Assembly: GCF_041435355.1 (NCBI RefSeq)
Contig: NZ_CP108443.1
Span: 124,001-188,000 of the forward strand
Direction: 5' to 3'
DNA length: 64,000 nt
DNA from: Streptomyces sp. NBC_01276
Lineage (GTDB): Bacteria > Actinomycetota > Actinomycetes > Streptomycetales > Streptomycetaceae
Positions 1 through 64,000 of the stretch are shown here, in pieces; position 1 is the stretch's first letter; every line of letters begins with the position of its first letter. The notes below the pieces were generated by a model. The model was not told where the DNA came from. It searched no databases and worked only from the letters and a program-made list of their open reading frames with translations. The translations under genes and the position numbers were made by a program.

Positions 1-208
1 CCACCGGGCGGAGCTGCGTCCAGCCCTTGATCAGGGCGGCACGGTCCGCGTCCTGATGTGCCGCCGGCCGACGGGAAGCGGTGTTCGAAGGGGGCTGTAT
101 TCCGCTCCACGCCGCCATCCGGGCGAAGGCGCCACCGCGTACCTCGCTGTCCGCCGACCTCACCACCGAATCCGACGCATCCGACCACCCGCGAGGACCC
201 CACAGCTG
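1..208. other. left edge, no gene called
   Basis: No open frame here has a convincing start, codon pattern or family match. The bases may be the tail or promoter of a gene lying outside the window. The last bases before 209 carry no clear purine-rich ribosome-binding site for the next gene. Confidence 0.3.
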
Positions 209-679
209 ATGTCCCTATGGCCTTCGATCGTTGCCGTACTCGGTACCCTGGCCGGCGCCCTGACCGCCGGGCTCCTCCAGCACCGTTCGGCACGCACCGC
301 ACGCGCCGAGGAGCGCGCCGACAGCCACCGCCAGGACCGGCTCGGCGCCGTCACCGACTTCGCGGCCGCCCTGGACGCGCACCGCTCGGCGATGTTCCAT
401 CGGGAGCGTCTGGCCCTGGCCGGGGCGGGCGCCGAGCACCAGCTGGAGGCCCAGACGAGGTCCCACGACACCCGGGCGGCCATCACCGCGCCCCACATCC
501 GCCTTCAGGTCCTGGTCCCCGAACTGGCCGGCCCCGCCCAACTGGCCGCGGACGCCACCTACGAGCTGCGCAAGGCCGGCGACCGGACCGAGCTGGACAC
601 CCAGCGGCATGCGGCCAAGGAAGCGTCAGCCGCCTTCATCGCCGCGGCCGCCTCGCTGCTGAGCCCCGGCAACCGCTGA
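209..679 (+). CDS. small membrane-anchored protein of unknown function
   Basis: A 156-residue protein. Residues 1-22 form one hydrophobic helix (motif SIVAVLGTLAGALTAGLL) followed at once by an Arg-rich stretch, so it is probably held in the membrane by its N-terminus with an Ala/Arg/Glu-rich helical body in the cytoplasm (coiled-coil-like, with many heptad Leu and Ala). The start at 209 is preferred over upstream in-frame starts because it places the hydrophobic helix at the N-terminus; the upstream extension is Arg/Pro-rich junk. Proteins with this short TM plus helical body layout are common in Streptomyces without a known role. Its 3' end overlaps the convergent LigT-like gene by 54 bases. 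Confidence 0.6.
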   Translation: MSLWPSIVAVLGTLAGALTAGLLQHRSARTARAEERADSHRQDRLGAVTDFAAALDAHRSAMFHRERLALAGAGAEHQLEAQTRSHDTRAAITAPHIRLQVLVPELAGPAQLAADATYELRKAGDRTELDTQRHAAKEASAAFIAAAASLLSPGNR

Positions 680-1189
680 CCCGAGCGGCACGCTCAACCG
701 CGGTCGCCAGCCTTCCTCCGTCAGCGCCACCAGCTGGACCGCCGCCGCGCGGGCGCGCAGCGGCAACAGGCTGCCGACCGCAGCGCGCACCCGGCCGGCG
801 GCCGTCGGGTCGTCCGCACCCATGGCGACCGTGACATGGGCGGCGGGACGCGCCCCGAAGCGGCCTCCGTACGGGCGCAGCCCGGGCCACTGGGCGCGGA
901 ACGCATCGACGACCGGTTGGAGTTCCGGAACGGTGACGGCGACGAAGCCGGACGCGGTCACGACCTCGTCCAACAGCAGATCGGCTGCCGGAAGACCCGC
1001 CGCCAGGGAACGCACGCCTTCCTCGTCCCGGCATGTCAGCGCCGATTCCGGCACGAACGGGTAGAGGAGCGAGACGTGCGCCGGCACCCCCCGGCGGACC
1101 AGCGCCGGGTCGATGCGCCACGCCGCATCGAGAAGCGGGGCGGCATCGGGCAGAACGATGACGACGGCAGTGGTCCCTGGCTCTGGCAC
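626..1189 (-). CDS. 2'-5' RNA ligase (LigT/2H phosphoesterase) family protein
   Basis: A 187-residue protein with the two motifs that define the 2H phosphoesterase fold: HVSL at residues 38-41 and HVTV at 118-121, about 80 residues apart as usual. Family members act on 2',3'-cyclic phosphates or 2'-5' linkages of RNA or nucleotides; the substrate here cannot be told from sequence. The N-terminal part (residues 8-46, VIVLPDAAPLLDAAWRIDP onward) matches the short actinobacterial form. The C-terminus past residue 165 is low-complexity Gly/Arg and overlaps the convergent gene. It is followed on the same strand only by intergenic sequence, so it appears monocistronic. Confidence 0.75.
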   Translation of the reverse strand: MPEPGTTAVVIVLPDAAPLLDAAWRIDPALVRRGVPAHVSLLYPFVPESALTCRDEEGVRSLAAGLPAADLLLDEVVTASGFVAVTVPELQPVVDAFRAQWPGLRPYGGRFGARPAAHVTVAMGADDPTAAGRVRAAVGSLLPLRARAAAVQLVALTEEGWRPRLSVPLGSAVAGAQQRGGRGDEGG

Positions 1190-1300
1190 GCCATCATCAT
1201 CGCAGGTCAGGTACGGGAACCGACACTGCCCGGCACGACATCGTCGAAGCGGTCCGAGCTTCGCCGCCCTGCATGGTGAGGGTGAGGGCGGGCGGCGGCG

Positions 1301-1726
1301 CTACAGCTTGATCTGCCCCGTCAGCCACCATTCGAGGTACTTGGCCAAGCTCGGTGCCGCCCAGGTACGGCTGTCGTCCTCGTGGTTCCAGACGAAGACG
1401 TCGGGCCGGTCGATCCTGGGGAGGAGTGCGAAGAGGTCTCCGTTCCCCGCGTCCGCGAAGAAGAGCAGCGGATCGAACGGCATGTACAGCTTGGTGAGCC
1501 CGGCGTCCTCGCGCAGGGTCCGGTTCTCGGACGCGATGCGTTCGGCGGACCAGATGAGCCCGTCACCGTACTCGTCCTCCATGCCGTTGCTCTCGCGGAG
1601 CAGGGCGACGAGTTCCGCGGGCAATGGATGGCCGAGCGTCGTCGCGCAGTGGATGAGCGACGCCTCCGACACCGGTGGCCGGAAGACGGCCGTACCGGGC
1701 AGCGCCGCAACGACTTGGGTCCACAC
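1301..1726 (-). CDS. SMI1/KNR4 (SUKH) family protein
   Basis: A 141-residue protein with SUKH-superfamily features: an early helix with LP(A)ELVALLRESNG at residues about 39-51, then a mostly beta body containing LIWSAERI and FVWNHEDDSRTW, and a C-terminal helix with YLEWW. SUKH proteins commonly serve as immunity proteins of polymorphic toxins, but many actinobacterial ones stand alone. No toxin gene is adjacent; the neighbours are a LigT-like protein and a lipase, both on the same strand but separated by more than 100 bases. The immunity role is inferred from the family only. Confidence 0.7.
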   Translation of the reverse strand: MWTQVVAALPGTAVFRPPVSEASLIHCATTLGHPLPAELVALLRESNGMEDEYGDGLIWSAERIASENRTLREDAGLTKLYMPFDPLLFFADAGNGDLFALLPRIDRPDVFVWNHEDDSRTWAAPSLAKYLEWWLTGQIKL

Positions 1727-1922
1727 CGTTGAACTCGACCTCCATGAGCCTTGGCCCGTGATGGAGCCGGCGGGCCTCCGGCCCCGCCGACGCGAGACCG
1801 GGCTGCGACTCGACCAGCGTGACCGATCGTCGAGCGAAGAGTACGGCTGCGGCCGGGACGGCCCCGCACCGGCCCCAGGACCGTGCGGGGCTCGGCGCCG
1901 TCGGCATGGGGCCCGGTGCCGG

Positions 1923-3419
1923 TTACGCCTCCGCTTCGGCCAGGGGCTGGTCCGGTTCGGTGGCCAGGACCAGTTGGGTGACGTCGAAGCCGTCCGGGGT
2001 GCGTACCTCGATGCGGTACAGGCCCGGGGAAGGCGCCGATGCCGTTGCCACCGCGGCGCCGTCCTCCCAGGTCAGGGCGAGTTGTGCCACGGGACGGCCG
2101 GGGTCGGCGAGGTCGGTGAGGTGGCAGGTCAGGCCCGGGAGGGAGTCGACGTCGCTGAGGTGGATCTTCCACGGCCGGCCCGCCTCGACGAGGTCGGGTG
2201 CGCTCAGACCGCAGCCGGCCTCGCCCTGGGGCGGTCCGGGGTGGATGTCGTCGCGCAGGATCTCGGTGATGGCGTCGAGGGCGGTCGGTGCCTTGGCGAC
2301 GTCGCCGTGCTGGAGGGGCAGGTGGGTGACGGCGTCGGTGAGAATGGCCGATTCCTTGTACACGGTGCCGTCGCCGTGGACCCGGAAGTACCGGATGCGG
2401 TCGTTCCGGTCTCGGATGAAGGTGCCGTCGGAGTTCTGGCGGGCTCCGTCGTAGTGGGCCTCCAGCTCGCCGCCGGTGACGGTCAGGTTCTGCCAGGTGG
2501 GCTGGTTGACGCCGACGACGGAGCGGTGGCCGGGCAGGCCGATGTTCTTCTGGCGGTGGTGGAAGCGGGCCGCGTCGCGCGCCAGCTCCGCGTCGCCGCC
2601 GATGGCCGTGACGTCGCCCGGGGTGAGGTGGCGTACGTCGTCCCCCGCGCGCAGGCTGCGGTACTGCGGCAGCAGGTCGTGGAGGCCGGGCATGGTGGCG
2701 CAGAGGGCGCGGAGTTTGCGGTGCGGCAGCGGTACGGGGGCGCCGCGGCCGGTGGCGAGGATGACCGCCGCCTTGACCGAGCCCTGGAAGGGCGTGCCGA
2801 GGGTGATGACGCCCCGGGTGTCGGCGTGGAGGTCGCCGTCGTGCGCGGGGTCGAGTGCCGCGCGGGTGACGAGGCCGCCCATGGAGTGGGCGACGAAGAC
2901 GAGCCGGCCCTCGCGCTGGTCGGTGCGGTGGCGGCGGGCCAGGGTGTGGGCGGGGTGCAGGCGCCAGTCGGTCAGGTGGCGGCGCGCGGCGTCGGCCAGG
3001 AGGCGTCCGTTGGTGGCGACGGGCAGGCGCCAGTCGTAGGCGAACTCCAGGATCGCGGCGGGGTCGGCGACGCTGGAGCGCACGGTGTCGACCAGGTCGG
3101 CGTACGGCTCGCTGCCCGCGAGGTACGGGGTCCACGCGGAATGCCTCAGGAGGCCGGTCGCCTCGATGCGGCCGGTCTTGCCCGCCAGCTCGTCCTCGGT
3201 CATGGCCAGGGACTTCAGGCCCGAGGGGGTGGTCCAGGCCTTCAGCAGCCAGGAGATGCCGCCGATGCCCCAGAGGTCCTTGCCGGTGGTCGTGTCGCGC
3301 AGGGTGCTGCCCATGATCCCGGGTACGACGACGACCGCGTCCTGGGTGACGTGGTCGGGTAACTCCGCGGCGTCCTGGGGGTGCTGTGCGGTGGTGGTGC
3401 GGTGCGGGTGCTCGTCCAT
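1923..3419 (-). CDS. LCAT/PGAP1-type alpha/beta-hydrolase (lipase/esterase)
   Basis: A 498-residue hydrolase. VVVVPGIMGSTL at residues 29-40 is the oxyanion-loop signature of the lecithin:cholesterol acyltransferase/PGAP1 group, FAYDWRLP near 126-133 is a second hallmark, and VFVAHSMGGLVTRAAL near 174-189 is the nucleophile elbow with Ser179. There is no signal peptide, so it probably acts inside the cell. The C-terminal third (about 390-498) reads as a beta-sandwich extension. Its ATG lies only 20 bases from the GTG of the divergent caspase-STAND-WD40 gene, so the two share one promoter region and are probably co-regulated. The reaction (phospholipid or ester cleavage) is inferred from the family; the pairing hints at a membrane-damaging or death-associated role. 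Confidence 0.75.
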   Translation of the reverse strand: MDEHPHRTTTAQHPQDAAELPDHVTQDAVVVVPGIMGSTLRDTTTGKDLWGIGGISWLLKAWTTPSGLKSLAMTEDELAGKTGRIEATGLLRHSAWTPYLAGSEPYADLVDTVRSSVADPAAILEFAYDWRLPVATNGRLLADAARRHLTDWRLHPAHTLARRHRTDQREGRLVFVAHSMGGLVTRAALDPAHDGDLHADTRGVITLGTPFQGSVKAAVILATGRGAPVPLPHRKLRALCATMPGLHDLLPQYRSLRAGDDVRHLTPGDVTAIGGDAELARDAARFHHRQKNIGLPGHRSVVGVNQPTWQNLTVTGGELEAHYDGARQNSDGTFIRDRNDRIRYFRVHGDGTVYKESAILTDAVTHLPLQHGDVAKAPTALDAITEILRDDIHPGPPQGEAGCGLSAPDLVEAGRPWKIHLSDVDSLPGLTCHLTDLADPGRPVAQLALTWEDGAAVATASAPSPGLYRIEVRTPDGFDVTQLVLATEPDQPLAEAEA

Positions 3420-3439
3420 GGCAGTGAAGAATAGGGACC

Positions 3440-6400
3440 GTGGACGGGGAGCGGGGCGAGATCAGCTTAGCCGGTCCGGCGGAGGCGACGCCGACGGCGA
3501 CGACGCCGACGGCAGGGGCGCGGGCCGTCACCGGGAAGGTGCCGGCGACGGCGGTCCGCGCCGCCGCGGAGGCGGAGCCGCGTACGGGCACCCTGTTCGT
3601 CCTGCCGATGGAGGACGGGACGGAGGCGCTGCGCCAGGCCTTCGGCGCGCAGCTGGAGGCGGTGGCCCTGTGGTGGGAGCGGCCGCCCCCGGACGGGCCC
3701 GGTTTCGTGAAGGTGGCGCCCTCGCAGCCGGTGACGAGCCGTCACGACGTGGAGTGCTTCCTGACGGGGTCGGGGATCCGGGAGGCGGATCCGAATGTTC
3801 CGCTGGTGCTGTACGTGACGGGGCACGGGGTCGCCTCGTCCGCGGCCAAGCACTTCGCGGTCCTGCGGGACACCGACCCCGGCCGGCTGCTGGCGACGGG
3901 GTTGCGGACGACGGAGATCGTGATCGCCGCGCTCGACTCGCACGCGCGGGACGTCCTGGTGGTCGTGAACATGTGCGAGTCCGCCGACCTGGCGGGCGAG
4001 CTGCTGGACCTCTCGCGGGACCTGGACACCGCGCGCACCACGTACGGCACGCTGAACGTCCTGGTCACGGCGGCGTCCAAGACGCGGGTGATGGGCCGGG
4101 AGTTCGCGCTCGTGCTGCGTGCGGCCCACGAGTGGCTGCGGACGGCCGGAGGGATCACGCGCCCGTACCTGACGATGTCGGAGTTCAGCCGGGCCCTGTA
4201 CCAGGCTGGGCAGGCGATCGGCGCGGAGCTCGGCCGGAGCCTGTCCGTCGACTGCCGCGTGGTCATGGGCAAGCTCCACGTCCCGACCCCGGCCCTGCCG
4301 AACCCGGGGTACCGGCCGGAGCGGGCCGCGGTGGAGGAGAGCCGGAAGGAGGTGGCGGCGACCCCCGAGGACCTCGACTACTGGGTGGAGAAGGCCAGCG
4401 GGCGCACCGGAGCCGACGACCCGGGCTGGTACTTCTCGGGCCGCAGGCGGCTGAACGCCTCGGTGGTCTCCTTCCTGACGGGTCCGCCGGGGATCCTGGT
4501 GGTCACCGGCATCACCGCGAGCGGGAAATCGGCGATCCTGGGCCGCGCGGTGACCTTGAGCGACGCGAAGTTCCGCGGGTCCGCCCTGTTCGCGGCCGCC
4601 GTCGGCCACTGTCCGCCGGAGACCGTCCCGGGCGAGGGCGCGGTGACCATCGCGGTCACCGCGCGGGGCCGGGAGACACTGGAGCTGTTGCGGGCCATCG
4701 CGAAGAAGCTGGGGGTCGGCCCGGACCCGTCCGGCAGGGACCAGCTGAGCCGTTGGCAGTTGGGGCTGCGGGGGTTCCTGGCTTCGCCCGGCCCCATGGT
4801 CACGATCGTCGTCGACTCCCTGGACGAGGCGACCGATCCGGCGGCGGCGCTGCACCAGGTCCTGGTGCCGCTGGCCGGCCATCTGTCCGTACGCGGCGCC
4901 GTGCCCGCGGCGGCGGACGGGGGCCGGTCCCGCTCCGGCGACCTGCCGCCGCCCGTGGAGCGCGGGGTCCGGCTGGTCGTGGCCGTCCGCAGCAGCGATC
5001 CGGGCGACGGCGGCCCCCTCGCCACCGACGGCGGCAGCGAGGGGGGCGCGGGCGACGGCCCGGACCTCCTGGGCCGGATACGGGACGCGTTCCGCGGCGC
5101 GGCCGTGCTGCGCACCGACGACGCGGACATGGGCAGGGACGTCGAGGGGTATGTACGGGCCCTCTTGGACGGGGAGGCGGCTTGGGCGGGGCACGACCTG
5201 ACGGAGGTGTCGCGGACGGTGGCCGCGGCGGCGGGGCGGTCCTTCCTCGACGCCCGCGTGGCGGCGGGGCAGCTGCGCGCGGCGGGGCCGCGGCTGTCGG
5301 CCGACGCTGGCTGGCTCGCCCGGCTGGGCGAGGGCACCGCCGGGCTGTTGGAGGCCGATCTGGCGAGGTCGGCGGAGGACGGCCTGGCGGCCGACGAGGC
5401 GCTGGCGCTGCTGCGGGCGTCGGCGTTCGCGCTGGGGCGCGGGATCGCGTGGGGGGAGGTGTGGCCCGCTGTGGCGTCCGCGGTGCTCGGGAGGACCGTC
5501 GAGGACGCCGACGACAAGATCGGGATTCTGCTGGAAGGGCGTCTGGCGGGATATCTCACCCGTGACGTGGAAGAGGATCAGCGGGTGTACCGGCCGGCGC
5601 ACGAGCGGCTGGCCGCCGTGCTGCGCGCCCGGCCCGTGGGCGGGGCGGCGCCTGGTGGGGGGATGGGAATGCCGGATGGTCAGGACGAGCCTGCCGATAA
5701 GGCCGATGGGGCCGTGTCGGGTGGGGTTGGTGGGGTTGGTAGAGCTGGTGGGGACGATGTGGTTACGGGGACAAGTGCGGCGGACAGAAGCCGTGCGGAG
5801 GGGGACGCGTTCGGGGGCGGCGCCTACGAGGACGTGTACGGGGCCGCGCACGGGGCCGCGCACGCGCACGACGCCGACGTCCACGCCCGGATCACGCGGG
5901 CGCTCGCCGAGCTGGCCGCGCCGCACACCGGCGCCACCGCGGCCGCAGCCGCGGCCGCAGCAGGCGCGGAGGGCGCCGTCGGCCCCCCGGACACCGCCCC
6001 GCATCCCTACGTACGCCGGTACCTCGCGCGCCACGCCCGCCTGGGCGGGGTCCTGGACGACGCGCACGTGCCGGCCGACGTCCTTCCGTGGCTGACCGGC
6101 AGCCCCGTCCGCGGTCTGCTGGGCCCCGGCCGGGGGCGGGAGGGCCGGCTGTGGCTGGAGGCGTGGGCCGCGGTGGAGCCCTACCTGCACCGCGCCGACC
6201 ACCCTTCGCGCCTGGCCAGCCTGCACCTGGCGCACACGGCGCTGCGCTTCCCCGGAACGGCGCGCCCGCGGACGTCCGAGGACGCGGGCGCTGACACGGG
6301 CACTGACACGCGCACGGGTGCCGCGGCCCGAGTGCCGGGGCCGCTGGCCGTGCTGTGGTCCCGGTGGACGCCGCCCGTCAACGTCCTGGCCACCCTCGCG

Positions 6401-8344
6401 ACCACGGTGCGGTCCATGACCGCGGTGACGGCCCCCGACGGGCGCGCGGCCCTCGCGGTGGGCGACGACGCCGGCGGCATCGAACTGATCGACGCGGTCG
6501 AGGGGACGGCGGTCCGCGAACGGATCCGCGGGCACGAGGGCGCCGTACACCACCTGCTCCTCGCACCGCGCCCCGCGCAGTCCCCGCTGCTCGTGTCCGG
6601 GAGCACGGATGGAACCGTACGCCTGTGGGACCCGGCGAGCGGCGGGCTCGTCGACCAGGTCCACCGGCCCGGCGGGATCTGGATCGCCGACGTGTGCGCG
6701 TACCGCGACGGCGGGCACGAGCTCGCGGTGCTCAGCGTCAACGGGAACGGGGAGGTGGTCTGGTGGAACGAGCGGATGGGGCCGCAGGACCTGCTGACCC
6801 TGCCGGGGGACGCGCCGCGTACGAGTGCCACCGCACTGGCATCGGTGGAGGATCCGCCCGGCCGGCCGCTGCTGGCGATCGCCGACGGGGCGTCCCTGAC
6901 GTTCCGGGACACCGAGGCCGCCGTGGAGGTGGCGGCGTTCGGCCTCCCCGGGGCGGTACGGGTGCTGGCCGCGACCACGCGGCCCGGGACGGTCGCGGCC
7001 GGCCACGCGGACGGGAGCGTCAGCGTCTGGGGCACCGACGGACTTCGCTCCACCCTCACCGGCGCCGACGGGCCGGTGAGCTGCCTGACCGGCCTCGTCC
7101 TGGGCGGGCGCCACCTGCTCGCGGCCGGAACGGGCCGGGGCATCGCCGTATGGGACGTCTCCGCGTGGGAATCCGCCGACGTGGCGGCTCCGGGGCTGCT
7201 GGACGGGCACGCCTCCGCCGTGACGGCGCTCAGCCCCGTCGCCTCCCCAGAATCCGGAATCCTCGCCTCCGCATCCAGTGACGGCACGCTGCGGCTGTGG
7301 AACCGGGAGGTCCTGGAGCGCGCGCTGGCCGGCGCGCGTACGCCTGCCGAACCCGTGCCGACGGTCGGGGCACTGCTCCTGCCGGGGCCGGGGGGACCGC
7401 GCGGCCCTTCCTGGTTCGCGCTCGGCGGCGACGGCGTCCCGTACGTCGACGTCCGGGACATCGGTACGGGGGACGCGGTCGCCCGGATCGACACCGGCCG
7501 GCCGCCGTCCGCCCTGGCCTGGGCCCACCGCCGGGAGGGCGGCCGCGTCCTGGTGTCGGCGTCCGGGTCGGCCTCCGGGTCGGCCGGAGGCGAGGGCTAC
7601 GGCATCCGGTTGTGGGACGCGGGCACCCGCCGCTTCCTGCCCGACGTCCTCGAAGGGCACTTCCTGCCCGTCCGCTCCCTCGCCGCCTGCACCACCGCGG
7701 ACGGCCGCCACCTGCTCCTGAGCGGCGGCGACGACGAAACGGTCCGGCTGTGGGACCTGGACGACCCGGGCCCGCTGCGCACGTGGACCGGTCACGGCCT
7801 GCGGATCCGGGCGGTGGCGGCCGCTTCGTGCGAGCGGGGCGGGGACTGGTTCGCCTCCGCGAGCTCCGACGGCACCGTACGGCTGTGGGACGCGGAACTC
7901 GGCCCGCTGGGCGGGCCCCTGCGCTGTGACCAGGGCGTCCTGCACGCCGTCGCCCTCGCCCCCCGCCCGCTCGGCGGCCTTCCGCCGTACCTGGCCAGCG
8001 CCGGGGACACCGGCACGGTACGGCTGTGGGATCTGGCGGGGCGCCGCCCCCTGGGTGCACCGCTGACCGGCCACACGTCGGCGGCCGTACACGCCCTAGC
8101 CCTGTGGAACGCGGAGGGCCACGGCAGCTTCGCCGCCGCCGGCGCGGTCGACGGAACCATCCGCGTCTGGGACGCCGCCACCGGGCACTGCCGTCTGCTG
8201 CTGGCCACGGGCAGCCCCGTCCGCGGCATCACCGCCCATCCGGCGGCGGCGGGCGGTGGGCGCGTCGTGCTCTCGTTCACCGGGGACGGTGGAGCCGCCG
8301 CCGTGGAGATCGACCTCGCCCGGTGCCGGACGGACGGCAGCTGA
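3440..8344 (+). CDS. caspase-like peptidase - STAND NTPase - WD40 repeat protein
   Basis: A 1634-residue three-part protein. Residues about 50-235 form a caspase-like (C14) domain with the catalytic dyad visible as GHG (His129) and VVVNMCES (Cys179). A P-loop NTPase follows: Walker A GITASGKS at 357-364 and Walker B VTIVVDSLDEA near 453-463, with STAND-like helical sequence to about 780. After an Ala/Asp-rich linker comes a WD40 propeller from about 1000 to the end, with many units ending in DGTVRLWD or close variants. This layout (protease effector, switch NTPase, repeat sensor) is typical of bacterial signal-transduction and cell-death proteins. The GTG start at 3440 gives TTA as codon 10, implying bldA control if that start is right; a later start near residue 50 would lose it. 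Divergent from the lipase. Confidence 0.8.
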   Translation: MDGERGEISLAGPAEATPTATTPTAGARAVTGKVPATAVRAAAEAEPRTGTLFVLPMEDGTEALRQAFGAQLEAVALWWERPPPDGPGFVKVAPSQPVTSRHDVECFLTGSGIREADPNVPLVLYVTGHGVASSAAKHFAVLRDTDPGRLLATGLRTTEIVIAALDSHARDVLVVVNMCESADLAGELLDLSRDLDTARTTYGTLNVLVTAASKTRVMGREFALVLRAAHEWLRTAGGITRPYLTMSEFSRALYQAGQAIGAELGRSLSVDCRVVMGKLHVPTPALPNPGYRPERAAVEESRKEVAATPEDLDYWVEKASGRTGADDPGWYFSGRRRLNASVVSFLTGPPGILVVTGITASGKSAILGRAVTLSDAKFRGSALFAAAVGHCPPETVPGEGAVTIAVTARGRETLELLRAIAKKLGVGPDPSGRDQLSRWQLGLRGFLASPGPMVTIVVDSLDEATDPAAALHQVLVPLAGHLSVRGAVPAAADGGRSRSGDLPPPVERGVRLVVAVRSSDPGDGGPLATDGGSEGGAGDGPDLLGRIRDAFRGAAVLRTDDADMGRDVEGYVRALLDGEAAWAGHDLTEVSRTVAAAAGRSFLDARVAAGQLRAAGPRLSADAGWLARLGEGTAGLLEADLARSAEDGLAADEALALLRASAFALGRGIAWGEVWPAVASAVLGRTVEDADDKIGILLEGRLAGYLTRDVEEDQRVYRPAHERLAAVLRARPVGGAAPGGGMGMPDGQDEPADKADGAVSGGVGGVGRAGGDDVVTGTSAADRSRAEGDAFGGGAYEDVYGAAHGAAHAHDADVHARITRALAELAAPHTGATAAAAAAAAGAEGAVGPPDTAPHPYVRRYLARHARLGGVLDDAHVPADVLPWLTGSPVRGLLGPGRGREGRLWLEAWAAVEPYLHRADHPSRLASLHLAHTALRFPGTARPRTSEDAGADTGTDTRTGAAARVPGPLAVLWSRWTPPVNVLATLATTVRSMTAVTAPDGRAALAVGDDAGGIELIDAVEGTAVRERIRGHEGAVHHLLLAPRPAQSPLLVSGSTDGTVRLWDPASGGLVDQVHRPGGIWIADVCAYRDGGHELAVLSVNGNGEVVWWNERMGPQDLLTLPGDAPRTSATALASVEDPPGRPLLAIADGASLTFRDTEAAVEVAAFGLPGAVRVLAATTRPGTVAAGHADGSVSVWGTDGLRSTLTGADGPVSCLTGLVLGGRHLLAAGTGRGIAVWDVSAWESADVAAPGLLDGHASAVTALSPVASPESGILASASSDGTLRLWNREVLERALAGARTPAEPVPTVGALLLPGPGGPRGPSWFALGGDGVPYVDVRDIGTGDAVARIDTGRPPSALAWAHRREGGRVLVSASGSASGSAGGEGYGIRLWDAGTRRFLPDVLEGHFLPVRSLAACTTADGRHLLLSGGDDETVRLWDLDDPGPLRTWTGHGLRIRAVAAASCERGGDWFASASSDGTVRLWDAELGPLGGPLRCDQGVLHAVALAPRPLGGLPPYLASAGDTGTVRLWDLAGRRPLGAPLTGHTSAAVHALALWNAEGHGSFAAAGAVDGTIRVWDAATGHCRLLLATGSPVRGITAHPAAAGGGRVVLSFTGDGGAAAVEIDLARCRTDGS

Positions 8345-8508
8345 CCGCGCCGTGCGCAGAGCCGTGTGCGCCCCCGTGTTCCTTCGTGCGCCCCCGTTGA
8401 CCCGCGCAACCCGGTCGCTTCGGTCGCACCCGAGCATGAAAATGATCGTTCGGCATGTGCCACCGATCAGTACGCCGCACCGAGGGCGCCCCGCACCTCA
8501 CGCGCTGA

Positions 8509-8536
8509 CCGATGGCCGATGACCGATGACCGATGA
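8509..8536. repeat. heptamer tandem repeat
   Basis: Four head-to-tail copies of CCGATGA (the first reads CCGATGG). The array sits in the 368-base gap between the caspase-WD40 gene and the RES gene. The rest of that gap (8345-8712) holds no convincing gene; it probably contains the promoter of the RES gene, but no clear -35/-10 pair was found. Confidence 0.7.
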
Positions 8537-8712
8537 CCACGCCGCTCGTGAGCCTCCCTCATGAGCCCCCCTCACGAGCACCACACCGTCACAAGACCGG
8601 CTCTCCCGGCGGGCGGACCGCCCCGCCGGCCCGCCCGCCGCACGAGCCCACGAGCATCACCGGCCCGTACCCCGCGTCCCGCGGAGCCGGCCGGAGCAAG
8701 GAGAACGGCCCC

Positions 8713-9414
8713 ATGAGCCGGGACACCGACACCGCACAGCCGGACGTCAGCCTCATCCCCGCACCGGAACGCGGCATCTGGCGGCTGGGGAAATCCAAGA
8801 ATCCGGTCACGTACGAAAAGATCAGCCAGGAGGACTCCGACCGGACGGGCGGCAACCGCTGGAGCCTGGTCAGCTACGGCACCCTCTACTGCGCCTCCGA
8901 ACACGACGGCTGCTTCGCCGAGGCCTTAGCCCCCTTCCGCGTGAGCCCCGCCATGCGGGAGGTCATCGCGGACGACTGGCAGGAGCCGTACTACATGGGC
9001 CCCGGCAAGATGCCCCGCGACTGGACCACGCGCCACACCCTGGTCCGTCTGCAGCCGCCCAAGGAGGCCCGCTTCCTCGACGTGGACGACGAACGGACCC
9101 TCAAGACGCTCTCCCACGAGCTGGAGGACAAGCTGGCGGAGCAGGGCGTCGACCTGCTCACCACGGAACACGTCCAGGGCTTCAACCGCCGGATCACCCG
9201 GCTGATCTCCGCCTGGGCCATCACCCAGCGCACCGGCCCCTCGGAGCAGGAGCGCCTCGTCCACGGCATCGCCTACCGCTCCCGCTTCGGCATGCGCCAG
9301 TGCTGGGCCGTCTTCAGCGACGTGGCACTGAAGCAGGAGGAGTCCAGTCTGGTCTTCCCCGAGGCGGAGGCGCTGCGGCGGGTGGCGGACGAGTACGGCC
9401 TGACCATGCTGTGA
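8713..9414 (+). CDS. RES-domain toxin (putative NAD+-degrading)
   Basis: A 233-residue protein. GGNRWSLVSYGTLYCASE at residues 47-64 and the downstream GCFAEALAPF match the RES signature, with the conserved Arg (49), Tyr (55) and Glu residues (63 or 70) expected of this NAD+ phosphorylase/ADP-ribosyltransferase-like toxin fold. The start at 8713 is supported by AAGGAGAA just upstream; in-frame ATGs further upstream give Pro-rich junk. Codon 72 is TTA, so translation should depend on the bldA tRNA. In most RES-Xre systems the antitoxin gene directly precedes the toxin; here the only candidate partner lies 707 bases downstream. The C-terminal half (120-233) is longer than in short RES toxins, as in actinobacterial versions. 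Confidence 0.75.
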   Translation: MSRDTDTAQPDVSLIPAPERGIWRLGKSKNPVTYEKISQEDSDRTGGNRWSLVSYGTLYCASEHDGCFAEALAPFRVSPAMREVIADDWQEPYYMGPGKMPRDWTTRHTLVRLQPPKEARFLDVDDERTLKTLSHELEDKLAEQGVDLLTTEHVQGFNRRITRLISAWAITQRTGPSEQERLVHGIAYRSRFGMRQCWAVFSDVALKQEESSLVFPEAEALRRVADEYGLTML

Positions 9415-10121
9415 CCGGACCCGCCCGGGCCACAACCACTCACCCCCCTACTCCCCCACCCGAAAACCCACCTGGAAACCAACCGGAAAACCACCACATC
9501 CCTGTCGTCCGAAAGGAGGAAAACAACTCACTCCCCGCACGCACACGACCTCCGCCCCCTCCCCCAATCAACAACATCAATGCAGGTCAGAAGCTAAGTA
9601 CAGCCTCAAACACGGTAGTTGACGCCCCGTCGAGAACGCGCTGGATTCCGTCTAAGAGGTGGAGTTGACAGGCGATAATGGGTAACCTGACAAGTACATC
9701 GACCGACTTGGAACATGTGGGGGATCTCATGAGCATCACCGGCAACACCGTCCGTACGTGCTTACCTTCGGGGTTCACGCCGCACAGCGCGGCACCACCG
9801 AGCACCCCAGGCGCCGCCTCACCCCCAGCACGCTCCAGTCATCCATGCGCCGGATCCCCGCGGACCGGAATACATCGATGCTGAACCCCGCCGCCCGCCG
9901 CTAGCCGGCCCGGCCCACCCCACCCGTCACTGGTCACGCTTCCCGGCGGGTCGGAAGCACATCACGAAGCGTTCACAGCTCGCCGAGACCGAGCGTCCCC
10001 TCCGTCTGCCATCGCAGCAGCACGCGACAGCCAGGTCCTGCGCGCACCCGACACCCGTCGCCTGAACACGCGACCCGCCGCCGCGCGGGCGCGCAGTCAG
10101 GGCAGCGAGGGAGACCTGACC
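9415..10121. other. 707-base gap between RES and Xre-type genes
   Basis: No convincing gene. A 51-residue frame from 9729 to 9884 has GGGGGAT upstream but low-complexity Pro/Ser content, so it is doubtful. Composition changes at 9590-9740, which is AT-richer than its surroundings and has two TTGAC boxes (9618 and 9664) followed by GATAAT and TAACCT, making it the best promoter candidate for the downstream antitoxin-type gene. The gap may hold a lost gene. Confidence 0.35.
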
Positions 10122-10532
10122 ATGCCTTCACACACCACCACCACGACCGCCTCCGCCGCCACCAAGAGCGCCGTGAGTGCCGAACGGGCCCACATCGCCA
10201 CCGTGCGCATGCACATCAGCGAGATCGCCCGGTTCCTCCAGGACAACCTGGGCCAGCGCCTGACCGCGCGCATCGCCAACATCAGCGACCCCAAGCAGGT
10301 CGGCAAGTGGGCATCGGGCGACACCACCCCCCGGCACGAATCCGAGGAGCGCCTGCGCGCCGCCCTCCAGGTCTTCCAACTCATCCAGGACGCCGAGAGC
10401 CTCTACACGGCGCGCGCCTGGATGATCGGCATGAACCCGCAGCTGGAGGACGAAGCACCGGCCCAGTGCATCGCCGACGGCCGCATGCGCGACGTCATGG
10501 TGGCGGCCCGCGCCTACGTGGACGGCGGCTGA
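10122..10532 (+). CDS. Xre/MbcA/ParS-type antitoxin-like regulator
   Basis: A 136-residue protein. Residues 20-85 form a helix-turn-helix region (ISEIARFLQDNLGQRLTARI and VGKWASGDTTP), and the last 35 residues (ARAWMIGMNPQLEDEAP onward, ending ARAYVDGG) match the toxin-binding domain of Xre-MbcA-ParS antitoxins that partner RES toxins. The first 20 residues are Thr/Ala-rich and disordered. The start is backed by GAGGGAGA 8 bases upstream. It is on the same strand as the RES gene 0.7 kb away, so I infer that the two form a separated toxin-antitoxin pair, with autoregulation likely. It could alternatively be a stand-alone regulator. Confidence 0.7.
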   Translation: MPSHTTTTTASAATKSAVSAERAHIATVRMHISEIARFLQDNLGQRLTARIANISDPKQVGKWASGDTTPRHESEERLRAALQVFQLIQDAESLYTARAWMIGMNPQLEDEAPAQCIADGRMRDVMVAARAYVDGG

Positions 10533-10588
10533 CCCCCCGTCCCACCCGACACGGCAGCCCCACGGGCCCCACGGAACGCACCGGCTGC

Positions 10589-10723
10589 CTGAGGCTCTTC
10601 AAGGAGGACCCGTCGGACAACCACACCGTCTACGTACACGTGCAGAGCCAGGACCTACAGCGGGCGAACTGGCTGGCCACCCGCATCGGGCGCCGCACCA
10701 TCGGCGAACCCCAGCACGTCTGA
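10589..10723 (+). pseudogene. possible short gene remnant
   Basis: The translation RLFKEDPSDNHTVYVHVQSQ followed by DLQRANWLATRIGRR has normal codon usage and protein-like composition, unlike its surroundings, but there is no ATG or GTG with a ribosome-binding site before it. It may be the 3' piece of a deleted gene or a small protein with a non-standard start. No family was recognised. Confidence 0.25.
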
Positions 10724-10750
10724 CGCCCCGGGATCCGGCACCGGCGCCGC

Positions 10751-11350
10751 TCAGGGCAGGACCGTGACGCCGATCTGCATGTGGATGTGGTTCTGGTGGG
10801 CGTTGACCAGCGCGGCGGGGCCGGTGCAGTCCGGGTAGATCACGAAGCCGGAGCCGCCGATCTCGGGCATGGGCCACTTGTTGGCCGGGCCGATGGCGGT
10901 GGCCTCGCACTCGAACGTGGCGCAGCGGAAGGCGGTCGAGAACAGCCCGTACGCGAGGGGGTCCGTCGCGGGGTCGATGCGGAACTTGCCGGGGGTGCGG
11001 GGCAGGTCTCCCCAGTCCCGTTGCACCAGACGGGTGAAGGCGACCCCGTCCAGCTCCCCCACGATGCCCGAGAGGCCGAGCGCGCGGCCCTGGTTGTGGC
11101 AGTCCTTCGGATGGGGCCCGCCGTGCCCGATGCCCAGGCGGAGGAGTTCGGTGACGTCCGGCGACGAGGAGTTGATCCAGCGGGTGAGGCGGTACAGCGC
11201 GATCAGCATGCACTGGTCGAGGTTGTCGATGACCGTGGACGCCGGGGCGATCTGGTTCGTGCAGCGGATGCCGCCGAACGACGGCGGGCTCACCACGACG
11301 CGCTGGGTGGGTGTCGGCGCCATGATGCCGGTCGGCCCGTCCACGAACAC
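10751..11350 (-). CDS. unrecognised protein with M15-peptidase-like His motifs
   Basis: A 199-residue protein with no signal peptide or membrane segment. HPKDCHNQGRALG near residues 80-92 resembles the first zinc loop of M15/extensin-type peptidases (HxxGRAxD), except that the expected Asp is Gly, and QNHIHMQIG near the C-terminus resembles their HxH loop. Several Cys (30, 47, 84, 142, 147, 175) could form disulphides or bind metal. An inactive or divergent peptidase is one reading. It lies 85 bases downstream of the broken PatG-like protease on the same strand, so the two probably formed an operon. Confidence 0.55.
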   Translation of the reverse strand: MFVDGPTGIMAPTPTQRVVVSPPSFGGIRCTNQIAPASTVIDNLDQCMLIALYRLTRWINSSSPDVTELLRLGIGHGGPHPKDCHNQGRALGLSGIVGELDGVAFTRLVQRDWGDLPRTPGKFRIDPATDPLAYGLFSTAFRCATFECEATAIGPANKWPMPEIGGSGFVIYPDCTGPAALVNAHQNHIHMQIGVTVLP

Positions 11351-11435
11351 CGGGCTCTTCAGGGTCCTTTCCTCGTGTTCCCTCTGTTCCTTGGAGAGGG
11401 GCCGGTGACTTCAGGGGGCTGATCCCCGACAGGGG

Positions 11436-12574
11436 TCAGACCCTGAGAGCGTGCCGGCCCGCGTAGCACATCTGCCGGGCCATGCCGGTGAGGTTGCCGC
11501 AGCCCGACGCGGCGGCCGCGACGCCCTGTCGACGGGCGTCGGCCTCTGCCGCGGCGTCGTCGCGGCGGACGGCCCGGACGTGGGGAGGCAGTCCTCCTGG
11601 TCTGTTCGGGCTCTTGGTGACGGTGATCGTGTCGAGCGAGTACAGGCCGCCCTTCGATCCGGGTATCTGGCCCGCGGAGAGGATTCCCCGGACCATCTGG
11701 CCCCCGATCAGGAACGCGTTGGTCCCCGCGTAGTTCAGCGCCCGGCCGGCCGAGGTCTGGCCGAGGTTGCGGAACTGGTAGTAGATCTTGTCGAGGAAGG
11801 AGCGGATCGTCAGCCGGATCTCGCTCTCCTGGACGGTGGAGACGTGCCTGATCTCCGCGTCCTTCATGACGCTGTCGAAGACGGAGTCGACGAGTGCCGT
11901 CTCGTTCCAGGTGTAGAGGCCTCGGCTCTTCACCTCGACCACGGGCACGAGCTGGCCGTTGAAGAGTCGCTTCGTGCGGTGGGTGAGGATCCCGGACACG
12001 GAGACGCGCGAGACGTAGCCTGCCCGTTCCTCCTGCTTCTCCGGGTCGAGCGCCTGGCCCACGATGGCGGCCGGGGCGGGGGCCGCCGGGGCCGGAGCCT
12101 GGGCGGCCTGGACCGGGGGCGGTGCGGCCGGCGGCGGGGGAAATGCGCCGCCGTCGGCTGTGACACCGGCGGCGACCGGTGGGCCGCGACGAGCAGCGCC
12201 GCGGTGCCGGTCACGAGCGGGGTGGCGAAGCTGCTTCCCGTCAGGGAGGCGAGGCCGCCGCCGGGTGCGGCGCCCTCGATGTCCTGCCCGGGGGCGAGGA
12301 TTCCGTGGGTGCGGTAGGCGGCACCCCAATTGCTGATGTCGAGTGGCCGGCCGACGGCGGCGGCGCCGACGGCCAGGACGGAGGGGACGGCGGACATCGG
12401 CCCCTGCCCGGCGGGCTCCTGGACCACGGTGTCCGGACGCGTGAGGTCCGCGCCCGCGAAACAGGGGTGGGACAGGTCGACCGGGCCGTCGAGCAGGGCC
12501 ACGCAGACGCGCGGGTCGCCGAACGGTGCGTCCGGCCGTGCGCCGAGGTCCCCCAGGACATCCCGAGGCCTCAT
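11436..12574 (-). pseudogene. broken PatA/PatG-like S8 protease
   Basis: The first frame (from 12574) shows a subtilisin-type Asp region (VALLDGPVDLSHP) and Ser region (LTGSSFATPLVTGTAALL) but lacks the catalytic His block (HGTHVAGI) between them, consistent with an internal deletion. Near 12165-12190 the frame shifts, and the other frame continues through a Pro/Ala linker into a C-terminal domain with EIRLTIRSFLDKIYYQFRNL and LNYAGTNAF, which I recognise as the C-terminal domain of cyanobactin maturation protease PatG. So the gene has both a deletion and a frameshift and cannot make an active protease. No precursor peptide or other cyanobactin genes are nearby. Confidence 0.7.
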
Positions 12575-12880
12575 CCGGGACCTGCTTTCCGTGCCCGTGG
12601 GCACTGCGTACCGAAAGTCATGCCGAGTACGAGCGTCGGAGGTCCTCGTCCCCGGTCCGTCACCCGTAATGTCCAAACGTCGTCGTGACGGCGTCTTCAG
12701 AGCGTTTCCGGACCATTGCGGGAGCGTCTGTACGCCGGTCAGACCCGTGACTGCGGCGTGCCCGGAGCGCCGCGGAATTCGGGCGGGAGGCGCGGGACCG
12801 GGGCTTCGGGGCTGTTGTGGGGGCGGATGGAGGGGTGGGTGCGGATGCGTGCTCCACCGGCCGGTTGCACAGTGAGGGAT

Positions 12881-13339
12881 GTGTCTTCGAGCGGCGTAGA
12901 CCTTGAACTGCTCGGAGCCTTCGAGCTCTCGTACGCCGGATGCCGCATCCATGGTCGAGTGCGTGGACCACCGGCTGCTGCTCGCGCCTCTGGTGAACGT
13001 GGACCTTCACAGCGCGCGCTGGCGGGCAGCCCAGGACGCGACGGGCGACGGTCTGCCTCCCGCCCACGCCGAGGCGCTTTCGGCCATGCTCGGGAAGGAG
13101 CTGCTGCCGCGCTGGCCGGACGAGTGGCTCGTCCTGGAGCGGGAGCGCTGGGACCAGGTGCGGCTGCACGCCCTGGAGGGCCTGGCGCAGAGGCTGCGTC
13201 GGGACGGGGAGTACCTGGCGGCGCTGCAGACGACACTGTGAAGCGCTACAAGGAGTACCAGCGGCTGCTGCGCCGTGAGCTGGAGGTGGATCCGTCCCCG
13301 CTCATGACGCGACTGGTCCAGGACCTCACTGCGGTCTGA
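12881..13339 (+). pseudogene. remnant of an AfsR/SARP-family (BTAD) regulator
   Basis: Pieces in different frames align in order to a BTAD-type regulator: the start DLELLGAFELSYAG (12893 onward), then after loss of the whole OmpR-type DNA-binding domain, the BTAD segment with ELLPRWPDEWLVLERERW and LHALEGLAQRL, and a last frame with KEYQRLLRRELEVDPSP. At least one large deletion and two frame changes separate them. SARP-family proteins activate secondary-metabolite clusters; no such cluster remains here. Confidence 0.75.
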
Positions 13340-13369
13340 GCGTCCGGTGGTCACCGGGCGCCGGTCGCC

Positions 13370-13391
13370 GGGCGCCCGGCGTCCGGCGCCC
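13370..13391. terminator. GC-rich hairpin between convergent genes
   Basis: Arms GGGCGCC and GGCGCCC flank an 8-base loop, within a longer run of overlapping GC-rich inverted repeats (13351-13391). It lies directly after the stop of the oxidoreductase gene (minus strand) and after the BTAD remnant. There is no T-run, as is common for Streptomyces terminators. Confidence 0.4.
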
Positions 13392-13398
13392 GGGTGTC

Positions 13399-14382
13399 TC
13401 AGCCGACGGTGACGGTCATCTTGCCCAGTGCCTCACCCGCTTCCATGATCCGGTGGGCTTCGACGATCTCCTCGAAACGGAAGATCCTGACCGGCCTTGC
13501 CGACAGCGCCCCCGACTCGACCTTGGCGTAGATCTCGTCGAACGGAACGTCGGCGAGCGGAAATTCGGGGCTCCCCAGGACGAAGGCGCTGCCGAAGAAG
13601 CTGAGCTGGACGCCGGTGGGGAGATCGGTGATCGGGTTGAAGTCGCGTACGGGCTCGAAGCCGCCGAGGAAGCCGAGTTGGCAGACCCGGCCGCGGGGGC
13701 GGACGGTGGCCAGGGAGTCGCGCAGGACGTTGTTGCCGACGAGATCGAACACCGCGTCAACGGCGTCGTGGCTGCCTCTGTCGACCTGGGCGGCCAGGTG
13801 GCCGTCGTCGATGAGGACCTCCTCGGCGCCGAGGTCCTTCAGCAGCGGCGCGTGGGCGGGGTTGCGGGTGGTCGCGAGTACTCTCGCGCCGTGGACGACG
13901 GCGAGGTTGACGGCGGCCTGGCCGAGGGAGGACGTCGCTCCGCGCACCAGGACCCGCTCGCCCGGGCGCAGGCCGAGGTTGCCGAACAGCCCGTGCCACG
14001 CCGTCGCGTAGACCTCGGGAACCGCCGCCAGCTCGGCCCATCCCAGTGACGAGTTCACCGCTGCCACGTTGGTGGCCGGTACCGTGACCAGCTCGGCGTA
14101 GCTGCCGTTGCGGGTGCGGCCCATGCCGCCGAGGAGGGCCACGACCCGGGTTCCGGGGGCGAGGCGGCCCGAGGGATCGGCCTCGACCGATCCCGCGCAC
14201 TCGATCCCCGGGACGGCCGCGACATCGCCCCAGGCACCCGCGCGCATGTATGCCTCGGCGTGGTTGATGCCGAACGCCCTGACCCGGATCAGCACCTCTC
14301 CCTGTGCGGGCACGGGGTCGGGCAGGTCGGTGATGTGCAGGACCTCGGGGGCGCCGTAGGCGGATATGACGATGGCCTTCAT
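13399..14382 (-). CDS. zinc-independent quinone oxidoreductase (MDR family)
   Basis: A 327-residue medium-chain dehydrogenase/reductase. It has the GroES-like N-terminal domain (GEVLIRVRAFGINHAEAYMR near 28-47) and a Rossmann domain with VLVRGATSSLGQAAVNLA near 142-159 (AxxGxxG-type NADPH motif). The Cys/His zinc ligands of alcohol dehydrogenases are absent, so it belongs to the quinone reductase branch and probably reduces quinones or enones with NADPH. It lies downstream of the TetR gene on the same strand, separated by a terminator and a copy of the TetR operator, so I infer it is the regulator's target, induced by an electrophile or similar ligand. Confidence 0.85.
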   Translation of the reverse strand: MKAIVISAYGAPEVLHITDLPDPVPAQGEVLIRVRAFGINHAEAYMRAGAWGDVAAVPGIECAGSVEADPSGRLAPGTRVVALLGGMGRTRNGSYAELVTVPATNVAAVNSSLGWAELAAVPEVYATAWHGLFGNLGLRPGERVLVRGATSSLGQAAVNLAVVHGARVLATTRNPAHAPLLKDLGAEEVLIDDGHLAAQVDRGSHDAVDAVFDLVGNNVLRDSLATVRPRGRVCQLGFLGGFEPVRDFNPITDLPTGVQLSFFGSAFVLGSPEFPLADVPFDEIYAKVESGALSARPVRIFRFEEIVEAHRIMEAGEALGKMTVTVG

Positions 14383-14395
14383 TGAGCGGGCTCCG

Positions 14396-14414
14396 TTCTT
14401 GAATGGTCATTCAT
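14396..14414. promoter_or_regulatory. putative TetR operator before the oxidoreductase
   Basis: Contains the palindrome TGAATGGTCATTCA (6-base arms around GT), 14 bases upstream of the oxidoreductase start. The 13-base stretch TTCTTGAATGGTC recurs in front of the TetR gene (15063-15083, opposite reading). Two matching sites before regulator and target are what an autoregulated TetR pair predicts. Confidence 0.65.
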
Positions 14415-14422
14415 CTATTGGG

Positions 14423-14451
14423 GCCGAAAAAGAGCCACCGCATGCGGTGGC
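14423..14451 (-). terminator. rho-independent terminator of the TetR gene
   Basis: On the minus strand the perfect 18-base palindrome GCCACCGCATGCGGTGGC (14434-14451) is followed at once by TCTTTTTCGG, a standard hairpin plus U-run. It lies 15 bases past the TetR stop and separates it from the oxidoreductase promoter. Confidence 0.7.
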
Positions 14452-14465
14452 CCCGGGTGGAGCTG

Positions 14466-15050
14466 TCAGACGAGGACGGCGAAGGCGTTGTCGACGATGG
14501 CGCGCAGTACCGCCCCGTCGGGGTTCGCCTTCCCTACGACCATGAGCCCCTGGCACGTCGCGACCAGCAGCCGGGCGCTGCCGCCCGGGTCCACCGAGGC
14601 GCGCACCTCGCCGGCGTCGCGAGCGTTGCGGAGGGCCGTGGCCATGCACTGCTCCAGGCGGGCCAGATGGCCGCGCACGACGGCGGCGGCCTCGTCGTCC
14701 TCGGCCGCGTTCTCGATCGCGGTGTTCACCAGCAGGCACCCCCGCCGGCCCTCCGGACTGAGCAGGTCGCTCACCAATCCGTCGAAATAGCCGCGCAGCT
14801 CGGCCAGGGAGGCGCCGGGCGCCGCCAGCTCGCCGAGCTTCTGAGGAACGACCAACGCGGAATAGCGCTCCAGCGACTTCAGGAACAGCGTGCGCTTGCC
14901 GCCGGGGAACGCGCTGTAGAGACTGCCGGGTTTCACCCCGGTCGCCTTCACGAGGTCCTCGATCGAGGTGGCCCGGTAGCCCTGCCACCAGAAACGCAGC
15001 ATGGCCTGGTCCAGCACGGCGTCGGGCTCGAACTCGCGGGGTCGGGGCAT
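14466..15050 (-). CDS. TetR/AcrR-family transcriptional repressor
   Basis: A 194-residue regulator. The N-terminal helix-turn-helix (residues 4-50) starts PRPREFEPDAVLDQAMLRFW and contains YRATSIEDLVKATGVKPGSL, close to the group that controls oxidoreductases and efflux genes (MPRPREFD-type). The remainder is the helical ligand-binding domain, with RRGCLLVNTAIE near 104-115, which is typical of the C-terminal TetR_C_6/11-type fold. The start at 15050 (MPRPR) is the family start; the upstream in-frame ATG would add only six residues. Operators before this gene and before the oxidoreductase suggest autoregulation and control of that gene. Confidence 0.85.
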   Translation of the reverse strand: MPRPREFEPDAVLDQAMLRFWWQGYRATSIEDLVKATGVKPGSLYSAFPGGKRTLFLKSLERYSALVVPQKLGELAAPGASLAELRGYFDGLVSDLLSPEGRRGCLLVNTAIENAAEDDEAAAVVRGHLARLEQCMATALRNARDAGEVRASVDPGGSARLLVATCQGLMVVGKANPDGAVLRAIVDNAFAVLV

Positions 15051-15062
15051 GGCACAAAAATA

Positions 15063-15083
15063 CATGAGCGACCATTCAAGAAC
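15063..15083. promoter_or_regulatory. putative TetR operator before the TetR gene
   Basis: Read on the minus strand, TTCTTGAATGGTCGCTCATG matches the site at 14396-14414 in 16 of the first 19 bases, including the whole left arm. It lies 13 bases upstream of the TetR start. The rest of the 15051-15458 gap holds only the putative promoter of the CAP gene and no further gene. Confidence 0.6.
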
Positions 15084-15458
15084 AAGGGCGACGCCTCGCT
15101 CCCGCACGTGTCGCGGTCTCCGGCCGGGCGGACGGTCTGCGGGCGCCCGGACCACGGACGGGGGCTTGCCGGCCTCGGTCACCAACCCTGCATCAGCCGG
15201 CATCGGTTGGAGCTCGGCGGCCTTGCGGACGGAGCGGTCGTGCCGGTGCCCGTCCCGCAGCCCCGGTCGCCACCCCCGCCACCTGGACCTACGCTGGCCG
15301 TAGGGGAGGCGGCCATGGGCCGCCCTTTCGAGAGCACCGTGTCGCCGATGGCTCAGTCACCATCGCGCTCGCCGGCCGTTTCGCCCCCTCCCACGACGGT
15401 TGACGGTAGTGAACCATGCCGGCACTCTCCGCTGCTTCCGTGCGACCAGGGAGTCGCA

Positions 15459-15965
15459 ATGACAAGACTTTCCCGTACGCGCCGTCGCGCCATCGCCATT
15501 GCGGCAACGCTGATGGCCGCAGGAATGATGCTGGGGGCGGGCGGGGCGGCCTCCGCCGCCGTCCCGGCCGGCCTTCCCGCCGAGGTCAGCCCCGCCGACC
15601 AGGCGGCCCTCCTGAGCGATACCAACGCGATACGCCAGACGGAAGGCGCCCCGCCCATGGCCTGGGACGCGGCTCTCGCCTCAGGCGCGCAGGCATGGGC
15701 CGACAACCCCGCCTCCCACGCCGGTGGGCTCGCGCACGACAAGGGCTTCAACAACGGAGCCGAGAACATGTCGGGCGCCGGACCGTCCCAGGCCGTCTCC
15801 CAGTGGGCCGGGGAGAAGGCCGCCTACGACGCGGCCGGCCCGAACTGGAACACCGACGACCCCAGCTACAGGAACTGGGGCCACTACTGGAACATGGTCC
15901 AGAAGAACTACTCGAAGATGGGATGCGGTGCCGCAGCCGGCGTGACCGTCTGCCGCTACGCCTGA
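15459..15965 (+). CDS. secreted CAP-superfamily protein
   Basis: A 168-residue protein. Residues 1-33 are a Sec signal peptide (Arg-rich start, hydrophobic IAIAATLMAAGMMLGAGGAA, then ASAAVPA as a likely cleavage site). The mature part is a CAP (SCP/PR-1) domain: LLSDTNAIRQTEGAPPMAWD, AENMSGAGP, and the C-terminal GHYWNMVQKNYSKMGCGAA with CRYA as the last Cys-containing strand. The usual first His (HNxxR) is replaced (SDTNAIR), while the later Glu and His positions (GAEN, GHYWN) are kept, as in the short actinobacterial subgroup. It probably acts outside the cell; the ligand is unknown. Confidence 0.85.
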   Translation: MTRLSRTRRRAIAIAATLMAAGMMLGAGGAASAAVPAGLPAEVSPADQAALLSDTNAIRQTEGAPPMAWDAALASGAQAWADNPASHAGGLAHDKGFNNGAENMSGAGPSQAVSQWAGEKAAYDAAGPNWNTDDPSYRNWGHYWNMVQKNYSKMGCGAAAGVTVCRYA

Positions 15966-16109
15966 CCGGACCTGTACATGCCGCGAGGGGCGCTCTCCAC
16001 CTGCCGCAACCGCCGTCCGTCCGGGCCGAGCTCCATCAAGAAGACCTCTCCCTCCTCGAACTCCGGCCTGCCCGTCTCCGTTGTCACCGGCTCCGCGTAC
16101 GGTCTGCGC

Positions 16110-17471
16110 ATGGTTGACCAGAGATCCCCGTCCCACTCGCTGCACGACTTCGCGACCTGGGAGCCCGTGCTGCGTCTCATGCTGACCGGCGACACGCAGA
16201 GGCGTGCCGCCCTGCCCGCCCGTGTGGCGGGACGGATCAGCCAGTACGGCTGGAGCCTCGCCCACCGGGGGGCCATGCCGACGGCGACGCGGATCGCGGT
16301 GGAGGGCATACAGAAGGCGCTCGGGCGCGGCGGGGTCCAGGAGAGGGAGATCGCCTTCAGGGCAGAGGTCCAGCCGGACGGAAGCACCGTGCTCGGCCTG
16401 GTCTGGCCCAGCCCGGCCGTGGAACCTGCCGTCGGCTACCCGGACCTGGGCGTACTCGTCCTGGTCGAGAGCGCCCTTCCCGAGCCATGGCGCCGGCTGC
16501 CCGCTCCGGCACCCGGGGCGCCGGCTGCTTCGGCAGACCTGGAACTGCTGGAGCGGACGCTCCGCGAGCGCCTGCCCGACGCCATCGGCGCGACGGAGGC
16601 GGAGATCGCCGCCACCGAAGCCCGCCTGGGAGTCACGCTGACGGACGAGTTCAAGGTGCTCTACCGGGTGACACGGGCGCGTTGGGAGGACTGGGACCAC
16701 GAGTACCAGGACCAAGCCGACACGGCGGTCGGCTGCGAACTGGCCGCCATGGAGCACCTGTACAGCGTGGACGCCGAGGCCCGGCACCCGGGCTGGGACC
16801 TCGGGGCGACGCAGGCACCGTGCACCCCGCCCGATGCCGCGGTGCAGGCTCTGGCCGGCTCACCGGGCTGGATCGGCTTCGGAAGCAACGGTGGCGACGA
16901 GTACGCGGTCGACCTGACACCCGGCCCCGGCGGGCACACCGGGCAGATCATCCTCGTCGACCACGAGCAGAGCATCGGCGCCGAACTCGTCGCCGACTCC
17001 CTCACCGACTTCATCCTGGGCCGGACGAGGCAGGAAGGCCCTGCCCTCCGCACGGATGAGCCGCCGTCGGCGGCCACGGTCGGGGCGGGAGGCCTGGCAA
17101 CCGTCCGGGCCGCCGCCCACCCTGACCTGGAAGTCCTGTCCATAGGCATGCCGGACGGCCCGCCGTTCAGCCTCGCCCCGCTCACCGGTCTGCCCCGGCT
17201 GCGGACCCTCTCCGCCTCCCCCGGCGCGCTGGCCGACCCCCTGGAGCTCACCGGAGTCACCGGCCTTGAGTTCCTGGAACTCGGTGCGCAGGAATGGCGC
17301 GTGCTCCTCGACGCCGGAGCCGTCCCGCGCAGTCTGAAGGCCGCGGCCATCGCGGTGCGGGATCAGGACCATCTCCCCGTCGTGGCCATCGCCAACGACC
17401 TCCTCGCCCTGTGGGACCGGCCCCGGATCGTCGAGACGATCCTCAAGGGGGATCTCGGCCCCGCGACATGA
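16110..17471 (+). CDS. SMI1/KNR4-family protein with leucine-rich tail
   Basis: A 453-residue cytosolic protein. An uncharacterised N-terminal region (1-150) is followed by a SMI1/KNR4 domain from about 165 to 315 (IGATEAEIAATEARLGVTLT, then FKVLYRVT and GWIGFGSNGGDEYAVDLTPG). Residues 350-430 contain Leu-rich spacing (LAPLTGLPRLRTLSASPGAL and LTGVTGLEFLELG), suggesting a short LRR-like end. The ATG at 16110 was chosen because the upstream extension is Arg/Ser-rich and non-conserved in character. Large SMI1/KNR4 proteins of this type are common in Streptomyces; some are immunity proteins, but no toxin is adjacent. Confidence 0.75.
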   Translation: MVDQRSPSHSLHDFATWEPVLRLMLTGDTQRRAALPARVAGRISQYGWSLAHRGAMPTATRIAVEGIQKALGRGGVQEREIAFRAEVQPDGSTVLGLVWPSPAVEPAVGYPDLGVLVLVESALPEPWRRLPAPAPGAPAASADLELLERTLRERLPDAIGATEAEIAATEARLGVTLTDEFKVLYRVTRARWEDWDHEYQDQADTAVGCELAAMEHLYSVDAEARHPGWDLGATQAPCTPPDAAVQALAGSPGWIGFGSNGGDEYAVDLTPGPGGHTGQIILVDHEQSIGAELVADSLTDFILGRTRQEGPALRTDEPPSAATVGAGGLATVRAAAHPDLEVLSIGMPDGPPFSLAPLTGLPRLRTLSASPGALADPLELTGVTGLEFLELGAQEWRVLLDAGAVPRSLKAAAIAVRDQDHLPVVAIANDLLALWDRPRIVETILKGDLGPAT

Positions 17472-17705
17472 CCAGCGGGCCACAAGGGTCCGGGTGAGCG
17501 ACCTGGGCCTGCTCTGCAATGACCGGTCAGGAACGTCCGTCACCGGGATCCGGCTGCGACGGGCCCGTCGCTCGGCCAGACGGGTGGCCATGTACACAGC
17601 AGAAACGATCAAGCCTATGCCAGAGGCATACGCCGCGCACTTACCGTGGAACGGTGATTCCGCACTCGCCGGAAAGGCCGGCGGGACAAGAGAGCGGAGC
17701 GAGCC

Positions 17706-18044
17706 ATGAGCGCGAACACGGGGCTGCCCAACGGTGTTGTAGTGGTCAGTCCCCCTGAGGGTTCACCCTGTCCGCCGAAGACCCTGGGCCTGTGGCGGCA
17801 CTACAACTGCGGGGGCGAGGCATACGGAATCGGGGCCGGCCACCCGGTGGACCTCAAGCTCCTGCCCCTTCCCAACGGCGGCAGCATGCACAAGAACGTC
17901 TCGTCGTGGGTCAACAACACGGACAGCAACGCGAAGCTGATCAGCAAGAACGGCACGCTCACGCGCATCCTGAGGGCCGGCGACAAGCTCGAAGAGCCGA
18001 AGGAGCACAACGACACGGTGGAACGGGTCGAGTGGGAGCTCTGA
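17706..18044 (+). CDS. beta/gamma-crystallin-like (peptidase inhibitor I36-like) protein
   Basis: A 112-residue protein preceded by GGAGCGAG 8 bases from its ATG. The segment LWRHYNCGGEAYGIGAGHPV followed by MHKNVSSWVNNTDSNAKLI matches the Greek-key pattern of crystallin/SMPI proteins (aromatic...GG..Y/L, then VSS.VN). There is no signal peptide, unlike the secreted peptidase inhibitors, so its place and role are unclear. A structural or phage/plasmid-derived protein is also possible. Confidence 0.6.
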   Translation: MSANTGLPNGVVVVSPPEGSPCPPKTLGLWRHYNCGGEAYGIGAGHPVDLKLLPLPNGGSMHKNVSSWVNNTDSNAKLISKNGTLTRILRAGDKLEEPKEHNDTVERVEWEL

Positions 18045-18168
18045 CTCCGGCCGGCTGACGTGTTGGGGTGGGCATCCGCAGCGGCGCCCGCCCCGCATCC
18101 GGCTGATCCGATGCGGATGAAACGGCAGGCAGCGCAGGCCCGGCCGAACCTCGACCCACTTCGCACAC

Positions 18169-18360
18169 GTGAGCTCGTACGAGGAGTTCCTGACCGTGTT
18201 CGGCCAACCTGATCGCATGCACGAGAACGAGGCGTACGGCGACCTCATGAGCTACGAGACCTACTACTGGGGCGCTCGGAAGCATGTGACGTGGGACGTC
18301 TGGGAGAACCGGGTGGGCTTCATCAACCTGGGCGACTTCGAGGGGAACAACGGCCCCTGA
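18169..18360 (+). CDS. small acidic protein, unrecognised
   Basis: A 63-residue frame (GTG start) rich in Glu, Tyr and Trp, with protein-like sequence (YEEFLTVFGQPDRMHENEAY, then ETYYWGARKHVTWDVW). There is no good ribosome-binding site at the GTG, so it may be the C-terminal end of a larger lost gene. No family recognised. Confidence 0.4.
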   Translation: MSSYEEFLTVFGQPDRMHENEAYGDLMSYETYYWGARKHVTWDVWENRVGFINLGDFEGNNGP

Positions 18361-18399
18361 CAGCACACCTCGGTGCCGGAGGTCAACGGTTGCCGGAGC

Positions 18400-19251
18400 T
18401 CAGTCCCGGTACGCCGCTGTCGCGGTCTCGATGAAGGACCGGATCAACGGGTTGACGTCACCTTTGTTCCACACCGCCACCACTCGGCTCGGCGCCATGT
18501 CGATCAGCGGCACCACGGCCAGCTCCGCGTGCAGGTCGTCCCCGAGCGGGGCCAGGCCGACCGTGCCGTTCCACAGCACGGCCTGCAGGCATTCCCGGAC
18601 GGTGCGTACCACCGGGCCCTCGCGCGACATGCCGCCGTTCCAGTAGGACTGCCAGACGGGGTCGGTCCCCTGCGGGAACTGGAACCAGCGGCGGTCGTTC
18701 AGGTCGGCCGGCCGTAGTCGGTCGTGCCGGGCCAGCGGATCGTCGGCGCGCAGGACCACCCCGACCGGATCCGCCCGCAGCTCACGCACCGTCAGGGCGG
18801 TCTCGTCGAACGGCGCCCGGGTCAGGGCGACATCGACCAGCCCGGTGCGCAGACCGCAGGTCGGGTCGGTCAGGTCGGTGTCGCGGATGCGGATGTCGAT
18901 GCCGGGGTGGCGCCGGCGGTAGGCGGCCGCCAGCCTGAGTGCTGCCGGGTCGGTGCCGTCACCCAGGATGCCGACCGTGAGGGACGCGACGCCGGCCGCC
19001 GAGCTCACGCGCAGGCGGACGCGGTCGGCATGGTCGAGCAGTGCCCGCGCCTCGTCGAGCAGCACCGTACCGACCGGGGTGAGCCTGACGCCGGCGGCCG
19101 ATCGCGCGAACAGCAGGGCCCCGACGTCGGCCTCCAACTGCTTGATCGCCCGGCTCAACGGCGGCTGGCTCATGTGCAGTCGGGTGGCCGCCCGGCCGAA
19201 GTGGAGTTCCTCGGCGACGGCCACGAAGTAGCGCAGGGTCCGTAGCTCCAC
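18400..19251 (-). CDS. LysR-family transcriptional regulator
   Basis: A 283-residue regulator with a GTG start. Residues 1-60 are the LysR helix-turn-helix (LRYFVAVAEELHFGRAATRL, MSQPPLSRAIKQLEADVGAL), followed by the periplasmic-binding-protein-like effector domain (residues 88-283, with SLTVGILGDGTDPAALRLA and the later WNKGDVNPLIRSF). It is divergent from the cupin gene with 81 bases between the starts, the usual LysR-target arrangement, so I infer that it activates the cupin gene and represses itself. The effector is not deducible. Confidence 0.85.
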   Translation of the reverse strand: MELRTLRYFVAVAEELHFGRAATRLHMSQPPLSRAIKQLEADVGALLFARSAAGVRLTPVGTVLLDEARALLDHADRVRLRVSSAAGVASLTVGILGDGTDPAALRLAAAYRRRHPGIDIRIRDTDLTDPTCGLRTGLVDVALTRAPFDETALTVRELRADPVGVVLRADDPLARHDRLRPADLNDRRWFQFPQGTDPVWQSYWNGGMSREGPVVRTVRECLQAVLWNGTVGLAPLGDDLHAELAVVPLIDMAPSRVVAVWNKGDVNPLIRSFIETATAAYRD

Positions 19252-19332
19252 GCTGCAACGATACCCACGGGATATCGGCGTTGCGGAACGGGTCTTGGAC
19301 AGGCGTGGGGCCTTGGCCGTGCACTGGTGGGC

Positions 19333-19827
19333 ATGACCGAAGAAACAAGGACCAGCGAACCGCAGGCCGGCCCCGCCGTATCGGTGGTCGGTCCCGGCGA
19401 CGGCGAGACCATCCTCCTGGGCCCCACGCGCATGCGCATCCTTGAGGACGGCAGCCGTACCGGGCACCGCCTCGCGATCGCCGAGTCCGTTCTCGCCCCG
19501 CACACCCAGGGACCGCCGCAGCACCGTCATGCCGGCCACGACGAGGGCTTCTACGTCCTCTCCGGCACCGTGCGGTTCACCGTCGGGGACGAGGACCACG
19601 ACGCTTCCACGGGCACGCTCGTGATCGTTCCGCCCGGCACCCCGCACACCTTCTCCAACCCGACCGACCGCCCCGCCGTCATGCTCAGCACGTTCACCCC
19701 GGATCTGTACGTGCAGTACTTCCGAGACCTTCAGGAGGTGCTTGCCACCGGCCGGCCGATGACGCCGCAGGCCGGCATGGACGCGATGGGCCGCTACGCG
19801 ACCGAGCCCGCGACCGACTCCCCCTGA
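19333..19827 (+). CDS. cupin-domain protein
   Basis: A 164-residue single-cupin protein. Motif 1 is GPPQHRHAGHDEGFYVLSG (His, His and Glu metal ligands) near residues 59-77, and motif 2 is VPPGTPHTFSNPTDRPAV (His ligand) near 99-116. Such small cupins include quercetinase-like dioxygenases, isomerases and sensors; the C-terminal extension (LYVQYFRDLQEVLATGR) is typical of the cupin_2 group found beside LysR regulators. It is divergently placed from the LysR gene. A GTG two codons upstream is an alternative start. Confidence 0.8.
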   Translation: MTEETRTSEPQAGPAVSVVGPGDGETILLGPTRMRILEDGSRTGHRLAIAESVLAPHTQGPPQHRHAGHDEGFYVLSGTVRFTVGDEDHDASTGTLVIVPPGTPHTFSNPTDRPAVMLSTFTPDLYVQYFRDLQEVLATGRPMTPQAGMDAMGRYATEPATDSP

Positions 19828-20031
19828 AGCCGACGGGAGGACCCGGCCGCGCTCCTCCCCCGACCGGCAGGCCGGGGCGCTCCTCCCGTCCCTCGGCGGC
19901 AGGGCCGGCCCGTCCGGGCACCGCCGGGCCTTCGCCCGGGGCTCCCCGGACCTTTCCGCCCATCAACGCAATCGACGCAATGAGCGCAATGGACGGGCTC
20001 CCGGGGAACCGGTGGCCCAGGAACGGGAATC

Positions 20032-20391
20032 ATGAACACCGCCTATTGGATCGTCGCGGGACTGCTCGCCCTCTTCTACCTCTACGCGGGCTCGATGAAG
20101 GTGATCCGCAGCCGTGACCGACTCCGACCGATGATGGCCTGGGTCGACCGCGTGCCCCCGGCCGCCGTCAGGACGCTGGGGGCGGTCGAGATACTCGGTG
20201 CCTCCGGGCTGGTCCTGCCGCCGCTGACCGGCATCGCTCCCTGGTCGGCGTCGGCCGCGGCCATCGGGTTCGTACTCCTGCAGACGGGTGCGGTCGCCGT
20301 CCACCTGACCGGCGAAGACCGCTCGATCACACTCAACGTCGGGCTCATCGCCACGGCGGCCGTGACCATCTGGCTGGCCACCGCGCTGTGA
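20032..20391 (+). CDS. DoxX-like membrane protein
   Basis: A 119-residue protein with four predicted membrane helices (about 5-25, 45-65, 72-90, 97-117) and the DoxX-like start WIVAGLLALFYLYAGSMKVI. The DoxX_2 group contains many uncharacterised actinobacterial proteins; some act in redox or oxidative-stress complexes. No co-transcribed partner is visible; the cupin gene ends 205 bases upstream. Confidence 0.75.
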   Translation: MNTAYWIVAGLLALFYLYAGSMKVIRSRDRLRPMMAWVDRVPPAAVRTLGAVEILGASGLVLPPLTGIAPWSASAAAIGFVLLQTGAVAVHLTGEDRSITLNVGLIATAAVTIWLATAL

Positions 20392-20700
20392 GCGAGCACC
20401 GCCTCGACCGGTGGACCCGATCGGGAGCCGGCCCGTTGGACATTCTTCGGGCCGGAATCTGGACGACCTACCTGTAATCGCAAGAGGAACGCCAGCCACC
20501 CCGCGACCGAAGGTCGGCCCCGTGCGCGACGGCATGGAGCACCACGATCAGCGACGACGCGCCCGGCCGCTCACGGGGTGAGGTCCAGGATCCGGACGGG
20601 TCCTGCTCGGCCGGGGTCCGCGCGTACCCGTACCCGTACCCGCTGCGCGGTCGGGGCCGGTTCGGCCGCATCCGGTCGGAGAGCCACCGCACGTGGCCGG
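20392..20700. other. intergenic, no gene seen
   Basis: This 309-base stretch lies between the DoxX stop and the C-terminal end of the XRE-TPR gene. It contains a run of CCGTACCCGTACCCGTACCC-like hexamers (20625-20640). No gene, RNA or clear terminator was identified. Confidence 0.3.
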
Positions 20701-21954
20701 TCAGCGCTGGGCGGGGCCCGTCTGCTCGGCGTTCTCCAGCGTCTCGGCCAGGACCCGCCAGATCTCGGCGGCGAGGTCCATGTTCGAGGCGCGGCGGGCC
20801 TCCTCCCCCAGTTCCTTCAGCCGGGCGCGCCCCTCCTGCCGGCGGCCCTCGACGATCAGGAGCAGGCTGTCGAGCGTCTGCAGCCGGATCCGGTCGCGGT
20901 AGGTGAGCCGCAGGCTGTCGAAGTCGAGCCGGTCGTGGACGGCGCGGGCGTCCGCGTAGCGGCCCTCCTCGAACGCGAGGTGCGCCTGGAGCACCAGCAG
21001 TTCCTGTTGCTGGACCGGCGTGCCGATGATCGAGAGCGCCACCTCGGCCTGCGTCAGGCACGTGCGCGCCTTCCCGGTGAGGGCGGGCCTGGACTGCAGG
21101 TACAGCGAGGCCGCGGCGAGTCTCAGCCGGGCCCACAGAACGGGGTCGACGCGGCTGTCGAGCGCCTGCACGGCCTGCGCCAGGTAGGCGTGGACGGCCT
21201 CGTCGTCCCCTTGGCGGGAGCAGACGGTGGCCGCCGACCACAGGGCCTCGGCGCGCAGCGCGTCCGTCCCGCCCGCCACGAGTTCGACCAGTTCCTCGGC
21301 GTGTGACCGGGCCTCGGTCAGGCGGCCGGCCTCCGCCTCGGCCGACACCAGCGCCAGCAGGGCGGTCCCGGTGTCGGGGACGGAGAGGCCGGCGTCCCTG
21401 GCGACGCGGTACGCGCCCTCGGCGAGTTCGAGTGCGCGGGCCACCTGGCCCACCGAGCGCAGGCACCGGGCGAGCTGGGTGCCGGATCTGCACCGCAGCG
21501 CGGGGAGCGCGAGGTCATCGGCCACCTCGGCCAGCTCTTCCAGACACTCCTGTTCCTCGGCGCGCTCGCCCTGGCGGGCCCGGTACCGGGCGATCACCCA
21601 CAGGGCCTGCCAGCGCAGCAGCGGGTCCTCCTCCGCCCCGGCGGTCGCGAGTACGTCGATGAGTTCCTCGACGGACTCGTCGCTGTCGGAGGAGGCGGCG
21701 ATGCTCAGCGCCCGTGTCAGCGAGCTCCCGACGGAGACGGTGGCCGTGCCGGGCAGGGCGTCGAAGGCCAGGCGGTCCACGCCGAGCTGTTTGGCAAGGT
21801 GGGTGATCACGCGCTCGGTGGGGCGGCGCGCGCCCGACTCCAGGCGGGAGAGGTACCCCGTGGAGATCTCCTCGCCGGCCAGGGAGGCCTGGGAAAGGCC
21901 ACGTTGCAGCCTCAAGGCCTTGAGGCGCGCGCCGAAGGACGACCCGTCTGTCAT
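20701..21954 (-). CDS. XRE-family regulator with TPR domain
   Basis: A 417-residue regulator. Residues 7-62 are an XRE helix-turn-helix (FGARLKALRLQRGLSQASLA, STGYLSRLESGARRP). The rest (about 95-415) is built of helical TPR-type repeats, as in peptide-sensing or Streptomyces XRE-TPR regulators. The ATG at 21954 begins MTDGSS; a longer frame upstream is not needed. It is divergent from two phosphotransferase genes, and GGCAA palindromes lie in front of it and in front of both, so I infer that it controls itself and them. A ligand (small peptide or metabolite) bound by the TPR region is likely from the family. Confidence 0.8.
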   Translation of the reverse strand: MTDGSSFGARLKALRLQRGLSQASLAGEEISTGYLSRLESGARRPTERVITHLAKQLGVDRLAFDALPGTATVSVGSSLTRALSIAASSDSDESVEELIDVLATAGAEEDPLLRWQALWVIARYRARQGERAEEQECLEELAEVADDLALPALRCRSGTQLARCLRSVGQVARALELAEGAYRVARDAGLSVPDTGTALLALVSAEAEAGRLTEARSHAEELVELVAGGTDALRAEALWSAATVCSRQGDDEAVHAYLAQAVQALDSRVDPVLWARLRLAAASLYLQSRPALTGKARTCLTQAEVALSIIGTPVQQQELLVLQAHLAFEEGRYADARAVHDRLDFDSLRLTYRDRIRLQTLDSLLLIVEGRRQEGRARLKELGEEARRASNMDLAAEIWRVLAETLENAEQTGPAQR

Positions 21955-22042
21955 ATGAGCCCTGCCATCAATTCTCGGAACCACAACCCTGTATCGCGCC
22001 CCCGACGCTCTGGTGCGCAGCGTAGCCCCCTCACCGCCCCTT

Positions 22043-22056
22043 GGCAAAGGTTTGCC
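22043..22056. promoter_or_regulatory. GGCAA palindrome, site 1
   Basis: Perfect palindrome GGCAAAGGTTTGCC, 89 bases upstream of the XRE-TPR start and in the divergent control region. It is related to the sites at 22099-22114 and 23347-23362 (GGCAA arms, inverted). Confidence 0.5.
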
Positions 22057-22098
22057 TGACCTCTGGCACTGCACCTCCATCGAGGCTTGGCAATTTTT

Positions 22099-22114
22099 GG
22101 CAAGTTGACTTGCC
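22099..22114. promoter_or_regulatory. GGCAA palindrome, site 2, over a -35 box
   Basis: Perfect palindrome GGCAAGTTGACTTGCC (7-base arms around TG). It embeds TTGACT, a plausible -35 for plus-strand transcription toward the phosphotransferase, with GATCTA or TAGGTT downstream as -10 candidates. A further half-site TTGGCAA lies at 22087-22093. Confidence 0.6.
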
Positions 22115-22233
22115 GCAGGGACAGGGGCGATCTAGGTTGACCGGCGAGGCCGAACCGCTTCGAGCGGATGTCGAGCCGCCACCTCCACACTCTTCGATCC
22201 CGTGGCGCGGGATCCTCCGTTCGGAGCCGTTCA

Positions 22234-22337
22234 TGCGCAGAAGCATCCCCGTCGCCTGCACCGCAGTGCCGCTCTCCGCAGCAGCCGCGGCCACCCTCAC
22301 CCGCGGCGGCGGGGCCGGCGTCATCGGCCGGGTCTGA
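22234..22337 (+). CDS. possible leader peptide before the phosphotransferase
   Basis: A 34-codon frame starting MRRSIPVACTAVPLSAAAAA and ending 6 bases before the phosphotransferase ATG. It looks like a signal-peptide-like fragment (basic start, Ala-rich core), so it may be a regulatory leader or chance. The close spacing to the next start would allow translational coupling. No ribosome-binding site is obvious. Confidence 0.3.
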
Positions 22338-22343
22338 CGGCAC

Positions 22344-23231
22344 ATGGCCAAGATGCACGCAGACGAAGCGGAGACCGACGAGGGCCTCGTCCGGCGGCTG
22401 CTGCGCGGACAGTTTCCCCGGTGGGCCGAGCTGCCGGTACGGCGCCTGGAGTCCGGTGGCACGGTCAACGCGATCTACCGCGTCGGCCCCGGGCTGACCG
22501 TCAGGCTGCCGCTCACCGCGGGCGGCGCCGGAACACTCGAACGGGAAGCCCACTGGCTGCCGCGGCTGGCGCCCCTGGTGCCCGTCCCGGTCCCGGAGGT
22601 CGCCGGGCTGGGCCGGGCCGCCGAGGGCTACCCGTGGGGGTGGGCCGTCCATCGGTGGATCGACGGCGAGGTGCTCGTCGAGGGCCGTACGGACGACCCC
22701 GGGCGGCTGGCCCGCGACCTCGCGGCGTTCGTCACGGCGCTGCGCGGGGCGGAGCTCGGCGCGGGGCCGCCGGCGCACCGGGGAAGACCCCTGGCCGCCG
22801 CCGACGCGGACACCCGTGCCGCGATCGAGGAACTGCGGCGCACGGACGAGCCGTTCGACGCCGGCGCGGCCCTCGCCGCGTGGGAGGAATCACTCGCCGC
22901 CCCCGGGTGGACGGGGGAGCCGCGGTGGATCCACTCGGACCTCATGCCGAGCAACCTGCTGGGCGCCGACGGCCGGCTGGCCGCCGTGATCGACTTCGGG
23001 ACCGCCGGCCTCGGCGACCCCGCCGTCGACCTGATCCCGGCGTGGAACCTGCTGCCGGCCGCCGCGCGGCGGGTCTTCCGCGAGGCCGTGGACACCGACG
23101 ACGCCACCTGGGCCCGCGGCCGCGGGTGGGCGCTGTCCATGGCCGTCATCCAACTGCCCTACTACCGCGGGACGAACCCGGTCATCTCCGCGAACGCCCG
23201 CTATGTGATCCGTCAGGTCCTGGGGGGCTGA
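22344..23231 (+). CDS. aminoglycoside/macrolide-type phosphotransferase, copy 1
   Basis: A 295-residue kinase-fold protein of the APH family. The Brenner motif WIHSDLMPSNLL (HxDxxxxN, near residue 194-205) and the metal motif AVIDFGTAGLGDPAVDL (IDFG) are intact, so it should be catalytic. The N-terminal lobe has the short strand GGTVNAIYRVG. Its start region (AKMHADE) is almost identical to that of the next gene, so the two are diverged tandem duplicates. Family members phosphorylate antibiotics or other small alcohols and amines with ATP; the substrate is not shown. Sits under the GGCAA palindrome operator. Confidence 0.8.
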   Translation: MAKMHADEAETDEGLVRRLLRGQFPRWAELPVRRLESGGTVNAIYRVGPGLTVRLPLTAGGAGTLEREAHWLPRLAPLVPVPVPEVAGLGRAAEGYPWGWAVHRWIDGEVLVEGRTDDPGRLARDLAAFVTALRGAELGAGPPAHRGRPLAAADADTRAAIEELRRTDEPFDAGAALAAWEESLAAPGWTGEPRWIHSDLMPSNLLGADGRLAAVIDFGTAGLGDPAVDLIPAWNLLPAAARRVFREAVDTDDATWARGRGWALSMAVIQLPYYRGTNPVISANARYVIRQVLGG

Positions 23232-23346
23232 GGCCGTGTCAGAGGGAGGGGGGCTCCTTGGGCGGCGGCAGGACTTCGGCGTTGGTCTCGCCGTACATGG
23301 CGACGGCGCCGAGGCCCCCTCCACGGAGCATCTGGTTGCCACATCG

Positions 23347-23362
23347 GGCAAGTTTGATTGCC
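23347..23362. promoter_or_regulatory. GGCAA palindrome, site 3
   Basis: GGCAAGTTTGATTGCC (5-base perfect outer arms) matches the 22099-22114 site in 13 of 16 bases. It sits about 90 bases before the second phosphotransferase and is followed by AT-rich AAGAATATTGACC, a likely promoter. Confidence 0.55.
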
Positions 23363-23451
23363 AAGAATATTGACCGGCTAGGCAACATCCGTCACTCTTC
23401 CTGAACAGAGCTGCTCTACCGAGCCGCGTCGTCCTGATGGAGGTGTCCAGT

Positions 23452-24351
23452 GTGAAGATGCATGCCGACGAAGTGGACATCGACGAGGGGCTCGTGGAAC
23501 GGCTGGTCGCGGCGCAGTTCCCGCAGTGGGCCGGGCTGCCGGTACGGGCGGTGCGTTCGGCCGGCACGGACCACGCCATGTACCGGCTGGGCGAGGACAT
23601 GACCGTACGCCTGCCCCGCGTCCCCGATGCCGCGGGGCAGGTCGGCACCGAGCAGCGATGGCTGCCGCACCTCGCACCCCACCTGCCCCTGGACGTGCCC
23701 GTGCCGCTCGGGCACGGGGCGCCGGGCGAGGGGTACGCGTTCGCCTGGTCGGTGTACCGGTGGCTCGACGGGGAGAACCTCCACGACCGGCCCCTCGCCG
23801 AACGCGGACTCCACGACGCGGCCGCCGCACTGGGCCGCTTCCTCGCGGCGCTCCACCGCGTCGACACCACCGGGGCTCCGCGGTCGTTCCGCGGCGGTCG
23901 GGTGGACACCGCCGACGACGAGGTCCGCGCGGCGATCCGGGACCTGGGCGCCGACGGCACGCTCGACGCCGGGGCGGCTGCCTCGGCGTGGGAGGCGGCC
24001 GTACGCGCACCACAGTGGCGGGGCGCGCCCGTCTGGCTGCACGGCGACCTGTTGCCGGGAAACCTGCTGGGCCACCGGGGCCGGCTCACGTCGGTCATCG
24101 ACTTCGGGCTCGTGGGCGTCGGTGACCCCGCCTGCGACATGATGGCGGCCTGGACCCTGCTGACCGCCGACACCCGCGAGGTGTTCCGCGAGGCGGTGGG
24201 CGTGGACGACGCGACGTGGGCGCGGGGGCGGGGCTGGGCCCTGCGCTTCGGGCTCACCGCGGAGCACCACTACCGCGGTCTCAACCCCGCCCTGGCGGCC
24301 GTCGGCCACCGCGCGGCGGCCGAGGCCGTCGCCGATCACCACCGCCCCTGA
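23452..24351 (+). CDS. aminoglycoside/macrolide-type phosphotransferase, copy 2
   Basis: A 299-residue APH-family protein with WLHGDLLPGNLL (HxDxxxxN) and SVIDFGLVGVGDPACDM (IDFG) motifs intact. The GTG start is set by GGAGGT 5 bases upstream; the product then begins VKMHADEVDIDEG, parallel to copy 1. Identity to copy 1 looks moderate (same length and motif spacing, many substitutions), so this is an old duplication with likely divergence of substrate. It has its own upstream GGCAA palindrome and is followed by a perfect AT-rich hairpin. Confidence 0.8.
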   Translation: MKMHADEVDIDEGLVERLVAAQFPQWAGLPVRAVRSAGTDHAMYRLGEDMTVRLPRVPDAAGQVGTEQRWLPHLAPHLPLDVPVPLGHGAPGEGYAFAWSVYRWLDGENLHDRPLAERGLHDAAAALGRFLAALHRVDTTGAPRSFRGGRVDTADDEVRAAIRDLGADGTLDAGAAASAWEAAVRAPQWRGAPVWLHGDLLPGNLLGHRGRLTSVIDFGLVGVGDPACDMMAAWTLLTADTREVFREAVGVDDATWARGRGWALRFGLTAEHHYRGLNPALAAVGHRAAAEAVADHHRP

Positions 24352-24374
24352 CGTTCCCCTCCCCCACCGGTCGT

Positions 24375-24397
24375 CATTGATTTCTTTGAAATCAATG
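24375..24397. terminator. perfect AT-rich hairpin after phosphotransferase 2
   Basis: Ten-base arms CATTGATTTC and GAAATCAATG around TTT, 24 bases past the stop. It is strikingly AT-rich for this DNA. There is no T-run afterwards, so it may be a terminator or an operator. Confidence 0.5.
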
Positions 24398-24580
24398 AGG
24401 CGGAGACCGACAATCGGCCGATCCGGGTTGGGCGGGGCCCGGCGGGATGCTCCGGGCTCGCTCGCCCATAAAGCAGGAGGGCATCGGGAGCGCAATGGGC
24501 GATATACGGAACGGAGGAATGCACGATGCGCAATACGGCCGGCCGTCACGGAATCAGTCGTAGGGGCATGCCTTCAACAA

Positions 24581-24596
24581 GTAAGTCAAGACTTAC
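24581..24596. promoter_or_regulatory. palindrome before the HelD gene
   Basis: GTAAGTCAAGACTTAC, 7-base perfect arms around AA, 52 bases upstream of the TTG start. It has the same 7-2-7 geometry as the GGCAA sites but a different sequence. It does not look like the rifamycin-associated element known before some HelR genes. It could bind a regulator or be part of the promoter. Confidence 0.55.
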
Positions 24597-24647
24597 CTTT
24601 GGAGAACTTTGACCGTATGGTGTGGCTCGAATCGAAGGAGCCCCCTG

Positions 24648-26729
24648 TTGTCGACGTTAAATGATCCTGCTGTGCGTGCGGTTGAATCGGAGCGGGATTA
24701 TGTGTCCTCCTTGTACGAGTTGCTCACCGAGCGGATTTCCGAGGCGCGAGTACACCGGGCGAGCGTGCTGAAGGCCCCGGCGGAAAGCGCCGGTGAGGCA
24801 TACGAGAGAGAAATCGCCGCCGAGCGCCTGGCCAAGGAAATCGGCCGGCTGGAGGGCGCCGAAAAGGGGCTGGTCTTCGGCCGCATCGACCGGACGGACG
24901 GCACGGCCCTGCGCATCGGACGGATCGGACTGCATACGGAGGAGGATGACCTGCCTCTGCTCGTGGACTGGCGCGCGAACGCGGCGCGGCCCTTCTACGA
25001 GGCGACACCGGTCCACCCGATGGACCTGCGGCGGCGCCGGCACCTGCGCCTCGCGGAACGCACGGTCGTCTCGGTGAGCGACGAACTGCTGGACGGGAGC
25101 GCCCCGACCGACGAGGACGTCGTGGGGGACGGCCCGTTGACCGAGGCCCTGTCGGCACGGCGTACGGGCAGGATGCACGCGGCCGTCGCGACGCTGCAGG
25201 CCGAGCAGGACGAGGTCGTCCGCTCCGCCCACCGCGGGGTGACCGTGGTCCAGGGCGGGCCCGGCACCGGCAAGACGGTGGTCGCCCTCCACCGGGCGGC
25301 CTATGTCCTGTACGCGTTCCCGCGCGCCGCGGAGGAGGGTGTCCTGGTGGTGGGCCCGAACGCCCGGTTCCTCGACTACATCTCCCAGGTCCTTCCCTCA
25401 CTCGGAGAGAACGACGTCGTTCTGGCGACCTGCCGGGAACTGGCCGGAGTGTCCACGGACACGGTGGACCCGTTCGACACCGCGCGTCTCAAGGGCAGCT
25501 CCGACCTCGCCGACGCCTTGGCCGGCCTCCTGCGCGTCCACCAAGCCCCCACCGGGGACTTCACCGTGCGGGTCGGACGGGAACTGGTTCACCTGTCCGA
25601 CGGGGAAGTCGCCACGGCACGCGACGCCGCCGTGGCAGCCGCACCGGGGCACAACCCCGCGCGCCAGGTGTTCAGGGAGCTCTTGGTCGACGCCGTCACC
25701 GACGCGATGCAACGGGACATGGGCGACCTCCTGGAGCAGATCGACGCCGATGCCGAACGGATGACGGGCATGAACCTCGACCGGTTCACGGGAGCCGCCC
25801 AGCGCCGTGCCGAAGGCGCGGCCGACCCGGGTCCGGCCCACGAGCTGGACCTGGACGCCATCCGGGCCGATCTCCTCGACGACGCCGGCGTCGACCGGGC
25901 GGTCGAGGTGCTGTGGCCGCGGCTGGTACCCGGTGACCTCGTGAAGGCGCTCCTGACGGACGCCGACGCTCTCGCCGAGCTCCTGCCCCGCTGGACCGCG
26001 CAGGAGCGGTCCCTTCTCCTGCGCGGTCCGGACGACCCCTGGACCGATGCCGACGTGCCGTTGCTGGACGAGGCGGCGAGCCTGGTCGACGGTCCCCCCG
26101 AGCGGACGTACGGGCACGTCGTCGTCGACGAGGCGCAGGAACTGACCGCCATGCAGTGGCGGATGATCGTCCGGCGCTGCCCGGCGAGGGCGATGACGCT
26201 GGTGGGTGACTTCGCCCAGGCAGGCCCGGTCACGACGGCACGCGACTGGAAGGAGGCACTGAGCCCCCACGTCGGACCGCGGTTCAAACTGCACGACCTG
26301 ACCATCAGCTACCGCACGACGCAGGAGATTCTGGAGAGCGTCCGGGACCTGCTCACGCGGATCGCCCCGGACCAGAAACCCACACGGTCGCTGCGAAGCG
26401 GCGAGAGCCCCCGCACCGTGACCACGTCTGCGGACGGGCTGGTCACCGCCGTCGTTGAGGAACTCCGCGCCCAGAGCACCGCGCACCCGGGCGAGCTTCT
26501 GGGGGTGGTCTGCGCGGACACCAGGGTGAGCGAGCTGATGGACCGGGGCATCGCTCACCACGCGCGCATCGTGCCGGCGTCCGAAGCACGCGGCCTGGAA
26601 TTCGACGGGGTCGTCGTCATGGACCCCGAGGAGATCATCACGGCCCGCCCCGGTGGGGAAAGGGACCTGTACGTGGCCCTGACCCGGGCCACCAAGCGCC
26701 TGCGCACCATCACCGTCCAGCCCGCCTGA
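24648..26729 (+). CDS. helD: HelD-like RNA polymerase recycling motor (UvrD/Rep-type helicase)
   Basis: A 693-residue ATPase. The N-terminal coiled-coil region (about 5-75, ERDYVSSLYELLTERISEAR) is followed by a one-A UvrD-type motor: VQGGPGTGKTVVALHRAAY (Walker A, near 202-220), VVDEAQELTAMQWRMI (Walker B/motif II), and VALTRATKRL near the end (motif VI). This order is that of actinobacterial HelD, which removes stalled RNA polymerase and, in HelR forms, gives rifamycin tolerance. The start is TTG at 24648: AAGGAG lies 7 bases upstream. Codon 4 is TTA, so bldA should gate translation. Upstream lies a perfect 7-2-7 palindrome. Confidence 0.85.
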   Translation: MSTLNDPAVRAVESERDYVSSLYELLTERISEARVHRASVLKAPAESAGEAYEREIAAERLAKEIGRLEGAEKGLVFGRIDRTDGTALRIGRIGLHTEEDDLPLLVDWRANAARPFYEATPVHPMDLRRRRHLRLAERTVVSVSDELLDGSAPTDEDVVGDGPLTEALSARRTGRMHAAVATLQAEQDEVVRSAHRGVTVVQGGPGTGKTVVALHRAAYVLYAFPRAAEEGVLVVGPNARFLDYISQVLPSLGENDVVLATCRELAGVSTDTVDPFDTARLKGSSDLADALAGLLRVHQAPTGDFTVRVGRELVHLSDGEVATARDAAVAAAPGHNPARQVFRELLVDAVTDAMQRDMGDLLEQIDADAERMTGMNLDRFTGAAQRRAEGAADPGPAHELDLDAIRADLLDDAGVDRAVEVLWPRLVPGDLVKALLTDADALAELLPRWTAQERSLLLRGPDDPWTDADVPLLDEAASLVDGPPERTYGHVVVDEAQELTAMQWRMIVRRCPARAMTLVGDFAQAGPVTTARDWKEALSPHVGPRFKLHDLTISYRTTQEILESVRDLLTRIAPDQKPTRSLRSGESPRTVTTSADGLVTAVVEELRAQSTAHPGELLGVVCADTRVSELMDRGIAHHARIVPASEARGLEFDGVVVMDPEEIITARPGGERDLYVALTRATKRLRTITVQPA

Positions 26730-26776
26730 CGACTCGGCGGCCGGCGGGCGGCCCGTCGGGGGCGGCCCGCCCGGTG

Positions 26777-27172
26777 CTACGCCGTTCTGGCCCCGGTGGC
26801 GGCTATCTTCCCCGCCCGGCTGCCTTGGGAGCGGGGGGTCTTCTCCCCCACCCGGCGCGGTTCGATGGTGCGGGGGTCGACCGCTTCGCCCGGGGCGCCC
26901 GCCTGGTAGAGGCCGTCGGGCTGGGCGTCGCGGTCGTGCGGGAGGAGGAAGAAGACACGGCGGAGCTGGAGGCCGCTGTCGGGGTCGGCTTCGGCGTGTT
27001 CGTCGAGTTCGGTGTAGCCGACCATGCGGCCGTCGCGGGCGTAGCGGGGCTTGCCGCGGCGGCGGGCGGTCTTGTCGAGGGCCTGGCGCACGTAGTCGAG
27101 TTGTTCGGGGTTCTCCAGCCACACCACGGTGTTCTCGTGGAGGAGGTCGCTCTCGTTCAGCAGCGAGCTCAT
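26777..27172 (-). CDS. conserved Streptomyces plasmid protein (DUF6009-like)
   Basis: A 131-residue basic protein beginning MSSLLNESDLLHENTVVWLE, with LDYVRQALDKTARRRGKPRY and RRVFFLLPHDRDAQPDGLYQ. I recall this as the small DUF6009-type family often encoded beside plasmid helicases, but that name is from memory. Its place, 126 bases downstream of the helicase on the same strand, fits a replication accessory role. No catalytic motif. The C-terminal 30 residues are Arg/Lys/Gly-rich, which may bind DNA. Confidence 0.6.
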   Translation of the reverse strand: MSSLLNESDLLHENTVVWLENPEQLDYVRQALDKTARRRGKPRYARDGRMVGYTELDEHAEADPDSGLQLRRVFFLLPHDRDAQPDGLYQAGAPGEAVDPRTIEPRRVGEKTPRSQGSRAGKIAATGARTA

Positions 27173-27298
27173 GGCTGCGGCCCCTTTTCGTTGTCGGCGG
27201 CCGGGTGCGGGCCTGGGTGGGTCTGGCGGGCGGGGCCCCGGGTGAGGGGACCGAGTCCATCGTAGAGAGATGGGCGACCGGTGTGTAGGCAGCCTGGT

Positions 27299-28846
27299 CT
27301 AGACATATGAGGATTCCGGGTCGTCATCGGCCAGGAGTGCGAGTCCGGGGTAGTACTTCTTGCCGCTGGACTTCATCATGTCGGCCGGTGAGGCGAGGCC
27401 GAGTTCCTGACGCACGCGGGTGGCGAAGGCGCGGGCGGTGGCCGGCCGGATCCCCTCGCCCGCGTTGCACCATGCGCTGTAGGCGCCGTAGAGCAGACCC
27501 TGTTCGACCCTGAGGTCGCCGCCGCTCCGGGCGGGCTCGGTGGTGCAGCACTCGGCGAGGAAGCGGCCGATGTGGTCCTCCGTCGTCGCGTACGCCTGCG
27601 TGGCCACGCGGACGGAGGACGGTCCGGTGAGCGGGTCGCGGGTGCGCAGGTAGTGCTGGGCGCCTTCGACGAGCCAGTGCAGGATGCCGGGTCCCTCGCT
27701 GTCGACGAGTTCCTTCGCGAGGTTGTCGATCTTGCGGGCGGCGGGTACGACCCGTTCGAACGGGATGAGCCGGATCCGGCGCCAGAAGGCGTGCCCGCCC
27801 GAGGCCACCTCGGGGCGGTGATTGCCCAGCAGCCACAGCTTGTGCGTGGGGGTGAAGGAGAAGAAGTCCTGCCGCATGCGGCGCGCCATGATGCGGTCGC
27901 CGCCGGTCAGGAGCTTGACCCGGGACTCGTCGAACTTGTCGTTGGGCTTGAGCTCGCTGCACACCACGATGCGCCGGCCGTGGAGTTCGGTCAGCTCGGT
28001 GGAGTGCTCGGAGAACTTGCCCTTCTCCATCAGGAAGCCGGGCGGGGCCGCCTGCGCGTAGTCGCCGAGGATCTGGGTCATGACGTCCAGGAGGACGGAC
28101 TTGCCGTTGGCGCCGGTGCCGTAGAGGAAGGGCAGGACCTGCGCGCCGACGTCCCCGGTGACGGAGTAGCCGAGCAGCAGGTGCAGGAACTGGATGGTCT
28201 CCGCGCCCTTGGCGTCGTCGCCGAAGGTGTCGGTCAGGAAGCGGTGCCAGCGCGGGGTCTCGGTGGCCTCGGGGGCGACGCTGGTGGCGCGCGAGTGCAT
28301 GTCGCGCTCGGGGTCGGGCTTGCGGATCCGGCCGGTGTGCAGGTCCACGACGCCGGACGGGGTGCACAGGACGTAGGGGTCGCCGTCCAGGACGTCGGGA
28401 TCGAGGGCGAGGGCGGGCGAGGCCTTCGCCTGGGTGAGCATCGCCTTGATGCCCGGGGTCGACATCGAGCGGCGCCGGTGCAGGAGCAGTTCGCGGTCGC
28501 TGAACAGCCCGGTCGGGTCGGAGGCCGGCATCTGCTCCGCCATGTCCCCCGCCGCCCACACCGCGGCCTTCTCTCCCCCGGTGCGCTTCCAGCGGTACTG
28601 GCTCCAGTGGTACCAGCCCAGGCCCTCGACGTGACGGAACTGGTCGCCGTACATCACCGCGAACAGCTTCGCGTTCCCGCGGTCGCTGAGCAGACCCGGC
28701 AGCTGCCCCGACTGGCGGGCCTGCTCGTGCACCGTGACGGTGCCCTGCTGTGCGGGCAGGTTCGGGGCGGGCAGGTGGCCTTCGAGGTCGAGCATCTGCT
28801 GGGCGGCGGCAGTGGCGTCGAAACGCGGACCGTCGGCGCTGCTCAT
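27299..28846 (-). CDS. D5/P4-type SF3 replicative helicase
   Basis: A 515-residue protein. After a helical N-terminal half with D5-type motifs (CTPSGVVDLHTGRIRKPDPE near 161-180) comes an SF3 helicase domain: Walker A FLYGTGANGKSVLL (GTGANGKS at 243-250), then VVCSELKPNDKFDESRVKLL (motif B region) and KLWLLGNHRPEV (sensor). The C-terminal 100 residues fit the D5_C winged-helix region. It unwinds the origin for plasmid or phage replication. Its ATG overlaps the TGA of the primase-polymerase gene (ATGA), so translation is coupled and the two act together. Confidence 0.85.
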   Translation of the reverse strand: MSSADGPRFDATAAAQQMLDLEGHLPAPNLPAQQGTVTVHEQARQSGQLPGLLSDRGNAKLFAVMYGDQFRHVEGLGWYHWSQYRWKRTGGEKAAVWAAGDMAEQMPASDPTGLFSDRELLLHRRRSMSTPGIKAMLTQAKASPALALDPDVLDGDPYVLCTPSGVVDLHTGRIRKPDPERDMHSRATSVAPEATETPRWHRFLTDTFGDDAKGAETIQFLHLLLGYSVTGDVGAQVLPFLYGTGANGKSVLLDVMTQILGDYAQAAPPGFLMEKGKFSEHSTELTELHGRRIVVCSELKPNDKFDESRVKLLTGGDRIMARRMRQDFFSFTPTHKLWLLGNHRPEVASGGHAFWRRIRLIPFERVVPAARKIDNLAKELVDSEGPGILHWLVEGAQHYLRTRDPLTGPSSVRVATQAYATTEDHIGRFLAECCTTEPARSGGDLRVEQGLLYGAYSAWCNAGEGIRPATARAFATRVRQELGLASPADMMKSSGKKYYPGLALLADDDPESSYV

Positions 28847-30009
28847 GGGCGTCCTTTGAGGTGGAGCGGCCGGTGGAGACCGGCGGACAGGGCAGAGTTG
28901 ATGATGGCGAGGCTACGGTGGCTCTGGTGCGGGCGGGCTTCGTCGGCTGCCGCGGTCAGGAGCTCCCGGGCCTCCGCGTCGGTGAGGTGGCCCGCGGCGA
29001 CGAGGCCTCCGGCGGTGTAGGCGGCCCGGTTGAGCTTCTCGGTGAAGCTCGCTCCCTGCGGGACGGCGGCGCATCCGTGGACCTCGGCCAGCAAGGGCTC
29101 CAGGAGGCGGTGGGCGCCCGTGCCGTCGGGCCTGGGGACGGGGCGGGACGCCGCCGCCGTCGTAGTGGTGGTGGCGGTGGTGGTGGTGGCGGAACGGGCC
29201 CGGCCATCGTCGACGAGGTGTCCGGTCCGGGTCAGTTCGGCGGCCAGCCAGTCAGGGAGCGGTGCCGGAAGCCGGGCCGGCCCGACGGGGTCGTACGTAC
29301 CGGCCGGGGTACGGGTGGCGGGGGCCACGATGTAGCCGCCGACGGCCCGTACGTCGACCTGCCAGGCAAGGGCCACCTTGGGGCTGGAGCCCGTGGAGGA
29401 GCGGTAGCGCATCCCGGGTTCGGTGACCCGGTACCAGATGTGGAGGCCGCCGGAGGGGGTCCTGACCCGCAGGGTCGACTCGTCCTGCACAGGGTTCGCC
29501 CGGCTGCGGTAGGCGGCGAGCAGGGCCAGGGTGTCGAAGCCGGAGGCCAGGCCGTCCAGGTTGACGCCCTGGTGGATGGCGATGCCGGGCAGGAGGCGGT
29601 CTCGTTCGGGCACTTCGGCACTGTGCGCGTCGACGTCGAGGACCACCAGCCCCGCGGGACCGCAGGAGACGCCGACACCGAAGGACGCCTGCTCTCCCCA
29701 CCAGGCCCTGAGGCGGGCGCTGTCGGTGGTGGCCGCGTGGAAGCCGTGGCACCACTTGCCCGCTGCCGTGCAGGGGCAGGCCTGCGGGGGGTGGGTGTGC
29801 TCGCGGCAGGCCGCGCAGTTGGCCGCCGGCGTCTTGCGGCCGGGCGCCAGAGGATGCACGGGCCAGCCCTGTGCGGCGCACCACACGGCGACATCGAAGG
29901 GACTGATGGTCCCCGATGACGCTGCTCTGGTGGTGTCGCCCTGGCCTGGCACTCGGATCGTCCTTGTCGAGGGACCCAACAGTTGGTTCGATCCCTGAGG
30001 CAAAAGCAC
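28843..30009 (-). CDS. bifunctional DNA primase/polymerase (Prim-Pol)
   Basis: A 388-residue replication primase of the AEP family. SPFDVAVWCAAQGWPVHPLA near 36-55 opens the domain, LVVLDVDAH (Asp125, Asp127) is the metal-binding DxD, and TPSGGLHIWY carries the later catalytic His. A Cys-rich insert (CAACREHTHPPQACPC, then KWCHGFH) at 65-90 could hold zinc. Residues about 285-300 are a Thr-rich linker, then a helical primase-C-terminal region. GTG start at 30009, which lies at the edge of the iteron region, so the gene is probably autoregulated from the origin. Confidence 0.85.
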   Translation of the reverse strand: MLLPQGSNQLLGPSTRTIRVPGQGDTTRAASSGTISPFDVAVWCAAQGWPVHPLAPGRKTPAANCAACREHTHPPQACPCTAAGKWCHGFHAATTDSARLRAWWGEQASFGVGVSCGPAGLVVLDVDAHSAEVPERDRLLPGIAIHQGVNLDGLASGFDTLALLAAYRSRANPVQDESTLRVRTPSGGLHIWYRVTEPGMRYRSSTGSSPKVALAWQVDVRAVGGYIVAPATRTPAGTYDPVGPARLPAPLPDWLAAELTRTGHLVDDGRARSATTTTATTTTTAAASRPVPRPDGTGAHRLLEPLLAEVHGCAAVPQGASFTEKLNRAAYTAGGLVAAGHLTDAEARELLTAAADEARPHQSHRSLAIINSALSAGLHRPLHLKGRP

Positions 30010-30037
30010 TGGTCAAAGGGCCATCACAGCTCAGGGA

Positions 30038-30563
30038 GGGACTGAAGGGACCGAGTTTTCGAATGAGGCCCTGAGCCTACCTCAGGAGACGGTGCTCCTC
30101 GTCGCGTTGTATCGGTTTTTCAGTCCCTTCGGTCCCTTGGACGTCAGCACCCATCAGGGTCCCCCAGCAGGGCGCCGGCCACCGCAGGTTTCCCACCCCG
30201 GGCGTGTCGCCTTCCGGGCAGCCGGAGGCGGCTACCGGGGGCAGGGACTCTCGGGAGGGACCCAGCGTTTTGGTCCCTCTTCGGTCCCTCACAGAAAAGC
30301 CCAGGTCAACGGCCTGCAGGTGCCGCAAGAGGGACTGAAGGGACTGAGAAGTCCTAGTTATCAGCGCTCCAGCGTTTTAGGGGTCTTGTTACGCGCGTAC
30401 GCATACACACGCACGCGTAATCAGTGGAACAGGAAAGTTCGGTCCCTTCAGTCCCTCCGGTCCCTTGCCGCCGCCTGCGGGAAGGCTTTGACCTGCAGTT
30501 TTAGGAGCAGGGTCGCTGAGGGACTGAAGCCCAGGGGGGACTGACGAGTCCTTCGGTCCCTCC
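30038..30563. repeat. iteron array, probable replication origin
   Basis: At least ten copies of the unit AGGGACTGAA or its complement TTCGGTCCCT, many paired as GGGACTGAAGGGAC. Clear groups lie at 30038-30052, 30123-30136, 30244-30262, 30272-30288, 30331-30344, 30441-30466, 30520-30529 and 30551-30563, in both orientations. The array sits just upstream of the primase-polymerase gene. Between groups are AT-richer bits (CAGCGTTTT at 30263 and 30371) and a run of alternating CGCGTACG/CACACG (30390-30418). Frames across this region are chance openings. This is what iteron-type origins with a nearby replication gene look like. Confidence 0.7.
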
Positions 30564-30652
30564 TGGACCCCGCCTCTCCGCTCCCCACCACACAAACGTG
30601 TGAGGGTTTTTGGGCTGCCGCGTGCCGGGGCCCGGCCGATACAGTGGGTCCC

Positions 30653-30711
30653 GACCGTTACTCAGGCGCGGAAGGCCCTCCACCCAGGTGGAGGGCCTTC
30701 CGTCTTGCGGG
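30653..30711 (+). ncRNA. candidate small RNA 1 (antisense to replication gene leader)
   Basis: GTTACTCAGGCGCGGAAGG is followed by a perfect 15-base stem with a 2-base loop (30670-30701) and CGTCTTGC. The same 5' block plus stem recurs at 33092-33145. A weak -10 (GATACA) lies just upstream. Bases 30657-30668 (GTTACTCAGGCG) are complementary to the leader of the winged-helix gene at 34361, next to its ribosome-binding site. It may alternatively be just a terminator of the minus-strand gene at 31098. Confidence 0.35.
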
Positions 30712-31097
30712 GGCAGACCCGGTCACGTCACTGCCGGACCGGGTCTGCACACCGCTTACTGGGATCAGGCTGCGCCGGAGCCCCGAAGGGCCGGAACCGA
30801 TGGCCCAGGCCGATGTCGTTGCTACGACCGGACAGGACGCACCACGCAAGGCACTCTTCTCTGACGCAAGGCGTCCCAGAAGCGTCCCAGGGCCCCGCCA
30901 GGGGGCCGCAGGCCCGGCGGGGGCACCCGCTCAGTCCAACCGCATGGCTACGCCCATATCCGCACGCCCCGCGGCCATCTCCGTACCCGTCTGCCCGTCC
31001 GGCCCGTGGCCCCGGGCTTCGGTCACCGCCCCGGCCCCACCCGTGTCGTCGGCTGGAGCCTGTCTGGTGGGTCGTGGTGCAGGTGATGTGCCGAGGG
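30712..31097. other. intergenic, no gene seen
   Basis: Between candidate RNA 1 and the 3' end of the DUF1963-like gene (minus strand). It shows protein-unlike composition in all frames. Two copies of GCGTCCCAG (30869 and 30881) are the only repeat noticed. Confidence 0.3.
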
Positions 31098-31889
31098 TCA
31101 GTGCAGGTCCACCTGGAACGCATGACGGTGGTCGGCGGGGCAGGTGAAGATGCGCAGGTCTCCGTAGCGGCCGACGGTGACCTGTGTCTCGTCGTCGCTG
31201 GCGGCGGTGAACAGGAGTGTCATGGCCGTGCCGCAGTCCCCGCAGGGAATGACCGTCGGGTGCGTCAGGTGCCAGGTCGGCCAGCCGCCGAGTTTCCAGC
31301 CGGCGAGGCGGGTGATGACGTCACCGCCGGCGCCTGTTTCGCGGACCAGTTCCTCAAGCCGCGGACGTAGTTCTGCCGGTAGCTCCTCACGGAAAGGAAA
31401 GTCGGTCACGGGTTCGGAGGTGAGGACGCACGCTCGTGGCAGGTAGCCGTCCTCGTCATACCTCGAGGGCGACGGCGGCGTCGTCAATGGCGCGGTCACG
31501 TCAGCAGTCCGACGCCATCGCAGCTCTAGCACAGGGCTGGCGTCGGCCTGCTGGACCGGAGGGTCCCAGTGTTCATTGGGGCACCAAAGGACCTGCAAGA
31601 GGTCGATGCCGGCGGGCCACCAGGGTCCCGGTGCGTCACACCGGAAGATCTGCGCGACCGGGACCATGGCCGTGGCAGGCATGCCGAGAGGGTTGTTCTC
31701 GTCGGGCAAGGAGCACTCGGGCCACGGTTCGTCCCCCGGCCACAGCAACGGCCCGCCAATCGAGGTGTTCCGGCAGTCCGGTTCTGCCCGCGCGGGATGG
31801 AGTATGACTGCATCGCGCGCGTGCGGAGCGAGTTCGGGAAGCGCGGCGAGTATCGTTTCGAGCGTTGGCCTGGGGGTGCGGGTCATCAT
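31098..31889 (-). CDS. DUF1963 (YwqG-like) protein
   Basis: A 263-residue protein. Motifs IGGPLLWPGDEPWPEC (near 45-60) and MVPVAQIFRCDAPG, with LLQVLWCPN, match the YwqG/DUF1963 fold (a beta-sheet family of unknown role; proposed in immunity and stress contexts). A C-terminal CGDCGTAMTLLFTA and the later CPADH give two Cys pairs that could bind zinc. ATG at 31889 or 31886 (adjacent Met codons); no strong ribosome-binding site. The gene lies beside the origin but shows no replication feature. Confidence 0.65.
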   Translation of the reverse strand: MMTRTPRPTLETILAALPELAPHARDAVILHPARAEPDCRNTSIGGPLLWPGDEPWPECSLPDENNPLGMPATAMVPVAQIFRCDAPGPWWPAGIDLLQVLWCPNEHWDPPVQQADASPVLELRWRRTADVTAPLTTPPSPSRYDEDGYLPRACVLTSEPVTDFPFREELPAELRPRLEELVRETGAGGDVITRLAGWKLGGWPTWHLTHPTVIPCGDCGTAMTLLFTAASDDETQVTVGRYGDLRIFTCPADHRHAFQVDLH

Positions 31890-31963
31890 GCTTCCGGTCA
31901 GTTGGTCGTAGATCGCTCGCAGCGTATCGGCCGGCTGTGGCGCCCCTCGGCATCGGCATCGGC

Positions 31964-32173
31964 CTACACGACACGCAAGGCCGTGTCCCACGTTCTGTCC
32001 GCCGACCAGCGCCCATGCCTGTCGTAGGCGGTTTTCCAGCTGCCGAAGCGCGTGGGCAGGTCATGCCTGGGGCACTGGTCCGGAGCCTGAAAAGGCCCCG
32101 TGCATGACGGTCCGGTGGTCACCGGCCACCTCTGCCAACTGCCATCGGCAGATGCCCTTCCAGACGAGACCAC
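31964..32173 (-). pseudogene. IS5-type transposase fragment
   Basis: The translation contains HDLPTRFGSWKTAYDRHGRW followed by SADRTWDTALR, which matches the N-terminal region of IS5/ISxx-family transposases (usually WRDLPERFGSWKTVYERHRRW). Only about 50 matching residues remain; the catalytic DDE part is absent and the frame ends at the DUF1963-like gene. It marks a lost insertion. No terminal inverted repeats were seen. The remainder of 32174-32387 holds no gene. Confidence 0.7.
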
Positions 32174-32387
32174 TCACGTCTCTTGGCCGTAGACCAAGAG
32201 ACGGTGGCCATCTGGGTCTCACCCGCGGGGGCTGCCCCTATGCCATGTCCTCATGTGCGGCGTGTACGAAGAAGACGGCCTGCACCGATCCCGGCCCGGG
32301 CTTGGCATCAAGCTTCTGAACGGGTGACGCCCGAAGCCAGGGATCCGTCATGCTGGCCCCTTACGTCACGTACGCCTTGGGGGACCC

Positions 32388-32990
32388 ATGCGAGACCGCA
32401 TCACCGTCACAGCATCGATGAGCGCGATGCTCGTCCTCTCCGCGCTTACCGCCTGCAGCGCTCCTGCCACCTCGGTGTCGTCCAAGGCTCCCACTACGCC
32501 CGCTGCCACCGGGACTGCGTCCGTTCCCGGCGCGTCTGCGCCCGCGCCCGCGCCGACGCGGGCCAAGACGCGCTTCGCGGTCGGTGAGGTCGCCGAGTTC
32601 GCCGACGTCTCCTCCAAGTTCACCGTCGCGGTCTTGGCCTACACCCAGCCCGCGGAGGGCCCCCAGCCTCCCGACCGGGCGACGCTGGGCGGTGATGTCT
32701 GGGCAACCGTCGAGGTCAAGGTGTGCAATACGGAGGGCAAGACCTTCTCCGTCAGCCAGTTCCCGTGGTCGCTCGCCTACGAGGACGGCACGCGCATCAA
32801 GGTCACCGGCCTCAACGGCGGCGACCTTCCCAAGCCGGAGTTCCCGACCGTCGGGGAGGCCGTCAAGCAGGGTGACTGCGTCCGCGGCAAGATCCCCTAC
32901 CCCGTACCGGGCGACAAGCGGCCGGCGCGCATCGTGTACGCACCCGAGTCGCTCCAGGAGCCCCTCGACTGGGTCGTCCCGGCCGGCTGA
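32388..32990 (+). CDS. lipoprotein, DUF4352-like
   Basis: A 200-residue protein with a lipoprotein signal: basic start, hydrophobic stretch, then LSALTAC lipobox with Cys23. A Pro/Ala/Ser linker to about 60 precedes a beta-rich domain with AVGEVAEFADVSSKFTVAVL and VWATVEVKVCNTEGKTF, which is the DUF4352 (immunoglobulin-like) pattern. It is therefore anchored outside the membrane. It stands alone between the transposase remnant and the winged-helix genes. Confidence 0.8.
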   Translation: MRDRITVTASMSAMLVLSALTACSAPATSVSSKAPTTPAATGTASVPGASAPAPAPTRAKTRFAVGEVAEFADVSSKFTVAVLAYTQPAEGPQPPDRATLGGDVWATVEVKVCNTEGKTFSVSQFPWSLAYEDGTRIKVTGLNGGDLPKPEFPTVGEAVKQGDCVRGKIPYPVPGDKRPARIVYAPESLQEPLDWVVPAG

Positions 32991-33082
32991 GGCGAAGGCG
33001 GCAGGCCCGCACCGGAGACACGGTCGGCTCGTGCGGTGCCGTACAGCTGGGCATGCCCGGGGCCTGGCGAATATAATGACCG

Positions 33083-33145
33083 AACCATTCTGTTACTCAG
33101 GCGCGGAAGGCCCCCCACCTCGGTGGGGGGCCTTCCGTCTTTTCA
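33083..33145 (+). ncRNA. candidate small RNA 2 (antisense to replication gene leader)
   Basis: TATAAT at 33072-33077 is a strong -10 (the -35 is not clear). About ten bases later GTTACTCAGGCGCGGAAGG begins (33092), followed by a perfect 14- to 15-base stem (33105-33136) and CGTCTTTTC, a proper terminator U-run. The predicted transcript is about 60 nt. Thirteen bases from 33091 (TGTTACTCAGGCG) are complementary to the mRNA leader of the gene starting at 34361. Also a convergent terminator candidate between the lipoprotein and winged-helix genes. Confidence 0.45.
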
Positions 33146-33185
33146 GGGCCAGGGCCAGGGCCGGAACCAGGGCGGCCGGACGCCG

Positions 33186-33602
33186 TCAGGCGACCTGCAG
33201 CTTCGGACGGCCGGTCGGGGTCGGCGGCGTCTGCTGGTACGCCGGCAGCTTCAGGTTGGGCAGGTCCCCCGCCTGGATGCGGACGAGAGTCGCGCGGAAC
33301 GCCGCCTCCATGTCCTGCGGGCTCTCGTACTTCGCCGCGAGAGGGTGCAGCCGGTACGAGTTGCCGTTGCGCTCTCCGCTGCGCGGCCTGAGGACGATGT
33401 TCAGGTCGCACAGGGGCGCCATGAGCCCGCTGACGGCCTGCGGCGTGACCCCGTACTCCGCCGCCATGTCCTTCTGCCGCACCGGGAGTGCTCCCCCGAA
33501 GTCGCTGCGGGAGACGAGGTACTGGAGGAACTTGACGGCGGACCCGGACAACGGCAGGGCCCAGATGCGCTCCGCGATGATCGGAGACATGACGTTAGCC
33601 AT
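33186..33602 (-). CDS. winged-helix protein, replication-type
   Basis: A 138-residue protein. Residues 15-75 form a winged helix (SGSAVKFLQYLVSRSDFGGA, VRQKDMAAEYGVTPQAVSGL, then IVLRPRSGERNGNSYRLHP as the wing). Its shape resembles MarR-like and RepL-type plasmid replication proteins. The C-terminal 40 residues are Pro/Leu-rich. Met1 or Met5 could be the start. It follows the larger winged-helix gene (33654-34361) on the same strand with 51 bases between, so they probably form one operon and may both bind origin DNA. Confidence 0.6.
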   Translation of the reverse strand: MANVMSPIIAERIWALPLSGSAVKFLQYLVSRSDFGGALPVRQKDMAAEYGVTPQAVSGLMAPLCDLNIVLRPRSGERNGNSYRLHPLAAKYESPQDMEAAFRATLVRIQAGDLPNLKLPAYQQTPPTPTGRPKLQVA

Positions 33603-33653
33603 GGGAGAGCCTTCCTCGTGAGCGGGTGCCCGCGAAGGGGCATGGCAGAACTA

Positions 33654-34361
33654 TCACCCGGTACGCCTCCGTCCGCGAAGGGCGGGTTCGACCTCGTACC
33701 CGAAGTCGAGGTCAAGCTCCTCCTGATGAGCGCCTACGGGGCCTACCGCGTACGGGAAGGCTTCCACATCGCGCTCGTGCCGGTCGGAGATCTCGGCAAG
33801 AACCTCGTGCTGGGCCGTGCTGTTGCCGTGGAACCACAACCGGACGTTGATCTGGATACGACCGTTGCCGGCCTTCTCCACCCAGTTGTAGCCGCACAGG
33901 GCTTGGACAGCTCGGTTGACCGTGGACCGCGTGATCATCTTGCCGCCCTTCTGAGCGGCGATCTTGTTCAGTCCGTCCGTGATCTCCTGCTGCGTGTACG
34001 GGGTGATGCCGGTCCCCGGCACCTGTCCTCCGGCCACGAAGAGGAAGACGCACAGCTGCGATTTGGTGATGCTGTTCGCGACGGCCAGCTGCGCCAGCAG
34101 CTGCGTGAACCAGTTGCTGGCCAGGCTGTATCCGGCTCCCCCGGCCATGTCGTGTACGGCGCGGGGGTCGGCCGCGTACTCGAAGTGGACTCCCTTGAGC
34201 CGACGTCGGCCTCCGGGATCGGTGGCCTCGGCCACCTTCTCCCCGAGCTGCTGGCCCAGGACCGCCAGGATGTCTCCGTACTCGGCTTCGCTTCCCGCGG
34301 CGGTGGGGGCGGGTACCGGCCGGGGCCCGCGCCGACGACGGGCGGGCGGATCAGATGTCAC
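33654..34361 (-). CDS. winged-helix replication initiator-like protein (RepL-like)
   Basis: A 235-residue protein with a GTG start and a strong AAGGAGG 6 bases upstream. Residues 85-175 carry a winged helix: LLAQLAVANSITKSQLCVFL, GITPYTQQEITDGLNKI, STVNRAVQALCGYNWVEKAG, then a beta wing with IQINVRLWFHG. This is the arrangement of RepL-type plasmid initiators, but I cannot prove homology. The first 30 residues are Arg/Pro-rich. Its leader overlaps CGCCTGAGTAAC (34373-34384, minus), the complement of both candidate RNAs, and AT-rich palindromes lie further upstream, so copy control may act here. Confidence 0.6.
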   Translation of the reverse strand: MTSDPPARRRRGPRPVPAPTAAGSEAEYGDILAVLGQQLGEKVAEATDPGGRRRLKGVHFEYAADPRAVHDMAGGAGYSLASNWFTQLLAQLAVANSITKSQLCVFLFVAGGQVPGTGITPYTQQEITDGLNKIAAQKGGKMITRSTVNRAVQALCGYNWVEKAGNGRIQINVRLWFHGNSTAQHEVLAEISDRHERDVEAFPYAVGPVGAHQEELDLDFGYEVEPALRGRRRTG

Positions 34362-34372
34362 AGGACCTCCTT

Positions 34373-34384
34373 GTTACTCAGGCG
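34373..34384 (-). promoter_or_regulatory. putative antisense target in the RepL-like leader
   Basis: On the minus strand CGCCTGAGTAAC abuts AAGGAGG, the ribosome-binding site of the gene starting at 34361. It is exactly complementary to the GTTACTCAGGCG segments of the elements at 30657 and 33092. Pairing there would cover the base just 5' of the ribosome-binding site. Confidence 0.4.
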
Positions 34385-34400
34385 GTCCGAGACTATCCAG

Positions 34401-34424
34401 AAAATCAACGTGTGCTTGTCTTTT
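34401..34424. repeat. AT-rich imperfect palindrome, copy 1
   Basis: AAAATCAACG then TGTGCTTGTCTTTT. It resembles the perfect palindrome at 34659-34683 in both arms, so these may be repeated binding sites upstream of the RepL-like gene. Confidence 0.5.
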
Positions 34425-34481
34425 GACGCCCCGGCGCGCCGGACGGGGCCCCCTGGCACGCCCCTGTTCGAACGCGGCGCC

Positions 34482-34507
34482 AAAAGTACACACCACGTGA
34501 AGTTTTT
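34482..34507. repeat. AT-rich imperfect palindrome, copy 2
   Basis: Starts AAAAGTACAC and ends GAAGTTTTT, with CACGTG in the middle. It is a looser relative of the sites at 34401 and 34659. Confidence 0.3.
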
Positions 34508-34658
34508 CTGCGCCCAAGCGCCGGAAGTCCACGGCTGCTTGATTTCGCGTGTCGTGATGACGGCACATAGTTGTGGAGCGCATGCATGTTTTTCGGGACC
34601 TGGCGCCTGCGGCCCGACTCGCTGACCTGCGGTGTTTCCAGGCCTGTTGGTGCCGTCA

Positions 34659-34683
34659 AAAAATCAAGTGGTGCTTGATTTTT
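34659..34683. repeat. AT-rich perfect palindrome, copy 3
   Basis: Arms AAAAATCAAG and CTTGATTTTT (10 bases, perfect) around TGGTG. The 34380-34810 stretch is much richer in A+T than the rest of the window and upstream of the RepL-like gene, so it may be a promoter/operator or a second origin-like region. Confidence 0.6.
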
Positions 34684-34724
34684 CCGCAAAATGTGCTCGC
34701 CAGGTATACATTTCGGAACCCCAA

Positions 34725-34744
34725 ATGTGTCCTGGGGGACACAT
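34725..34744. repeat. inverted repeat in the leader region
   Basis: Arms ATGTGTCC and GGACACAT (perfect, 8 bases) with a 4-base loop, in the AT-rich region. Function unknown; possible regulatory hairpin or operator. Confidence 0.45.
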
Positions 34745-35553
34745 AGGGTGCGACAAACATGCAGGTCAGAGGCCTGTAGACGCGGCGTCCTCTTATTAAA
34801 GAGCAACTGTCACCGTGGGCTCTGACGACCCGTTCGGGGCTGTTCTGTAGGCAGCGCCAGCCCTTGGGCCGCAGGTCAAAGGGTGCGTGAGCAGTCGATG
34901 CGGCACCGCTGTCGCCCCCCGGGCACCTTGGTCAGGTCACCTGGAAGTCCACGAGGCCTTTACTTTTCGTGCTTACTCCGAATCCAGGCGTCTGCCGAGG
35001 GGGTCTGCGGCACGAGTCGCCCATGCTGTGGCTTCAGTTGACCCTGCTCGAACCCGCACCACCGAATGCGAGGCCCGACGCGCGGCTTGCCGAACGAGTA
35101 CCGCCAGTGGCCACCTTCACCACCTCCGGCCTCAGCCACGCTTCCATGTTCCACACCACATCCCCCACGCGGTCGCCGACGGCGACCAGCCACCCCGGCG
35201 GGGCACCGCAAGCCCGCCAGGGCTGAGGAGCTACCGACCCCAGGCGTGGGAGTAACCCCGGTCGGCGGCAATCCGTCCGCCTTGCGCGGAGGGGTGAGCG
35301 TGAGCTGGTCTGCCGGCCAAGGCGGGAGTCTTGGCAGACCCTCGGCGGCCGACAAGAACTGTCACCGGCCTTCCGGCATCCGGACATCCAGCCAATTTTG
35401 AGCAAAGCGACCGAAAATCGGCCATCAGAAACAGGCCCCAGAGGGCCGAACTCAACTGACCCGGTGTGATGTGACCTTCCCTCACCTTCGGAGCCGTCAG
35501 CGGGCCGTACAGCGGTTTTTCACCCTTGAGAAGCAGTTGTACATGGCTCAGGA

Positions 35554-35600
35554 AGTCGCCTCAGCGGTCCAGTCGGACTGATTCCGACTCGTCGGCGACT
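35554..35600. repeat. nested hairpin
   Basis: Outer arms AGTCGCC (35554-35560) and GGCGACT (35594-35600); inside, AGTCGGA (35571-35577) and TCCGACT (35583-35589) with a 5-base loop. Both stems are perfect 7-mers and share the AGTCG core, so the element could be a structured RNA or a palindromic binding site. Confidence 0.45.
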
Positions 35601-35662
35601 CGTCCCGGCTCGCGGCGCCACGGACCAGCCGTCCGCTCTGCATCGGGCGGCCCGGCCGTACG

Positions 35663-35700
35663 CCCAGTGCCGCGGTTCGAGTCCGTGCCATGGCACTGGG
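35663..35700. repeat. inverted repeat with T-arm-like core
   Basis: Nine-base arms CCCAGTGCC (35663-35671) and GGCACTGGG (35692-35700). The loop contains GGTTCGAGTCC, which looks like a tRNA T-loop, but no complete tRNA can be folded around it. Confidence 0.4.
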
Positions 35701-35851
35701 CTGCGGGGTGCTGGGGCAATTCCCGCGCTTTCGACAGGGACTCGGTGCAACAGGTCGTGCGCTCCCTCGGGCCGGCCCGCCGCGTGCCGACCCAACTCGC
35801 GCCTGACGTGGCAGCGGAGTTGGTAGCTGGACCGGACCGGACACCGTTCTG

Positions 35852-36571
35852 GTGGAAGACGTCGCGGAGCGGCTGGCCCTTTCGCTGCGGCCGGACGACG
35901 GTGCAGACGCCGACCAGCCACTGCCGGACCATCTGGAGAGCTGGCTCGCGGTACGTGCGACCGTCCCGTGGCAAGAGGTCCAGAACAGGGATACGGGCGG
36001 ACCGGTCATCCCGTCGTGCGACGGCGCGGCGCAGGACATCCGTTCCATCGACGCTGCCGTGGACCCCTCGCGCGCAGAAGGTCTGCTCGCCGCTCTGAAA
36101 CTGGCGCGGGCAGACGCGGAGCGCGGTGCCCGGCTCGACTTCGAACTGCTCCGCGGCTGGCAGCAGCACGTTCTGGACGCTCCGCTGGCACCGCCGTTCC
36201 GCAGCCTGCCCGCCTTCGCGAAGGAGGGCAGGGAACGCTATGGCATCGGCCCGGAGGCCCGAGCCCGTCTCGATGCGTGCCCGGCCGAGAGCGGAGCCGA
36301 CGCAGGCCCGCCCCTCCCCCTGACCGTCCGTGCCGCACGTGCCCATCTCGACGTCTGCTTCTTCCACCTCTTCGACGACGGCAACGCGCGCTCCGCCTTC
36401 CTCGCGCTCGTCTTCGTCCTCGCCCGAGAGAGCGTCGCGCTGGACGACGTCCGCCTGATCCGCCACGTCACCTTCCACGCGGGCAACCCCCAGGACGCCC
36501 TCATCCTCGCCGGGTATATCGACCTCCATCTCGTGGAGACCCGCAGCAAGGCCTTCTCCCTCGGTTCGTAG
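35852..36571 (+). CDS. Fic-family protein
   Basis: A 239-residue protein. The core motif CFFHLFDDGNARSAFL (near 172-187; Fic consensus HxFxDGNxR) is intact, so AMP or another nucleotide could be transferred to a target protein. The surrounding sequence is helical as in Fic domains. The start is taken as GTG at 35852; no good ribosome-binding site or conserved N-terminus is visible, and no separate inhibitory helix was found. It lies 206 bases before parA on the same strand. It could be an addiction or defence protein of the plasmid, but this is inference. Confidence 0.65.
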   Translation: MEDVAERLALSLRPDDGADADQPLPDHLESWLAVRATVPWQEVQNRDTGGPVIPSCDGAAQDIRSIDAAVDPSRAEGLLAALKLARADAERGARLDFELLRGWQQHVLDAPLAPPFRSLPAFAKEGRERYGIGPEARARLDACPAESGADAGPPLPLTVRAARAHLDVCFFHLFDDGNARSAFLALVFVLARESVALDDVRLIRHVTFHAGNPQDALILAGYIDLHLVETRSKAFSLGS

Positions 36572-36777
36572 TCGCTGTCCGGGATCGCTGCCGGGGGGCC
36601 GGCCGGACGGGGGGTGGACCCGGTCTCCCACCGCTTCAGGGGCCGGGAGCTATGCGCCTGACGGTGGTCTGGGCGTGTAGGTAACCGCTCCGACTCCAGG
36701 GCAACTCGGGCATAGCCGGGCAAGATTCTTCGGTGTGCCTCTTCGCCTTCCCCCGAGAAGGTTAGTAAGGTACCCGC

Positions 36778-37938
36778 ATGACCGCTCCATACGATCCGGA
36801 AGTCAGGGAAAAGGTAGTTGCCAAGCTGCCGGCGTCCCTGCGGCAGGAACTCAAAGTCCGTGCAGCCCAGTTGGGCGTGGACATCCAGGACGCCGTGACC
36901 GAGGGGGTGCGCTCATGGCGCGCCGATGCCTCGGCGGCAACCCCCGTGGACACCTCGGGCGCCTCGTCGTTCTCCACCTACCTCCCCACCGGCCTGTACG
37001 GGGAGTTCAAGGACGACTGCCGCGCGCGTGAGATCCCGTACAACCAGGGCCTCGCCCAGTCCATCCGGCTCTGGCTCGACACCCACCCCTCCCCCGTCGG
37101 CCGCCGCCGCCCCGCGAACGAGGGCGCCCGCCGGATCGTGGTCTGCAACCAGAAGGGCGGTGTCGGCAAGAGCGCCATCAGCAACGGCGTCTCCCAGGCC
37201 CTGGCCGAGACCGGCGCCCGGGTCTGTGTCATCGACTTCGACCCGCAGGGGCACCTGACGCGTCACCTCGGCGCCGACATGCTCTCCATCAAGGAGCCCA
37301 GCCTCGCCAAGCACATGCTGGGCGAGATCGAAGGCCGCGTCCGCGACCTCCTCGTCCCCATCGAGCACGGGGTGTTCGCCGGGCGCCTCTTCCTCCTGCC
37401 CTCCTGCAAGGACGCCTTCCTCCTCGACGCCCGCCTGGCCACCACCCGGCACGTCCGCACCAAGGAGACCGCCCTGGAGAAGGCGCTGGAGGAACTGGAG
37501 AAGGAGTTCGACTACATCGTCGTCGACTGCCCGCCCAGCCTCGGCTACACCATGGACACCGCGCTCTACTACGCGCGTACCCGTGACGGCGAGGCCATGA
37601 AGACCTCCGGCATCATCGTCCCCGTCCAGGCCGAGGACACCTCCGCCGACGCGTACGACATGCTCACCGAGCAGCTTGAGGACCTCATCGACGACCTCGA
37701 CATCGAGATCGCCCAGCTCGGTTTCGTCGTCAACCTCTACGACAGCCGCAAGGGTTACGTCGTGACCTCCTCCCTCAACAGTTGGAAGGAGTTCGGCGAC
37801 CCGCCGGTCATCACGGTCATCGCCGACCTCAAGGAGCAGCGTGAGGCCGTGCGTGTGAAGCTGCCCCTGCTGCACTACGCACCCGACTGCGAGCAGTCCG
37901 AGGCCATGCGCGAGATCGCCCGGAGGATCGCGGCATGA
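36778..37938 (+). CDS. parA: ParA-type partition ATPase with two RHH-like N-terminal segments
   Basis: A 386-residue Walker-type ATPase. Residues 10-48 (VREKVVAKLPASLRQELKVR, then VTEGVRSW) and 67-102 (TYLPTGLYGEFKDDCRAREI, then SIRLWLD) look like two ribbon-helix-helix or CopG-like DNA-binding units. The ATPase follows: CNQKGGVGKSAIS (Lys126 onward, deviant Walker A), VIDFDPQG (Walker A' region near 149-156), and VVDCPPSLGY (Walker B). It segregates plasmid copies with ParB. ATG overlaps ParB start as ATGA. The N-terminal unit could autoregulate the operon by binding upstream. Confidence 0.85.
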   Translation: MTAPYDPEVREKVVAKLPASLRQELKVRAAQLGVDIQDAVTEGVRSWRADASAATPVDTSGASSFSTYLPTGLYGEFKDDCRAREIPYNQGLAQSIRLWLDTHPSPVGRRRPANEGARRIVVCNQKGGVGKSAISNGVSQALAETGARVCVIDFDPQGHLTRHLGADMLSIKEPSLAKHMLGEIEGRVRDLLVPIEHGVFAGRLFLLPSCKDAFLLDARLATTRHVRTKETALEKALEELEKEFDYIVVDCPPSLGYTMDTALYYARTRDGEAMKTSGIIVPVQAEDTSADAYDMLTEQLEDLIDDLDIEIAQLGFVVNLYDSRKGYVVTSSLNSWKEFGDPPVITVIADLKEQREAVRVKLPLLHYAPDCEQSEAMREIARRIAA

Positions 37939-39167
37939 GCAAGAGCGACCTCCTGGGTACCGGCGCCGCCTTCAGCAACGCCCGCCGTGCCGGCGGCCGC
38001 AGCGAGCGGGGCCGGGCCAAGGCCATAGCGCAGGGCGACGTACCGTCGTACGAGCTGATCCGGCTCCCCCTCGACCAGGTCTCCCCCAGCCCCCTCAACC
38101 CCCGCCGGAACTTCGGCACCGACGAGGACAAGACCCGTTTCGGCGAGGAACTGCGTCAGGCGCAGCTGTCCGCCTGTGTCGTCACCACTCGCAGCGCCTA
38201 TCTCGCCCTGTGGCCGGACCACGCCTCCCGGATCGGGTCGGCGACCCACGTCCTCATCAACGGTGAGCGCCGATTCCGCAGCGCCCTGCACGTGGGGCTG
38301 GAGTCCCTCGACTTCGTCGTACGCGACGACCTCGCCGCGTCCCGGACCGACTTCATCGACCACCTCCTGGCCGAGAACCTGGAGCGCGAGGACTTCGACG
38401 TCATCGAGCGCGCGCGTGGTGTGCAGCAGCTGGTGGAGTCCTGTGCCGAGGAGGGCCGAGAGCACGGAGCCAAGTCCCGCGCGGCGGAGCGGCTCGGGCG
38501 CTCGCCGTCCTGGGTCACCAACCAGCTGGTGCTGCTGGAACTGCCCGAAGAGATCCAGATCCGGCTCAGCTCCGGCGAACTGCCCGAGCGCGACGGTCGC
38601 CTCCTGGCCCGTGCGGCGAAGGACCGGCCGGGTGTCGGCGCGGCCGAGCTCCTCGGCTTCCTGCAGCAGAACAAGCAGCAGGAGGCCGAGGCGAAGGCGG
38701 CGCAGCGGGAGATCCTGCGGAGCGCCCAGGAGCACGTGGCGGACCAGACCGGGGGAGTGCCGCAGCCGCCGGAGCCGGCTGCGGAGGCGCCCCGACTTTT
38801 GTCCGCGGACAAAAGTCGGGACCCCGAGCCCCAGCTGCCGGTGCGTGAGGAGCCCTCTGCTCCGGTCGCCGAACGGGTTGCTGAAGCCCCGCTTCCAGCG
38901 CCGGTTCTTCCTCCCGCTTCCGCACCCGCTCCCGCTCCCGCTCCGGAGCCGGTTCAGCCGGTTCAGCCGGTTCAGTCGGTCGAGAGCGAGTACGCGGACG
39001 AGCGCGAGCCGGAGGGTGTGATTCCTTCCCAGACCCGGACCACGGACACGCCGTCGGTCTTGTGGCAGGACCCGAGGGCGATGTACGAGGCGATCTGGGC
39101 CAACATGTCGCCGAAGCACCGGGCAGAGCTGACGATGCTCCTGATCGAGAACAACCGGCGAGGCTAG
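37935..39167 (+). CDS. parB: ParB-type partition protein
   Basis: A 410-residue protein. The N-terminal ParB/Srx domain carries INGERRFRSALH (GERR CTP-binding motif, near residue 107-118) and PLNPRRNF (near 53-60), followed by the central helix-turn-helix (AERLGRSPSWVTNQLVLLEL near 184-203). A long Pro/Ala/Glu-rich linker (265-370) leads to a C-terminal dimerisation region. A 30-base perfect palindrome, one of the parS candidates, lies inside the gene at 38791-38820 and codes RLLSADKSRD in the linker. Start overlaps parA stop (ATGA), so the pair is one operon. Confidence 0.85.
   Translation: MSKSDLLGTGAAFSNARRAGGRSERGRAKAIAQGDVPSYELIRLPLDQVSPSPLNPRRNFGTDEDKTRFGEELRQAQLSACVVTTRSAYLALWPDHASRIGSATHVLINGERRFRSALHVGLESLDFVVRDDLAASRTDFIDHLLAENLEREDFDVIERARGVQQLVESCAEEGREHGAKSRAAERLGRSPSWVTNQLVLLELPEEIQIRLSSGELPERDGRLLARAAKDRPGVGAAELLGFLQQNKQQEAEAKAAQREILRSAQEHVADQTGGVPQPPEPAAEAPRLLSADKSRDPEPQLPVREEPSAPVAERVAEAPLPAPVLPPASAPAPAPAPEPVQPVQPVQSVESEYADEREPEGVIPSQTRTTDTPSVLWQDPRAMYEAIWANMSPKHRAELTMLLIENNRRG
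38791..38820. repeat. parS-like palindrome A, inside parB
   Basis: Perfect palindrome with left arm CCCGACTTTTGTCCG. Shares the 22-base core (arms ACTTTTGTCCG) with the other three sites. It falls in the linker-coding part of parB. Confidence 0.75.
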
Positions 39168-39187
39168 TTCCCGTCGACCCCTGCCAG

Positions 39188-39214
39188 GGCCCCACCGCAC
39201 TTAGCGGTGGGGCC
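39188..39214 (+). terminator. parAB terminator hairpin
   Basis: Arms GGCCCCACCGC and GCGGTGGGGCC with a 5-base loop ACTTA, 20 bases past the parB stop. Its right arm overlaps parS-like site B. Confidence 0.55.
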
Positions 39215-39244
39215 CGACTTTTGTCCGCGGACAAAAGTCGGGCC
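39211..39244. repeat. parS-like palindrome B
   Basis: Perfect 34-base palindrome, left half GGCCCGACTTTTGTCCG, 44 bases downstream of parB. It is the longest of the four. Confidence 0.75.
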
Positions 39245-39272
39245 CCCGGAAGGAGGGCCCGGGGGAGTGAGG

Positions 39273-39445
39273 TGAGCCGGCGACGACTGGAGCTGCTGGA
39301 CTTCGCAGTGCGGGACGGCCTCGGCCTTCCGGGCCGGGCTTCATCGAATACCTCCTCGCGGAAGGTCTGCTGGAACTCCCCGAGGAGATTGCGACGACGC
39401 TCAGCGCGGGGGAGCTGCCGAACGCGAGATGGCCTGGCACTGACA
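39273..39445 (+). pseudogene. fragment of a second parB
   Basis: Two stretches match parB in order: RLELLDFAVRDGLGL (compare GLESLDFVVRDDLAA in ParB) and, after one frameshift, FIEYLLAEGLLELPEEIATT followed by LSAGELPNARWPGTD (compare FIDHLLAENLERED and LELPEEIQIRLSSGELPERD). The helix-turn-helix coding part between them is deleted. It is a decayed parB paralogue, so this locus has gone through partial duplication or recombination with a related plasmid. Confidence 0.7.
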
Positions 39446-39491
39446 CACGTCCGGAGACGGAGCCTCCCGGGGCCGGCCTGGCGGTGGTGGA

Positions 39492-40145
39492 CTACGCGGG
39501 TTCCAGCAGGACGGACGGCAGAGTGCCGTTCGCGATCAGGTCCTTCGGCAGCGAGAGATCGAAGAACTTCTCGACCACCCCCAACGCTGTGCGGTGCACT
39601 TCCCTCCGGTCCCGCTCCGGGTCAGGCAGGCCGGCGGCGGTCAGCAGTTCCTGCAAGCGCGCAGCCGTCTCCGGGTCGCCGTCGACCCCGTCATAGCCCC
39701 AGGACGCGTCCAGGTGCAGGTTGCAGGCGCCCAGCAGGCGGCCGTCGTGAAAGTACGCGAACTGCGGTGGGACCGGCTTGCCGTTCTCCTCCTCGTACTC
39801 CAGCAGGCAGACGTGCGCGCCGTCACGCGATGCCGGGGCCAGTGGGCCGAACTCGGCCGCCCAGCCGCCGTAGGCGACCGCGTATGTCCAGTCTCCGGCG
39901 CGGCCGAGGCGCAGGCCTATGCCGTCGAAGGAATCGCCGTAGGTGTCGTCCATGAGCTCCAGAAGGGAGTCTCCGGTGTGATCCCCGACGGCCACGGCGA
40001 TGTGCCTCCCGTCGTACACGGTGGCTGCGAGGCGGGCGGCGAGCTCGTTCGGGGAGAGCCCGCGGGCGAGCACCACGTGGTAGCCGCCGAAGGCTATGGA
40101 TTGCGGGTCGGCCAGCCAGGTCGTTCCATGTGTCATGACGGTCAT
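39492..40145 (-). CDS. DUF6461-like protein
   Basis: A 217-residue acidic protein, starting MTVMTHGTTWLADPQSIAFG and with RLAATVYDGRHIAVAVGDHT and WTYAVAYGGWAAEFGPLAPA. It resembles the Streptomyces-wide DUF6461 group, of unknown role (name from memory). No catalytic motif, signal peptide or membrane segment. MTHGT three codons later is an alternative start with a better-placed AGGA. No operon partner on its strand. Confidence 0.6.
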   Translation of the reverse strand: MTVMTHGTTWLADPQSIAFGGYHVVLARGLSPNELAARLAATVYDGRHIAVAVGDHTGDSLLELMDDTYGDSFDGIGLRLGRAGDWTYAVAYGGWAAEFGPLAPASRDGAHVCLLEYEEENGKPVPPQFAYFHDGRLLGACNLHLDASWGYDGVDGDPETAARLQELLTAAGLPDPERDRREVHRTALGVVEKFFDLSLPKDLIANGTLPSVLLEPA

Positions 40146-40493
40146 CCTGACCGGTCCCTCTGACAACGCGGGCGTCGGGCTTCATGGGACTTCTTCCGAT
40201 CTGAAGTCCCGGCGGGCTGGGACGTTTTCGTTGTGCCCGGCGTGACTCTGGTCCCGAAGCAAGCATCGGCGCGTTCTCGGAACCGGGCGACGACACTCCG
40301 CTGCGCATCAGGCAATCCCACCAGGGAGCGAGAGACGTTCTCGAAACCTGCTCACCGTTGCCGAGGCCGCAGGGGTCCCCGGCAGGTGGACCGCAGACGC
40401 CTTTGACAGCATTTCGCGAGGCGAGGCCGATGACGACGGAGTGCCCGCAGCCCTCCCGGAGCGAGGTGCATCCCCGTCACACCGGGGATCGCC
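40146..40493. other. intergenic, no complete gene
   Basis: A short stretch (40345-40385) reads NLLTVAEAAGVPGRW in one frame, resembling the start of an excisionase-type helix-turn-helix, but the frame has no matching continuation. Otherwise nothing recognised. Confidence 0.3.
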
Positions 40494-40934
40494 CTAAATG
40501 ATCGAGAGCCGTACTTCTGCCAGGTAGCTGCTGGGAGCCTGGTCGGGCGGCAGTCTCACACCGATCTGCGGGCCCGGTTGCAGGGCTGCCAGTACCTCGG
40601 CGGCCGGGTATCCGAACAGGTCGATGTCGCGGAGGACCACCGGTACGGCAGACGGCCCGGTCGGCCTCGCCTCATACCGGTGCAGGTGTACGGCTGCGAG
40701 ACCGTGCTGGTCAAAGACGCTCGGGCTGAGGCGGTCCGAAGTGTCCCCGTAGGCGAGTAGTTCCAGGTCCTCGTAGCGGGCTGTGAAGGCCCAGCCGGTT
40801 TGGCAGATCCACGTTTCACGTACATCTGCCAGCGTCGAGACGGCCCAATGAGACTCCTGCTCGGACATCCCGAAGCGCAGAACGCCGGCATGGTGCGGCA
40901 GAACGAGGCCCGTTCCCGGCAGCAGGTCGAACAT
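40494..40934 (-). CDS. unrecognised protein
   Basis: A 146-residue mixed alpha/beta protein with no signal peptide or membrane segment. Sequence such as SEQESHWAVSTLADVRETWI and HRYEARPTGPSAVPVVLRDI has normal Streptomyces codon use. It could be a small immunity-like or sensor protein, but no family was recognised. Start uncertain: the ATG at 40934 has no clear ribosome-binding site. Confidence 0.5.
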   Translation of the reverse strand: MFDLLPGTGLVLPHHAGVLRFGMSEQESHWAVSTLADVRETWICQTGWAFTARYEDLELLAYGDTSDRLSPSVFDQHGLAAVHLHRYEARPTGPSAVPVVLRDIDLFGYPAAEVLAALQPGPQIGVRLPPDQAPSSYLAEVRLSII

Positions 40935-41008
40935 CTCTCGATGATGGCCGGACGCGTCGGCCGGATCAAGGCCTCAAGAATGCGGCAGGGTTGGTTCTGC
41001 TCGTCGCC

Positions 41009-41032
41009 GACTTTTGTCCGCGGACAAAAGTC
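41009..41032. repeat. parS-like palindrome C
   Basis: Perfect 24-base palindrome, left half GACTTTTGTCCG, in the decayed region. Confidence 0.7.
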
Positions 41033-41420
41033 CAGTGTCCTGCCTCAGCGGAGGTCGACGAGTCTCAGCGCGATCTCGCGCATGGGGTGCCGTGTGATCC
41101 CGGTACGCGGTTCGACGGCGAGGGGTGGTCGGTGGGCTCCAGCTCGACGAAGGGCCGCTTGCCGACCGGCCGCGTGTGGCGTAGGTCTTCAGCTCGGTGG
41201 TGCTCTCGGAGTAGATCGCGAGCCGGGCGCTGAGCCAGCCGAAGTAGGGCTTCTCGGCTTCGCGGTCCTCGACGTTCCACACCTCGAGGGCACGGGCTGC
41301 CGATCACAGATACCTGCACCAGGGTCTGCTGGGCCACCCCACTTCCGATGGTGGCCGGCCGGCTGCCACCGCCAGGTCGTCCAGAGCTGGAGGATCTTGA
41401 TCCGGTTGCTCTGAAGAACG

Positions 41421-41452
41421 CCCCGACTTTTGTCCGCGGACAAAAGTCGGGG
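41421..41452. repeat. parS-like palindrome D
   Basis: Perfect 32-base palindrome, left half CCCCGACTTTTGTCCG. Together with A-C it defines a 2.7-kb cluster around and after parAB. Confidence 0.75.
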
Positions 41453-41752
41453 CTGGGTTGCGACTGAGGTCCTGCCCCCAGAGTCCGGCGACGTCCTGGC
41501 GGGCGTGTACCCCCAACTCCTCTTGGAGGACGGCCGCTTGCGTGGAGCGGTACGAGTCGGGGGTCGGCCCCGCCGACCGCGCGACTTCAGCGCCACCGGC
41601 TGACGGGACTGGGGGAGGGGACCGGGGGAGTGGTGCCGCTGCCCCGCTGCCCCGGCTGGTCGCGGGCGGTGACGGTCGGCTGAGGATGCCCAGGAGTCAG
41701 AGGCCGGCTTGCTCGGCGTGCTCTGCGGAACCGGCCTGCGTCGGCCCCGCCC

Positions 41753-44700
41753 TCACACCTGCGCCGGCTGGAGGACCGCCGGCCACAGGCGTTCCTCCAG
41801 CGGGGTTCTGCGGTGGCGTACCGCGGCGTCGCGGAGGCCGGCCATGGCCACGTCGCGGTACGGGCTGGCCGCCAGTTCGCGGGCGGCGTCGGCGCGTACG
41901 TCCTCCTCCCGGCGGCGGGCGGCGGCCGTGTCGAGGGCCTTCTGGAGCATCGACTGGGGGCCGTCGGCCAGGCCCCCGATCAGCCGCAGCCAGTCCTCGC
42001 GGTCCGCGGTCGAGGCCAGCCGGGTCAGCGGCTTCTGCCACTTCCACCCCAGCCGGGTGACGTGGTGGGGGTCCGCCAGGCCGGAGCCCGCCGTCCGACG
42101 GGCCACCTCCAGCGCCACCTCGACGGCCTGACCGGGGTCGGACTCGCAGAGGCGTTCCGTCAGGAAACCGGCCCCCGAGTCGTGGATCGCCGCCGTGTCG
42201 GCCGAGAGCCGGATCTGCCCGGCCACGGTGTCTACCGCCGCGGCGACGGCTTCCCGCGTGCCCAGCGGGGCGAAACGGCAGCGGAGGAACGAGCGGAGCA
42301 GAGCGACCTCCCCGGCCGAGGCGTCCGGGACGACCGCCGAGGCCAGGGCCGCGTCCAGTTCCTCCCAGCCGTGCTCGCCGCCGACGGCCGCGACCGAGGA
42401 GACGTCGTGGCCGTTCCAGTGCCGCAGGACTTTCGACGCGGTCGACCACCGCCCGTTGCCCACCTTCGCCGCCAGCCGTGCCTGCACCGCGAGCGACGGC
42501 CGGTCGGCGGCGCCCAAGCGGACCACGTCGCCCCACAGGCGCAGCGCCGCCAGCTTGGCGTTCGGATCGGGACACGGGCCCCGGTCCCACAGATCGGCGC
42601 ACCACTCGGCCAGATCCGGCCCGAACCGGTCGAACAGCGCACGGGCCGGGGCGGCGGCCGTACCGGGCTGCTCCACCGTGCGCTTGGCCAGGGCGGCGAG
42701 CCAAGGGATGTCGGCCGTCGGCACCCGCACGCGCAGTGCCTCCATGACCAGCCGATGGGCCTGGGGGGCGTGATCGGTGAAGGTTGCCTGGACCACCCCG
42801 ATCATCGTGTCGCGGTTCCGGGGGCCGTGGTACGGCCTTCCGCCCCGGAACTCCGGCCACGCGTTGCGGCCTTGGACCAGCTGCGCGTGCCTGAGCCCCT
42901 CAAGCGTCCGCCAGCGCTCCAGCGCGACGACCGCTCTGGTGTGCCCGGACGCGGCCAAGGGGACGAGGAGCTTGGTGGCGCCGTCGAGTGCCAGGAAGGT
43001 GTCGTCGATCCTGTCGTTCCCCCACTGGCGACCCTTGGAAGGCCAGTGCACGATCTCCTTCAGCCGGGCCGGCGGCAGCTGGGCCAGGCCGGTGACCGCG
43101 AACCGCAGGGCCGGGGATCCCGTACGGGGGCCCCGGTCGCCCCGCGTGTCGAAGACGTCGAGCCGATCGGCGCACCAGGTGGCGGCCGCACGTGTCCCCG
43201 GGTCGTCGGCGGGCTCACGGAGCAGGGGTGGCAGCAGGAAGGCCGCGATGGTGCCGACCGTGTCCCGGCCCCGGCACAGCGCCACGGTCTCCTCCAAGAG
43301 CTCGGGCACACCGTCGGCTGCCTCGCGCAGCAGCGTGCCGACCCGGCCGAGCACCGCCCGCAGCCGGGAGTTCGGTACGTCGAACGGCTTCTTCCCCTCG
43401 GCCGCCAGGTCCCGGATCACCTCCCCGGGTGACCTGCCGGGGGTGGAGAGGGCGGCGGCGAACCAGTGGGCGTCCAGCGCAGCCTGCGCCTGCCTCCACT
43501 CCTCCACCGGCGTACGGGCCTCCCACGTGCCGGAGCCGCTTCCCTCCTGCTCGTCCCCGCCTCCGGCCGGAAGCCCCCTGTCGGTACCGAGCCCCCTGTC
43601 GCTACCAAGACCCTTGTCGGTACCGAGCCGCTGGGCGATCCGGGCCGCGACCGGGAAGAGCGCGTCCCACTCCGGATCCCCGGCACGCCGGTGGATGACG
43701 GCCACACACTGGAGGGCCTGGGAGCGGGAGCGATGGTGTTCGGCCAGCGCGAGCAGCTCCCGCATGCGTTCGGCCGTCCACTCGCCGCGGTGCTCCGCCA
43801 GGGCCTCGATCAGCCGTACCGCCTGATTGCCGTGGCTGCTCGCGCTGTTCGAGTTCAGGTTGACCAGCCACGACCACAGGCAGTGCTCGCCACCGCAGCC
43901 GCTCGGCGCCGCGCCCTGCGGGTCCGGCTCGCGCCTGAGACAGCGCACCGGGTCGGTGCAGAGCTCGCGCAGGAACGTCCAGACGACGTCCGCGGTCCTC
44001 CCGTCCAGCCGCCCGAACCTGCACAGCACGTCCAGGACGCGCCACTCCACCCGGGCGCCGGGGCGGGAGCCCCGCTTGAGCACGACGCCGAGGTCCTCGG
44101 CCACCCGCTCGGGGTTCGTGTGCTCGCGGGTCGGCAGCAGCGCCAGTACCTCGCGCACCATCGCCGGTGACGCCTTCTCCCGCAGGTACCGGTGGAACAC
44201 CGCGCGGATGTCGCTGTACAGGTCGTCCGGCAGCAGCGCGCAGGCCCGTACCGCGATCACCTGGAGGTCGACGTCCTCGCTCCCCAGGAGTTCGCGGAGC
44301 AGCTTCTCCGCGTCGTCCCGTACGCGGCCCCTCGCGCGCATGCCCTGCACCAGGGCCTGTTCCCCGACCACCGCCCGCAGGTAGTCGTCCGGGTGCTCCG
44401 CCAGGTGCCGGCCCAGCGCCCCGTAGTACGACTGCTTCTTCTCGGAGGCGAGGCGCACCAGGCAGCGGCCCGCCGCGTACTCGAACAGCGTCTGGTGGAA
44501 GAAGTGGACGCTGGAGCGACGGTCGGCCGTACCCGCGACCACGCTGCGCCGGTCGAGCTGTACCAGCAGCTCCAGCGGATCGTCATCGCCGGCCTCGGGG
44601 TTCGCCCCGGACAGGCGGCCGACCGCGTCCGCGACGGGCAGCGCCACCGCCCCGTCGTGCAGCATGAGGCGGGCGAGGGACTGGGCCGGCCAGGAGAGGT

Positions 44701-46057
44701 CCGGCGAGTGCGGCACGGTGTGCCCGTCGGCCCCGTGGCGGGCGTCCTCGCGGACCCGCCGCTCCCAGTAGCGTTCGTACAGCCCCGCGGCGTCGATCTC
44801 GGGAGCCGGCGACTGCGGCGCGTACACCTCGAAGAGCATGCGCAGCGTCAGCGGCCTGGCGACCACCTCGCGGACGGGCAGCCCCCGCACCGCGGCCTCC
44901 AGCAGAGCCGCCACCGCCTTCGCCCGGGTGGTGGGGGAGGCCGCCGGCAGGTAGTGCAGGCAGTACGTGGACAGGGCGCGCTCCAGCTCCTCGCCACTGT
45001 GGAAGTCGCCGACGTGGAAGACGACGTCGGACGGTGTCCTGCCCAGGAGGTCCTGGAGGGCGTTGCCGTCGCGGGTGCGGCAGGTCAGGGCGAGCGGTAC
45101 GCCCCGCTCCCGGCAGGCGGCGACCGTACGGCTGAGCACGCTCCGGCCGTCCCGGGCGTGCAGGAGCAGGTCCGCCGTGTCGAGGAGTGCGACGCAGCCG
45201 GCCGTCAGGCTCAGCTCGAAGGACTTCAGCAGCCGTTCTCCCTCGCCGGGGGTGAGTAACTGCTCCGCCCGCAGCAGGACCGGGCGGAGCGCCGTGCCCG
45301 CGCGGATCTCGTCGGACGGAGGGCCGGTGCGCGTCTCCCGGAGGGGGGCCACCGCCCGTCGGCCGTCGAGGAGTTCCGCCAGGTACCACAGCAGGCTCGA
45401 CTTGCCGGTACCCGCTTCGCCCAGCACCACCTGGACCGGCTGACCGGGGCTGCCGGCCAGGGCCTGCTGCTGCAGGACGCGCGCCAGGCGCTCCTCGGTG
45501 CCGCGCCGTACGTACACGTCCCGCAGCGAGACCGGTGGGACATCGGCGGAGCCGTGGTCGAGGAGCAGCATGTCCTGACGGGCGTGCTCGCTGATCTCGT
45601 CGACGAGCTTGCGGTGCCCGCTGCCGCCGTCGCCGGCCCGACGGGCGGCGAACCGCCACAGCTGCCGCGCGGCCCCCTCCAGTTCGAGGCGGAGACCGGA
45701 GGGCAGGGCGTATTCCGGCTCACCGAGGCGCGCCAGTGCCTCCACGATGCGCTGCCGGTCCTCGGTGACGGGCCGTTCGGCCACGAGGTCGGCGCGCAGC
45801 CGCCGGAACGTCTGCCAGTGGAACGTCGTGTACCGGTCGGGCGCCGTACTCACCCCGGCCCGCCGGTCGTGCTCCAGCTGCCGGGCGATCCGCTCGTGGA
45901 CGCGCCGCCAGAGGCGGGTGTCCGGGCGGTCGCGTCGCTCGTCGGCACGGGACAAGGGGCGCCCGGACACCCGTCGGTCCTCGATGTCGTACAGCAGGAA
46001 CAGGGCCCGCTGCAGGGATGCCCGCACCCTCCGCGCAACGGTTTCCTCGGCCGCCAT
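41753..46057 (-). CDS. large NACHT/STAND NTPase with helical repeat C-terminus
   Basis: A 1434-residue protein. Start ATG 46057 with GAGGAGG 6 bases upstream; longer frames upstream are junk. Residues 1-195 are helical and unrecognised (possible effector region, no catalytic motif visible). The NTPase carries Walker A VVLGEAGTGKSSLLW (213-220 core) and Walker B CVALLDTADLLLH, followed by FFHQTLFEYAAGRCLV, typical of the end of NACHT modules. From about 620 to the end are ARM/HEAT-like helical repeats, a probable sensor. Codon 267 is TTA. NACHT proteins of this size act in anti-phage defence and self-recognition in bacteria; that is family inference. Confidence 0.75.
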   Translation of the reverse strand: MAAEETVARRVRASLQRALFLLYDIEDRRVSGRPLSRADERRDRPDTRLWRRVHERIARQLEHDRRAGVSTAPDRYTTFHWQTFRRLRADLVAERPVTEDRQRIVEALARLGEPEYALPSGLRLELEGAARQLWRFAARRAGDGGSGHRKLVDEISEHARQDMLLLDHGSADVPPVSLRDVYVRRGTEERLARVLQQQALAGSPGQPVQVVLGEAGTGKSSLLWYLAELLDGRRAVAPLRETRTGPPSDEIRAGTALRPVLLRAEQLLTPGEGERLLKSFELSLTAGCVALLDTADLLLHARDGRSVLSRTVAACRERGVPLALTCRTRDGNALQDLLGRTPSDVVFHVGDFHSGEELERALSTYCLHYLPAASPTTRAKAVAALLEAAVRGLPVREVVARPLTLRMLFEVYAPQSPAPEIDAAGLYERYWERRVREDARHGADGHTVPHSPDLSWPAQSLARLMLHDGAVALPVADAVGRLSGANPEAGDDDPLELLVQLDRRSVVAGTADRRSSVHFFHQTLFEYAAGRCLVRLASEKKQSYYGALGRHLAEHPDDYLRAVVGEQALVQGMRARGRVRDDAEKLLRELLGSEDVDLQVIAVRACALLPDDLYSDIRAVFHRYLREKASPAMVREVLALLPTREHTNPERVAEDLGVVLKRGSRPGARVEWRVLDVLCRFGRLDGRTADVVWTFLRELCTDPVRCLRREPDPQGAAPSGCGGEHCLWSWLVNLNSNSASSHGNQAVRLIEALAEHRGEWTAERMRELLALAEHHRSRSQALQCVAVIHRRAGDPEWDALFPVAARIAQRLGTDKGLGSDRGLGTDRGLPAGGGDEQEGSGSGTWEARTPVEEWRQAQAALDAHWFAAALSTPGRSPGEVIRDLAAEGKKPFDVPNSRLRAVLGRVGTLLREAADGVPELLEETVALCRGRDTVGTIAAFLLPPLLREPADDPGTRAAATWCADRLDVFDTRGDRGPRTGSPALRFAVTGLAQLPPARLKEIVHWPSKGRQWGNDRIDDTFLALDGATKLLVPLAASGHTRAVVALERWRTLEGLRHAQLVQGRNAWPEFRGGRPYHGPRNRDTMIGVVQATFTDHAPQAHRLVMEALRVRVPTADIPWLAALAKRTVEQPGTAAAPARALFDRFGPDLAEWCADLWDRGPCPDPNAKLAALRLWGDVVRLGAADRPSLAVQARLAAKVGNGRWSTASKVLRHWNGHDVSSVAAVGGEHGWEELDAALASAVVPDASAGEVALLRSFLRCRFAPLGTREAVAAAVDTVAGQIRLSADTAAIHDSGAGFLTERLCESDPGQAVEVALEVARRTAGSGLADPHHVTRLGWKWQKPLTRLASTADREDWLRLIGGLADGPQSMLQKALDTAAARRREEDVRADAARELAASPYRDVAMAGLRDAAVRHRRTPLEERLWPAVLQPAQV

Positions 46058-46280
46058 CGGCCCCTCCTCGCTGACGGATCGACAGGCCGTACAGCGTAGG
46101 GCACGCCGCCCGGCCGCGGGGCGGGTCCGGCTTCTCACCGGCGACGCACGAGACCTCGCGGGAGTTCTGCACCAACCGGCTCTGACCTGCGGGTTCGCAC
46201 CGCCCGGACGGGATGGTCCGCGGGATTTCCGGGCCCACACCGGACCTGGCGAATCTGGGTGGGCACGCCGACAACCCGGG

Positions 46281-46294
46281 GTGCGGGCCCGCAC
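46281..46294. promoter_or_regulatory. GC-rich palindrome
   Basis: Perfect palindrome GTGCGGGCCCGCAC in the intergenic region between the divergent NACHT gene and the small gene at 46330. Possible operator or the end of a hairpin. Confidence 0.35.
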
Positions 46295-46320
46295 CTCACC
46301 GACTTGAGAAACGGTGAGGT
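46293..46320. promoter_or_regulatory. inverted repeat before the small repeat protein gene
   Basis: Arms ACCTCACCG and CGGTGAGGT (perfect, 9 bases) with a 10-base spacer. The right arm contains the ribosome-binding site GTGAGGT of the next gene, so the hairpin could shut its translation, or it may be an operator. Confidence 0.5.
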
Positions 46321-46329
46321 CACCACACC

Positions 46330-46584
46330 ATGCGTCATGTCCGTTCCACCATCGACACCTTCATCGACACCTTCATCGACACCGTCATCGACACCGTCAT
46401 CGGTCACGCGCTCCACACCGTCGGCACCGTCCTGTCCTTGCACCCCAGCCCCGAGGTGCACTTCCTGGGACAGGTGGCCCATGACCTGGCCTCCAGCGAA
46501 GCGGTACGCCTGTGGGTACGCACCACCGCGCATGTGTACCGGACGCGGCTCACGGCTCGGCGGAACCGCCGCGACGACCGCTGA
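46330..46584 (+). CDS. small protein with IDT(F/V) tandem repeat
   Basis: An 84-residue protein. Residues 8-24 are IDTFIDTFIDTVIDTVI, made by four 12-base repeats (46351-46398), which would form an amphipathic helix with Ile and Phe/Val on one face. The rest ends basic (LTARRNRRDDR). No signal peptide. GTGAGGT lies 9 bases upstream of the ATG. The repeat could expand or shrink by slippage. Function unknown. Confidence 0.55.
   Translation: MRHVRSTIDTFIDTFIDTVIDTVIGHALHTVGTVLSLHPSPEVHFLGQVAHDLASSEAVRLWVRTTAHVYRTRLTARRNRRDDR
46351..46398 (+). repeat. 12-base tandem repeat in coding sequence
   Basis: Two copies of ATCGACACCTTC followed by two of ATCGACACCGTC. In frame, so copy changes lengthen or shorten the protein by four residues without breaking it. 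Confidence 0.85.
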
Positions 46585-46869
46585 CACCGACACCGTTACC
46601 GGCCCGTGCGCCGGCGACCCCGTCGGGGTCGCCGGCGCACGGGGAAGGTGGCGGTGGCAAGCCCGCCGGGACCGGGACCGGGACCGGCGCCGCCATGGCC
46701 CGGGTACTCGCCGCCGGGGGTGCGGTCGTCGCAAGCGGCGCGCCCCGTACCGTCGCCCCGGACACGCATCCCGTCCGAATCCCTTCGCCGATGGCGCCGG
46801 TGAGAGCAAGATGGGACCGGGCAGGGGACACACCGCCTGGTGGGGCTTGATCTCAGTGGGGTGAGGCAG

Positions 46870-47151
46870 ATGGGCTGGCGGCACACGGACGCGGAGACGC
46901 CCGTGCGGCGGGGCGCCGACGGGCAGCTGTACATGGCCGTGCAGGACGTCACCGCGATGCTCCGCGACATGGCGCGGGCGTTCGACCTGCAGGCGCAGTC
47001 GGGCGAATTCGCGTGGACGGCAGAGGGCCAGGCGGCCCGGGACAGGCTGGACGTGGGCACGATGCGCACGGTCGCGAGCATGCTCTGTGCGCAGGCCGAC
47101 GAGATGGACGTCCAGCTCATCGCCATCGCCGGCCAACACCCCTTCGGGTAG
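46870..47151 (+). CDS. small helical protein, unrecognised
   Basis: A 93-residue helical protein beginning MGWRHTDAETPVRRGADGQL and containing AVQDVTAMLRDMARAFDLQA. GTGAGG lies 5 bases upstream of this ATG, so it is preferred to the GTG ten codons earlier. No family recognised. The 285 bases before it hold no gene. Confidence 0.5.
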   Translation: MGWRHTDAETPVRRGADGQLYMAVQDVTAMLRDMARAFDLQAQSGEFAWTAEGQAARDRLDVGTMRTVASMLCAQADEMDVQLIAIAGQHPFG

Positions 47152-47216
47152 CCGGACTCCTGGACCGGGTCGGCTCGGCTCCGGTTCGGCTCCGGTTCGT
47201 GCCCCCTACGGCACGG

Positions 47217-48731
47217 CTACGAGGGGTCCCCGGATTCGGGGATGTCCTCGATCCGCTTCCCGTCGAGCAGGTAGGCGGGCAGGCACGGCTGCTTCGGGTC
47301 GACGGGGAATCCGCGTTCGTAGGCCATGCTCGCCATCGCGAGAGGCCCGAGGGCGAGCCCGGCGCGCGGCGCCGCCGACCCGGCCCAGTACCCGACGTGC
47401 TCCGCGAGGGCTTCCGCCAGCGTCTCGGCGAAGGCGTCGGGGTCCCCCGCGACGAGGCGGTGGAAGAGGGCGACGGGCTGGTAGTCGACCCGGTTCACGA
47501 AGTCCTTCGGCGCGTGCGTCAGGCGCTCGGGCATGGACGACTCCATGGTGGCCAGCAGCTTCTCCACCACCTCGTCCATGGACCGCCGGGAGAAGTAGGC
47601 CCGCAGGGTGTCGACCCAGTGCAGGACGTACGCGTCGACGGAGTCGTCCTCCCGCAGCCGCGCCGGCGGCACCGCGCACAGCCGGCCGATCCGGTCCGTC
47701 TGGCGGCACACGATCGCGAGGTACAGGGCGTCGAGCCAGGCGCGGGCATCCGCGGGCGGGTCGGCGGGCGTCGCGGGCAGCAGACCGACCCGCTCTTCGC
47801 CGAGGTGGCACTGCTGGGGCCGCGCGCCGGTGAACAGCGCGGAGCCGAGCTGCACCGAGGTGGCCCAGGCGTCCCACGTGTCGATGCCCGCCGCGTCGGG
47901 GTCTTCGACGCAGCGGGCGTGGGCCAGCGCGACGGCGGAGCCGAACGCGCCGCCCAGCCCTGCGGGGTCCGTGGCGAGACGCCGCACCGACTCGACGGTC
48001 GCTTCGGCGAGTTCGTCGACGTCGCGAGCCTTGTCCGCGGTGCGGGTGGCGATCCGGCCGGCGCCGTCGAGCCGGACCAGGCCCTTCATCATGGCGAGCA
48101 GCTGCGGCGGGGGCTGCAGGGAGAAGGTGCGGGTCTCCTCGTCGAAGACCGTGAGCGAGGTCAGGCCGCCGGCGTGCCACCAGTAGACCTGCGGCGACAG
48201 GGCCCCCTGCCCCGAGTCCTCGTGGGCGCCCACCGCGTAGGAGGCGAGGGCGTTGACCGCGCCGACCACGGATCCGTCGCTGATCGGGTGGAACACCAGG
48301 TTGTGCCGGCTGGGCACGACCACGAGGGCGCCGGTGTCCGGGAGCGGCTCACCGGTGACCTGCCGGGCCGTCTCGGACAGGAACAGGGCCTTGGCGGCGA
48401 TGAAGTGCGAGTCGCCGTAGACCGAGTGCAGTCGTACCCCTTCTTCGGTGAGTACTTCCGCGTACTCGACGGGTACCCGCATCAGGTTCGCGTACGCCGC
48501 CTGCCCCAGTTCCTGGAGCCCGGCACGCTCGACGTCCCTGTCGGTGAGGATGCGCACGCTGGTGGGTCCGTCGAGGGCGTACGCGAAGACGAGCCCGTCG
48601 GCGACCACACGGGCGTACCGCATGGCCCCCATGAGCTCGGGAGTGAACGCGGCCAGGGGCAGCAGCCGGGCGTGGACACCGCGCAGCAGTTCGGTGGTGT
48701 CCGTCGGGTGAAGGGCGTCGTCTCGATCCAC
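47217..48731 (-). CDS. Imm49-like immunity-type protein with DUF1444-like N-terminus
   Basis: A 504-residue cytosolic protein. The N-terminal half (about 40-190) contains VRILTDRDVERAGLQELGQA and VVVPSRHNLVFHPI, like the DUF1444/YtpQ pattern. The C-terminal half has LYLAIVCRQTDRIGRLCAVP followed by a long helical region with LLATMESSMPERLTHAPKDF, matching Imm49-family immunity proteins. Immunity proteins of this family protect from polymorphic toxins; no toxin gene is adjacent here. The fusion, if correct, would be unusual. Monocistronic. Confidence 0.6.
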   Translation of the reverse strand: MDRDDALHPTDTTELLRGVHARLLPLAAFTPELMGAMRYARVVADGLVFAYALDGPTSVRILTDRDVERAGLQELGQAAYANLMRVPVEYAEVLTEEGVRLHSVYGDSHFIAAKALFLSETARQVTGEPLPDTGALVVVPSRHNLVFHPISDGSVVGAVNALASYAVGAHEDSGQGALSPQVYWWHAGGLTSLTVFDEETRTFSLQPPPQLLAMMKGLVRLDGAGRIATRTADKARDVDELAEATVESVRRLATDPAGLGGAFGSAVALAHARCVEDPDAAGIDTWDAWATSVQLGSALFTGARPQQCHLGEERVGLLPATPADPPADARAWLDALYLAIVCRQTDRIGRLCAVPPARLREDDSVDAYVLHWVDTLRAYFSRRSMDEVVEKLLATMESSMPERLTHAPKDFVNRVDYQPVALFHRLVAGDPDAFAETLAEALAEHVGYWAGSAAPRAGLALGPLAMASMAYERGFPVDPKQPCLPAYLLDGKRIEDIPESGDPS

Positions 48732-48909
48732 TCCTCCGACTCTACGCGGAGGGTGTGACAGCGTGACGACGGGGCAACCGGTCAGGAGCGCTCGACAGGG
48801 TCACGCTCCCATGTCCTTGCCGCGGCGGTCCAACTCGTCGACGATGCTCCAGTACCCCGGCCGTCCGGATTCCACCGGGAGGTCAGGGCGTTCGAGAACA
48901 GGGGAGAAA

Positions 48910-49278
48910 GTGACGAACAACAGCAGTCCCAGGAAGCGTCCGGCAACGGCGGCGGTACTCGTACCGCTCTTCATACTCGCCGGGTTGCTGCTGGGCCCGG
49001 CGGCAGCCGCGGAGGCGGCCGTACCGGCGGCCCGGCAGGCTCCCGCCGCCACGGCGCCGGCGCAGAACTCCCTCCTGGCGGGAGCCGGGGTGGCAGCCGG
49101 TCTCCGCGCACCGACGTCGTCCCGGGTCCAGGCCGTCACCGGCAACAAGAAGAGCAAGAAGAGCAAGAAGAAGAAGGGCGGGCTCTTCTCGAAATTGCTG
49201 ATCGTCGTGTTCGTCGTCATCGTGTTGATCGTGGTCCTGTACCTGGTTCGCCGGGCCATGCGCCGCAGGTCGGCCTGA
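48910..49278 (+). CDS. small exported membrane protein with Lys-rich segment
   Basis: A 122-residue protein, GTG start with GGGGAGA upstream. Residues 10-40 form a signal-like hydrophobic segment (AAVLVPLFILAGLLLGPAAA), the middle is Ala/Pro-rich, then KKSKKSKKKKG at about 81-92 and a C-terminal membrane helix (LLIVVFVVIVLIVVLYLVRR). The basic stretch next to a C-terminal helix suggests a surface protein anchored from the C-terminus, interacting with acidic polymers. Unknown family. Confidence 0.6.
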   Translation: MTNNSSPRKRPATAAVLVPLFILAGLLLGPAAAAEAAVPAARQAPAATAPAQNSLLAGAGVAAGLRAPTSSRVQAVTGNKKSKKSKKKKGGLFSKLLIVVFVVIVLIVVLYLVRRAMRRRSA

Positions 49279-49407
49279 GGCCTGCCACGGAAGCGGATCT
49301 GGTACTTGATCACAACGTCCTGCGGGACGCGGAGCCCTGACGGACAGCCGGCACGCCTGACGTGAGCCGTTGGTGCCGCAGGGCATCCGGCAGGGCCGGC
49401 CCAGGCC

Positions 49408-49453
49408 GCACCCCGCACCCCCCCCCGCACCCGCACCCCCCCCGCACCCGTGC
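49408..49453. repeat. C-rich simple repeat
   Basis: Repeated CCGCACCC and CCCCCCC tracts. Liable to slippage; it lies in a 339-base gap (49279-49617) with no gene. Confidence 0.7.
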
Positions 49454-49617
49454 CCATCGTGGGCCCGGGAAACGGTCCGGGGCGGAGCCCCCGTGCCGAA
49501 GGCGACCCGGTGGCACGGCGCGATCGACATTTCCCGGGACGGACCGAATCCTTTCGGCGGGCACGCGCCTCCTATACGTGTGCCGACAAACGTCGGACCG
49601 GGAAACAGGAGGTCTTC

Positions 49618-49710
49618 ATGCTCATCGGTATCGTCATCGCCGCCGGAGCCGTGCTGCTCTGCACGTGCGTCTACTTCGTCACGCGCAAGCGGAAGCAAGC
49701 CCGTGGCTGA
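49618..49710 (+). CDS. 30-residue single-pass membrane peptide
   Basis: MLIGIVIAAGAVLLCTCVYF then VTRKRKQARG: one hydrophobic helix (residues 2-20) with a basic C-terminal tail, so N-terminus out, basic end inside. A strong GGAGGT lies 6 bases before the ATG. Its stop overlaps the start of the ECF sigma gene by 8 bases, so both are translated together. Too short for routine gene finding. Confidence 0.6.
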   Translation: MLIGIVIAAGAVLLCTCVYFVTRKRKQARG

Positions 49711-50257
49711 CTCGTCCTGGCCCGCCGAACAGCTCGTCGTCGACGCCCAGCGCGGCGACGTCGACTCGATCACCGCTCTGGTCGCGGGCTCGCACCCGAA
49801 CGTACGGCGATTCGCCCGCTCGCTCTGCGCCACTCCCGAGGACGCCGAGGACGCCGCGCAGGAAGCCCTGATCATCCTCTACCGCAAGATCGGGACGCTA
49901 CGGGCCTCCGGCGCGCTGGCCTCGTGGATGTTCCGCATCGTCCGCAACGAGTGCCTGCGGCGCGCGCGGACGATGCGGTCCGACGCACCCCTGCCGGATG
50001 CCGCCGTGAGCTCCGCCGAGGACGTGGTCCTGCAGCGCATCGAGGCGGGCCGGGTCGCGGCCGCCGTCGCCGCTCTGCCGGCCGAGCAGCGCCGCGTGCT
50101 GATCATGCGGGACATCCAGGGTTACAGCGGACGGATGGCCGCCGAGGCGCTCGGCCTCAGCACCGCGGCGATGAAATCGCGCCTGCACCGCGCTCGCACC
50201 TCCGTCCAGCAGTCCCTGCGCGCCACACCCCGACCCACGACCGGAGACCCCGCATGA
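49703..50257 (+). CDS. ECF-type RNA polymerase sigma factor
   Basis: A 184-residue sigma-70 (ECF) factor. Region 2 (about 27-85) has RFARSLCATPEDAEDAAQEA and SWMFRIVRNECLRRAR; region 4 (about 112-170) has ALPAEQRRVLIMRDIQGYSG and STAAMKSRLHRART. GTG start at 49703; GGAAG just upstream. No zinc anti-sigma gene is adjacent, but a membrane peptide precedes it and a membrane protein follows, which might restrain it. It directs RNA polymerase to its own set of promoters. Confidence 0.85.
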   Translation: MADSSWPAEQLVVDAQRGDVDSITALVAGSHPNVRRFARSLCATPEDAEDAAQEALIILYRKIGTLRASGALASWMFRIVRNECLRRARTMRSDAPLPDAAVSSAEDVVLQRIEAGRVAAAVAALPAEQRRVLIMRDIQGYSGRMAAEALGLSTAAMKSRLHRARTSVQQSLRATPRPTTGDPA

Positions 50258-50619
50258 CGACGACCACCGGAGCCGACGGCCCCGACTTCGCGAGTCCGTC
50301 CCTGTCCCGCCACCTGCTCCGCGGCCTGATCGGCTTCGGCAGTCTGATCGCCTCGCTCGCGTTCCTCCCGGCCACGGGCCCGGTCAGCCTGCTGCTCCTG
50401 CCGGTCGGCGTGCTGGCACTGCGCGGCTGTCCGATGTGCTGGACCATCGGCCTGATGCAGACCATCTCGCGGGGCCGACTGCAGCGCTCCTGCGAGGACG
50501 GCCAGTGCAGGCTGACGGTCGCGGAGCCTGCGGGGGCCGTTCACGCACCCCGGCCGGACCGGAAGCCCGCCGGGGGCCCCGCGGTGCGGGGGAGAGGGCC
50601 GCGACGGCCGGCGGGCTGA
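50254..50619 (+). CDS. small membrane protein following the sigma gene
   Basis: A 121-residue protein with two membrane helices (about 22-42 and 46-68) and a GCPMCWTIGL motif between, resembling DUF2892-like proteins. Basic, disordered C-terminus. Its ATG overlaps the sigma stop (ATGA). The CxxC could sense redox state or bind metal. Co-translated with the sigma factor, so a candidate regulator or target of it. Confidence 0.65.
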   Translation: MTTTTGADGPDFASPSLSRHLLRGLIGFGSLIASLAFLPATGPVSLLLLPVGVLALRGCPMCWTIGLMQTISRGRLQRSCEDGQCRLTVAEPAGAVHAPRPDRKPAGGPAVRGRGPRRPAG

Positions 50620-50630
50620 GGAAGAGGTGC

Positions 50631-51083
50631 TCAAGCCGCGGGGGAACGCCTGACCAGGCGCCCGTCGAGGACGACCTCCAGCCAGGTGTAGCAGTCACCG
50701 ATCCACAGCCCGACCTCCGCCCCACACCCCGCGCACGCCAGATTCGCCCCCTCGTGCCCGCCCGGCCCGCAGCAGCCGCCCCATCGGCTGAGGATCTTCG
50801 TGGTTCCGACCAGGTCGGCCGGGCTCAACAGCAGGTCCACCCCTGGCCCGTGCCCCGCGCGGGACGTACGGAAGCCCTTGGGCGGCGAGCCCCAGGTGAT
50901 GCGCCCCGGTTCCGGGTCGCGGGCGAAGGTGCCCGCCGCCATTCTGGGCGGGCAGGGGTCCACGGGGGAGTCGAGCGGCGTCCAACCCTCGTCCTCCGCC
51001 GGCGGTCGCACCTCACGTACCGGCAGGGACAGCCCGGCGCCGCACACGGCACAGGAGAAGACCTCGACACCAGTAGTCCGCAT
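50631..51083 (-). CDS. zinc-ribbon-like protein
   Basis: A 150-residue protein with two CxxC pairs (FSCAVCGAGL near residues 9-18 and LACAGCGAEVGL near 115-126), typical of a zinc ribbon, with additional CGPGGH and DCY. Between are loops without motifs. Cytosolic. No family recognised beyond the metal-binding pattern. It is convergent with the sigma operon. Confidence 0.6.
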   Translation of the reverse strand: MRTTGVEVFSCAVCGAGLSLPVREVRPPAEDEGWTPLDSPVDPCPPRMAAGTFARDPEPGRITWGSPPKGFRTSRAGHGPGVDLLLSPADLVGTTKILSRWGGCCGPGGHEGANLACAGCGAEVGLWIGDCYTWLEVVLDGRLVRRSPAA

Positions 51084-51135
51084 GCCCTCTTCCCCGTCCG
51101 TCGCCGCCACCGAAGCTACCCTCCTGGCAACAGGG

Positions 51136-51684
51136 ATGTCGCGGGCCCTCGTTCCGCTCCTGGCCGCCCCGGCCGCCGCCCAGGGCTGCGTGCAGACCGG
51201 CAACCAGGTGGTGTGCACGTTCGACTATACCGGGGCGCCCCAGACGTTCACCGTACCCACGGAGTGACGCAGCTGTCCGTGGATGCCCGGGGTGCTTCCG
51301 GAGGGGCTGCGGCCGGAGCCCCGAACCCCGGGGCACCGGGGGTGCCGGCGCCGAGGTCGTCGGCACGCTGCCCGTCACGCCGGGCCAGGCACTTCAGGTC
51401 AATGTCGGCGGCGCGGGCGGAGTCGGGTGGGACAGCGCTCCCGGTCCCGGCGGCTTCAACGGCGGCGGTACCGGCGGGTCCTCAGACTCCGTCTACGGCG
51501 GCGGCGGTGGGGTGGCTCGGACGTCCGTTCCGGATCCCTGGACCTGGCCTCCCGGCTGGTGACGGCAGCCGGCGGCGGTGGCGGAGGCGCCACCAGGCCG
51601 CCGAAGCGGCCGTGGGACGGGCACACCGGACCGTGCCGAGCCGTCCCGGCCAACGGTACGGGCGGCGGCGAATGCGCCCGCTGA
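51136..51684 (+). pseudogene. glycine-rich secreted protein, frameshifted
   Basis: The first part reads MSRALVPLLAAPAAAQGCVQ and VVCTFDYTGAPQTFTVPT, then the frame ends; a one-base shift restores VTQLSVDARGASGG, the next frame gives VGTLPVTPGQALQVNVGGAG and GFNGGGTGGSS, and another gives GSDVRSGSLDLASRLVTAAG. These make a known Gly-rich protein type (TFDYTGAxQTFTVPxGV... GGAGG...), so at least two frameshifts have killed the gene. Signal-like start, so it was secreted. Confidence 0.7.
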
Positions 51685-51871
51685 GGCGACTGCCGTAACG
51701 ACCGGACCGGCGCCCGTCCGGAGCCGGGTCCCGTGCGCTCTGATTCGGCCCCGAGGGGCGCGCCGGGCCGGTGGAGCGCCGCGGTGACGCGGCGTGAACC
51801 GAGTCCCCCCGGCGATCAGCGGCTGGGGCGACAGCTCGCGGGACACGTGCGGCTGCCGACAGCCGCGTGCG

Positions 51872-52129
51872 TCAGCTCCCGGGAGAACCGGGCACCCGAC
51901 GGAGTTCGAGCAGGGCCACCACGATCTTCACCGCGGTCGAGATCGTCAGGGCCTGAAGAAACGGCATTCCCATGAGCCACAGGGCCACCATCATGACGGT
52001 GAGGACCAGGAACGCGGGAAGCAGATGGGTGCGCATGACCGCACTCTTCAGGCGCTCGGCCCTGCTCCGATCCTGGTCCCCCGTGCGGATCGGGCGCGCG
52101 GTGAGGCCTTCCTCGTCGGCTTCCGGCAT
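51872..52129 (-). CDS. small two-helix membrane protein
   Basis: An 85-residue protein with membrane helices at about 36-54 (LLPAFLVLTVMMVALWLMGM) and 58-74 (LQALTISTAVKIVVALLEL). Charged N-terminus (PEADEEGL). The start at 52129 is favoured over a longer Arg/Gly-rich extension. No family recognised. Confidence 0.5.
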   Translation of the reverse strand: MPEADEEGLTARPIRTGDQDRSRAERLKSAVMRTHLLPAFLVLTVMMVALWLMGMPFLQALTISTAVKIVVALLELRRVPGSPGS

Positions 52130-52464
52130 TGGGCGCTGCCCTTCCCTCGTACTCGTCCCCGTCAACGAGCCTCGGGCACGCCCCGGCGGCCTGCCACCGT
52201 TGCCACCCGTCCGCGCGGCCATCCGAGGTACCGCTCCACGTGATCGAGCTGCTCCCATCGGTCCGAGAGCCGGAGGCCGGTCCACCTGCGCCCTGCCCGC
52301 ACCGTGAGGCCGCAGGACTCACCGAGTGGATCTTCTGATCGTGTTCTCGCCAACCAAGCCGACTGCTCACATTGGTCGTTGATCAGAACGGCCCTAGGGT
52401 GCTGTGCCGGGGCCGTGCCCGGGTTCTCCAACGGTGAGGGCAGTCGATGAAGGAGGGGGAGCAC

Positions 52465-53784
52465 GTGCAGCATGTAGTCGTCCTGGGGGGAAGCATCGCG
52501 GGGCTGGCCGCAGCACGGGCCCTGCGGAGCCTTGGCAAACGGGTGACCGTCGTCGAGCCCGATGGACTCGCCGCGACGGTCGCGAGGGGCGGTGTGCCGC
52601 AGAGCGGGCAGCTCCATGCGCTGCTCGACATGGGACGGACGCAGGCCGAACGCTGGTTTCCCGGGTTGTCGAAGGACTTGGTCGCCGATGGCGCGGTCCT
52701 CGGGTCGGGGAGCGAGATCCAGCTCTTCTCGAACGGACGGCGGAAGGTCAGCGTTCCCGGGAACGAGCTGATCGGCGTGAGCCGCGGCCTCCTCGAAGAG
52801 CACGTTCGCCGCCGGACCCTGCTGGACGACGGGGTCACGGTGAGGGTGGGCAAGGCCTGCGGTCTGGACATTCGGGGCACGCGGGTGGTCGGCGTCCGCG
52901 TCCGCGCCGCCGACTCCGGCGAAGCGCACGTGCTGCCGGCCGACGCGGTGGTCGACGCCACGGGCCGGTCGAGTCGGCTGGCCTCCTGGCTCCGGGAGGA
53001 GGGGTGGCCGGAACCCCCTGTCGACCGCATGCGGATCGATCTGGGCTACGCCACCGCGCGCTTCCGCAGGGGAACGGAACTTCCCGACGTTCGCGTGGCG
53101 CACCAGCTGCCCGCCGCCGCGAGCGGCACCGCCGAGCAGTCGGACACCGGGGCCATGGCCGCGGTGGAGGGCGGCCAGTGGATGGCGGTCATAGCGGCGT
53201 ACGCCGGGAAGCGCCCGACCCGGGACCCCGCCGAGTTCCGCAGGCGCATGAGGGAGATGGACGCGAGCCCCTTCGGCGTCGTCGCCGACCGGTGCGAGCT
53301 GATCGGCGAGGTCGAGACGTACGGCATGGCGCACTCCTCACGGAGGCGCTGGTGGGCCGTGGAGCGCCTTCCCGGAGGACTGTTCGTCGTGGGCGATGCC
53401 GTGGCCTCCTTCAACCCGGTGTACGGGCAGGGCATGACCAGTGCCCTTCTGCACGCGTCGTGCCTTGCCGCGTACCTGCGCAAGGGCGGCGACCTCCATG
53501 CGCCGGCCCGCGCCTACTTCCACCACATCAGGGTCGTGGTGAACGCGGCATGGGAGGTCTCGACGCTGTCCGACCTGGCTCAGCCGCACGTCACGGGTCC
53601 CTATCCGCGCGGCTACGGAATGGCCAGGAAGATGGCGGAATGGGTGGAGGAGGCCTCCACGACGGACGCGTGGGTGAACGAGAGGTTCCTCGACGTCGTC
53701 AACATGCGCAGGCGTCCCGCCGATCTGCAGGCGCCACGGTTCTTGTGGCGTGTCGCGATGGCGTGCGCGCGGCGGGACCGGTGA
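52465..53784 (+). CDS. FAD-dependent monooxygenase/oxidoreductase
   Basis: A 439-residue flavoprotein. GTG start with AAGGAGG 7 bases upstream puts the dinucleotide fold VVVLGGSIAGLAAARALRSL at the extreme N-terminus (GxGxxG variant GGSIAG). GLFVVGDAVASFNPVYGQGM near 314-333 is the FAD-ribityl motif of class A monooxygenases and geranylgeranyl-reductase-like enzymes. Substrate unknown. It is convergent with the MAB_1171c gene of the first regulator-peptidase-membrane module; genes of this type often lie beside such modules in Streptomyces, so it may be a target. Confidence 0.8.
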   Translation: MQHVVVLGGSIAGLAAARALRSLGKRVTVVEPDGLAATVARGGVPQSGQLHALLDMGRTQAERWFPGLSKDLVADGAVLGSGSEIQLFSNGRRKVSVPGNELIGVSRGLLEEHVRRRTLLDDGVTVRVGKACGLDIRGTRVVGVRVRAADSGEAHVLPADAVVDATGRSSRLASWLREEGWPEPPVDRMRIDLGYATARFRRGTELPDVRVAHQLPAAASGTAEQSDTGAMAAVEGGQWMAVIAAYAGKRPTRDPAEFRRRMREMDASPFGVVADRCELIGEVETYGMAHSSRRRWWAVERLPGGLFVVGDAVASFNPVYGQGMTSALLHASCLAAYLRKGGDLHAPARAYFHHIRVVVNAAWEVSTLSDLAQPHVTGPYPRGYGMARKMAEWVEEASTTDAWVNERFLDVVNMRRRPADLQAPRFLWRVAMACARRDR

Positions 53785-53820
53785 CACGGGGACGACCGGG
53801 ACGGCCAGGAGGCCAGGAGG

Positions 53821-55038
53821 CTAGGAGCTGGAGACCAGCCGCCCGTCCTTGTCCACTCCGGCCGCCGCCAGAACCTCGGGGTGGTCGAGAAGGCGGGCCA
53901 TGCGGACCAGGTGGGCGCGTTGGGCACCCGCTTCCAGCTCGGACCCCGGCAGCGGGATGCCCCTGCCGCTCACCCGGCCGGCTCCGTCCTCGGCGAGCGC
54001 CACCGCCCCGAGGAGGACGGCGGCGGCGGCCGCGGCCCGCTCGTCGTCCTTCGACCAGCCGGTGCCGGCGGCAGCCTCGCGGACCCGGTCGGCGGGGGCA
54101 TGGCCGAGGTAGGGGTGCAGGCTGCGGATACCGCTGAGGATGTCGGCCATACGGGTGATCAGGTGCCAGTCCCGTACGTAGAGCAGGCCGAGCTGCGCCA
54201 CCGGATTGGGCTCGGTCAGAGTGATCCGGGGGTCGGCGCGACGCGTCAGCTGCCACAGCGGGGCCAGCGCCAGGTAGTCCCGCCGGTCCGCGCGCCACGT
54301 GGCGATGGCGGCACCGGAGAACCCCCAGTTGATGATGACGGCCCCGATCGTGCCGGAGACCGGGCCGAGGCCGTGGAGGGGGTCCAGGCCGCGCCAGCCC
54401 GTGGCGTCGGCCACGGTGGCCGGCCCGACGCACGCCACGTACCCGGCGATGAACCAGGTGGCGATCGCGATGTGCTGCAGTGCCCGGCGCAGCCTCGGAT
54501 CGTCCTGCGAGGAGAGGGCGTTGTGACGGAACCGCAGGGCGGTGGAGACCGAGGCGTAGCCGAGGCCCAGCTGGAACGCGCCCAGCATGACCAGAGCGCC
54601 GGGGTCCCGGCCGTAGGTGATGTTGAAGTCCAGCGGGTGCGGTGCGTCGTCGAGCCCGGCGGCGAGGAATCCGGTGATCAGGGCACCCACGACGAGGCCG
54701 TAGACGACGAACGGCCCGGTCAGCGGGTTGCGGCCGGTCGCGCTCGGCGGGGAAGGGCGCCACAGCAGCGACATGATGTGCGTGTGGGCGAAGAAGCCGA
54801 GGATGCAGAGGAAGACCAGCAGCTCGGCGAGGTTCTGTTTGCCCGTCAGGTCCGCGATGCCCCGGTAGACCACGGGCGTCGCGAACACGAAGGCGCCCAC
54901 CCCCAAGGCGGAGCACATGGCGATCAGCCGCAGCGCGGGTGAGCGTTCCCGCTGCCAGGCGACGAACTTCGCGGAGGTGGTGCACAACCCGATCGCGGCG
55001 ACGGTGAGGTAGACGATGTTCGCAGCGTCCTCAGACAC
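53821..55038 (-). CDS. MAB_1171c-family membrane protein, module 1
   Basis: A 405-residue protein with six or seven membrane helices in the first 250 residues (for example YLTVAAIGLCTTSAKFVAW, LLVFLCILGFFAHTHIMSLL, FVVYGLVVGALITGFLAAGL) and a soluble C-terminal region with HPYLGHAPADRVREAAAG and Ala-rich helices. This is the MAB_1171c family, called putative transporter but without proven function. Its start overlaps the stop of the HExxH gene by 8 bases, so both are one operon. Confidence 0.8.
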   Translation of the reverse strand: MSEDAANIVYLTVAAIGLCTTSAKFVAWQRERSPALRLIAMCSALGVGAFVFATPVVYRGIADLTGKQNLAELLVFLCILGFFAHTHIMSLLWRPSPPSATGRNPLTGPFVVYGLVVGALITGFLAAGLDDAPHPLDFNITYGRDPGALVMLGAFQLGLGYASVSTALRFRHNALSSQDDPRLRRALQHIAIATWFIAGYVACVGPATVADATGWRGLDPLHGLGPVSGTIGAVIINWGFSGAAIATWRADRRDYLALAPLWQLTRRADPRITLTEPNPVAQLGLLYVRDWHLITRMADILSGIRSLHPYLGHAPADRVREAAAGTGWSKDDERAAAAAAVLLGAVALAEDGAGRVSGRGIPLPGSELEAGAQRAHLVRMARLLDHPEVLAAAGVDKDGRLVSSS

Positions 55039-55606
55039 CGGTCCCCCTGTGACGCAGGGCGGAGCTCACCGAGGTGGTGGCGTCGCCGCTGATGTTGGTG
55101 ATCATGCTGACGATCAGCCGCCCCAGAGTTTCGGCTTCCCGCTCGGGCGGAGTCTGCCCGCAGGACAGTGTCGTCTCGGGCCCGTCGAAGTAGGTGCGGG
55201 CCAGCATCATTCGGCTGACCTTGGGGTTGAGGGCGGGAGCCAGGCTGGCGAGCAGCTCGTCCTGTAGGTCATGCCCCGCTGTCTCCGGATCGTGCCCGAG
55301 GAAGGCGTGTGCCAGTTCGTGGGCGATGACGAAGTTCTGGAGGATGCTCTGCGAGTCCTTGTCGACCACGATGATGAGCTCGGAGGGTCCCCGCAGGAGT
55401 CCCCCCGTGAGCGGGTACTTCAAAGGGAGGTGGATGATCCGGATCGGCACCCCACAGCGGTCGGAGACGGCCGATACGACCTCGTCGATGGTCGGGTGGG
55501 CCGGCAGCCCGAGCTGCGAGCAGAAGGTGTTGCGCAATCTGCGGAGGGTGCGGATCTCCCGGAGCGTCTCTGAGACGATTCCGACGGTCTCCCGGATTCC
55601 CGCCAC
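55031..55606 (-). CDS. ImmA/IrrE-like HExxH protein, module 1
   Basis: A 191-residue protein with the zinc motif NFVIAHELAHAFLGHDPE (HELAH near 96-100) and a downstream EREAETLG that supplies the third ligand. The rest is the IrrE-type helical fold. Such enzymes cleave repressors (XRE) to switch on gene sets; others are called toxins. It is co-translated with the MAB_1171c gene and lies downstream of an XRE gene (56069), so I infer that it cleaves or controls that regulator. GTG start. Confidence 0.8.
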   Translation of the reverse strand: MAGIRETVGIVSETLREIRTLRRLRNTFCSQLGLPAHPTIDEVVSAVSDRCGVPIRIIHLPLKYPLTGGLLRGPSELIIVVDKDSQSILQNFVIAHELAHAFLGHDPETAGHDLQDELLASLAPALNPKVSRMMLARTYFDGPETTLSCGQTPPEREAETLGRLIVSMITNISGDATTSVSSALRHRGTGV

Positions 55607-56068
55607 GGTCTACCCCTTCTGCAAAAACCACAGCACATGGGACGCATGCCCCGGTTCTTTCGTGAATCTGCTGGATTCTTCGTACGTGGTCCCACGCCCA
55701 TGGACCGCCGACGGTGACGTGCGCCGCAGTTGACCCGGAGCCGGGCTCCGCTCGCTGACTCCGGCTCTCCGCACCGCGGTACGGACGTCCGACCCCACGG
55801 CGGGCGACCGCCCTGACCAGCGTCGGGGGAGCGCCGGAGGGATGGCGTGCCCACGTCTGGAGAGTCACAGTGAGTAGCTTGTACGTTCATTGCGAGCGAG
55901 ATCAAGTGGGACAGGCTTCCGGTTGGCGTACTTCCTGGATCGGAAAGCCTTGGGGGAGGGGCAATCGCGAACGAACCGGATGATTCCGGCGGCGGCTTCC
56001 CGGGCGGGCCGCTGAGCCTGCCGGCCGAGGCCTTGGCGGCCTTGGAGGCCGCGGCCGGAGCGAACCGT
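55607..56068. other. 462-base gap inside module 1
   Basis: Between the XRE gene and the HExxH gene, both on minus. No gene with proper coding pattern. It probably carries the promoter of the HExxH/MAB_1171c pair; no clear -35/-10 was picked out. In module 2 the equivalent gap is 222 bases. Confidence 0.4.
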
Positions 56069-56650
56069 TCAGTCCCGGGAGCCGGGCAACGTCCCGAGGT
56101 AGCGGCTGAGGACCGCGGGGGCGCCGGCCTCGCGCAGCAGCGCCACGAGTTCCACCTGGTCCTTGGTCTCCTGTACCAGGGCGTCGGTGTCGGGGAGGGT
56201 GAAGAACGCGGGGCCGGCCTCGATGCCGAAGTGCCTCGCCAGGGCCTCCAGGGGGTCATCCGTGAAGAAGGACGGATCCACCTTGAAGATCTTGCAGAGC
56301 AGCTTCGTGGACTCAAGGCTGGGCTTGCTCTTTCCCTCCAGCAGGTTGTAGAGCCACATCCGCGACTTTCCGCACGCCCTGGCCACATCCGTCTGCGTGT
56401 GGGGTTTGCCCTCGTCGGTCGTCCGGGTCTTCAGCAGGTGCCCGAGCCGGCCGATGAACGGGTCGTCCTCGACGGTCTCCCCCGTGGGCTCGCCCGCCCG
56501 CAGGGCCTGCAGCAACTCAAGCGGCACGCCGGTGGTGTGACTGACGGCGGCGTTCGACTGGGGCTCGGAGCCCCGCGGGAAGATGTGCGCGAACAGGAAG
56601 TCGAGACGCTCTGAGATCAGCAGCGCCCGCTGGTCGCCCGTGCCGCTCAT
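56069..56650 (-). CDS. XRE-family regulator, module 1
   Basis: A 193-residue regulator. The helix-turn-helix lies in the middle (HTQTDVARACGKSRMWLYNL and LEGKSKPSLESTKLLCKIF, near 84-130), preceded by 80 residues of unknown helical sequence and followed by VDPSFFTDDPLEALARHFGI. The layout matches the XRE protein of module 2 (61495), including FFTDDPLEAL against FLQSDDAEAL. ATG at 56650 preceded by AAAGGGA. A CTGCCACG half-site like the operators before the module 2 gene is at 56662-56669. Confidence 0.75.
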   Translation of the reverse strand: MSGTGDQRALLISERLDFLFAHIFPRGSEPQSNAAVSHTTGVPLELLQALRAGEPTGETVEDDPFIGRLGHLLKTRTTDEGKPHTQTDVARACGKSRMWLYNLLEGKSKPSLESTKLLCKIFKVDPSFFTDDPLEALARHFGIEAGPAFFTLPDTDALVQETKDQVELVALLREAGAPAVLSRYLGTLPGSRD

Positions 56651-57264
56651 CGATCCCTTTCCTGCCACGTCCGAGTGACCGTCGCCGTGACGGCCTGTCC
56701 GGCCGCACGGTGACTGCCGTGATCATCACCGCTTCCGCCGCGTTGGCGAGGGAACCGCCGCCGCACTGGCAGAACTCGGGGCGGCGGGCGCCCCTGCGAG
56801 AAGTTACTCGAACTGCATGCTGGCCGCATCAAGTCTAACCGGCAAGCCGTGGCAGCAGTCGATTCCAGGTCCAGACCGGCATCCAAGAGCCTTTTTCCGC
56901 CTCCGAGTTGGCGTCATGTGCAAACTATTGTTGACACCGGGCGGAGGGTGCAGCAGGATCTTGTCCATGCCGCCAGCTGGCCGGGCTCCTCCCGAGAGGT
57001 GAGGGGTCTTCATGGCTGGTTGTTTGCGCCGCCCGAAGGCAGCGATCCCCACGGGGGAGGGTCGCAACCCGGGTCGGGAAGCCCGTTCGGGCCCCGATCC
57101 GACGTCTGAGGGCGGCGCACGGCATCTCTTCCCGCAGGGGCGGAACCGCGGCACCACCGACTCCGGCGGTTCCGCGCGATCGGGGACCGGATACGGGCCG
57201 GCCGCGGGCTCCGCGCTGCGGCCGCGCAGGGTGGCGGCCGGGAGGTGCCCGGGTCCACGGTCCG
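56651..57264. other. 614-base gap with a plus-strand promoter candidate
   Basis: TTGACA at 56931-56936 with CAGGAT 17 bases later (56954-56959) is a near-ideal promoter on plus. What it drives is unclear: a 97-residue Arg/Gly/Ser-rich frame at 57012-57305 has GAGAGGTGAGGGG upstream but low complexity and overlaps the MarR gene; it could instead give an antisense or non-coding transcript into the MarR 3' end. Nothing else seen. Confidence 0.4.
56931..56959 (+). promoter_or_regulatory. sigma-70-type promoter candidate
   Basis: TTGACA, 17-base spacer, CAGGAT. An AT-rich stretch (CAAACTATTG) precedes it. Downstream gene uncertain. Confidence 0.45.
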
Positions 57265-57735
57265 TCAGGCGGCCGTTCCGCCCGCGTTGCGGATCAGCTG
57301 CATGAGCACCTTCACCGTGGTGACGTAGTCCGCGTCGTCAATGCCCTCGTGAAGGACGGCGCGGATCGCGGGGCCGTTGCGTGCGAGGTCGACGCGGGCC
57401 TGTTCCCCCTCCGCGGTGAGCCACAGCCGGTCCTCGGTGTCCCGGGTCAGCCAGCCGCGCTCCACGAGCACCTCGGCCTCTGCCGCCAGGTCGTCCTCGG
57501 GCCGGATGTAGGAGGCCATGGCCTTGTACAACTCGGGCAGGGCCATCCCCTCGCCGTCGGGCGAGATGTCGTTCTCCGACAGGTTGCGCAGCAGCCAGAA
57601 CTGGGGCTGGGTGTAGCCCTTTTCGGTCTGCCGCGCCCGGGTGAAGGCGATGAGCGCCTCGTAGGCGACACCGGTCCAGTAGGCGGCCGGCTGCCCGGCG
57701 AGCTCGGCGTCGGAGAGCTGCTGCTGGGTCGTCAT
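57265..57735 (-). CDS. MarR-family regulator
   Basis: A 156-residue winged-helix protein. Central motif TQPQFWLLRNLSENDISPDG, then LYKAMASYIRPEDDLAAEAE and RGWLTRDTEDRLWLTAEGEQ (wing) fit MarR, with dimerising helices at both ends. ATG preceded by GAGGGG. The gene after it on minus is across an intergenic stretch with a separate Nudix gene upstream, so target unknown. MarR proteins often repress efflux or stress genes. Confidence 0.75.
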   Translation of the reverse strand: MTTQQQLSDAELAGQPAAYWTGVAYEALIAFTRARQTEKGYTQPQFWLLRNLSENDISPDGEGMALPELYKAMASYIRPEDDLAAEAEVLVERGWLTRDTEDRLWLTAEGEQARVDLARNGPAIRAVLHEGIDDADYVTTVKVLMQLIRNAGGTAA

Positions 57736-57951
57736 GGGCTGTCCCCTCCTGGTGCTTCGGGTGTGGAGTCTGCGTGCCGTGCAGGTCCTGGGGAGAACGT
57801 AGAACCTCACGTTCGGTCGAGGTCAAGTGCGTGATCTTCCGGATGTCATGGACGCGGATCTCGGGACGGCTCGCGGGGCGCCAGGGAGCAGTCGCCGCGC
57901 CATGCGAAATGCTCGCGGTCCGCTACGAGGCAACCGTGCCGGCCGCAGTCC

Positions 57952-58407
57952 TCAACGAGTGCTGTGACCGGCGCCTTCGGCGTGCTCAAGCATGCGGAGC
58001 GCGTCGGCGGCCGCCGGTGACAGCACGGTGTCGTCCTGCAAGTCGGCCAGTGGCATCCACGCGACCGCGTCGGTGGAGCCGTCGATCTCGGTCACTGTCG
58101 GCGTCCCGCCCTTGAGGGCGACGGCGTAGAACAACGCCGTGAGGCTCCAGCTCACGCCATTGCGCCGAACCGCGTAGGTCCGCGCGTCGAGCAGTCGAGC
58201 GTCGGCGAGTTCGAGCCCTGTCTCCTCCCGGAGTTCACGGGACAAGGCCTCCACAGGCTGTTCGCCCGGGTCGATGCCGCCGCCCGGCATGTGCCAGAGC
58301 CCCGGTGTGAAGATCGGCGAGGCGTCCGACAGCCGGATCATCAGCAGCCGGCCGTCCTCCACCGCGATCGCGTACGCCGAAACACGGGTCTGTACGTGAG
58401 TGTCCAC
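57952..58407 (-). CDS. Nudix hydrolase
   Basis: A 151-residue protein. The Nudix box is GGGIDPGEQPVEALSRELRE followed by ETGLEL (GX5EX7REUXEEXGU pattern complete, near 43-66). Start GTG at 58407, with GGGAGGGG upstream; the 23-residue longer form is less likely. It hydrolyses a nucleoside diphosphate linked to X; substrate unknown. Alone on its strand but close to the HAD gene (137 bases). Confidence 0.8.
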   Translation of the reverse strand: MDTHVQTRVSAYAIAVEDGRLLMIRLSDASPIFTPGLWHMPGGGIDPGEQPVEALSRELREETGLELADARLLDARTYAVRRNGVSWSLTALFYAVALKGGTPTVTEIDGSTDAVAWMPLADLQDDTVLSPAAADALRMLEHAEGAGHSTR

Positions 58408-58543
58408 GGTTCGCGCCCCTCCCTGTACGAAGCCGACAGGTGGGAACCCTAGCGTCACCAGGATCGACTCTGGCAACAGGTTCGGGGGAGCCCGCCCCGG
58501 TGCGCCGCTGGACCACGGAAGTGCCGGGACGGGCCGGGGCGGT

Positions 58544-59173
58544 TCAGTGCGCGTCGGTCAGGGGTACGCCCAGCAGGGCCTCGAGTCGGGAGACCGTCTG
58601 CTCGGGCTGCTGCGCGTGAACACCCGCGAAGCCGAGCTTCTCGGCCGCCTGCACGTACTCCTCGGTGTCGTCGACGAAGACGCACTCGTCGGCCGAGAGC
58701 CCCAGCAGCTTCAGCATGGCTTCGAACAGCTCCGGGTCGGGCTTGCGCATCCCGTGGCACTCGGAGATGACCACGCTGTGATAGCGCGCTTCGAGCTCGT
58801 ACCCGTCGTAGAGGTTCCAGGGACTGAGCCCGACCGAGTTGGACAGGATGCCGACCTTGATCCCGGCCCGCTTCGCTGCTGCGGCCGCGTCGATCAGGGT
58901 GCGCTCCGGTCGCAGGTCGGCGAAGATCCGGCCCATCAGATTGTCCGGAGAGACCCCGAGCCTGGGGGCGGCGGCCTCGTTCCATTCGGTCTGGCTGACC
59001 GTGCCGCGCTCCAGCTCGTGGGTGAGCCGAACTCCTTCGGCGTCCATGTACAGCGCCTTGATGCACGCGCCCTGCTGCAGTCCCTCGCGCTGCTCGAAGG
59101 CCAGCACCGCCGGCAGCAGCGGCGTGGTGAGCACCCCGCCGAAATCGAGGACGAGACCGGTGCGGTGAGACAT
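58544..59173 (-). CDS. HAD-superfamily hydrolase (subfamily IA)
   Basis: A 209-residue enzyme. Motif I is LVLDFGGVLTTP (nucleophile Asp10 and the GGVL variant), motif II ILSNSVG, motif III Lys in GMRKPDPELF, and motif IV FVDDTEEYV. The helical cap lies between 20 and 85. Probable phosphatase for a sugar or nucleotide phosphate. ATG 59173 with CTGGAG 7 bases upstream; the long upstream frame is not conserved in character. Upstream on its strand is the ArsR operator region. Confidence 0.85.
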   Translation of the reverse strand: MSHRTGLVLDFGGVLTTPLLPAVLAFEQREGLQQGACIKALYMDAEGVRLTHELERGTVSQTEWNEAAAPRLGVSPDNLMGRIFADLRPERTLIDAAAAAKRAGIKVGILSNSVGLSPWNLYDGYELEARYHSVVISECHGMRKPDPELFEAMLKLLGLSADECVFVDDTEEYVQAAEKLGFAGVHAQQPEQTVSRLEALLGVPLTDAH

Positions 59174-59465
59174 GCGGAACTCCAGCGTTGGTGATGGATC
59201 GGGTGCCGGCCCCGGCGACCGCTGCGTGCGCCGGCGGTGGGCCGTGCGCGGAGTCATCGGCCGCGGCTGACCGACGGGGCGCACCGCCGCAGGGGCGGAG
59301 AGGGTCTGTTCGATCAGTGGGCAGGACCGGGCCCTACCGTACCAAGCGTCTGACTCGCAGTCAGGCATCGGCAACCCGCAGGTCCGACTGCCGGAGGAGC
59401 GGAGCGAAGGCTCACGTGCCGGACCGCCGGTCGCGGAAGTCCGAACTTCGAACGAAACCCCCTTG

Positions 59466-59495
59466 CCTAATGGTCAAGAACTGTTGACCATTAGG
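59466..59495. promoter_or_regulatory. ArsR operator, perfect palindrome
   Basis: Arms CCTAATGGTCAA and TTGACCATTAGG (12 bases, perfect) around GAACTG, ending 3 bases before the ArsR start. It contains TTGACC as a possible -35. A typical autoregulatory site that overlaps the promoter. Confidence 0.75.
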
Positions 59496-59498
59496 GGC

Positions 59499-60038
59499 AT
59501 GCCTACCGACGACCTTCCCGAGACGTTCCACGTCACCACCGACGAGCAACTGCGCGCCGTCTCCAATCTCACGCGCCACCGGATCATGGCCGTGCTCCGC
59601 TTCGAGCCCGCGACGATCACGCAGATCGCCGAGCGGGTGGGTCTCGCGAAGGGGAGTTCCAGCTACCACGTACGACTGCTGGAGCGGGCCGGCCTGGTGA
59701 AGGTGGTGCGGACGCGGAAGGTCCGGGGGGTCACCGAGCGGTACTACGCGATGGCCGCGCGGGCGATCGTGCTGCCGGATCCCGGCGAGGGAGGGCCGGA
59801 CGTGCTGATGCGGCACGCGGTGGCGGACCTGGAGGCCTCGCCGCCGGACGGCGAGCGGCACGTACGGATGGCGCATCTGCGGCTCACCGAGGAGCAGTTC
59901 GCTGAGCTGGGGGCGCGCCTGGAGGCCCTGGCGGACGAGTACCGGGAGCTGTCCGACCCCTCGCTGCCGGACGCGTCACTCGTCTTCGCACTGTTTCACC
60001 CGGCACCGCGCCGACAGGCCGAAGGGAACGCCAAGTGA
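59499..60038 (+). CDS. ArsR-family repressor
   Basis: A 179-residue winged-helix repressor: HRIMAVLRFEPATITQIAER, GLAKGSSSYHVRLLERAGLV, then VRTRKVRGVTERYYA (wing). The C-terminal half is helical and without Cys, so the ligand is organic and not a metal. It is followed by an MFS efflux gene with overlapping stop/start (GTGA), so it almost certainly controls that pump. ATG 59499 is right after the operator. Confidence 0.85.
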   Translation: MPTDDLPETFHVTTDEQLRAVSNLTRHRIMAVLRFEPATITQIAERVGLAKGSSSYHVRLLERAGLVKVVRTRKVRGVTERYYAMAARAIVLPDPGEGGPDVLMRHAVADLEASPPDGERHVRMAHLRLTEEQFAELGARLEALADEYRELSDPSLPDASLVFALFHPAPRRQAEGNAK

Positions 60039-61312
60039 GCTCAGACGTCAGAAAGTTGCCGACCGGTTTCGGACGGCTGTGGACCGCGCAGACGGTGTCC
60101 TCCCTCGGTGACGGAGTGACGCACGCCGCGCTGCCGCTGCTCGCGCTGACGTTGACGCGGGATCCGATGGCGCTCGCCGTCGTCACGGCCGCCGGAACGC
60201 TGCCGTGGCTGCTCTTCGGGGTGCTCGGCGGTGCACTGGTGGACCGGTGGGACCGCCGGCGCACGATGTGGGTCACGGACGCGGCGCGTGCCGTGCTGCT
60301 CGCGATACCGGCGGCGGCGGCCGCGCTCGACGCGCTGAGCATTCCGCTGCTCGCGGCAGTCGCCTTCCTGCTCGGCCTCGGCGGACTCTTCTTCGACACG
60401 GCCGCCACGGCCTATCTGCCGGATCTGCTCGGCCGCGACCCCGCGCTCCTGGAGCGCGCCAACTCCCGCCTGCGCGGTACCCAGACCGCCGCGTCCGGCT
60501 TCGCGGGGCCGCCCGCGGGCAGTGCGCTGCTCGCACTCGGGAGGGCGGTACCGCTGCTCGCCGACGCGGTGTCGTTCGCGCTCTCCGCACTGCTCGTACG
60601 GTCGCTGCCCGCCGCACCCCGGCCCGTACCGCAGGCCCGTGAATCGCTGCTGCGACAGGCGCGGGCCGGCGCCTCGTACGTGTTCCGCAATCAGCTGCTG
60701 CTCGGGCTCGCGCTGCGTCCGGCGGTCGGGAACATCGCCTTCCTCGCCGTGGAGACCGTCCTCGCCCTCTTCGCGCACGACCGTCTCGGCATCGACACCT
60801 TCGGCTTCGGCCTGCTCCTCGCGGCGGAGGCCACCGGCGGTCTGCTCGGCGCGGGCATCGCCTCCTTCCTCGGCCGGCGACTCGGCACCGGCACCGCGCT
60901 GACCTGCACGGCCGCAGTCGAGGGACTCGCCATCCTGGGCCTCGCCGCCGCCCCGAACCCGTACGTCGCCGGCCTCGCGCTCGCCGTCTGCGGAGCGGGC
61001 ATGGGCGCCACGATGGTGCTCGCTCCCTCCCTCCGACAGGCGATCGTCCCCCCGCACCTGATGGGCCGGGTCGCCTCCACCTCGCGCATGCTCGCCATGT
61101 GCGCCGCCCCGTTCGGCGCCTTCCTCGGCGGCTGGCTGGCCACCGCCTACGACGTACGCACCCCCCTCTACGCGGCCGCCGGCCTCCTCCTCACCATGAC
61201 CGCCGTCACGTCGACCATGACCGGCAACCGCCGGGTCGAGGCGGCGCTGCGCGCCGCCGCCCCGGCCGACGATCCGGATCACCTGGAATCCCGGGATCCC
61301 GTTCGGCGGTGA
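60035..61312 (+). CDS. MFS efflux transporter
   Basis: A 425-residue membrane protein with about 12 helices and the MFS motif A GALVDRWDRRRTMWV near residues 66-80, and ADAVSFALSALLVRSLP. It resembles the DHA3/macrolide-type exporters (no long cytoplasmic domains). GTG start overlaps the ArsR stop. Substrate (drug or toxic metabolite) unknown; the ArsR partner would be relieved by it. Confidence 0.85.
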   Translation: MSSDVRKLPTGFGRLWTAQTVSSLGDGVTHAALPLLALTLTRDPMALAVVTAAGTLPWLLFGVLGGALVDRWDRRRTMWVTDAARAVLLAIPAAAAALDALSIPLLAAVAFLLGLGGLFFDTAATAYLPDLLGRDPALLERANSRLRGTQTAASGFAGPPAGSALLALGRAVPLLADAVSFALSALLVRSLPAAPRPVPQARESLLRQARAGASYVFRNQLLLGLALRPAVGNIAFLAVETVLALFAHDRLGIDTFGFGLLLAAEATGGLLGAGIASFLGRRLGTGTALTCTAAVEGLAILGLAAAPNPYVAGLALAVCGAGMGATMVLAPSLRQAIVPPHLMGRVASTSRMLAMCAAPFGAFLGGWLATAYDVRTPLYAAAGLLLTMTAVTSTMTGNRRVEAALRAAAPADDPDHLESRDPVRR

Positions 61313-61349
61313 TCGGCGTCCGGCGGGGGAGTCGGCGGCCGTCGACTTC

Positions 61350-61367
61350 CTGCCACGACCGTGGCGG
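61350..61367. promoter_or_regulatory. operator copy 1 before module 2 XRE gene
   Basis: CTGCCACGACCGTGGCGG, near-perfect inverted repeat with arms CTGCCAC and GTGGCGG. Centre to centre it lies 42 bases (four helical turns) from copy 2. Confidence 0.6.
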
Positions 61368-61391
61368 TTTGGCCGAAGTTCCATGGATCGC

Positions 61392-61409
61392 CTGCCACGG
61401 CTGTGGCAG
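61392..61409. promoter_or_regulatory. operator copy 2 before module 2 XRE gene
   Basis: CTGCCACGGCTGTGGCAG, perfect 7-base arms around GGCT, 85 bases upstream of the XRE start. Same sequence class as copy 1, so cooperative autoregulation is likely. Confidence 0.65.
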
Positions 61410-61494
61410 GATCGGTTCGGCAACTGCCGCTGCGCCGGCGCTTCGACGAGGGTGCCGATGTGAGGCGTCCTGCGCGACGTGGGGAGACCAGCCG

Positions 61495-62271
61495 GTGACA
61501 GAAGCCTTCTCCGTACCGCCCGTGGCCGCCCCGCAGTTGGCCACCGTCGTGGACCGGGTCGTCGACCTGGGGGCCAAGCTGGGCCGCGGCCGGGACGAGG
61601 TCCTGGATCCCGAGGAACTGCACCGCGCCTCCGGGGTCCCGCTCCACGTCGTACGAGCGCTGCTCCAGGGGCGGCCGGCGGGCGAGCCGGACATCCACGA
61701 GCGGTTCCGGCAGCGGCTCGACCTGCTCCACGAAACGTACCGCAAGGAGAACGGCCGCAAGTTCTCGCACGGGGAGATCGCCCGGCAGAGCGGCATCTCC
61801 CGGCAACAGGTACAGGCGCTGCTCGGCGGGGACCGCCGCCCGACGATGGACCACTGCTCCCGGCTGGAACGGTTCTTCGAACGGCCCGCCGGTTTCCTCC
61901 AGTCGGACGACGCCGAGGCGCTGAGCTGCGTCCTGGCCGTCATCGAGAAGGGGCTGCTCCTGGAGTACCGGGAGCACAGCGAACGCGGCGTCCTGGCGGC
62001 GGCCCCGGCCGGCCCCCGGCGGCCGAGTCTCTACGAGCGGCACGGCGTCGACGGCATCGCGCTGCGCGCGGCCCTGCTGACCGACCAGGGGCGCACCAGG
62101 CTGCTGGAATGGCTCGACGAGTACATGGACGAGCGTGCGGCCGAGGGGAACGTCGGCGGGCACGCGGACGGGCACGCCGGCGGGCAGGACGGGAACTTCG
62201 CGAAGAACTCCGCGAAGATCCCCGCGAAGAACGCCGAAGGGAACCGGCGCTCGCCCGGCGATGCGTCCTGA
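61495..62271 (+). CDS. XRE-family regulator, module 2
   Basis: A 258-residue regulator. The helix-turn-helix (FSHGEIARQSGISRQQVQAL and LGGDRRPTMDHCSRLERFF near 90-130) sits in the middle as in module 1. The N-terminus (QLATVVDRVVDLGAKLGRGR) is helical, and the last 55 residues are Gly/Asp/Asn-rich and disordered. GTG start with GGGGAGA. Two copies of CTGCCAC-palindromes upstream suggest autoregulation. Long C-terminal tail is not found in the module 1 protein. Confidence 0.75.
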   Translation: MTEAFSVPPVAAPQLATVVDRVVDLGAKLGRGRDEVLDPEELHRASGVPLHVVRALLQGRPAGEPDIHERFRQRLDLLHETYRKENGRKFSHGEIARQSGISRQQVQALLGGDRRPTMDHCSRLERFFERPAGFLQSDDAEALSCVLAVIEKGLLLEYREHSERGVLAAAPAGPRRPSLYERHGVDGIALRAALLTDQGRTRLLEWLDEYMDERAAEGNVGGHADGHAGGQDGNFAKNSAKIPAKNAEGNRRSPGDAS

Positions 62272-62493
62272 GGTGCGCCGTCCGCTTCGCGCCGGCGGGC
62301 CCGGGGGCCGTGCCCTTCCCCGGTCGTGGCACGGAGGGTTCGTGGAGCGGCCGGCCGCTGCACCGGGGCCGTGCGGGCCGGCCGCGTGGAATCCGCCAGG
62401 GCGCGAGCTCCCGCCCGTCGCGGAACAGGGTCGGGGCCCGGGCCGGAAGCAACGCCAGGAGCAGGAGCACGGGCAGGAGCAGGGGAGAGACAC

Positions 62494-63087
62494 GTGTTCA
62501 AGCAGCGGGAGATACGACGGTCCGTCGGCGCCCTCACGGACGGGATCGGACACCTGAAGTCTCCGGCTCCGGCCGAGGCGGTCTGCCGCGCGCTCTGCGA
62601 CGCCATGGGGCTGCGCCGGGGGCGCACGATCGAGTTCCGCACCACGCCCTTCCCTCCGGGTACCGCCAGCGGTCTCGCCCTGGACCTCGGGGAGCGGGAC
62701 CTCGTCGTCGTGGAACAGAAGACCGCGGCCGAACACCAGATCGTCATCACCGGGCACGAGCTGCGCCACCTGGAGCTGGGCCACTGCCACCTGCACGTGA
62801 CCGAGGGCTCCGCGGCCGCTCGCCTCCTGCGCCACGACGCCGACTTACAAGCGGTCGTCGAGTCGGCCCTGGCGGTCGCGGGACGACACAGTCCCGCCCT
62901 CCTCAAGCAGGACAGGGCCGCCGCCCGGAAGCACGCGGGGGAGGAGCAGGCCGCCGAGCGCTACGGCCTCGAACTGGCACACGCCGTACGGCACCTGCTG
63001 GCCGCGCCCGACGCACCCGTACTCGACCGCGGTACGACTTCCGGCCGCATCGCGGCCGCGCTCGGCCACCACGGCATACGGGGCTGA
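62494..63087 (+). CDS. ImmA/IrrE-like HExxH protein, module 2
   Basis: A 197-residue protein with IVITGHELRHLELGHCHLH (HELRH near 86-90) and EEQAAERYGLEL later, equivalent to HELAH and EREAETLG of module 1. GTG start with AGGGGAGAG. Codon 118 is TTA, giving bldA dependence. It stands 222 bases after the XRE gene and 3 bases before the membrane gene, so it is co-translated with the latter. Likely role as in module 1. Confidence 0.75.
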   Translation: MFKQREIRRSVGALTDGIGHLKSPAPAEAVCRALCDAMGLRRGRTIEFRTTPFPPGTASGLALDLGERDLVVVEQKTAAEHQIVITGHELRHLELGHCHLHVTEGSAAARLLRHDADLQAVVESALAVAGRHSPALLKQDRAAARKHAGEEQAAERYGLELAHAVRHLLAAPDAPVLDRGTTSGRIAAALGHHGIRG

Positions 63088-63090
63088 ACC

Positions 63091-64000
63091 ATGTCCGATC
63101 TCGCCTTCTTCATTCCGGCGGCGCTGGGGACCGTGGCCGTCCTCGTCCGGCTCCCCAGCCTGCGCAGGAACACCCGCGATCCCCTTCTCCGGGCCGTGGT
63201 GGTGTTCCTGCTGACGGCCACGGGGGTCTTCTACTTCGGGGCCACCTCGACGATCGTCAAAGTCAACGAGATCACGGGCGTGCCGAACTTCGCCGCGCCC
63301 CTCCTCTACTCGCTCCTGATGGCCTGCTGTGGATCGGGCATCATCCTGATCATCAACTGGCGAGGCGGCCCGCCCGCCTGCATCCGGCGGTCCACCCGCT
63401 GGTGCGCGGGAACCTACGCGGCCCTGGCCGTCGCGATGTACGCGCTCTTCGCCCTCGGTGAGGCCCCGGTCGAACGGCTGGAGGACCTGGACACCTACTA
63501 CGCCAACACGCCGTACATCCGCGAAATGATCGTGCTCTACCTGGTGGGCCACTCCGCCGCGGCGTTGATCATGGCGTCCCTGTGCCGGCGCTGGCTGAGC
63601 GATGTGTCCAGGGAGCTGCGGGTGGGTCTGGCCCTCTTGATCGCGGGCTACACCAGCACCCTGGGCTTCGACGTGTGCAAGTTCGCGGCCGTCGGCGCCC
63701 GATGGGCCGGAACGGACTGGGACGTCCTCAGCACCGAGGTGGCACGGCCGTTCGTCACGGTCTCCTTCTGCCTCATCCTCCTCGGTTTCGGCCTCCCCCT
63801 CGCCGTGCAGCGCTTCAAGGGACCCTGGCGGGACTGGACCCGGTACCGCCGGCTGGGCACCCTGTCACGCCTGCTGCACGGGCTGACGCCGACCACGGCG
63901 GTGGTCAGGATGCCGCTGCTCTCCACGGTGGGCGTACGCCGGCTGCACCGCGAATCGGGCATCCACGACGGACTGCTCACCCTCAACCCCTACTTCGACC
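63091..64000 (+). CDS. MAB_1171c-family membrane protein, module 2 (partial)
   Basis: The frame from ATG 63091 runs off the window, with at least 303 residues. It has membrane helices at residues 3-18, 31-47, 63-84, 102-122, 148-167, 177-199 and 220-240 (for example FFIPAALGTVAVLVRLPSL, LLRAVVVFLLTATGVFYFGA, LLYSLLMACCGSGIILIINW), then a soluble region starting PWRDWTRYRRLGTLSRLLHG, a pattern of MAB_1171c proteins (WxxLxxL near the soluble start). Same position as the membrane gene of module 1. Confidence 0.75.
   Translation, partial: MSDLAFFIPAALGTVAVLVRLPSLRRNTRDPLLRAVVVFLLTATGVFYFGATSTIVKVNEITGVPNFAAPLLYSLLMACCGSGIILIINWRGGPPACIRRSTRWCAGTYAALAVAMYALFALGEAPVERLEDLDTYYANTPYIREMIVLYLVGHSAAALIMASLCRRWLSDVSRELRVGLALLIAGYTSTLGFDVCKFAAVGARWAGTDWDVLSTEVARPFVTVSFCLILLGFGLPLAVQRFKGPWRDWTRYRRLGTLSRLLHGLTPTTAVVRMPLLSTVGVRRLHRESGIHDGLLTLNPYFD

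What the first reader, a model, noticed from the sequence alone, without database searches (positions are those of the whole stretch)
38791..41452. Four long perfect palindromes around parAB: a novel parS family
Sites at 38791, 39211, 41009 and 41421 share a 22-base core (arms ACTTTTGTCCG) with flanking extensions to 24-34 bases, all perfect. They are unlike the Streptomyces chromosomal parS (GTTTCACGTGAAAC). They cluster at and after parB, and one is inside the gene. This is a strong match to a centromere and gives a new ParB specificity.
Basis: partly seen in the sequence, partly recalled or inferred. Interest (0 to 1): 0.8.

Follow-up and report, generated by a model that had tools for sequence, protein, structure and literature searches.

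The report
Plasmid centromere sites matched to ParB
Four identical DNA palindromes in and just after a Streptomyces plasmid's segregation genes are almost certainly the plasmid's private "centromere", because in related plasmids the palindrome letters change in step with the few amino acids of the ParB protein that should read them.

Summary
In detail: four perfect palindromes (30, 38, 24, 34 bp) sharing a 24-bp core lie in and after parB, and are the only copies in the 9.37-Mb genome at up to 3 mismatches.

Comparison strongly supports the parS reading. In 392 Streptomyces genomes the exact core occurs in 8; six carry this parAB. For a wider 16-bp form, 41 of 42 distinct ParB genes (at least 46% identical to the window's) hold a site in their 3' half, and each locus uses one version. 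The version follows the recognition helix: P191 with TTTG, R/K191 with GTTG; S192+N196 with TGTCC (37 of 37), A192 or H196 with TGACC (5 of 5). A prediction noted beforehand held in 6 of 6 testable new plasmids. Against: 14 of 39 genomes with the 16-bp form show no close ParB in the stretch fetched.

It works like, and by the tests possible here belongs to, type-I HTH ParABS; closest described case SCP1. The motif strings were in no paper searched. Binding, CTP use and stability are untested.

The parts
36778..37938 (+). parA, Walker-type ParA ATPase, 386 aa
   Evidence: Pfam AAA_31 2.2e-28, CbiA 2.2e-16; 92-95% identical in core-bearing relatives
37935..39167 (+). parB, HTH-type ParB, 410 aa; start overlaps the parA stop
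   Evidence: Pfam HTH_ParB 4e-10; ParB_N 21.0 bits, below the 26.3 cut-off; TIGR00180 62.8 bits, cut-off 58.45; PDB Spo0J 1vz0 1.5e-13, Caulobacter ParB 6t1f 6e-12
38505..38522 (+). codons for ParB P191-S192-W193-V194-T195-N196, start of the predicted recognition helix
   Evidence: motif at residue 191; helix 191-202 in a confident part of the model; residues covary with parS bases
38791..38820 (.). parS site 1, 30-bp perfect palindrome inside parB (predicted disordered linker; reads LLSADKS, residues 288-294)
   Evidence: segment 272-374 pLDDT <50
39209..39246 (.). parS site 2, 38-bp perfect palindrome, core starts 50 bp after the parB stop
39187..39215 (+). 12-bp GC hairpin ending against site 2; with the site's TTTT it forms an intrinsic-terminator-like structure after parB
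41009..41032 (.). parS site 3, 24-bp perfect palindrome
41420..41453 (.). parS site 4, 34-bp perfect palindrome

Best explanation
The four palindromes are the parS (centromere) sites of the adjacent plasmid parAB operon, a type-I HTH ParABS system with its own DNA specificity. Inferred mechanism: each ParB of a dimer reads one half-site with the helix that begins at P191, ParB loads at parS, closes as a CTP clamp and spreads on neighbouring DNA, and the ParA ATPase moves the complex so that sister plasmids separate. Shown here by computation: the sites, their strong association with parAB loci, their recurrence in relatives including inside parB, and the matched change of ParB residues 191/192/196 and parS bases. 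Inferred only: binding, clamp loading, segregation.
For: Own genome: 4 of 4 copies in and just after parB. Exact core in 392 Streptomyces genomes: 8 have it, 6 of them with this parAB. In 61 genomes searched for ParB, 7 of 7 with a close ParB (at least 56% identical) have the 16-bp form versus 1 of 54 without (Fisher p 1.8e-8). Loci picked by similarity of the parAB stretch or of ParB: 17 of 17 have a site inside parB (for 10 of the 17 the DNA query included the sites). All 42 distinct ParBs: 41 with an in-gene site. Helix code: S192+N196 in 37 of 37 TGTCC ParBs, A192 or H196 in 5 of 5 TGACC ParBs; P191 versus R/K191 separates TTTG from GTTG. Prediction written and met in 6 of 6 testable plasmids. 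Jalal 2020 (PMC7383237, passages): Caulobacter ParB R173 bonds parS guanine 1 and N178 contacts parS; these align with P191 and N196. SCP1 precedent: three identical inverted repeats around the operon, one inside parB1, shown by ChIP-seq and BLI (PMC13245405). Of the nearby genes compared, only parA and parB are shared by both the P191 and the R/K191 loci checked.
Against: No binding data. My first guess (TGACC means H196) was wrong for two genomes, which have A192 instead, so the two-residue rule was drawn afterwards; the later test may cover few independent lineages, and the tree gives only 3 well-supported independent pairs (sign test p 0.25). P191 versus R/K changes only once on the tree. 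Of 39 genomes with the 16-bp form, 25 have a close ParB in the stretch fetched and 14 do not: G053, G073, G080, G087, G090, G165, G167, G233, G252, G282, G299, G307, G334, G344; 11 of these hold a single copy, five of them asymmetric. Exact 22-bp copies sit on chromosome-sized contigs without intact parAB nearby in G053 and G073. One plasmid has a non-cognate copy about 200 kb away. In the window's clade a pair of putative DNA-binding genes also recurs near parA. ParB_N scores below its Pfam cut-off.
Confidence: 0.94

Rival explanations
1. The palindromes are bidirectional transcription terminators or mRNA hairpins rather than centromeres.
For: Site 2 abuts a 12-bp GC hairpin and supplies its T tract on the + strand, with a second hairpin on the - strand. 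The same hairpin-plus-parS layout follows parB in 4 loci, the window, L005, L011 and L042. Perfect symmetry often extends beyond the core with arms that differ between sites.
Against: 41 of 42 ParB genes have copies inside the coding sequence; a terminator reading would not fix the same core letters or tie them to the ParB helix. Arm length is not greater at convergent than at tandem or divergent intergenic sites (p 0.42). Only 6 of 26 sites outside parB in the window's clade have the + strand hairpin and 1 of 26 the - strand one, versus 69 of 3000 random positions. At most a secondary use of some sites.
Confidence: 0.03
2. The sites are bound by a different plasmid protein, and parB only happens to lie beside them.
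For: In the window's wider clade a pair of genes (about 234 and 138 aa, sub-threshold RepL and Crp-type HTH matches) recurs 1-4 kb upstream of parA: the larger gene in 6 of 7 P191 loci checked, the window included (33189-34361, minus strand).
Against: The same site family occurs in the R/K191 loci, where this pair was found in 0 of 18 stretches, so it is not what the family shares; and the covariation is with the ParB helix.
Confidence: 0.02
3. A dispersed repeat element of REP or mobile type that happened to land here.
For: Long palindromes in several copies resemble REP elements (recalled); orphan copies exist on some chromosomes.
Against: Four copies in the whole genome, all within 2.7 kb; mostly at parAB in relatives; flanking letters differ between copies.
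Confidence: 0.01

Closest known systems
SCP1 ParABS1 and ParABS2 of Streptomyces coelicolor (McPhillips 2026, PMC13245405; abstract, two sections and passages read)
   Same: Type-I HTH ParABS on a Streptomyces linear plasmid; several identical inverted repeats around parAB; one parS inside parB1; specificity distinct from chromosomal parS.
   Different: SCP1 parS are a 13-bp and a 19-bp repeat (15 bp sufficient for the second); here an even 24-bp core centred on CCGCGG. At the glutamate of P-motif 2 the SCP1 ParBs have S109 and H110; the window ParB has GERRFR there. The SCP1 record was not in the collections, so no direct sequence comparison.
SCP2 ParATS (PMC12260392, abstract start and passages read)
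   Same: parS inverted repeat (18 bp) inside the gene of its DNA-binding protein.
   Different: ParT lacks a CTPase domain; the window ParB aligns with Spo0J/ParB from residue 41 to 248.
Chromosomal ParB-parS and Noc-NBS (Jalal 2020, PMC7383237, passages read)
   Same: Same HTH domain; the same helix position (Caulobacter 173, window 191) goes with the outermost base.
   Different: Different site (GTTTCACGTGAAAC); there the read base is 7 from the centre, here 8 (my count).
pIJ101 SpdA2/sps (PMC4170104, outline and abstract read)
   Same: Streptomyces plasmid stability protein whose palindromic site lies in its own gene.
   Different: Rolling-circle plasmid protein; not described in the abstract as a ParABS system.

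Membership tests
Type-I HTH ParABS plasmid partition system | Walker-type ParA ATPase encoded next to parB | tested here: met
   AAA_31 2.2e-28; genes overlap by 4 bases
Type-I HTH ParABS plasmid partition system | ParB with HTH DNA-binding domain | tested here: met
   HTH_ParB 4e-10 above cut-off; TIGR00180 above cut-off; Foldseek best hit Spo0J 1vz0, E 3.8e-6 though with low TM-scores
Type-I HTH ParABS plasmid partition system | ParB CTPase (N-terminal) domain with its motifs | tested here: inconclusive
   ParB_N 21.0 bits, below the 26.3 cut-off; GERRFR and ENLERED present and invariant in 5 aligned ParBs; model N-terminus poor
Type-I HTH ParABS plasmid partition system | Inverted-repeat parS sites at or near parAB | tested here: met
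   Four perfect palindromes, none elsewhere in the genome at up to 3 mismatches
Type-I HTH ParABS plasmid partition system | ParB binds these sites specifically | not testable with these tools
   Indirect only: helix-base covariation
Type-I HTH ParABS plasmid partition system | CTP-dependent clamp and spreading; needed for plasmid stability | not testable with these tools
   Needs experiment
Chromosomal parS family (GTTTCACGTGAAAC) | 14-bp consensus | tested here: not met
   0 matches at up to 2 mismatches in the window
Dispersed REP-type repeat | Many copies scattered over the genome | tested here: not met
   4 copies within 2.7 kb
Intrinsic terminators | GC hairpin followed by a T tract at each site | tested here: not met
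   In the window a hairpin abuts site 2 on both strands and site 1 on the minus strand; sites 3 and 4 gave no hit

The most novel reading that the evidence does not exclude
Streptomyces plasmids carry a large family of CCGCGG-centred parS sites whose two variable half-site positions are read by three ParB helix residues (191, 192, 196), so that a single substitution plus a matched change of every site creates a new plasmid specificity group. At least three such switches are visible on supported branches. The sites are also written into the disordered linker of ParB as in-frame [LV]LSAD[KN] repeats, and many carry perfectly symmetric outer arms (up to 72 bp in all) with site-specific letters, which would be a second, structure-level constraint or a hairpin-driven mutational process not known to me for parS.
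Probability: 0.6. Interest if true: 0.68.

Novelty: new member of a known kind. Interest (0 to 1): 0.55.

Why it matters
It gives a natural set of ParB-parS pairs that differ by one or two helix residues and one or two half-site bases, so the evolution of centromere specificity and of plasmid compatibility can be tested directly. The NBC_00868 plasmid (H196, TGACC) and the window (N196, TGTCC) share 95% identical ParA. It also gives a simple way to find candidate parS sites in Streptomyces giant plasmids, and shows plasmid-type centromeres near the ends of at least one chromosome-sized contig.

Tried and rejected
Terminator reading as the main function: rejected, kept as a side use of site 2. 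REP-type repeat: rejected. First guess that TGACC always means H196: wrong for G157 and G309, replaced by A192-or-H196 and then tested on fresh plasmids. One of the seven plasmids fetched for that test (L172) was not testable: its only ParB in the stretch is 28% identical and has its own palindrome family; the seven were the Streptomyces records with several places among the 30 listed of 405 matching records. ParA model too poor to use (mean pLDDT 41). Rfam: 0 matches in 36000-43000. TGACC scan of 394 genomes of the family: 3 genomes, one site each, not followed up. Direct comparison with SCP1 failed because its record is not held under the two accessions tried. L119 first seemed to lack sites because it has a single copy; L129, another ParB type, showed no repeated palindrome. 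L067 and L058, fetched for imperfect matches, hold no parAB hit and no exact site.
Full report
What is there. The window is bases 124001-188000 of contig C2 (583,105 bp) of a five-contig, 9.37-Mb genome whose contig C1 is 8.2 Mb; the genus is taken as Streptomyces from its relatives. C2 is therefore probably a giant plasmid. Its two ends begin with GC-rich hairpin-like sequence and share a 43-bp imperfect terminal repeat (88%), which suits a linear replicon but is weak evidence. parA (36778-37938) and parB (37935-39167) overlap by four bases. Four perfect palindromes of 30, 38, 24 and 34 bp share GACTTTTGTCCGCGGACAAAAGTC: one inside parB, one whose core starts 50 bp after its stop, two about 1.8 and 2.2 kb beyond that one. 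No other copy exists in the genome at up to 3 mismatches.

ParB and ParA. ParA has the AAA_31 and CbiA domains. ParB has HTH_ParB (4e-10) and a sub-threshold ParB_N match (21.0 bits, cut-off 26.3). Its best solved relatives are Spo0J 1vz0 and Caulobacter ParB 6t1f. Foldseek with the predicted model ranks ParB/Spo0J/Noc structures first (E 3.8e-6 for 1vz0), with low overall TM-scores because much of the model is poor. The model is confident only for the DNA-binding part (about 150-270) and the C-terminal helices; residues 272-374 are below pLDDT 50. The in-gene palindrome encodes residues 288-294, in this stretch.

Distribution of the exact core. In the collection of one genome per species for 84,980 species the core occurs in 14 stretches. 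Eight of these hold parAB (ParA 92-95%, ParB 68-73% identical), and four more lie on the same contigs. Of the remaining two, one is from an assembly whose other contig has parAB (ISL-43) and one is from S. goshikiensis, a species for which a plasmid with this parAB was fetched. In 392 Streptomyces genomes 10 have the core at up to one mismatch, 8 exactly. Six of the 8 have this parAB. G073 has an 89-residue parB remnant overlapping one of its three sites, and G053 has no parA or parB hit within the 20 kb fetched. These two are the cases against a strict link; both lie on chromosome-sized contigs.

A wider family. Palindrome discovery found a private, repeated perfect palindrome at most of the other plasmid-type parAB loci fetched. 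Close relatives share the centre CCGCGG with different arms: ACTTTTGTCCG (window clade), TTTTGACCG or CCTTTGACCG, TGTTGTCCG, GTTGACCG, CTTTACCG, GTATACCG. More distant ParBs have odd-length sites with centres such as ACGCCGT (13-15 bp). Scanned with KTTGWCCGCGGWCAAM, 39 of 392 genomes have a match, against 2 of 392 for the reversed control pattern. In 25 of the 39 a ParB at least 46% identical to the window's lies in the stretch fetched; in 14 it does not. Of these 14, 11 have one copy, G053 and G087 two and G073 three; five of the single copies are not symmetric. Some of these may be chance or relics, and most fetches were only about 14 kb. In the 61 genomes also searched with ParB (at most 30 candidates scored per genome), 7 of 7 with a close ParB have sites and 1 of 54 without does. 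Whole-record scans of 12 plasmids found sites in 12, mostly near parAB: W09 has sites up to about 30 kb away, W03 two that lie 6-11 kb away across the start of the circular record, and W06 one non-cognate copy about 200 kb away. Control: 0 of 28 ten-kb pieces without parAB have a palindrome family of three or more copies.

Inside parB. 68 fetched loci have a ParB hit; 21 with under 46% identity or under 200 residues were dropped, leaving 47 loci and 42 distinct ParBs. Many of these loci were found through the site, so this is not an unbiased sample. 41 of the 42 genes contain at least one site, between 58% and 93% of the gene length; the exception, L145, is a short ParB (231 aa). For the 17 loci picked by similarity of the parAB stretch or of ParB (L038-L047, L061, L118-L123) it is 17 of 17; for L038-L047 the DNA query did include the sites, for the other seven the query was the ParB protein. 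After dropping three near-duplicates (L009, L061, L152), 83 of 87 in-gene sites are in one reading frame; most read [LV]LSAD[KN], the rest close variants such as MLSADN, or LLTAVK and VLTAVN for the TGACC form. Because the same letters recur outside parB, and four in-gene copies use other frames, selection acts on the DNA (inference). That this frame suits high-GC codon use best is also my inference.

The recognition code. Each of the 47 loci carries one 16-mer type within 6 kb of parB. In the 42 distinct ParBs, P191 goes with TTTG and R/K191 with GTTG. S192+N196 goes with TGTCC in 37 of 37; A192 (3 rows: G309 and the two terminal copies of G157) or H196 (2 rows: NBC_00868, NBC_01294) goes with TGACC in 5 of 5. 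Of 95 alignment columns (up to residue 245) invariant in the TGTCC ParBs, only 192 and 196 change to the same residue in more than one TGACC genome. On a tree built with the motif masked, the base and the motif each change 4 times with the same groups; only 3 independent pairs rest on well-supported branches, too few for significance (p 0.25), and the place of L145 is unsure. P191 versus R/K changes once, and three other columns (6, 175, 227) also separate those two groups, so for that position the support is structural: the alignment puts P191 at Caulobacter R173, which bonds guanine 1 of parS, and N196 at N178, which contacts parS (PMC7383237 passages).

A test set beforehand. My first guess, TGACC equals H196, failed on G157 and G309. 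The revised rule was written down before seven further plasmids with GTTGACC-like sites were fetched. Six are testable and all six comply: RAWVTN once, KAWVTN four times, and RAWITN once, the last with five in-gene sites that are one-mismatch palindromes. The seventh has no close ParB in the stretch. Two are 91-92% identical to G157's ParB, so this is fewer than six independent tests.

Other shared genes. A pair of genes (about 234 and 138 aa), with sub-threshold Pfam matches to RepL and a Crp-type HTH, recurs 1-4 kb upstream of parA. The larger was found in 6 of 7 P191-type loci checked (window, L038, L039 in part, L041, L042, L043; not in the short L040 stretch) and in 0 of 18 R/K191-type loci. 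It may be a replication module of the window's clade (inference). As the R/K191 loci have the same kind of sites without it, it does not explain the site family.

Symmetric outer arms. Beyond the conserved core, opposite bases pair more often than background (0.46-0.92 at the first three offsets against 0.28-0.30); inside parB this is gone by the fourth or fifth offset, outside it lasts longer. Some sites are perfect palindromes of 72 and 68 bp, with arms that differ between sites. Arms are longer outside parB than inside in the window's clade (mean 16.0 versus 12.5 bases, 26 and 22 sites, p 6e-4) but not significantly in the R191 clade (54 and 59 sites, p 0.15), nor in 11 annotated plasmid loci when sites in any gene are set against the rest (p 0.11). 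Convergent intergenic sites are not longer than tandem or divergent ones (p 0.42). Hairpin-templated mutation or a hairpin function are both open. Site 2 in the window is fused to a 12-bp GC hairpin so that the parS T run serves as terminator tail on the + strand, with a 9-bp hairpin mirrored on the - strand; four loci (window, L005, L011, L042) share the + strand arrangement.

Known or new. McPhillips 2026 (PMC13245405: abstract, the SCP1 ParB results section, the discussion and search passages read) showed for SCP1 that two HTH ParBs bind 13-bp and 19-bp inverted repeats (15 bp sufficient for the second), three copies each around the operon, one parS1 inside parB1, with CTP-dependent sliding. 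SCP2 ParT has its parS in its own gene (PMC12260392, passages). So the kind of system, and in-gene parS, are known. The motif strings searched here were in 0 papers of the library (supplements and figures not searched). The topical searches list no paper whose title or shown abstract start describes this ParB-parS family or the helix code; I opened five papers only: PMC13245405, PMC12260392, PMC7383237, PMC4170104 and PMC8743542 (the last in passages; it maps chromosomal parS). I therefore file it as a new member of a known kind, with a new specificity and an unusually clear covariation record.

Noticed in passing
L151 and L152 (genome G157, contig of 7.17 Mb, about 50 kb from each end): A plasmid-type parAB with GTTGACC parS sites lies in near-identical copies (8.5 kb, 99.9%) near both ends of a chromosome-sized contig, i.e. 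a plasmid-type centromere in what look like chromosomal terminal repeats.
   Followed up: partly
L049 5077 and 16570, L050 8981 (genome G073) and L051 9916 (genome G053): Orphan exact copies within 36-46 bp perfect palindromes on chromosome-sized contigs; one overlaps an 89-residue parB remnant.
   Followed up: partly
window 33189-34361, minus strand: A conserved pair of genes (putative RepL-like and Crp-type HTH, both below Pfam cut-offs in the L043 copies) about 2.4 kb upstream of parA, shared by the window's clade; perhaps the replication module.
   Followed up: partly
window 36778-37120: The first about 110 residues of ParA look by eye like two ribbon-helix-helix units ahead of the ATPase; no Pfam match there and the model was too poor to judge.
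   Followed up: partly
L062-L066, L069, L125-L132, L137, L172: A second large group of plasmid-type ParBs (WVSQR or WVTQR helices in most) with odd 13-15 bp palindromes such as TTAACGCCGTTAA, CTAACGCCGTTAG, ATTACGCCGTAAT, often with a copy in parB; none repeated in L129.
   Followed up: partly
L038 12795-12825 (plasmid of NBC_00868): A single 31-bp palindrome of the CTAACGCCGTTAG type on a plasmid whose parABS is of the TTTGACC type; possibly a trace of a second system.
   Followed up: no
L121 8075, L139 8905: Perfect palindromes of 72 and 68 bp centred on the parS core, arms unrelated to each other; origin unexplained.
   Followed up: partly
window 39167-41750: About 2.6 kb after parB holds three of the four sites; of its listed ORFs two on the minus strand look plausible by eye (39492-40166, 40494-40934); their functions were not examined.
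   Followed up: no
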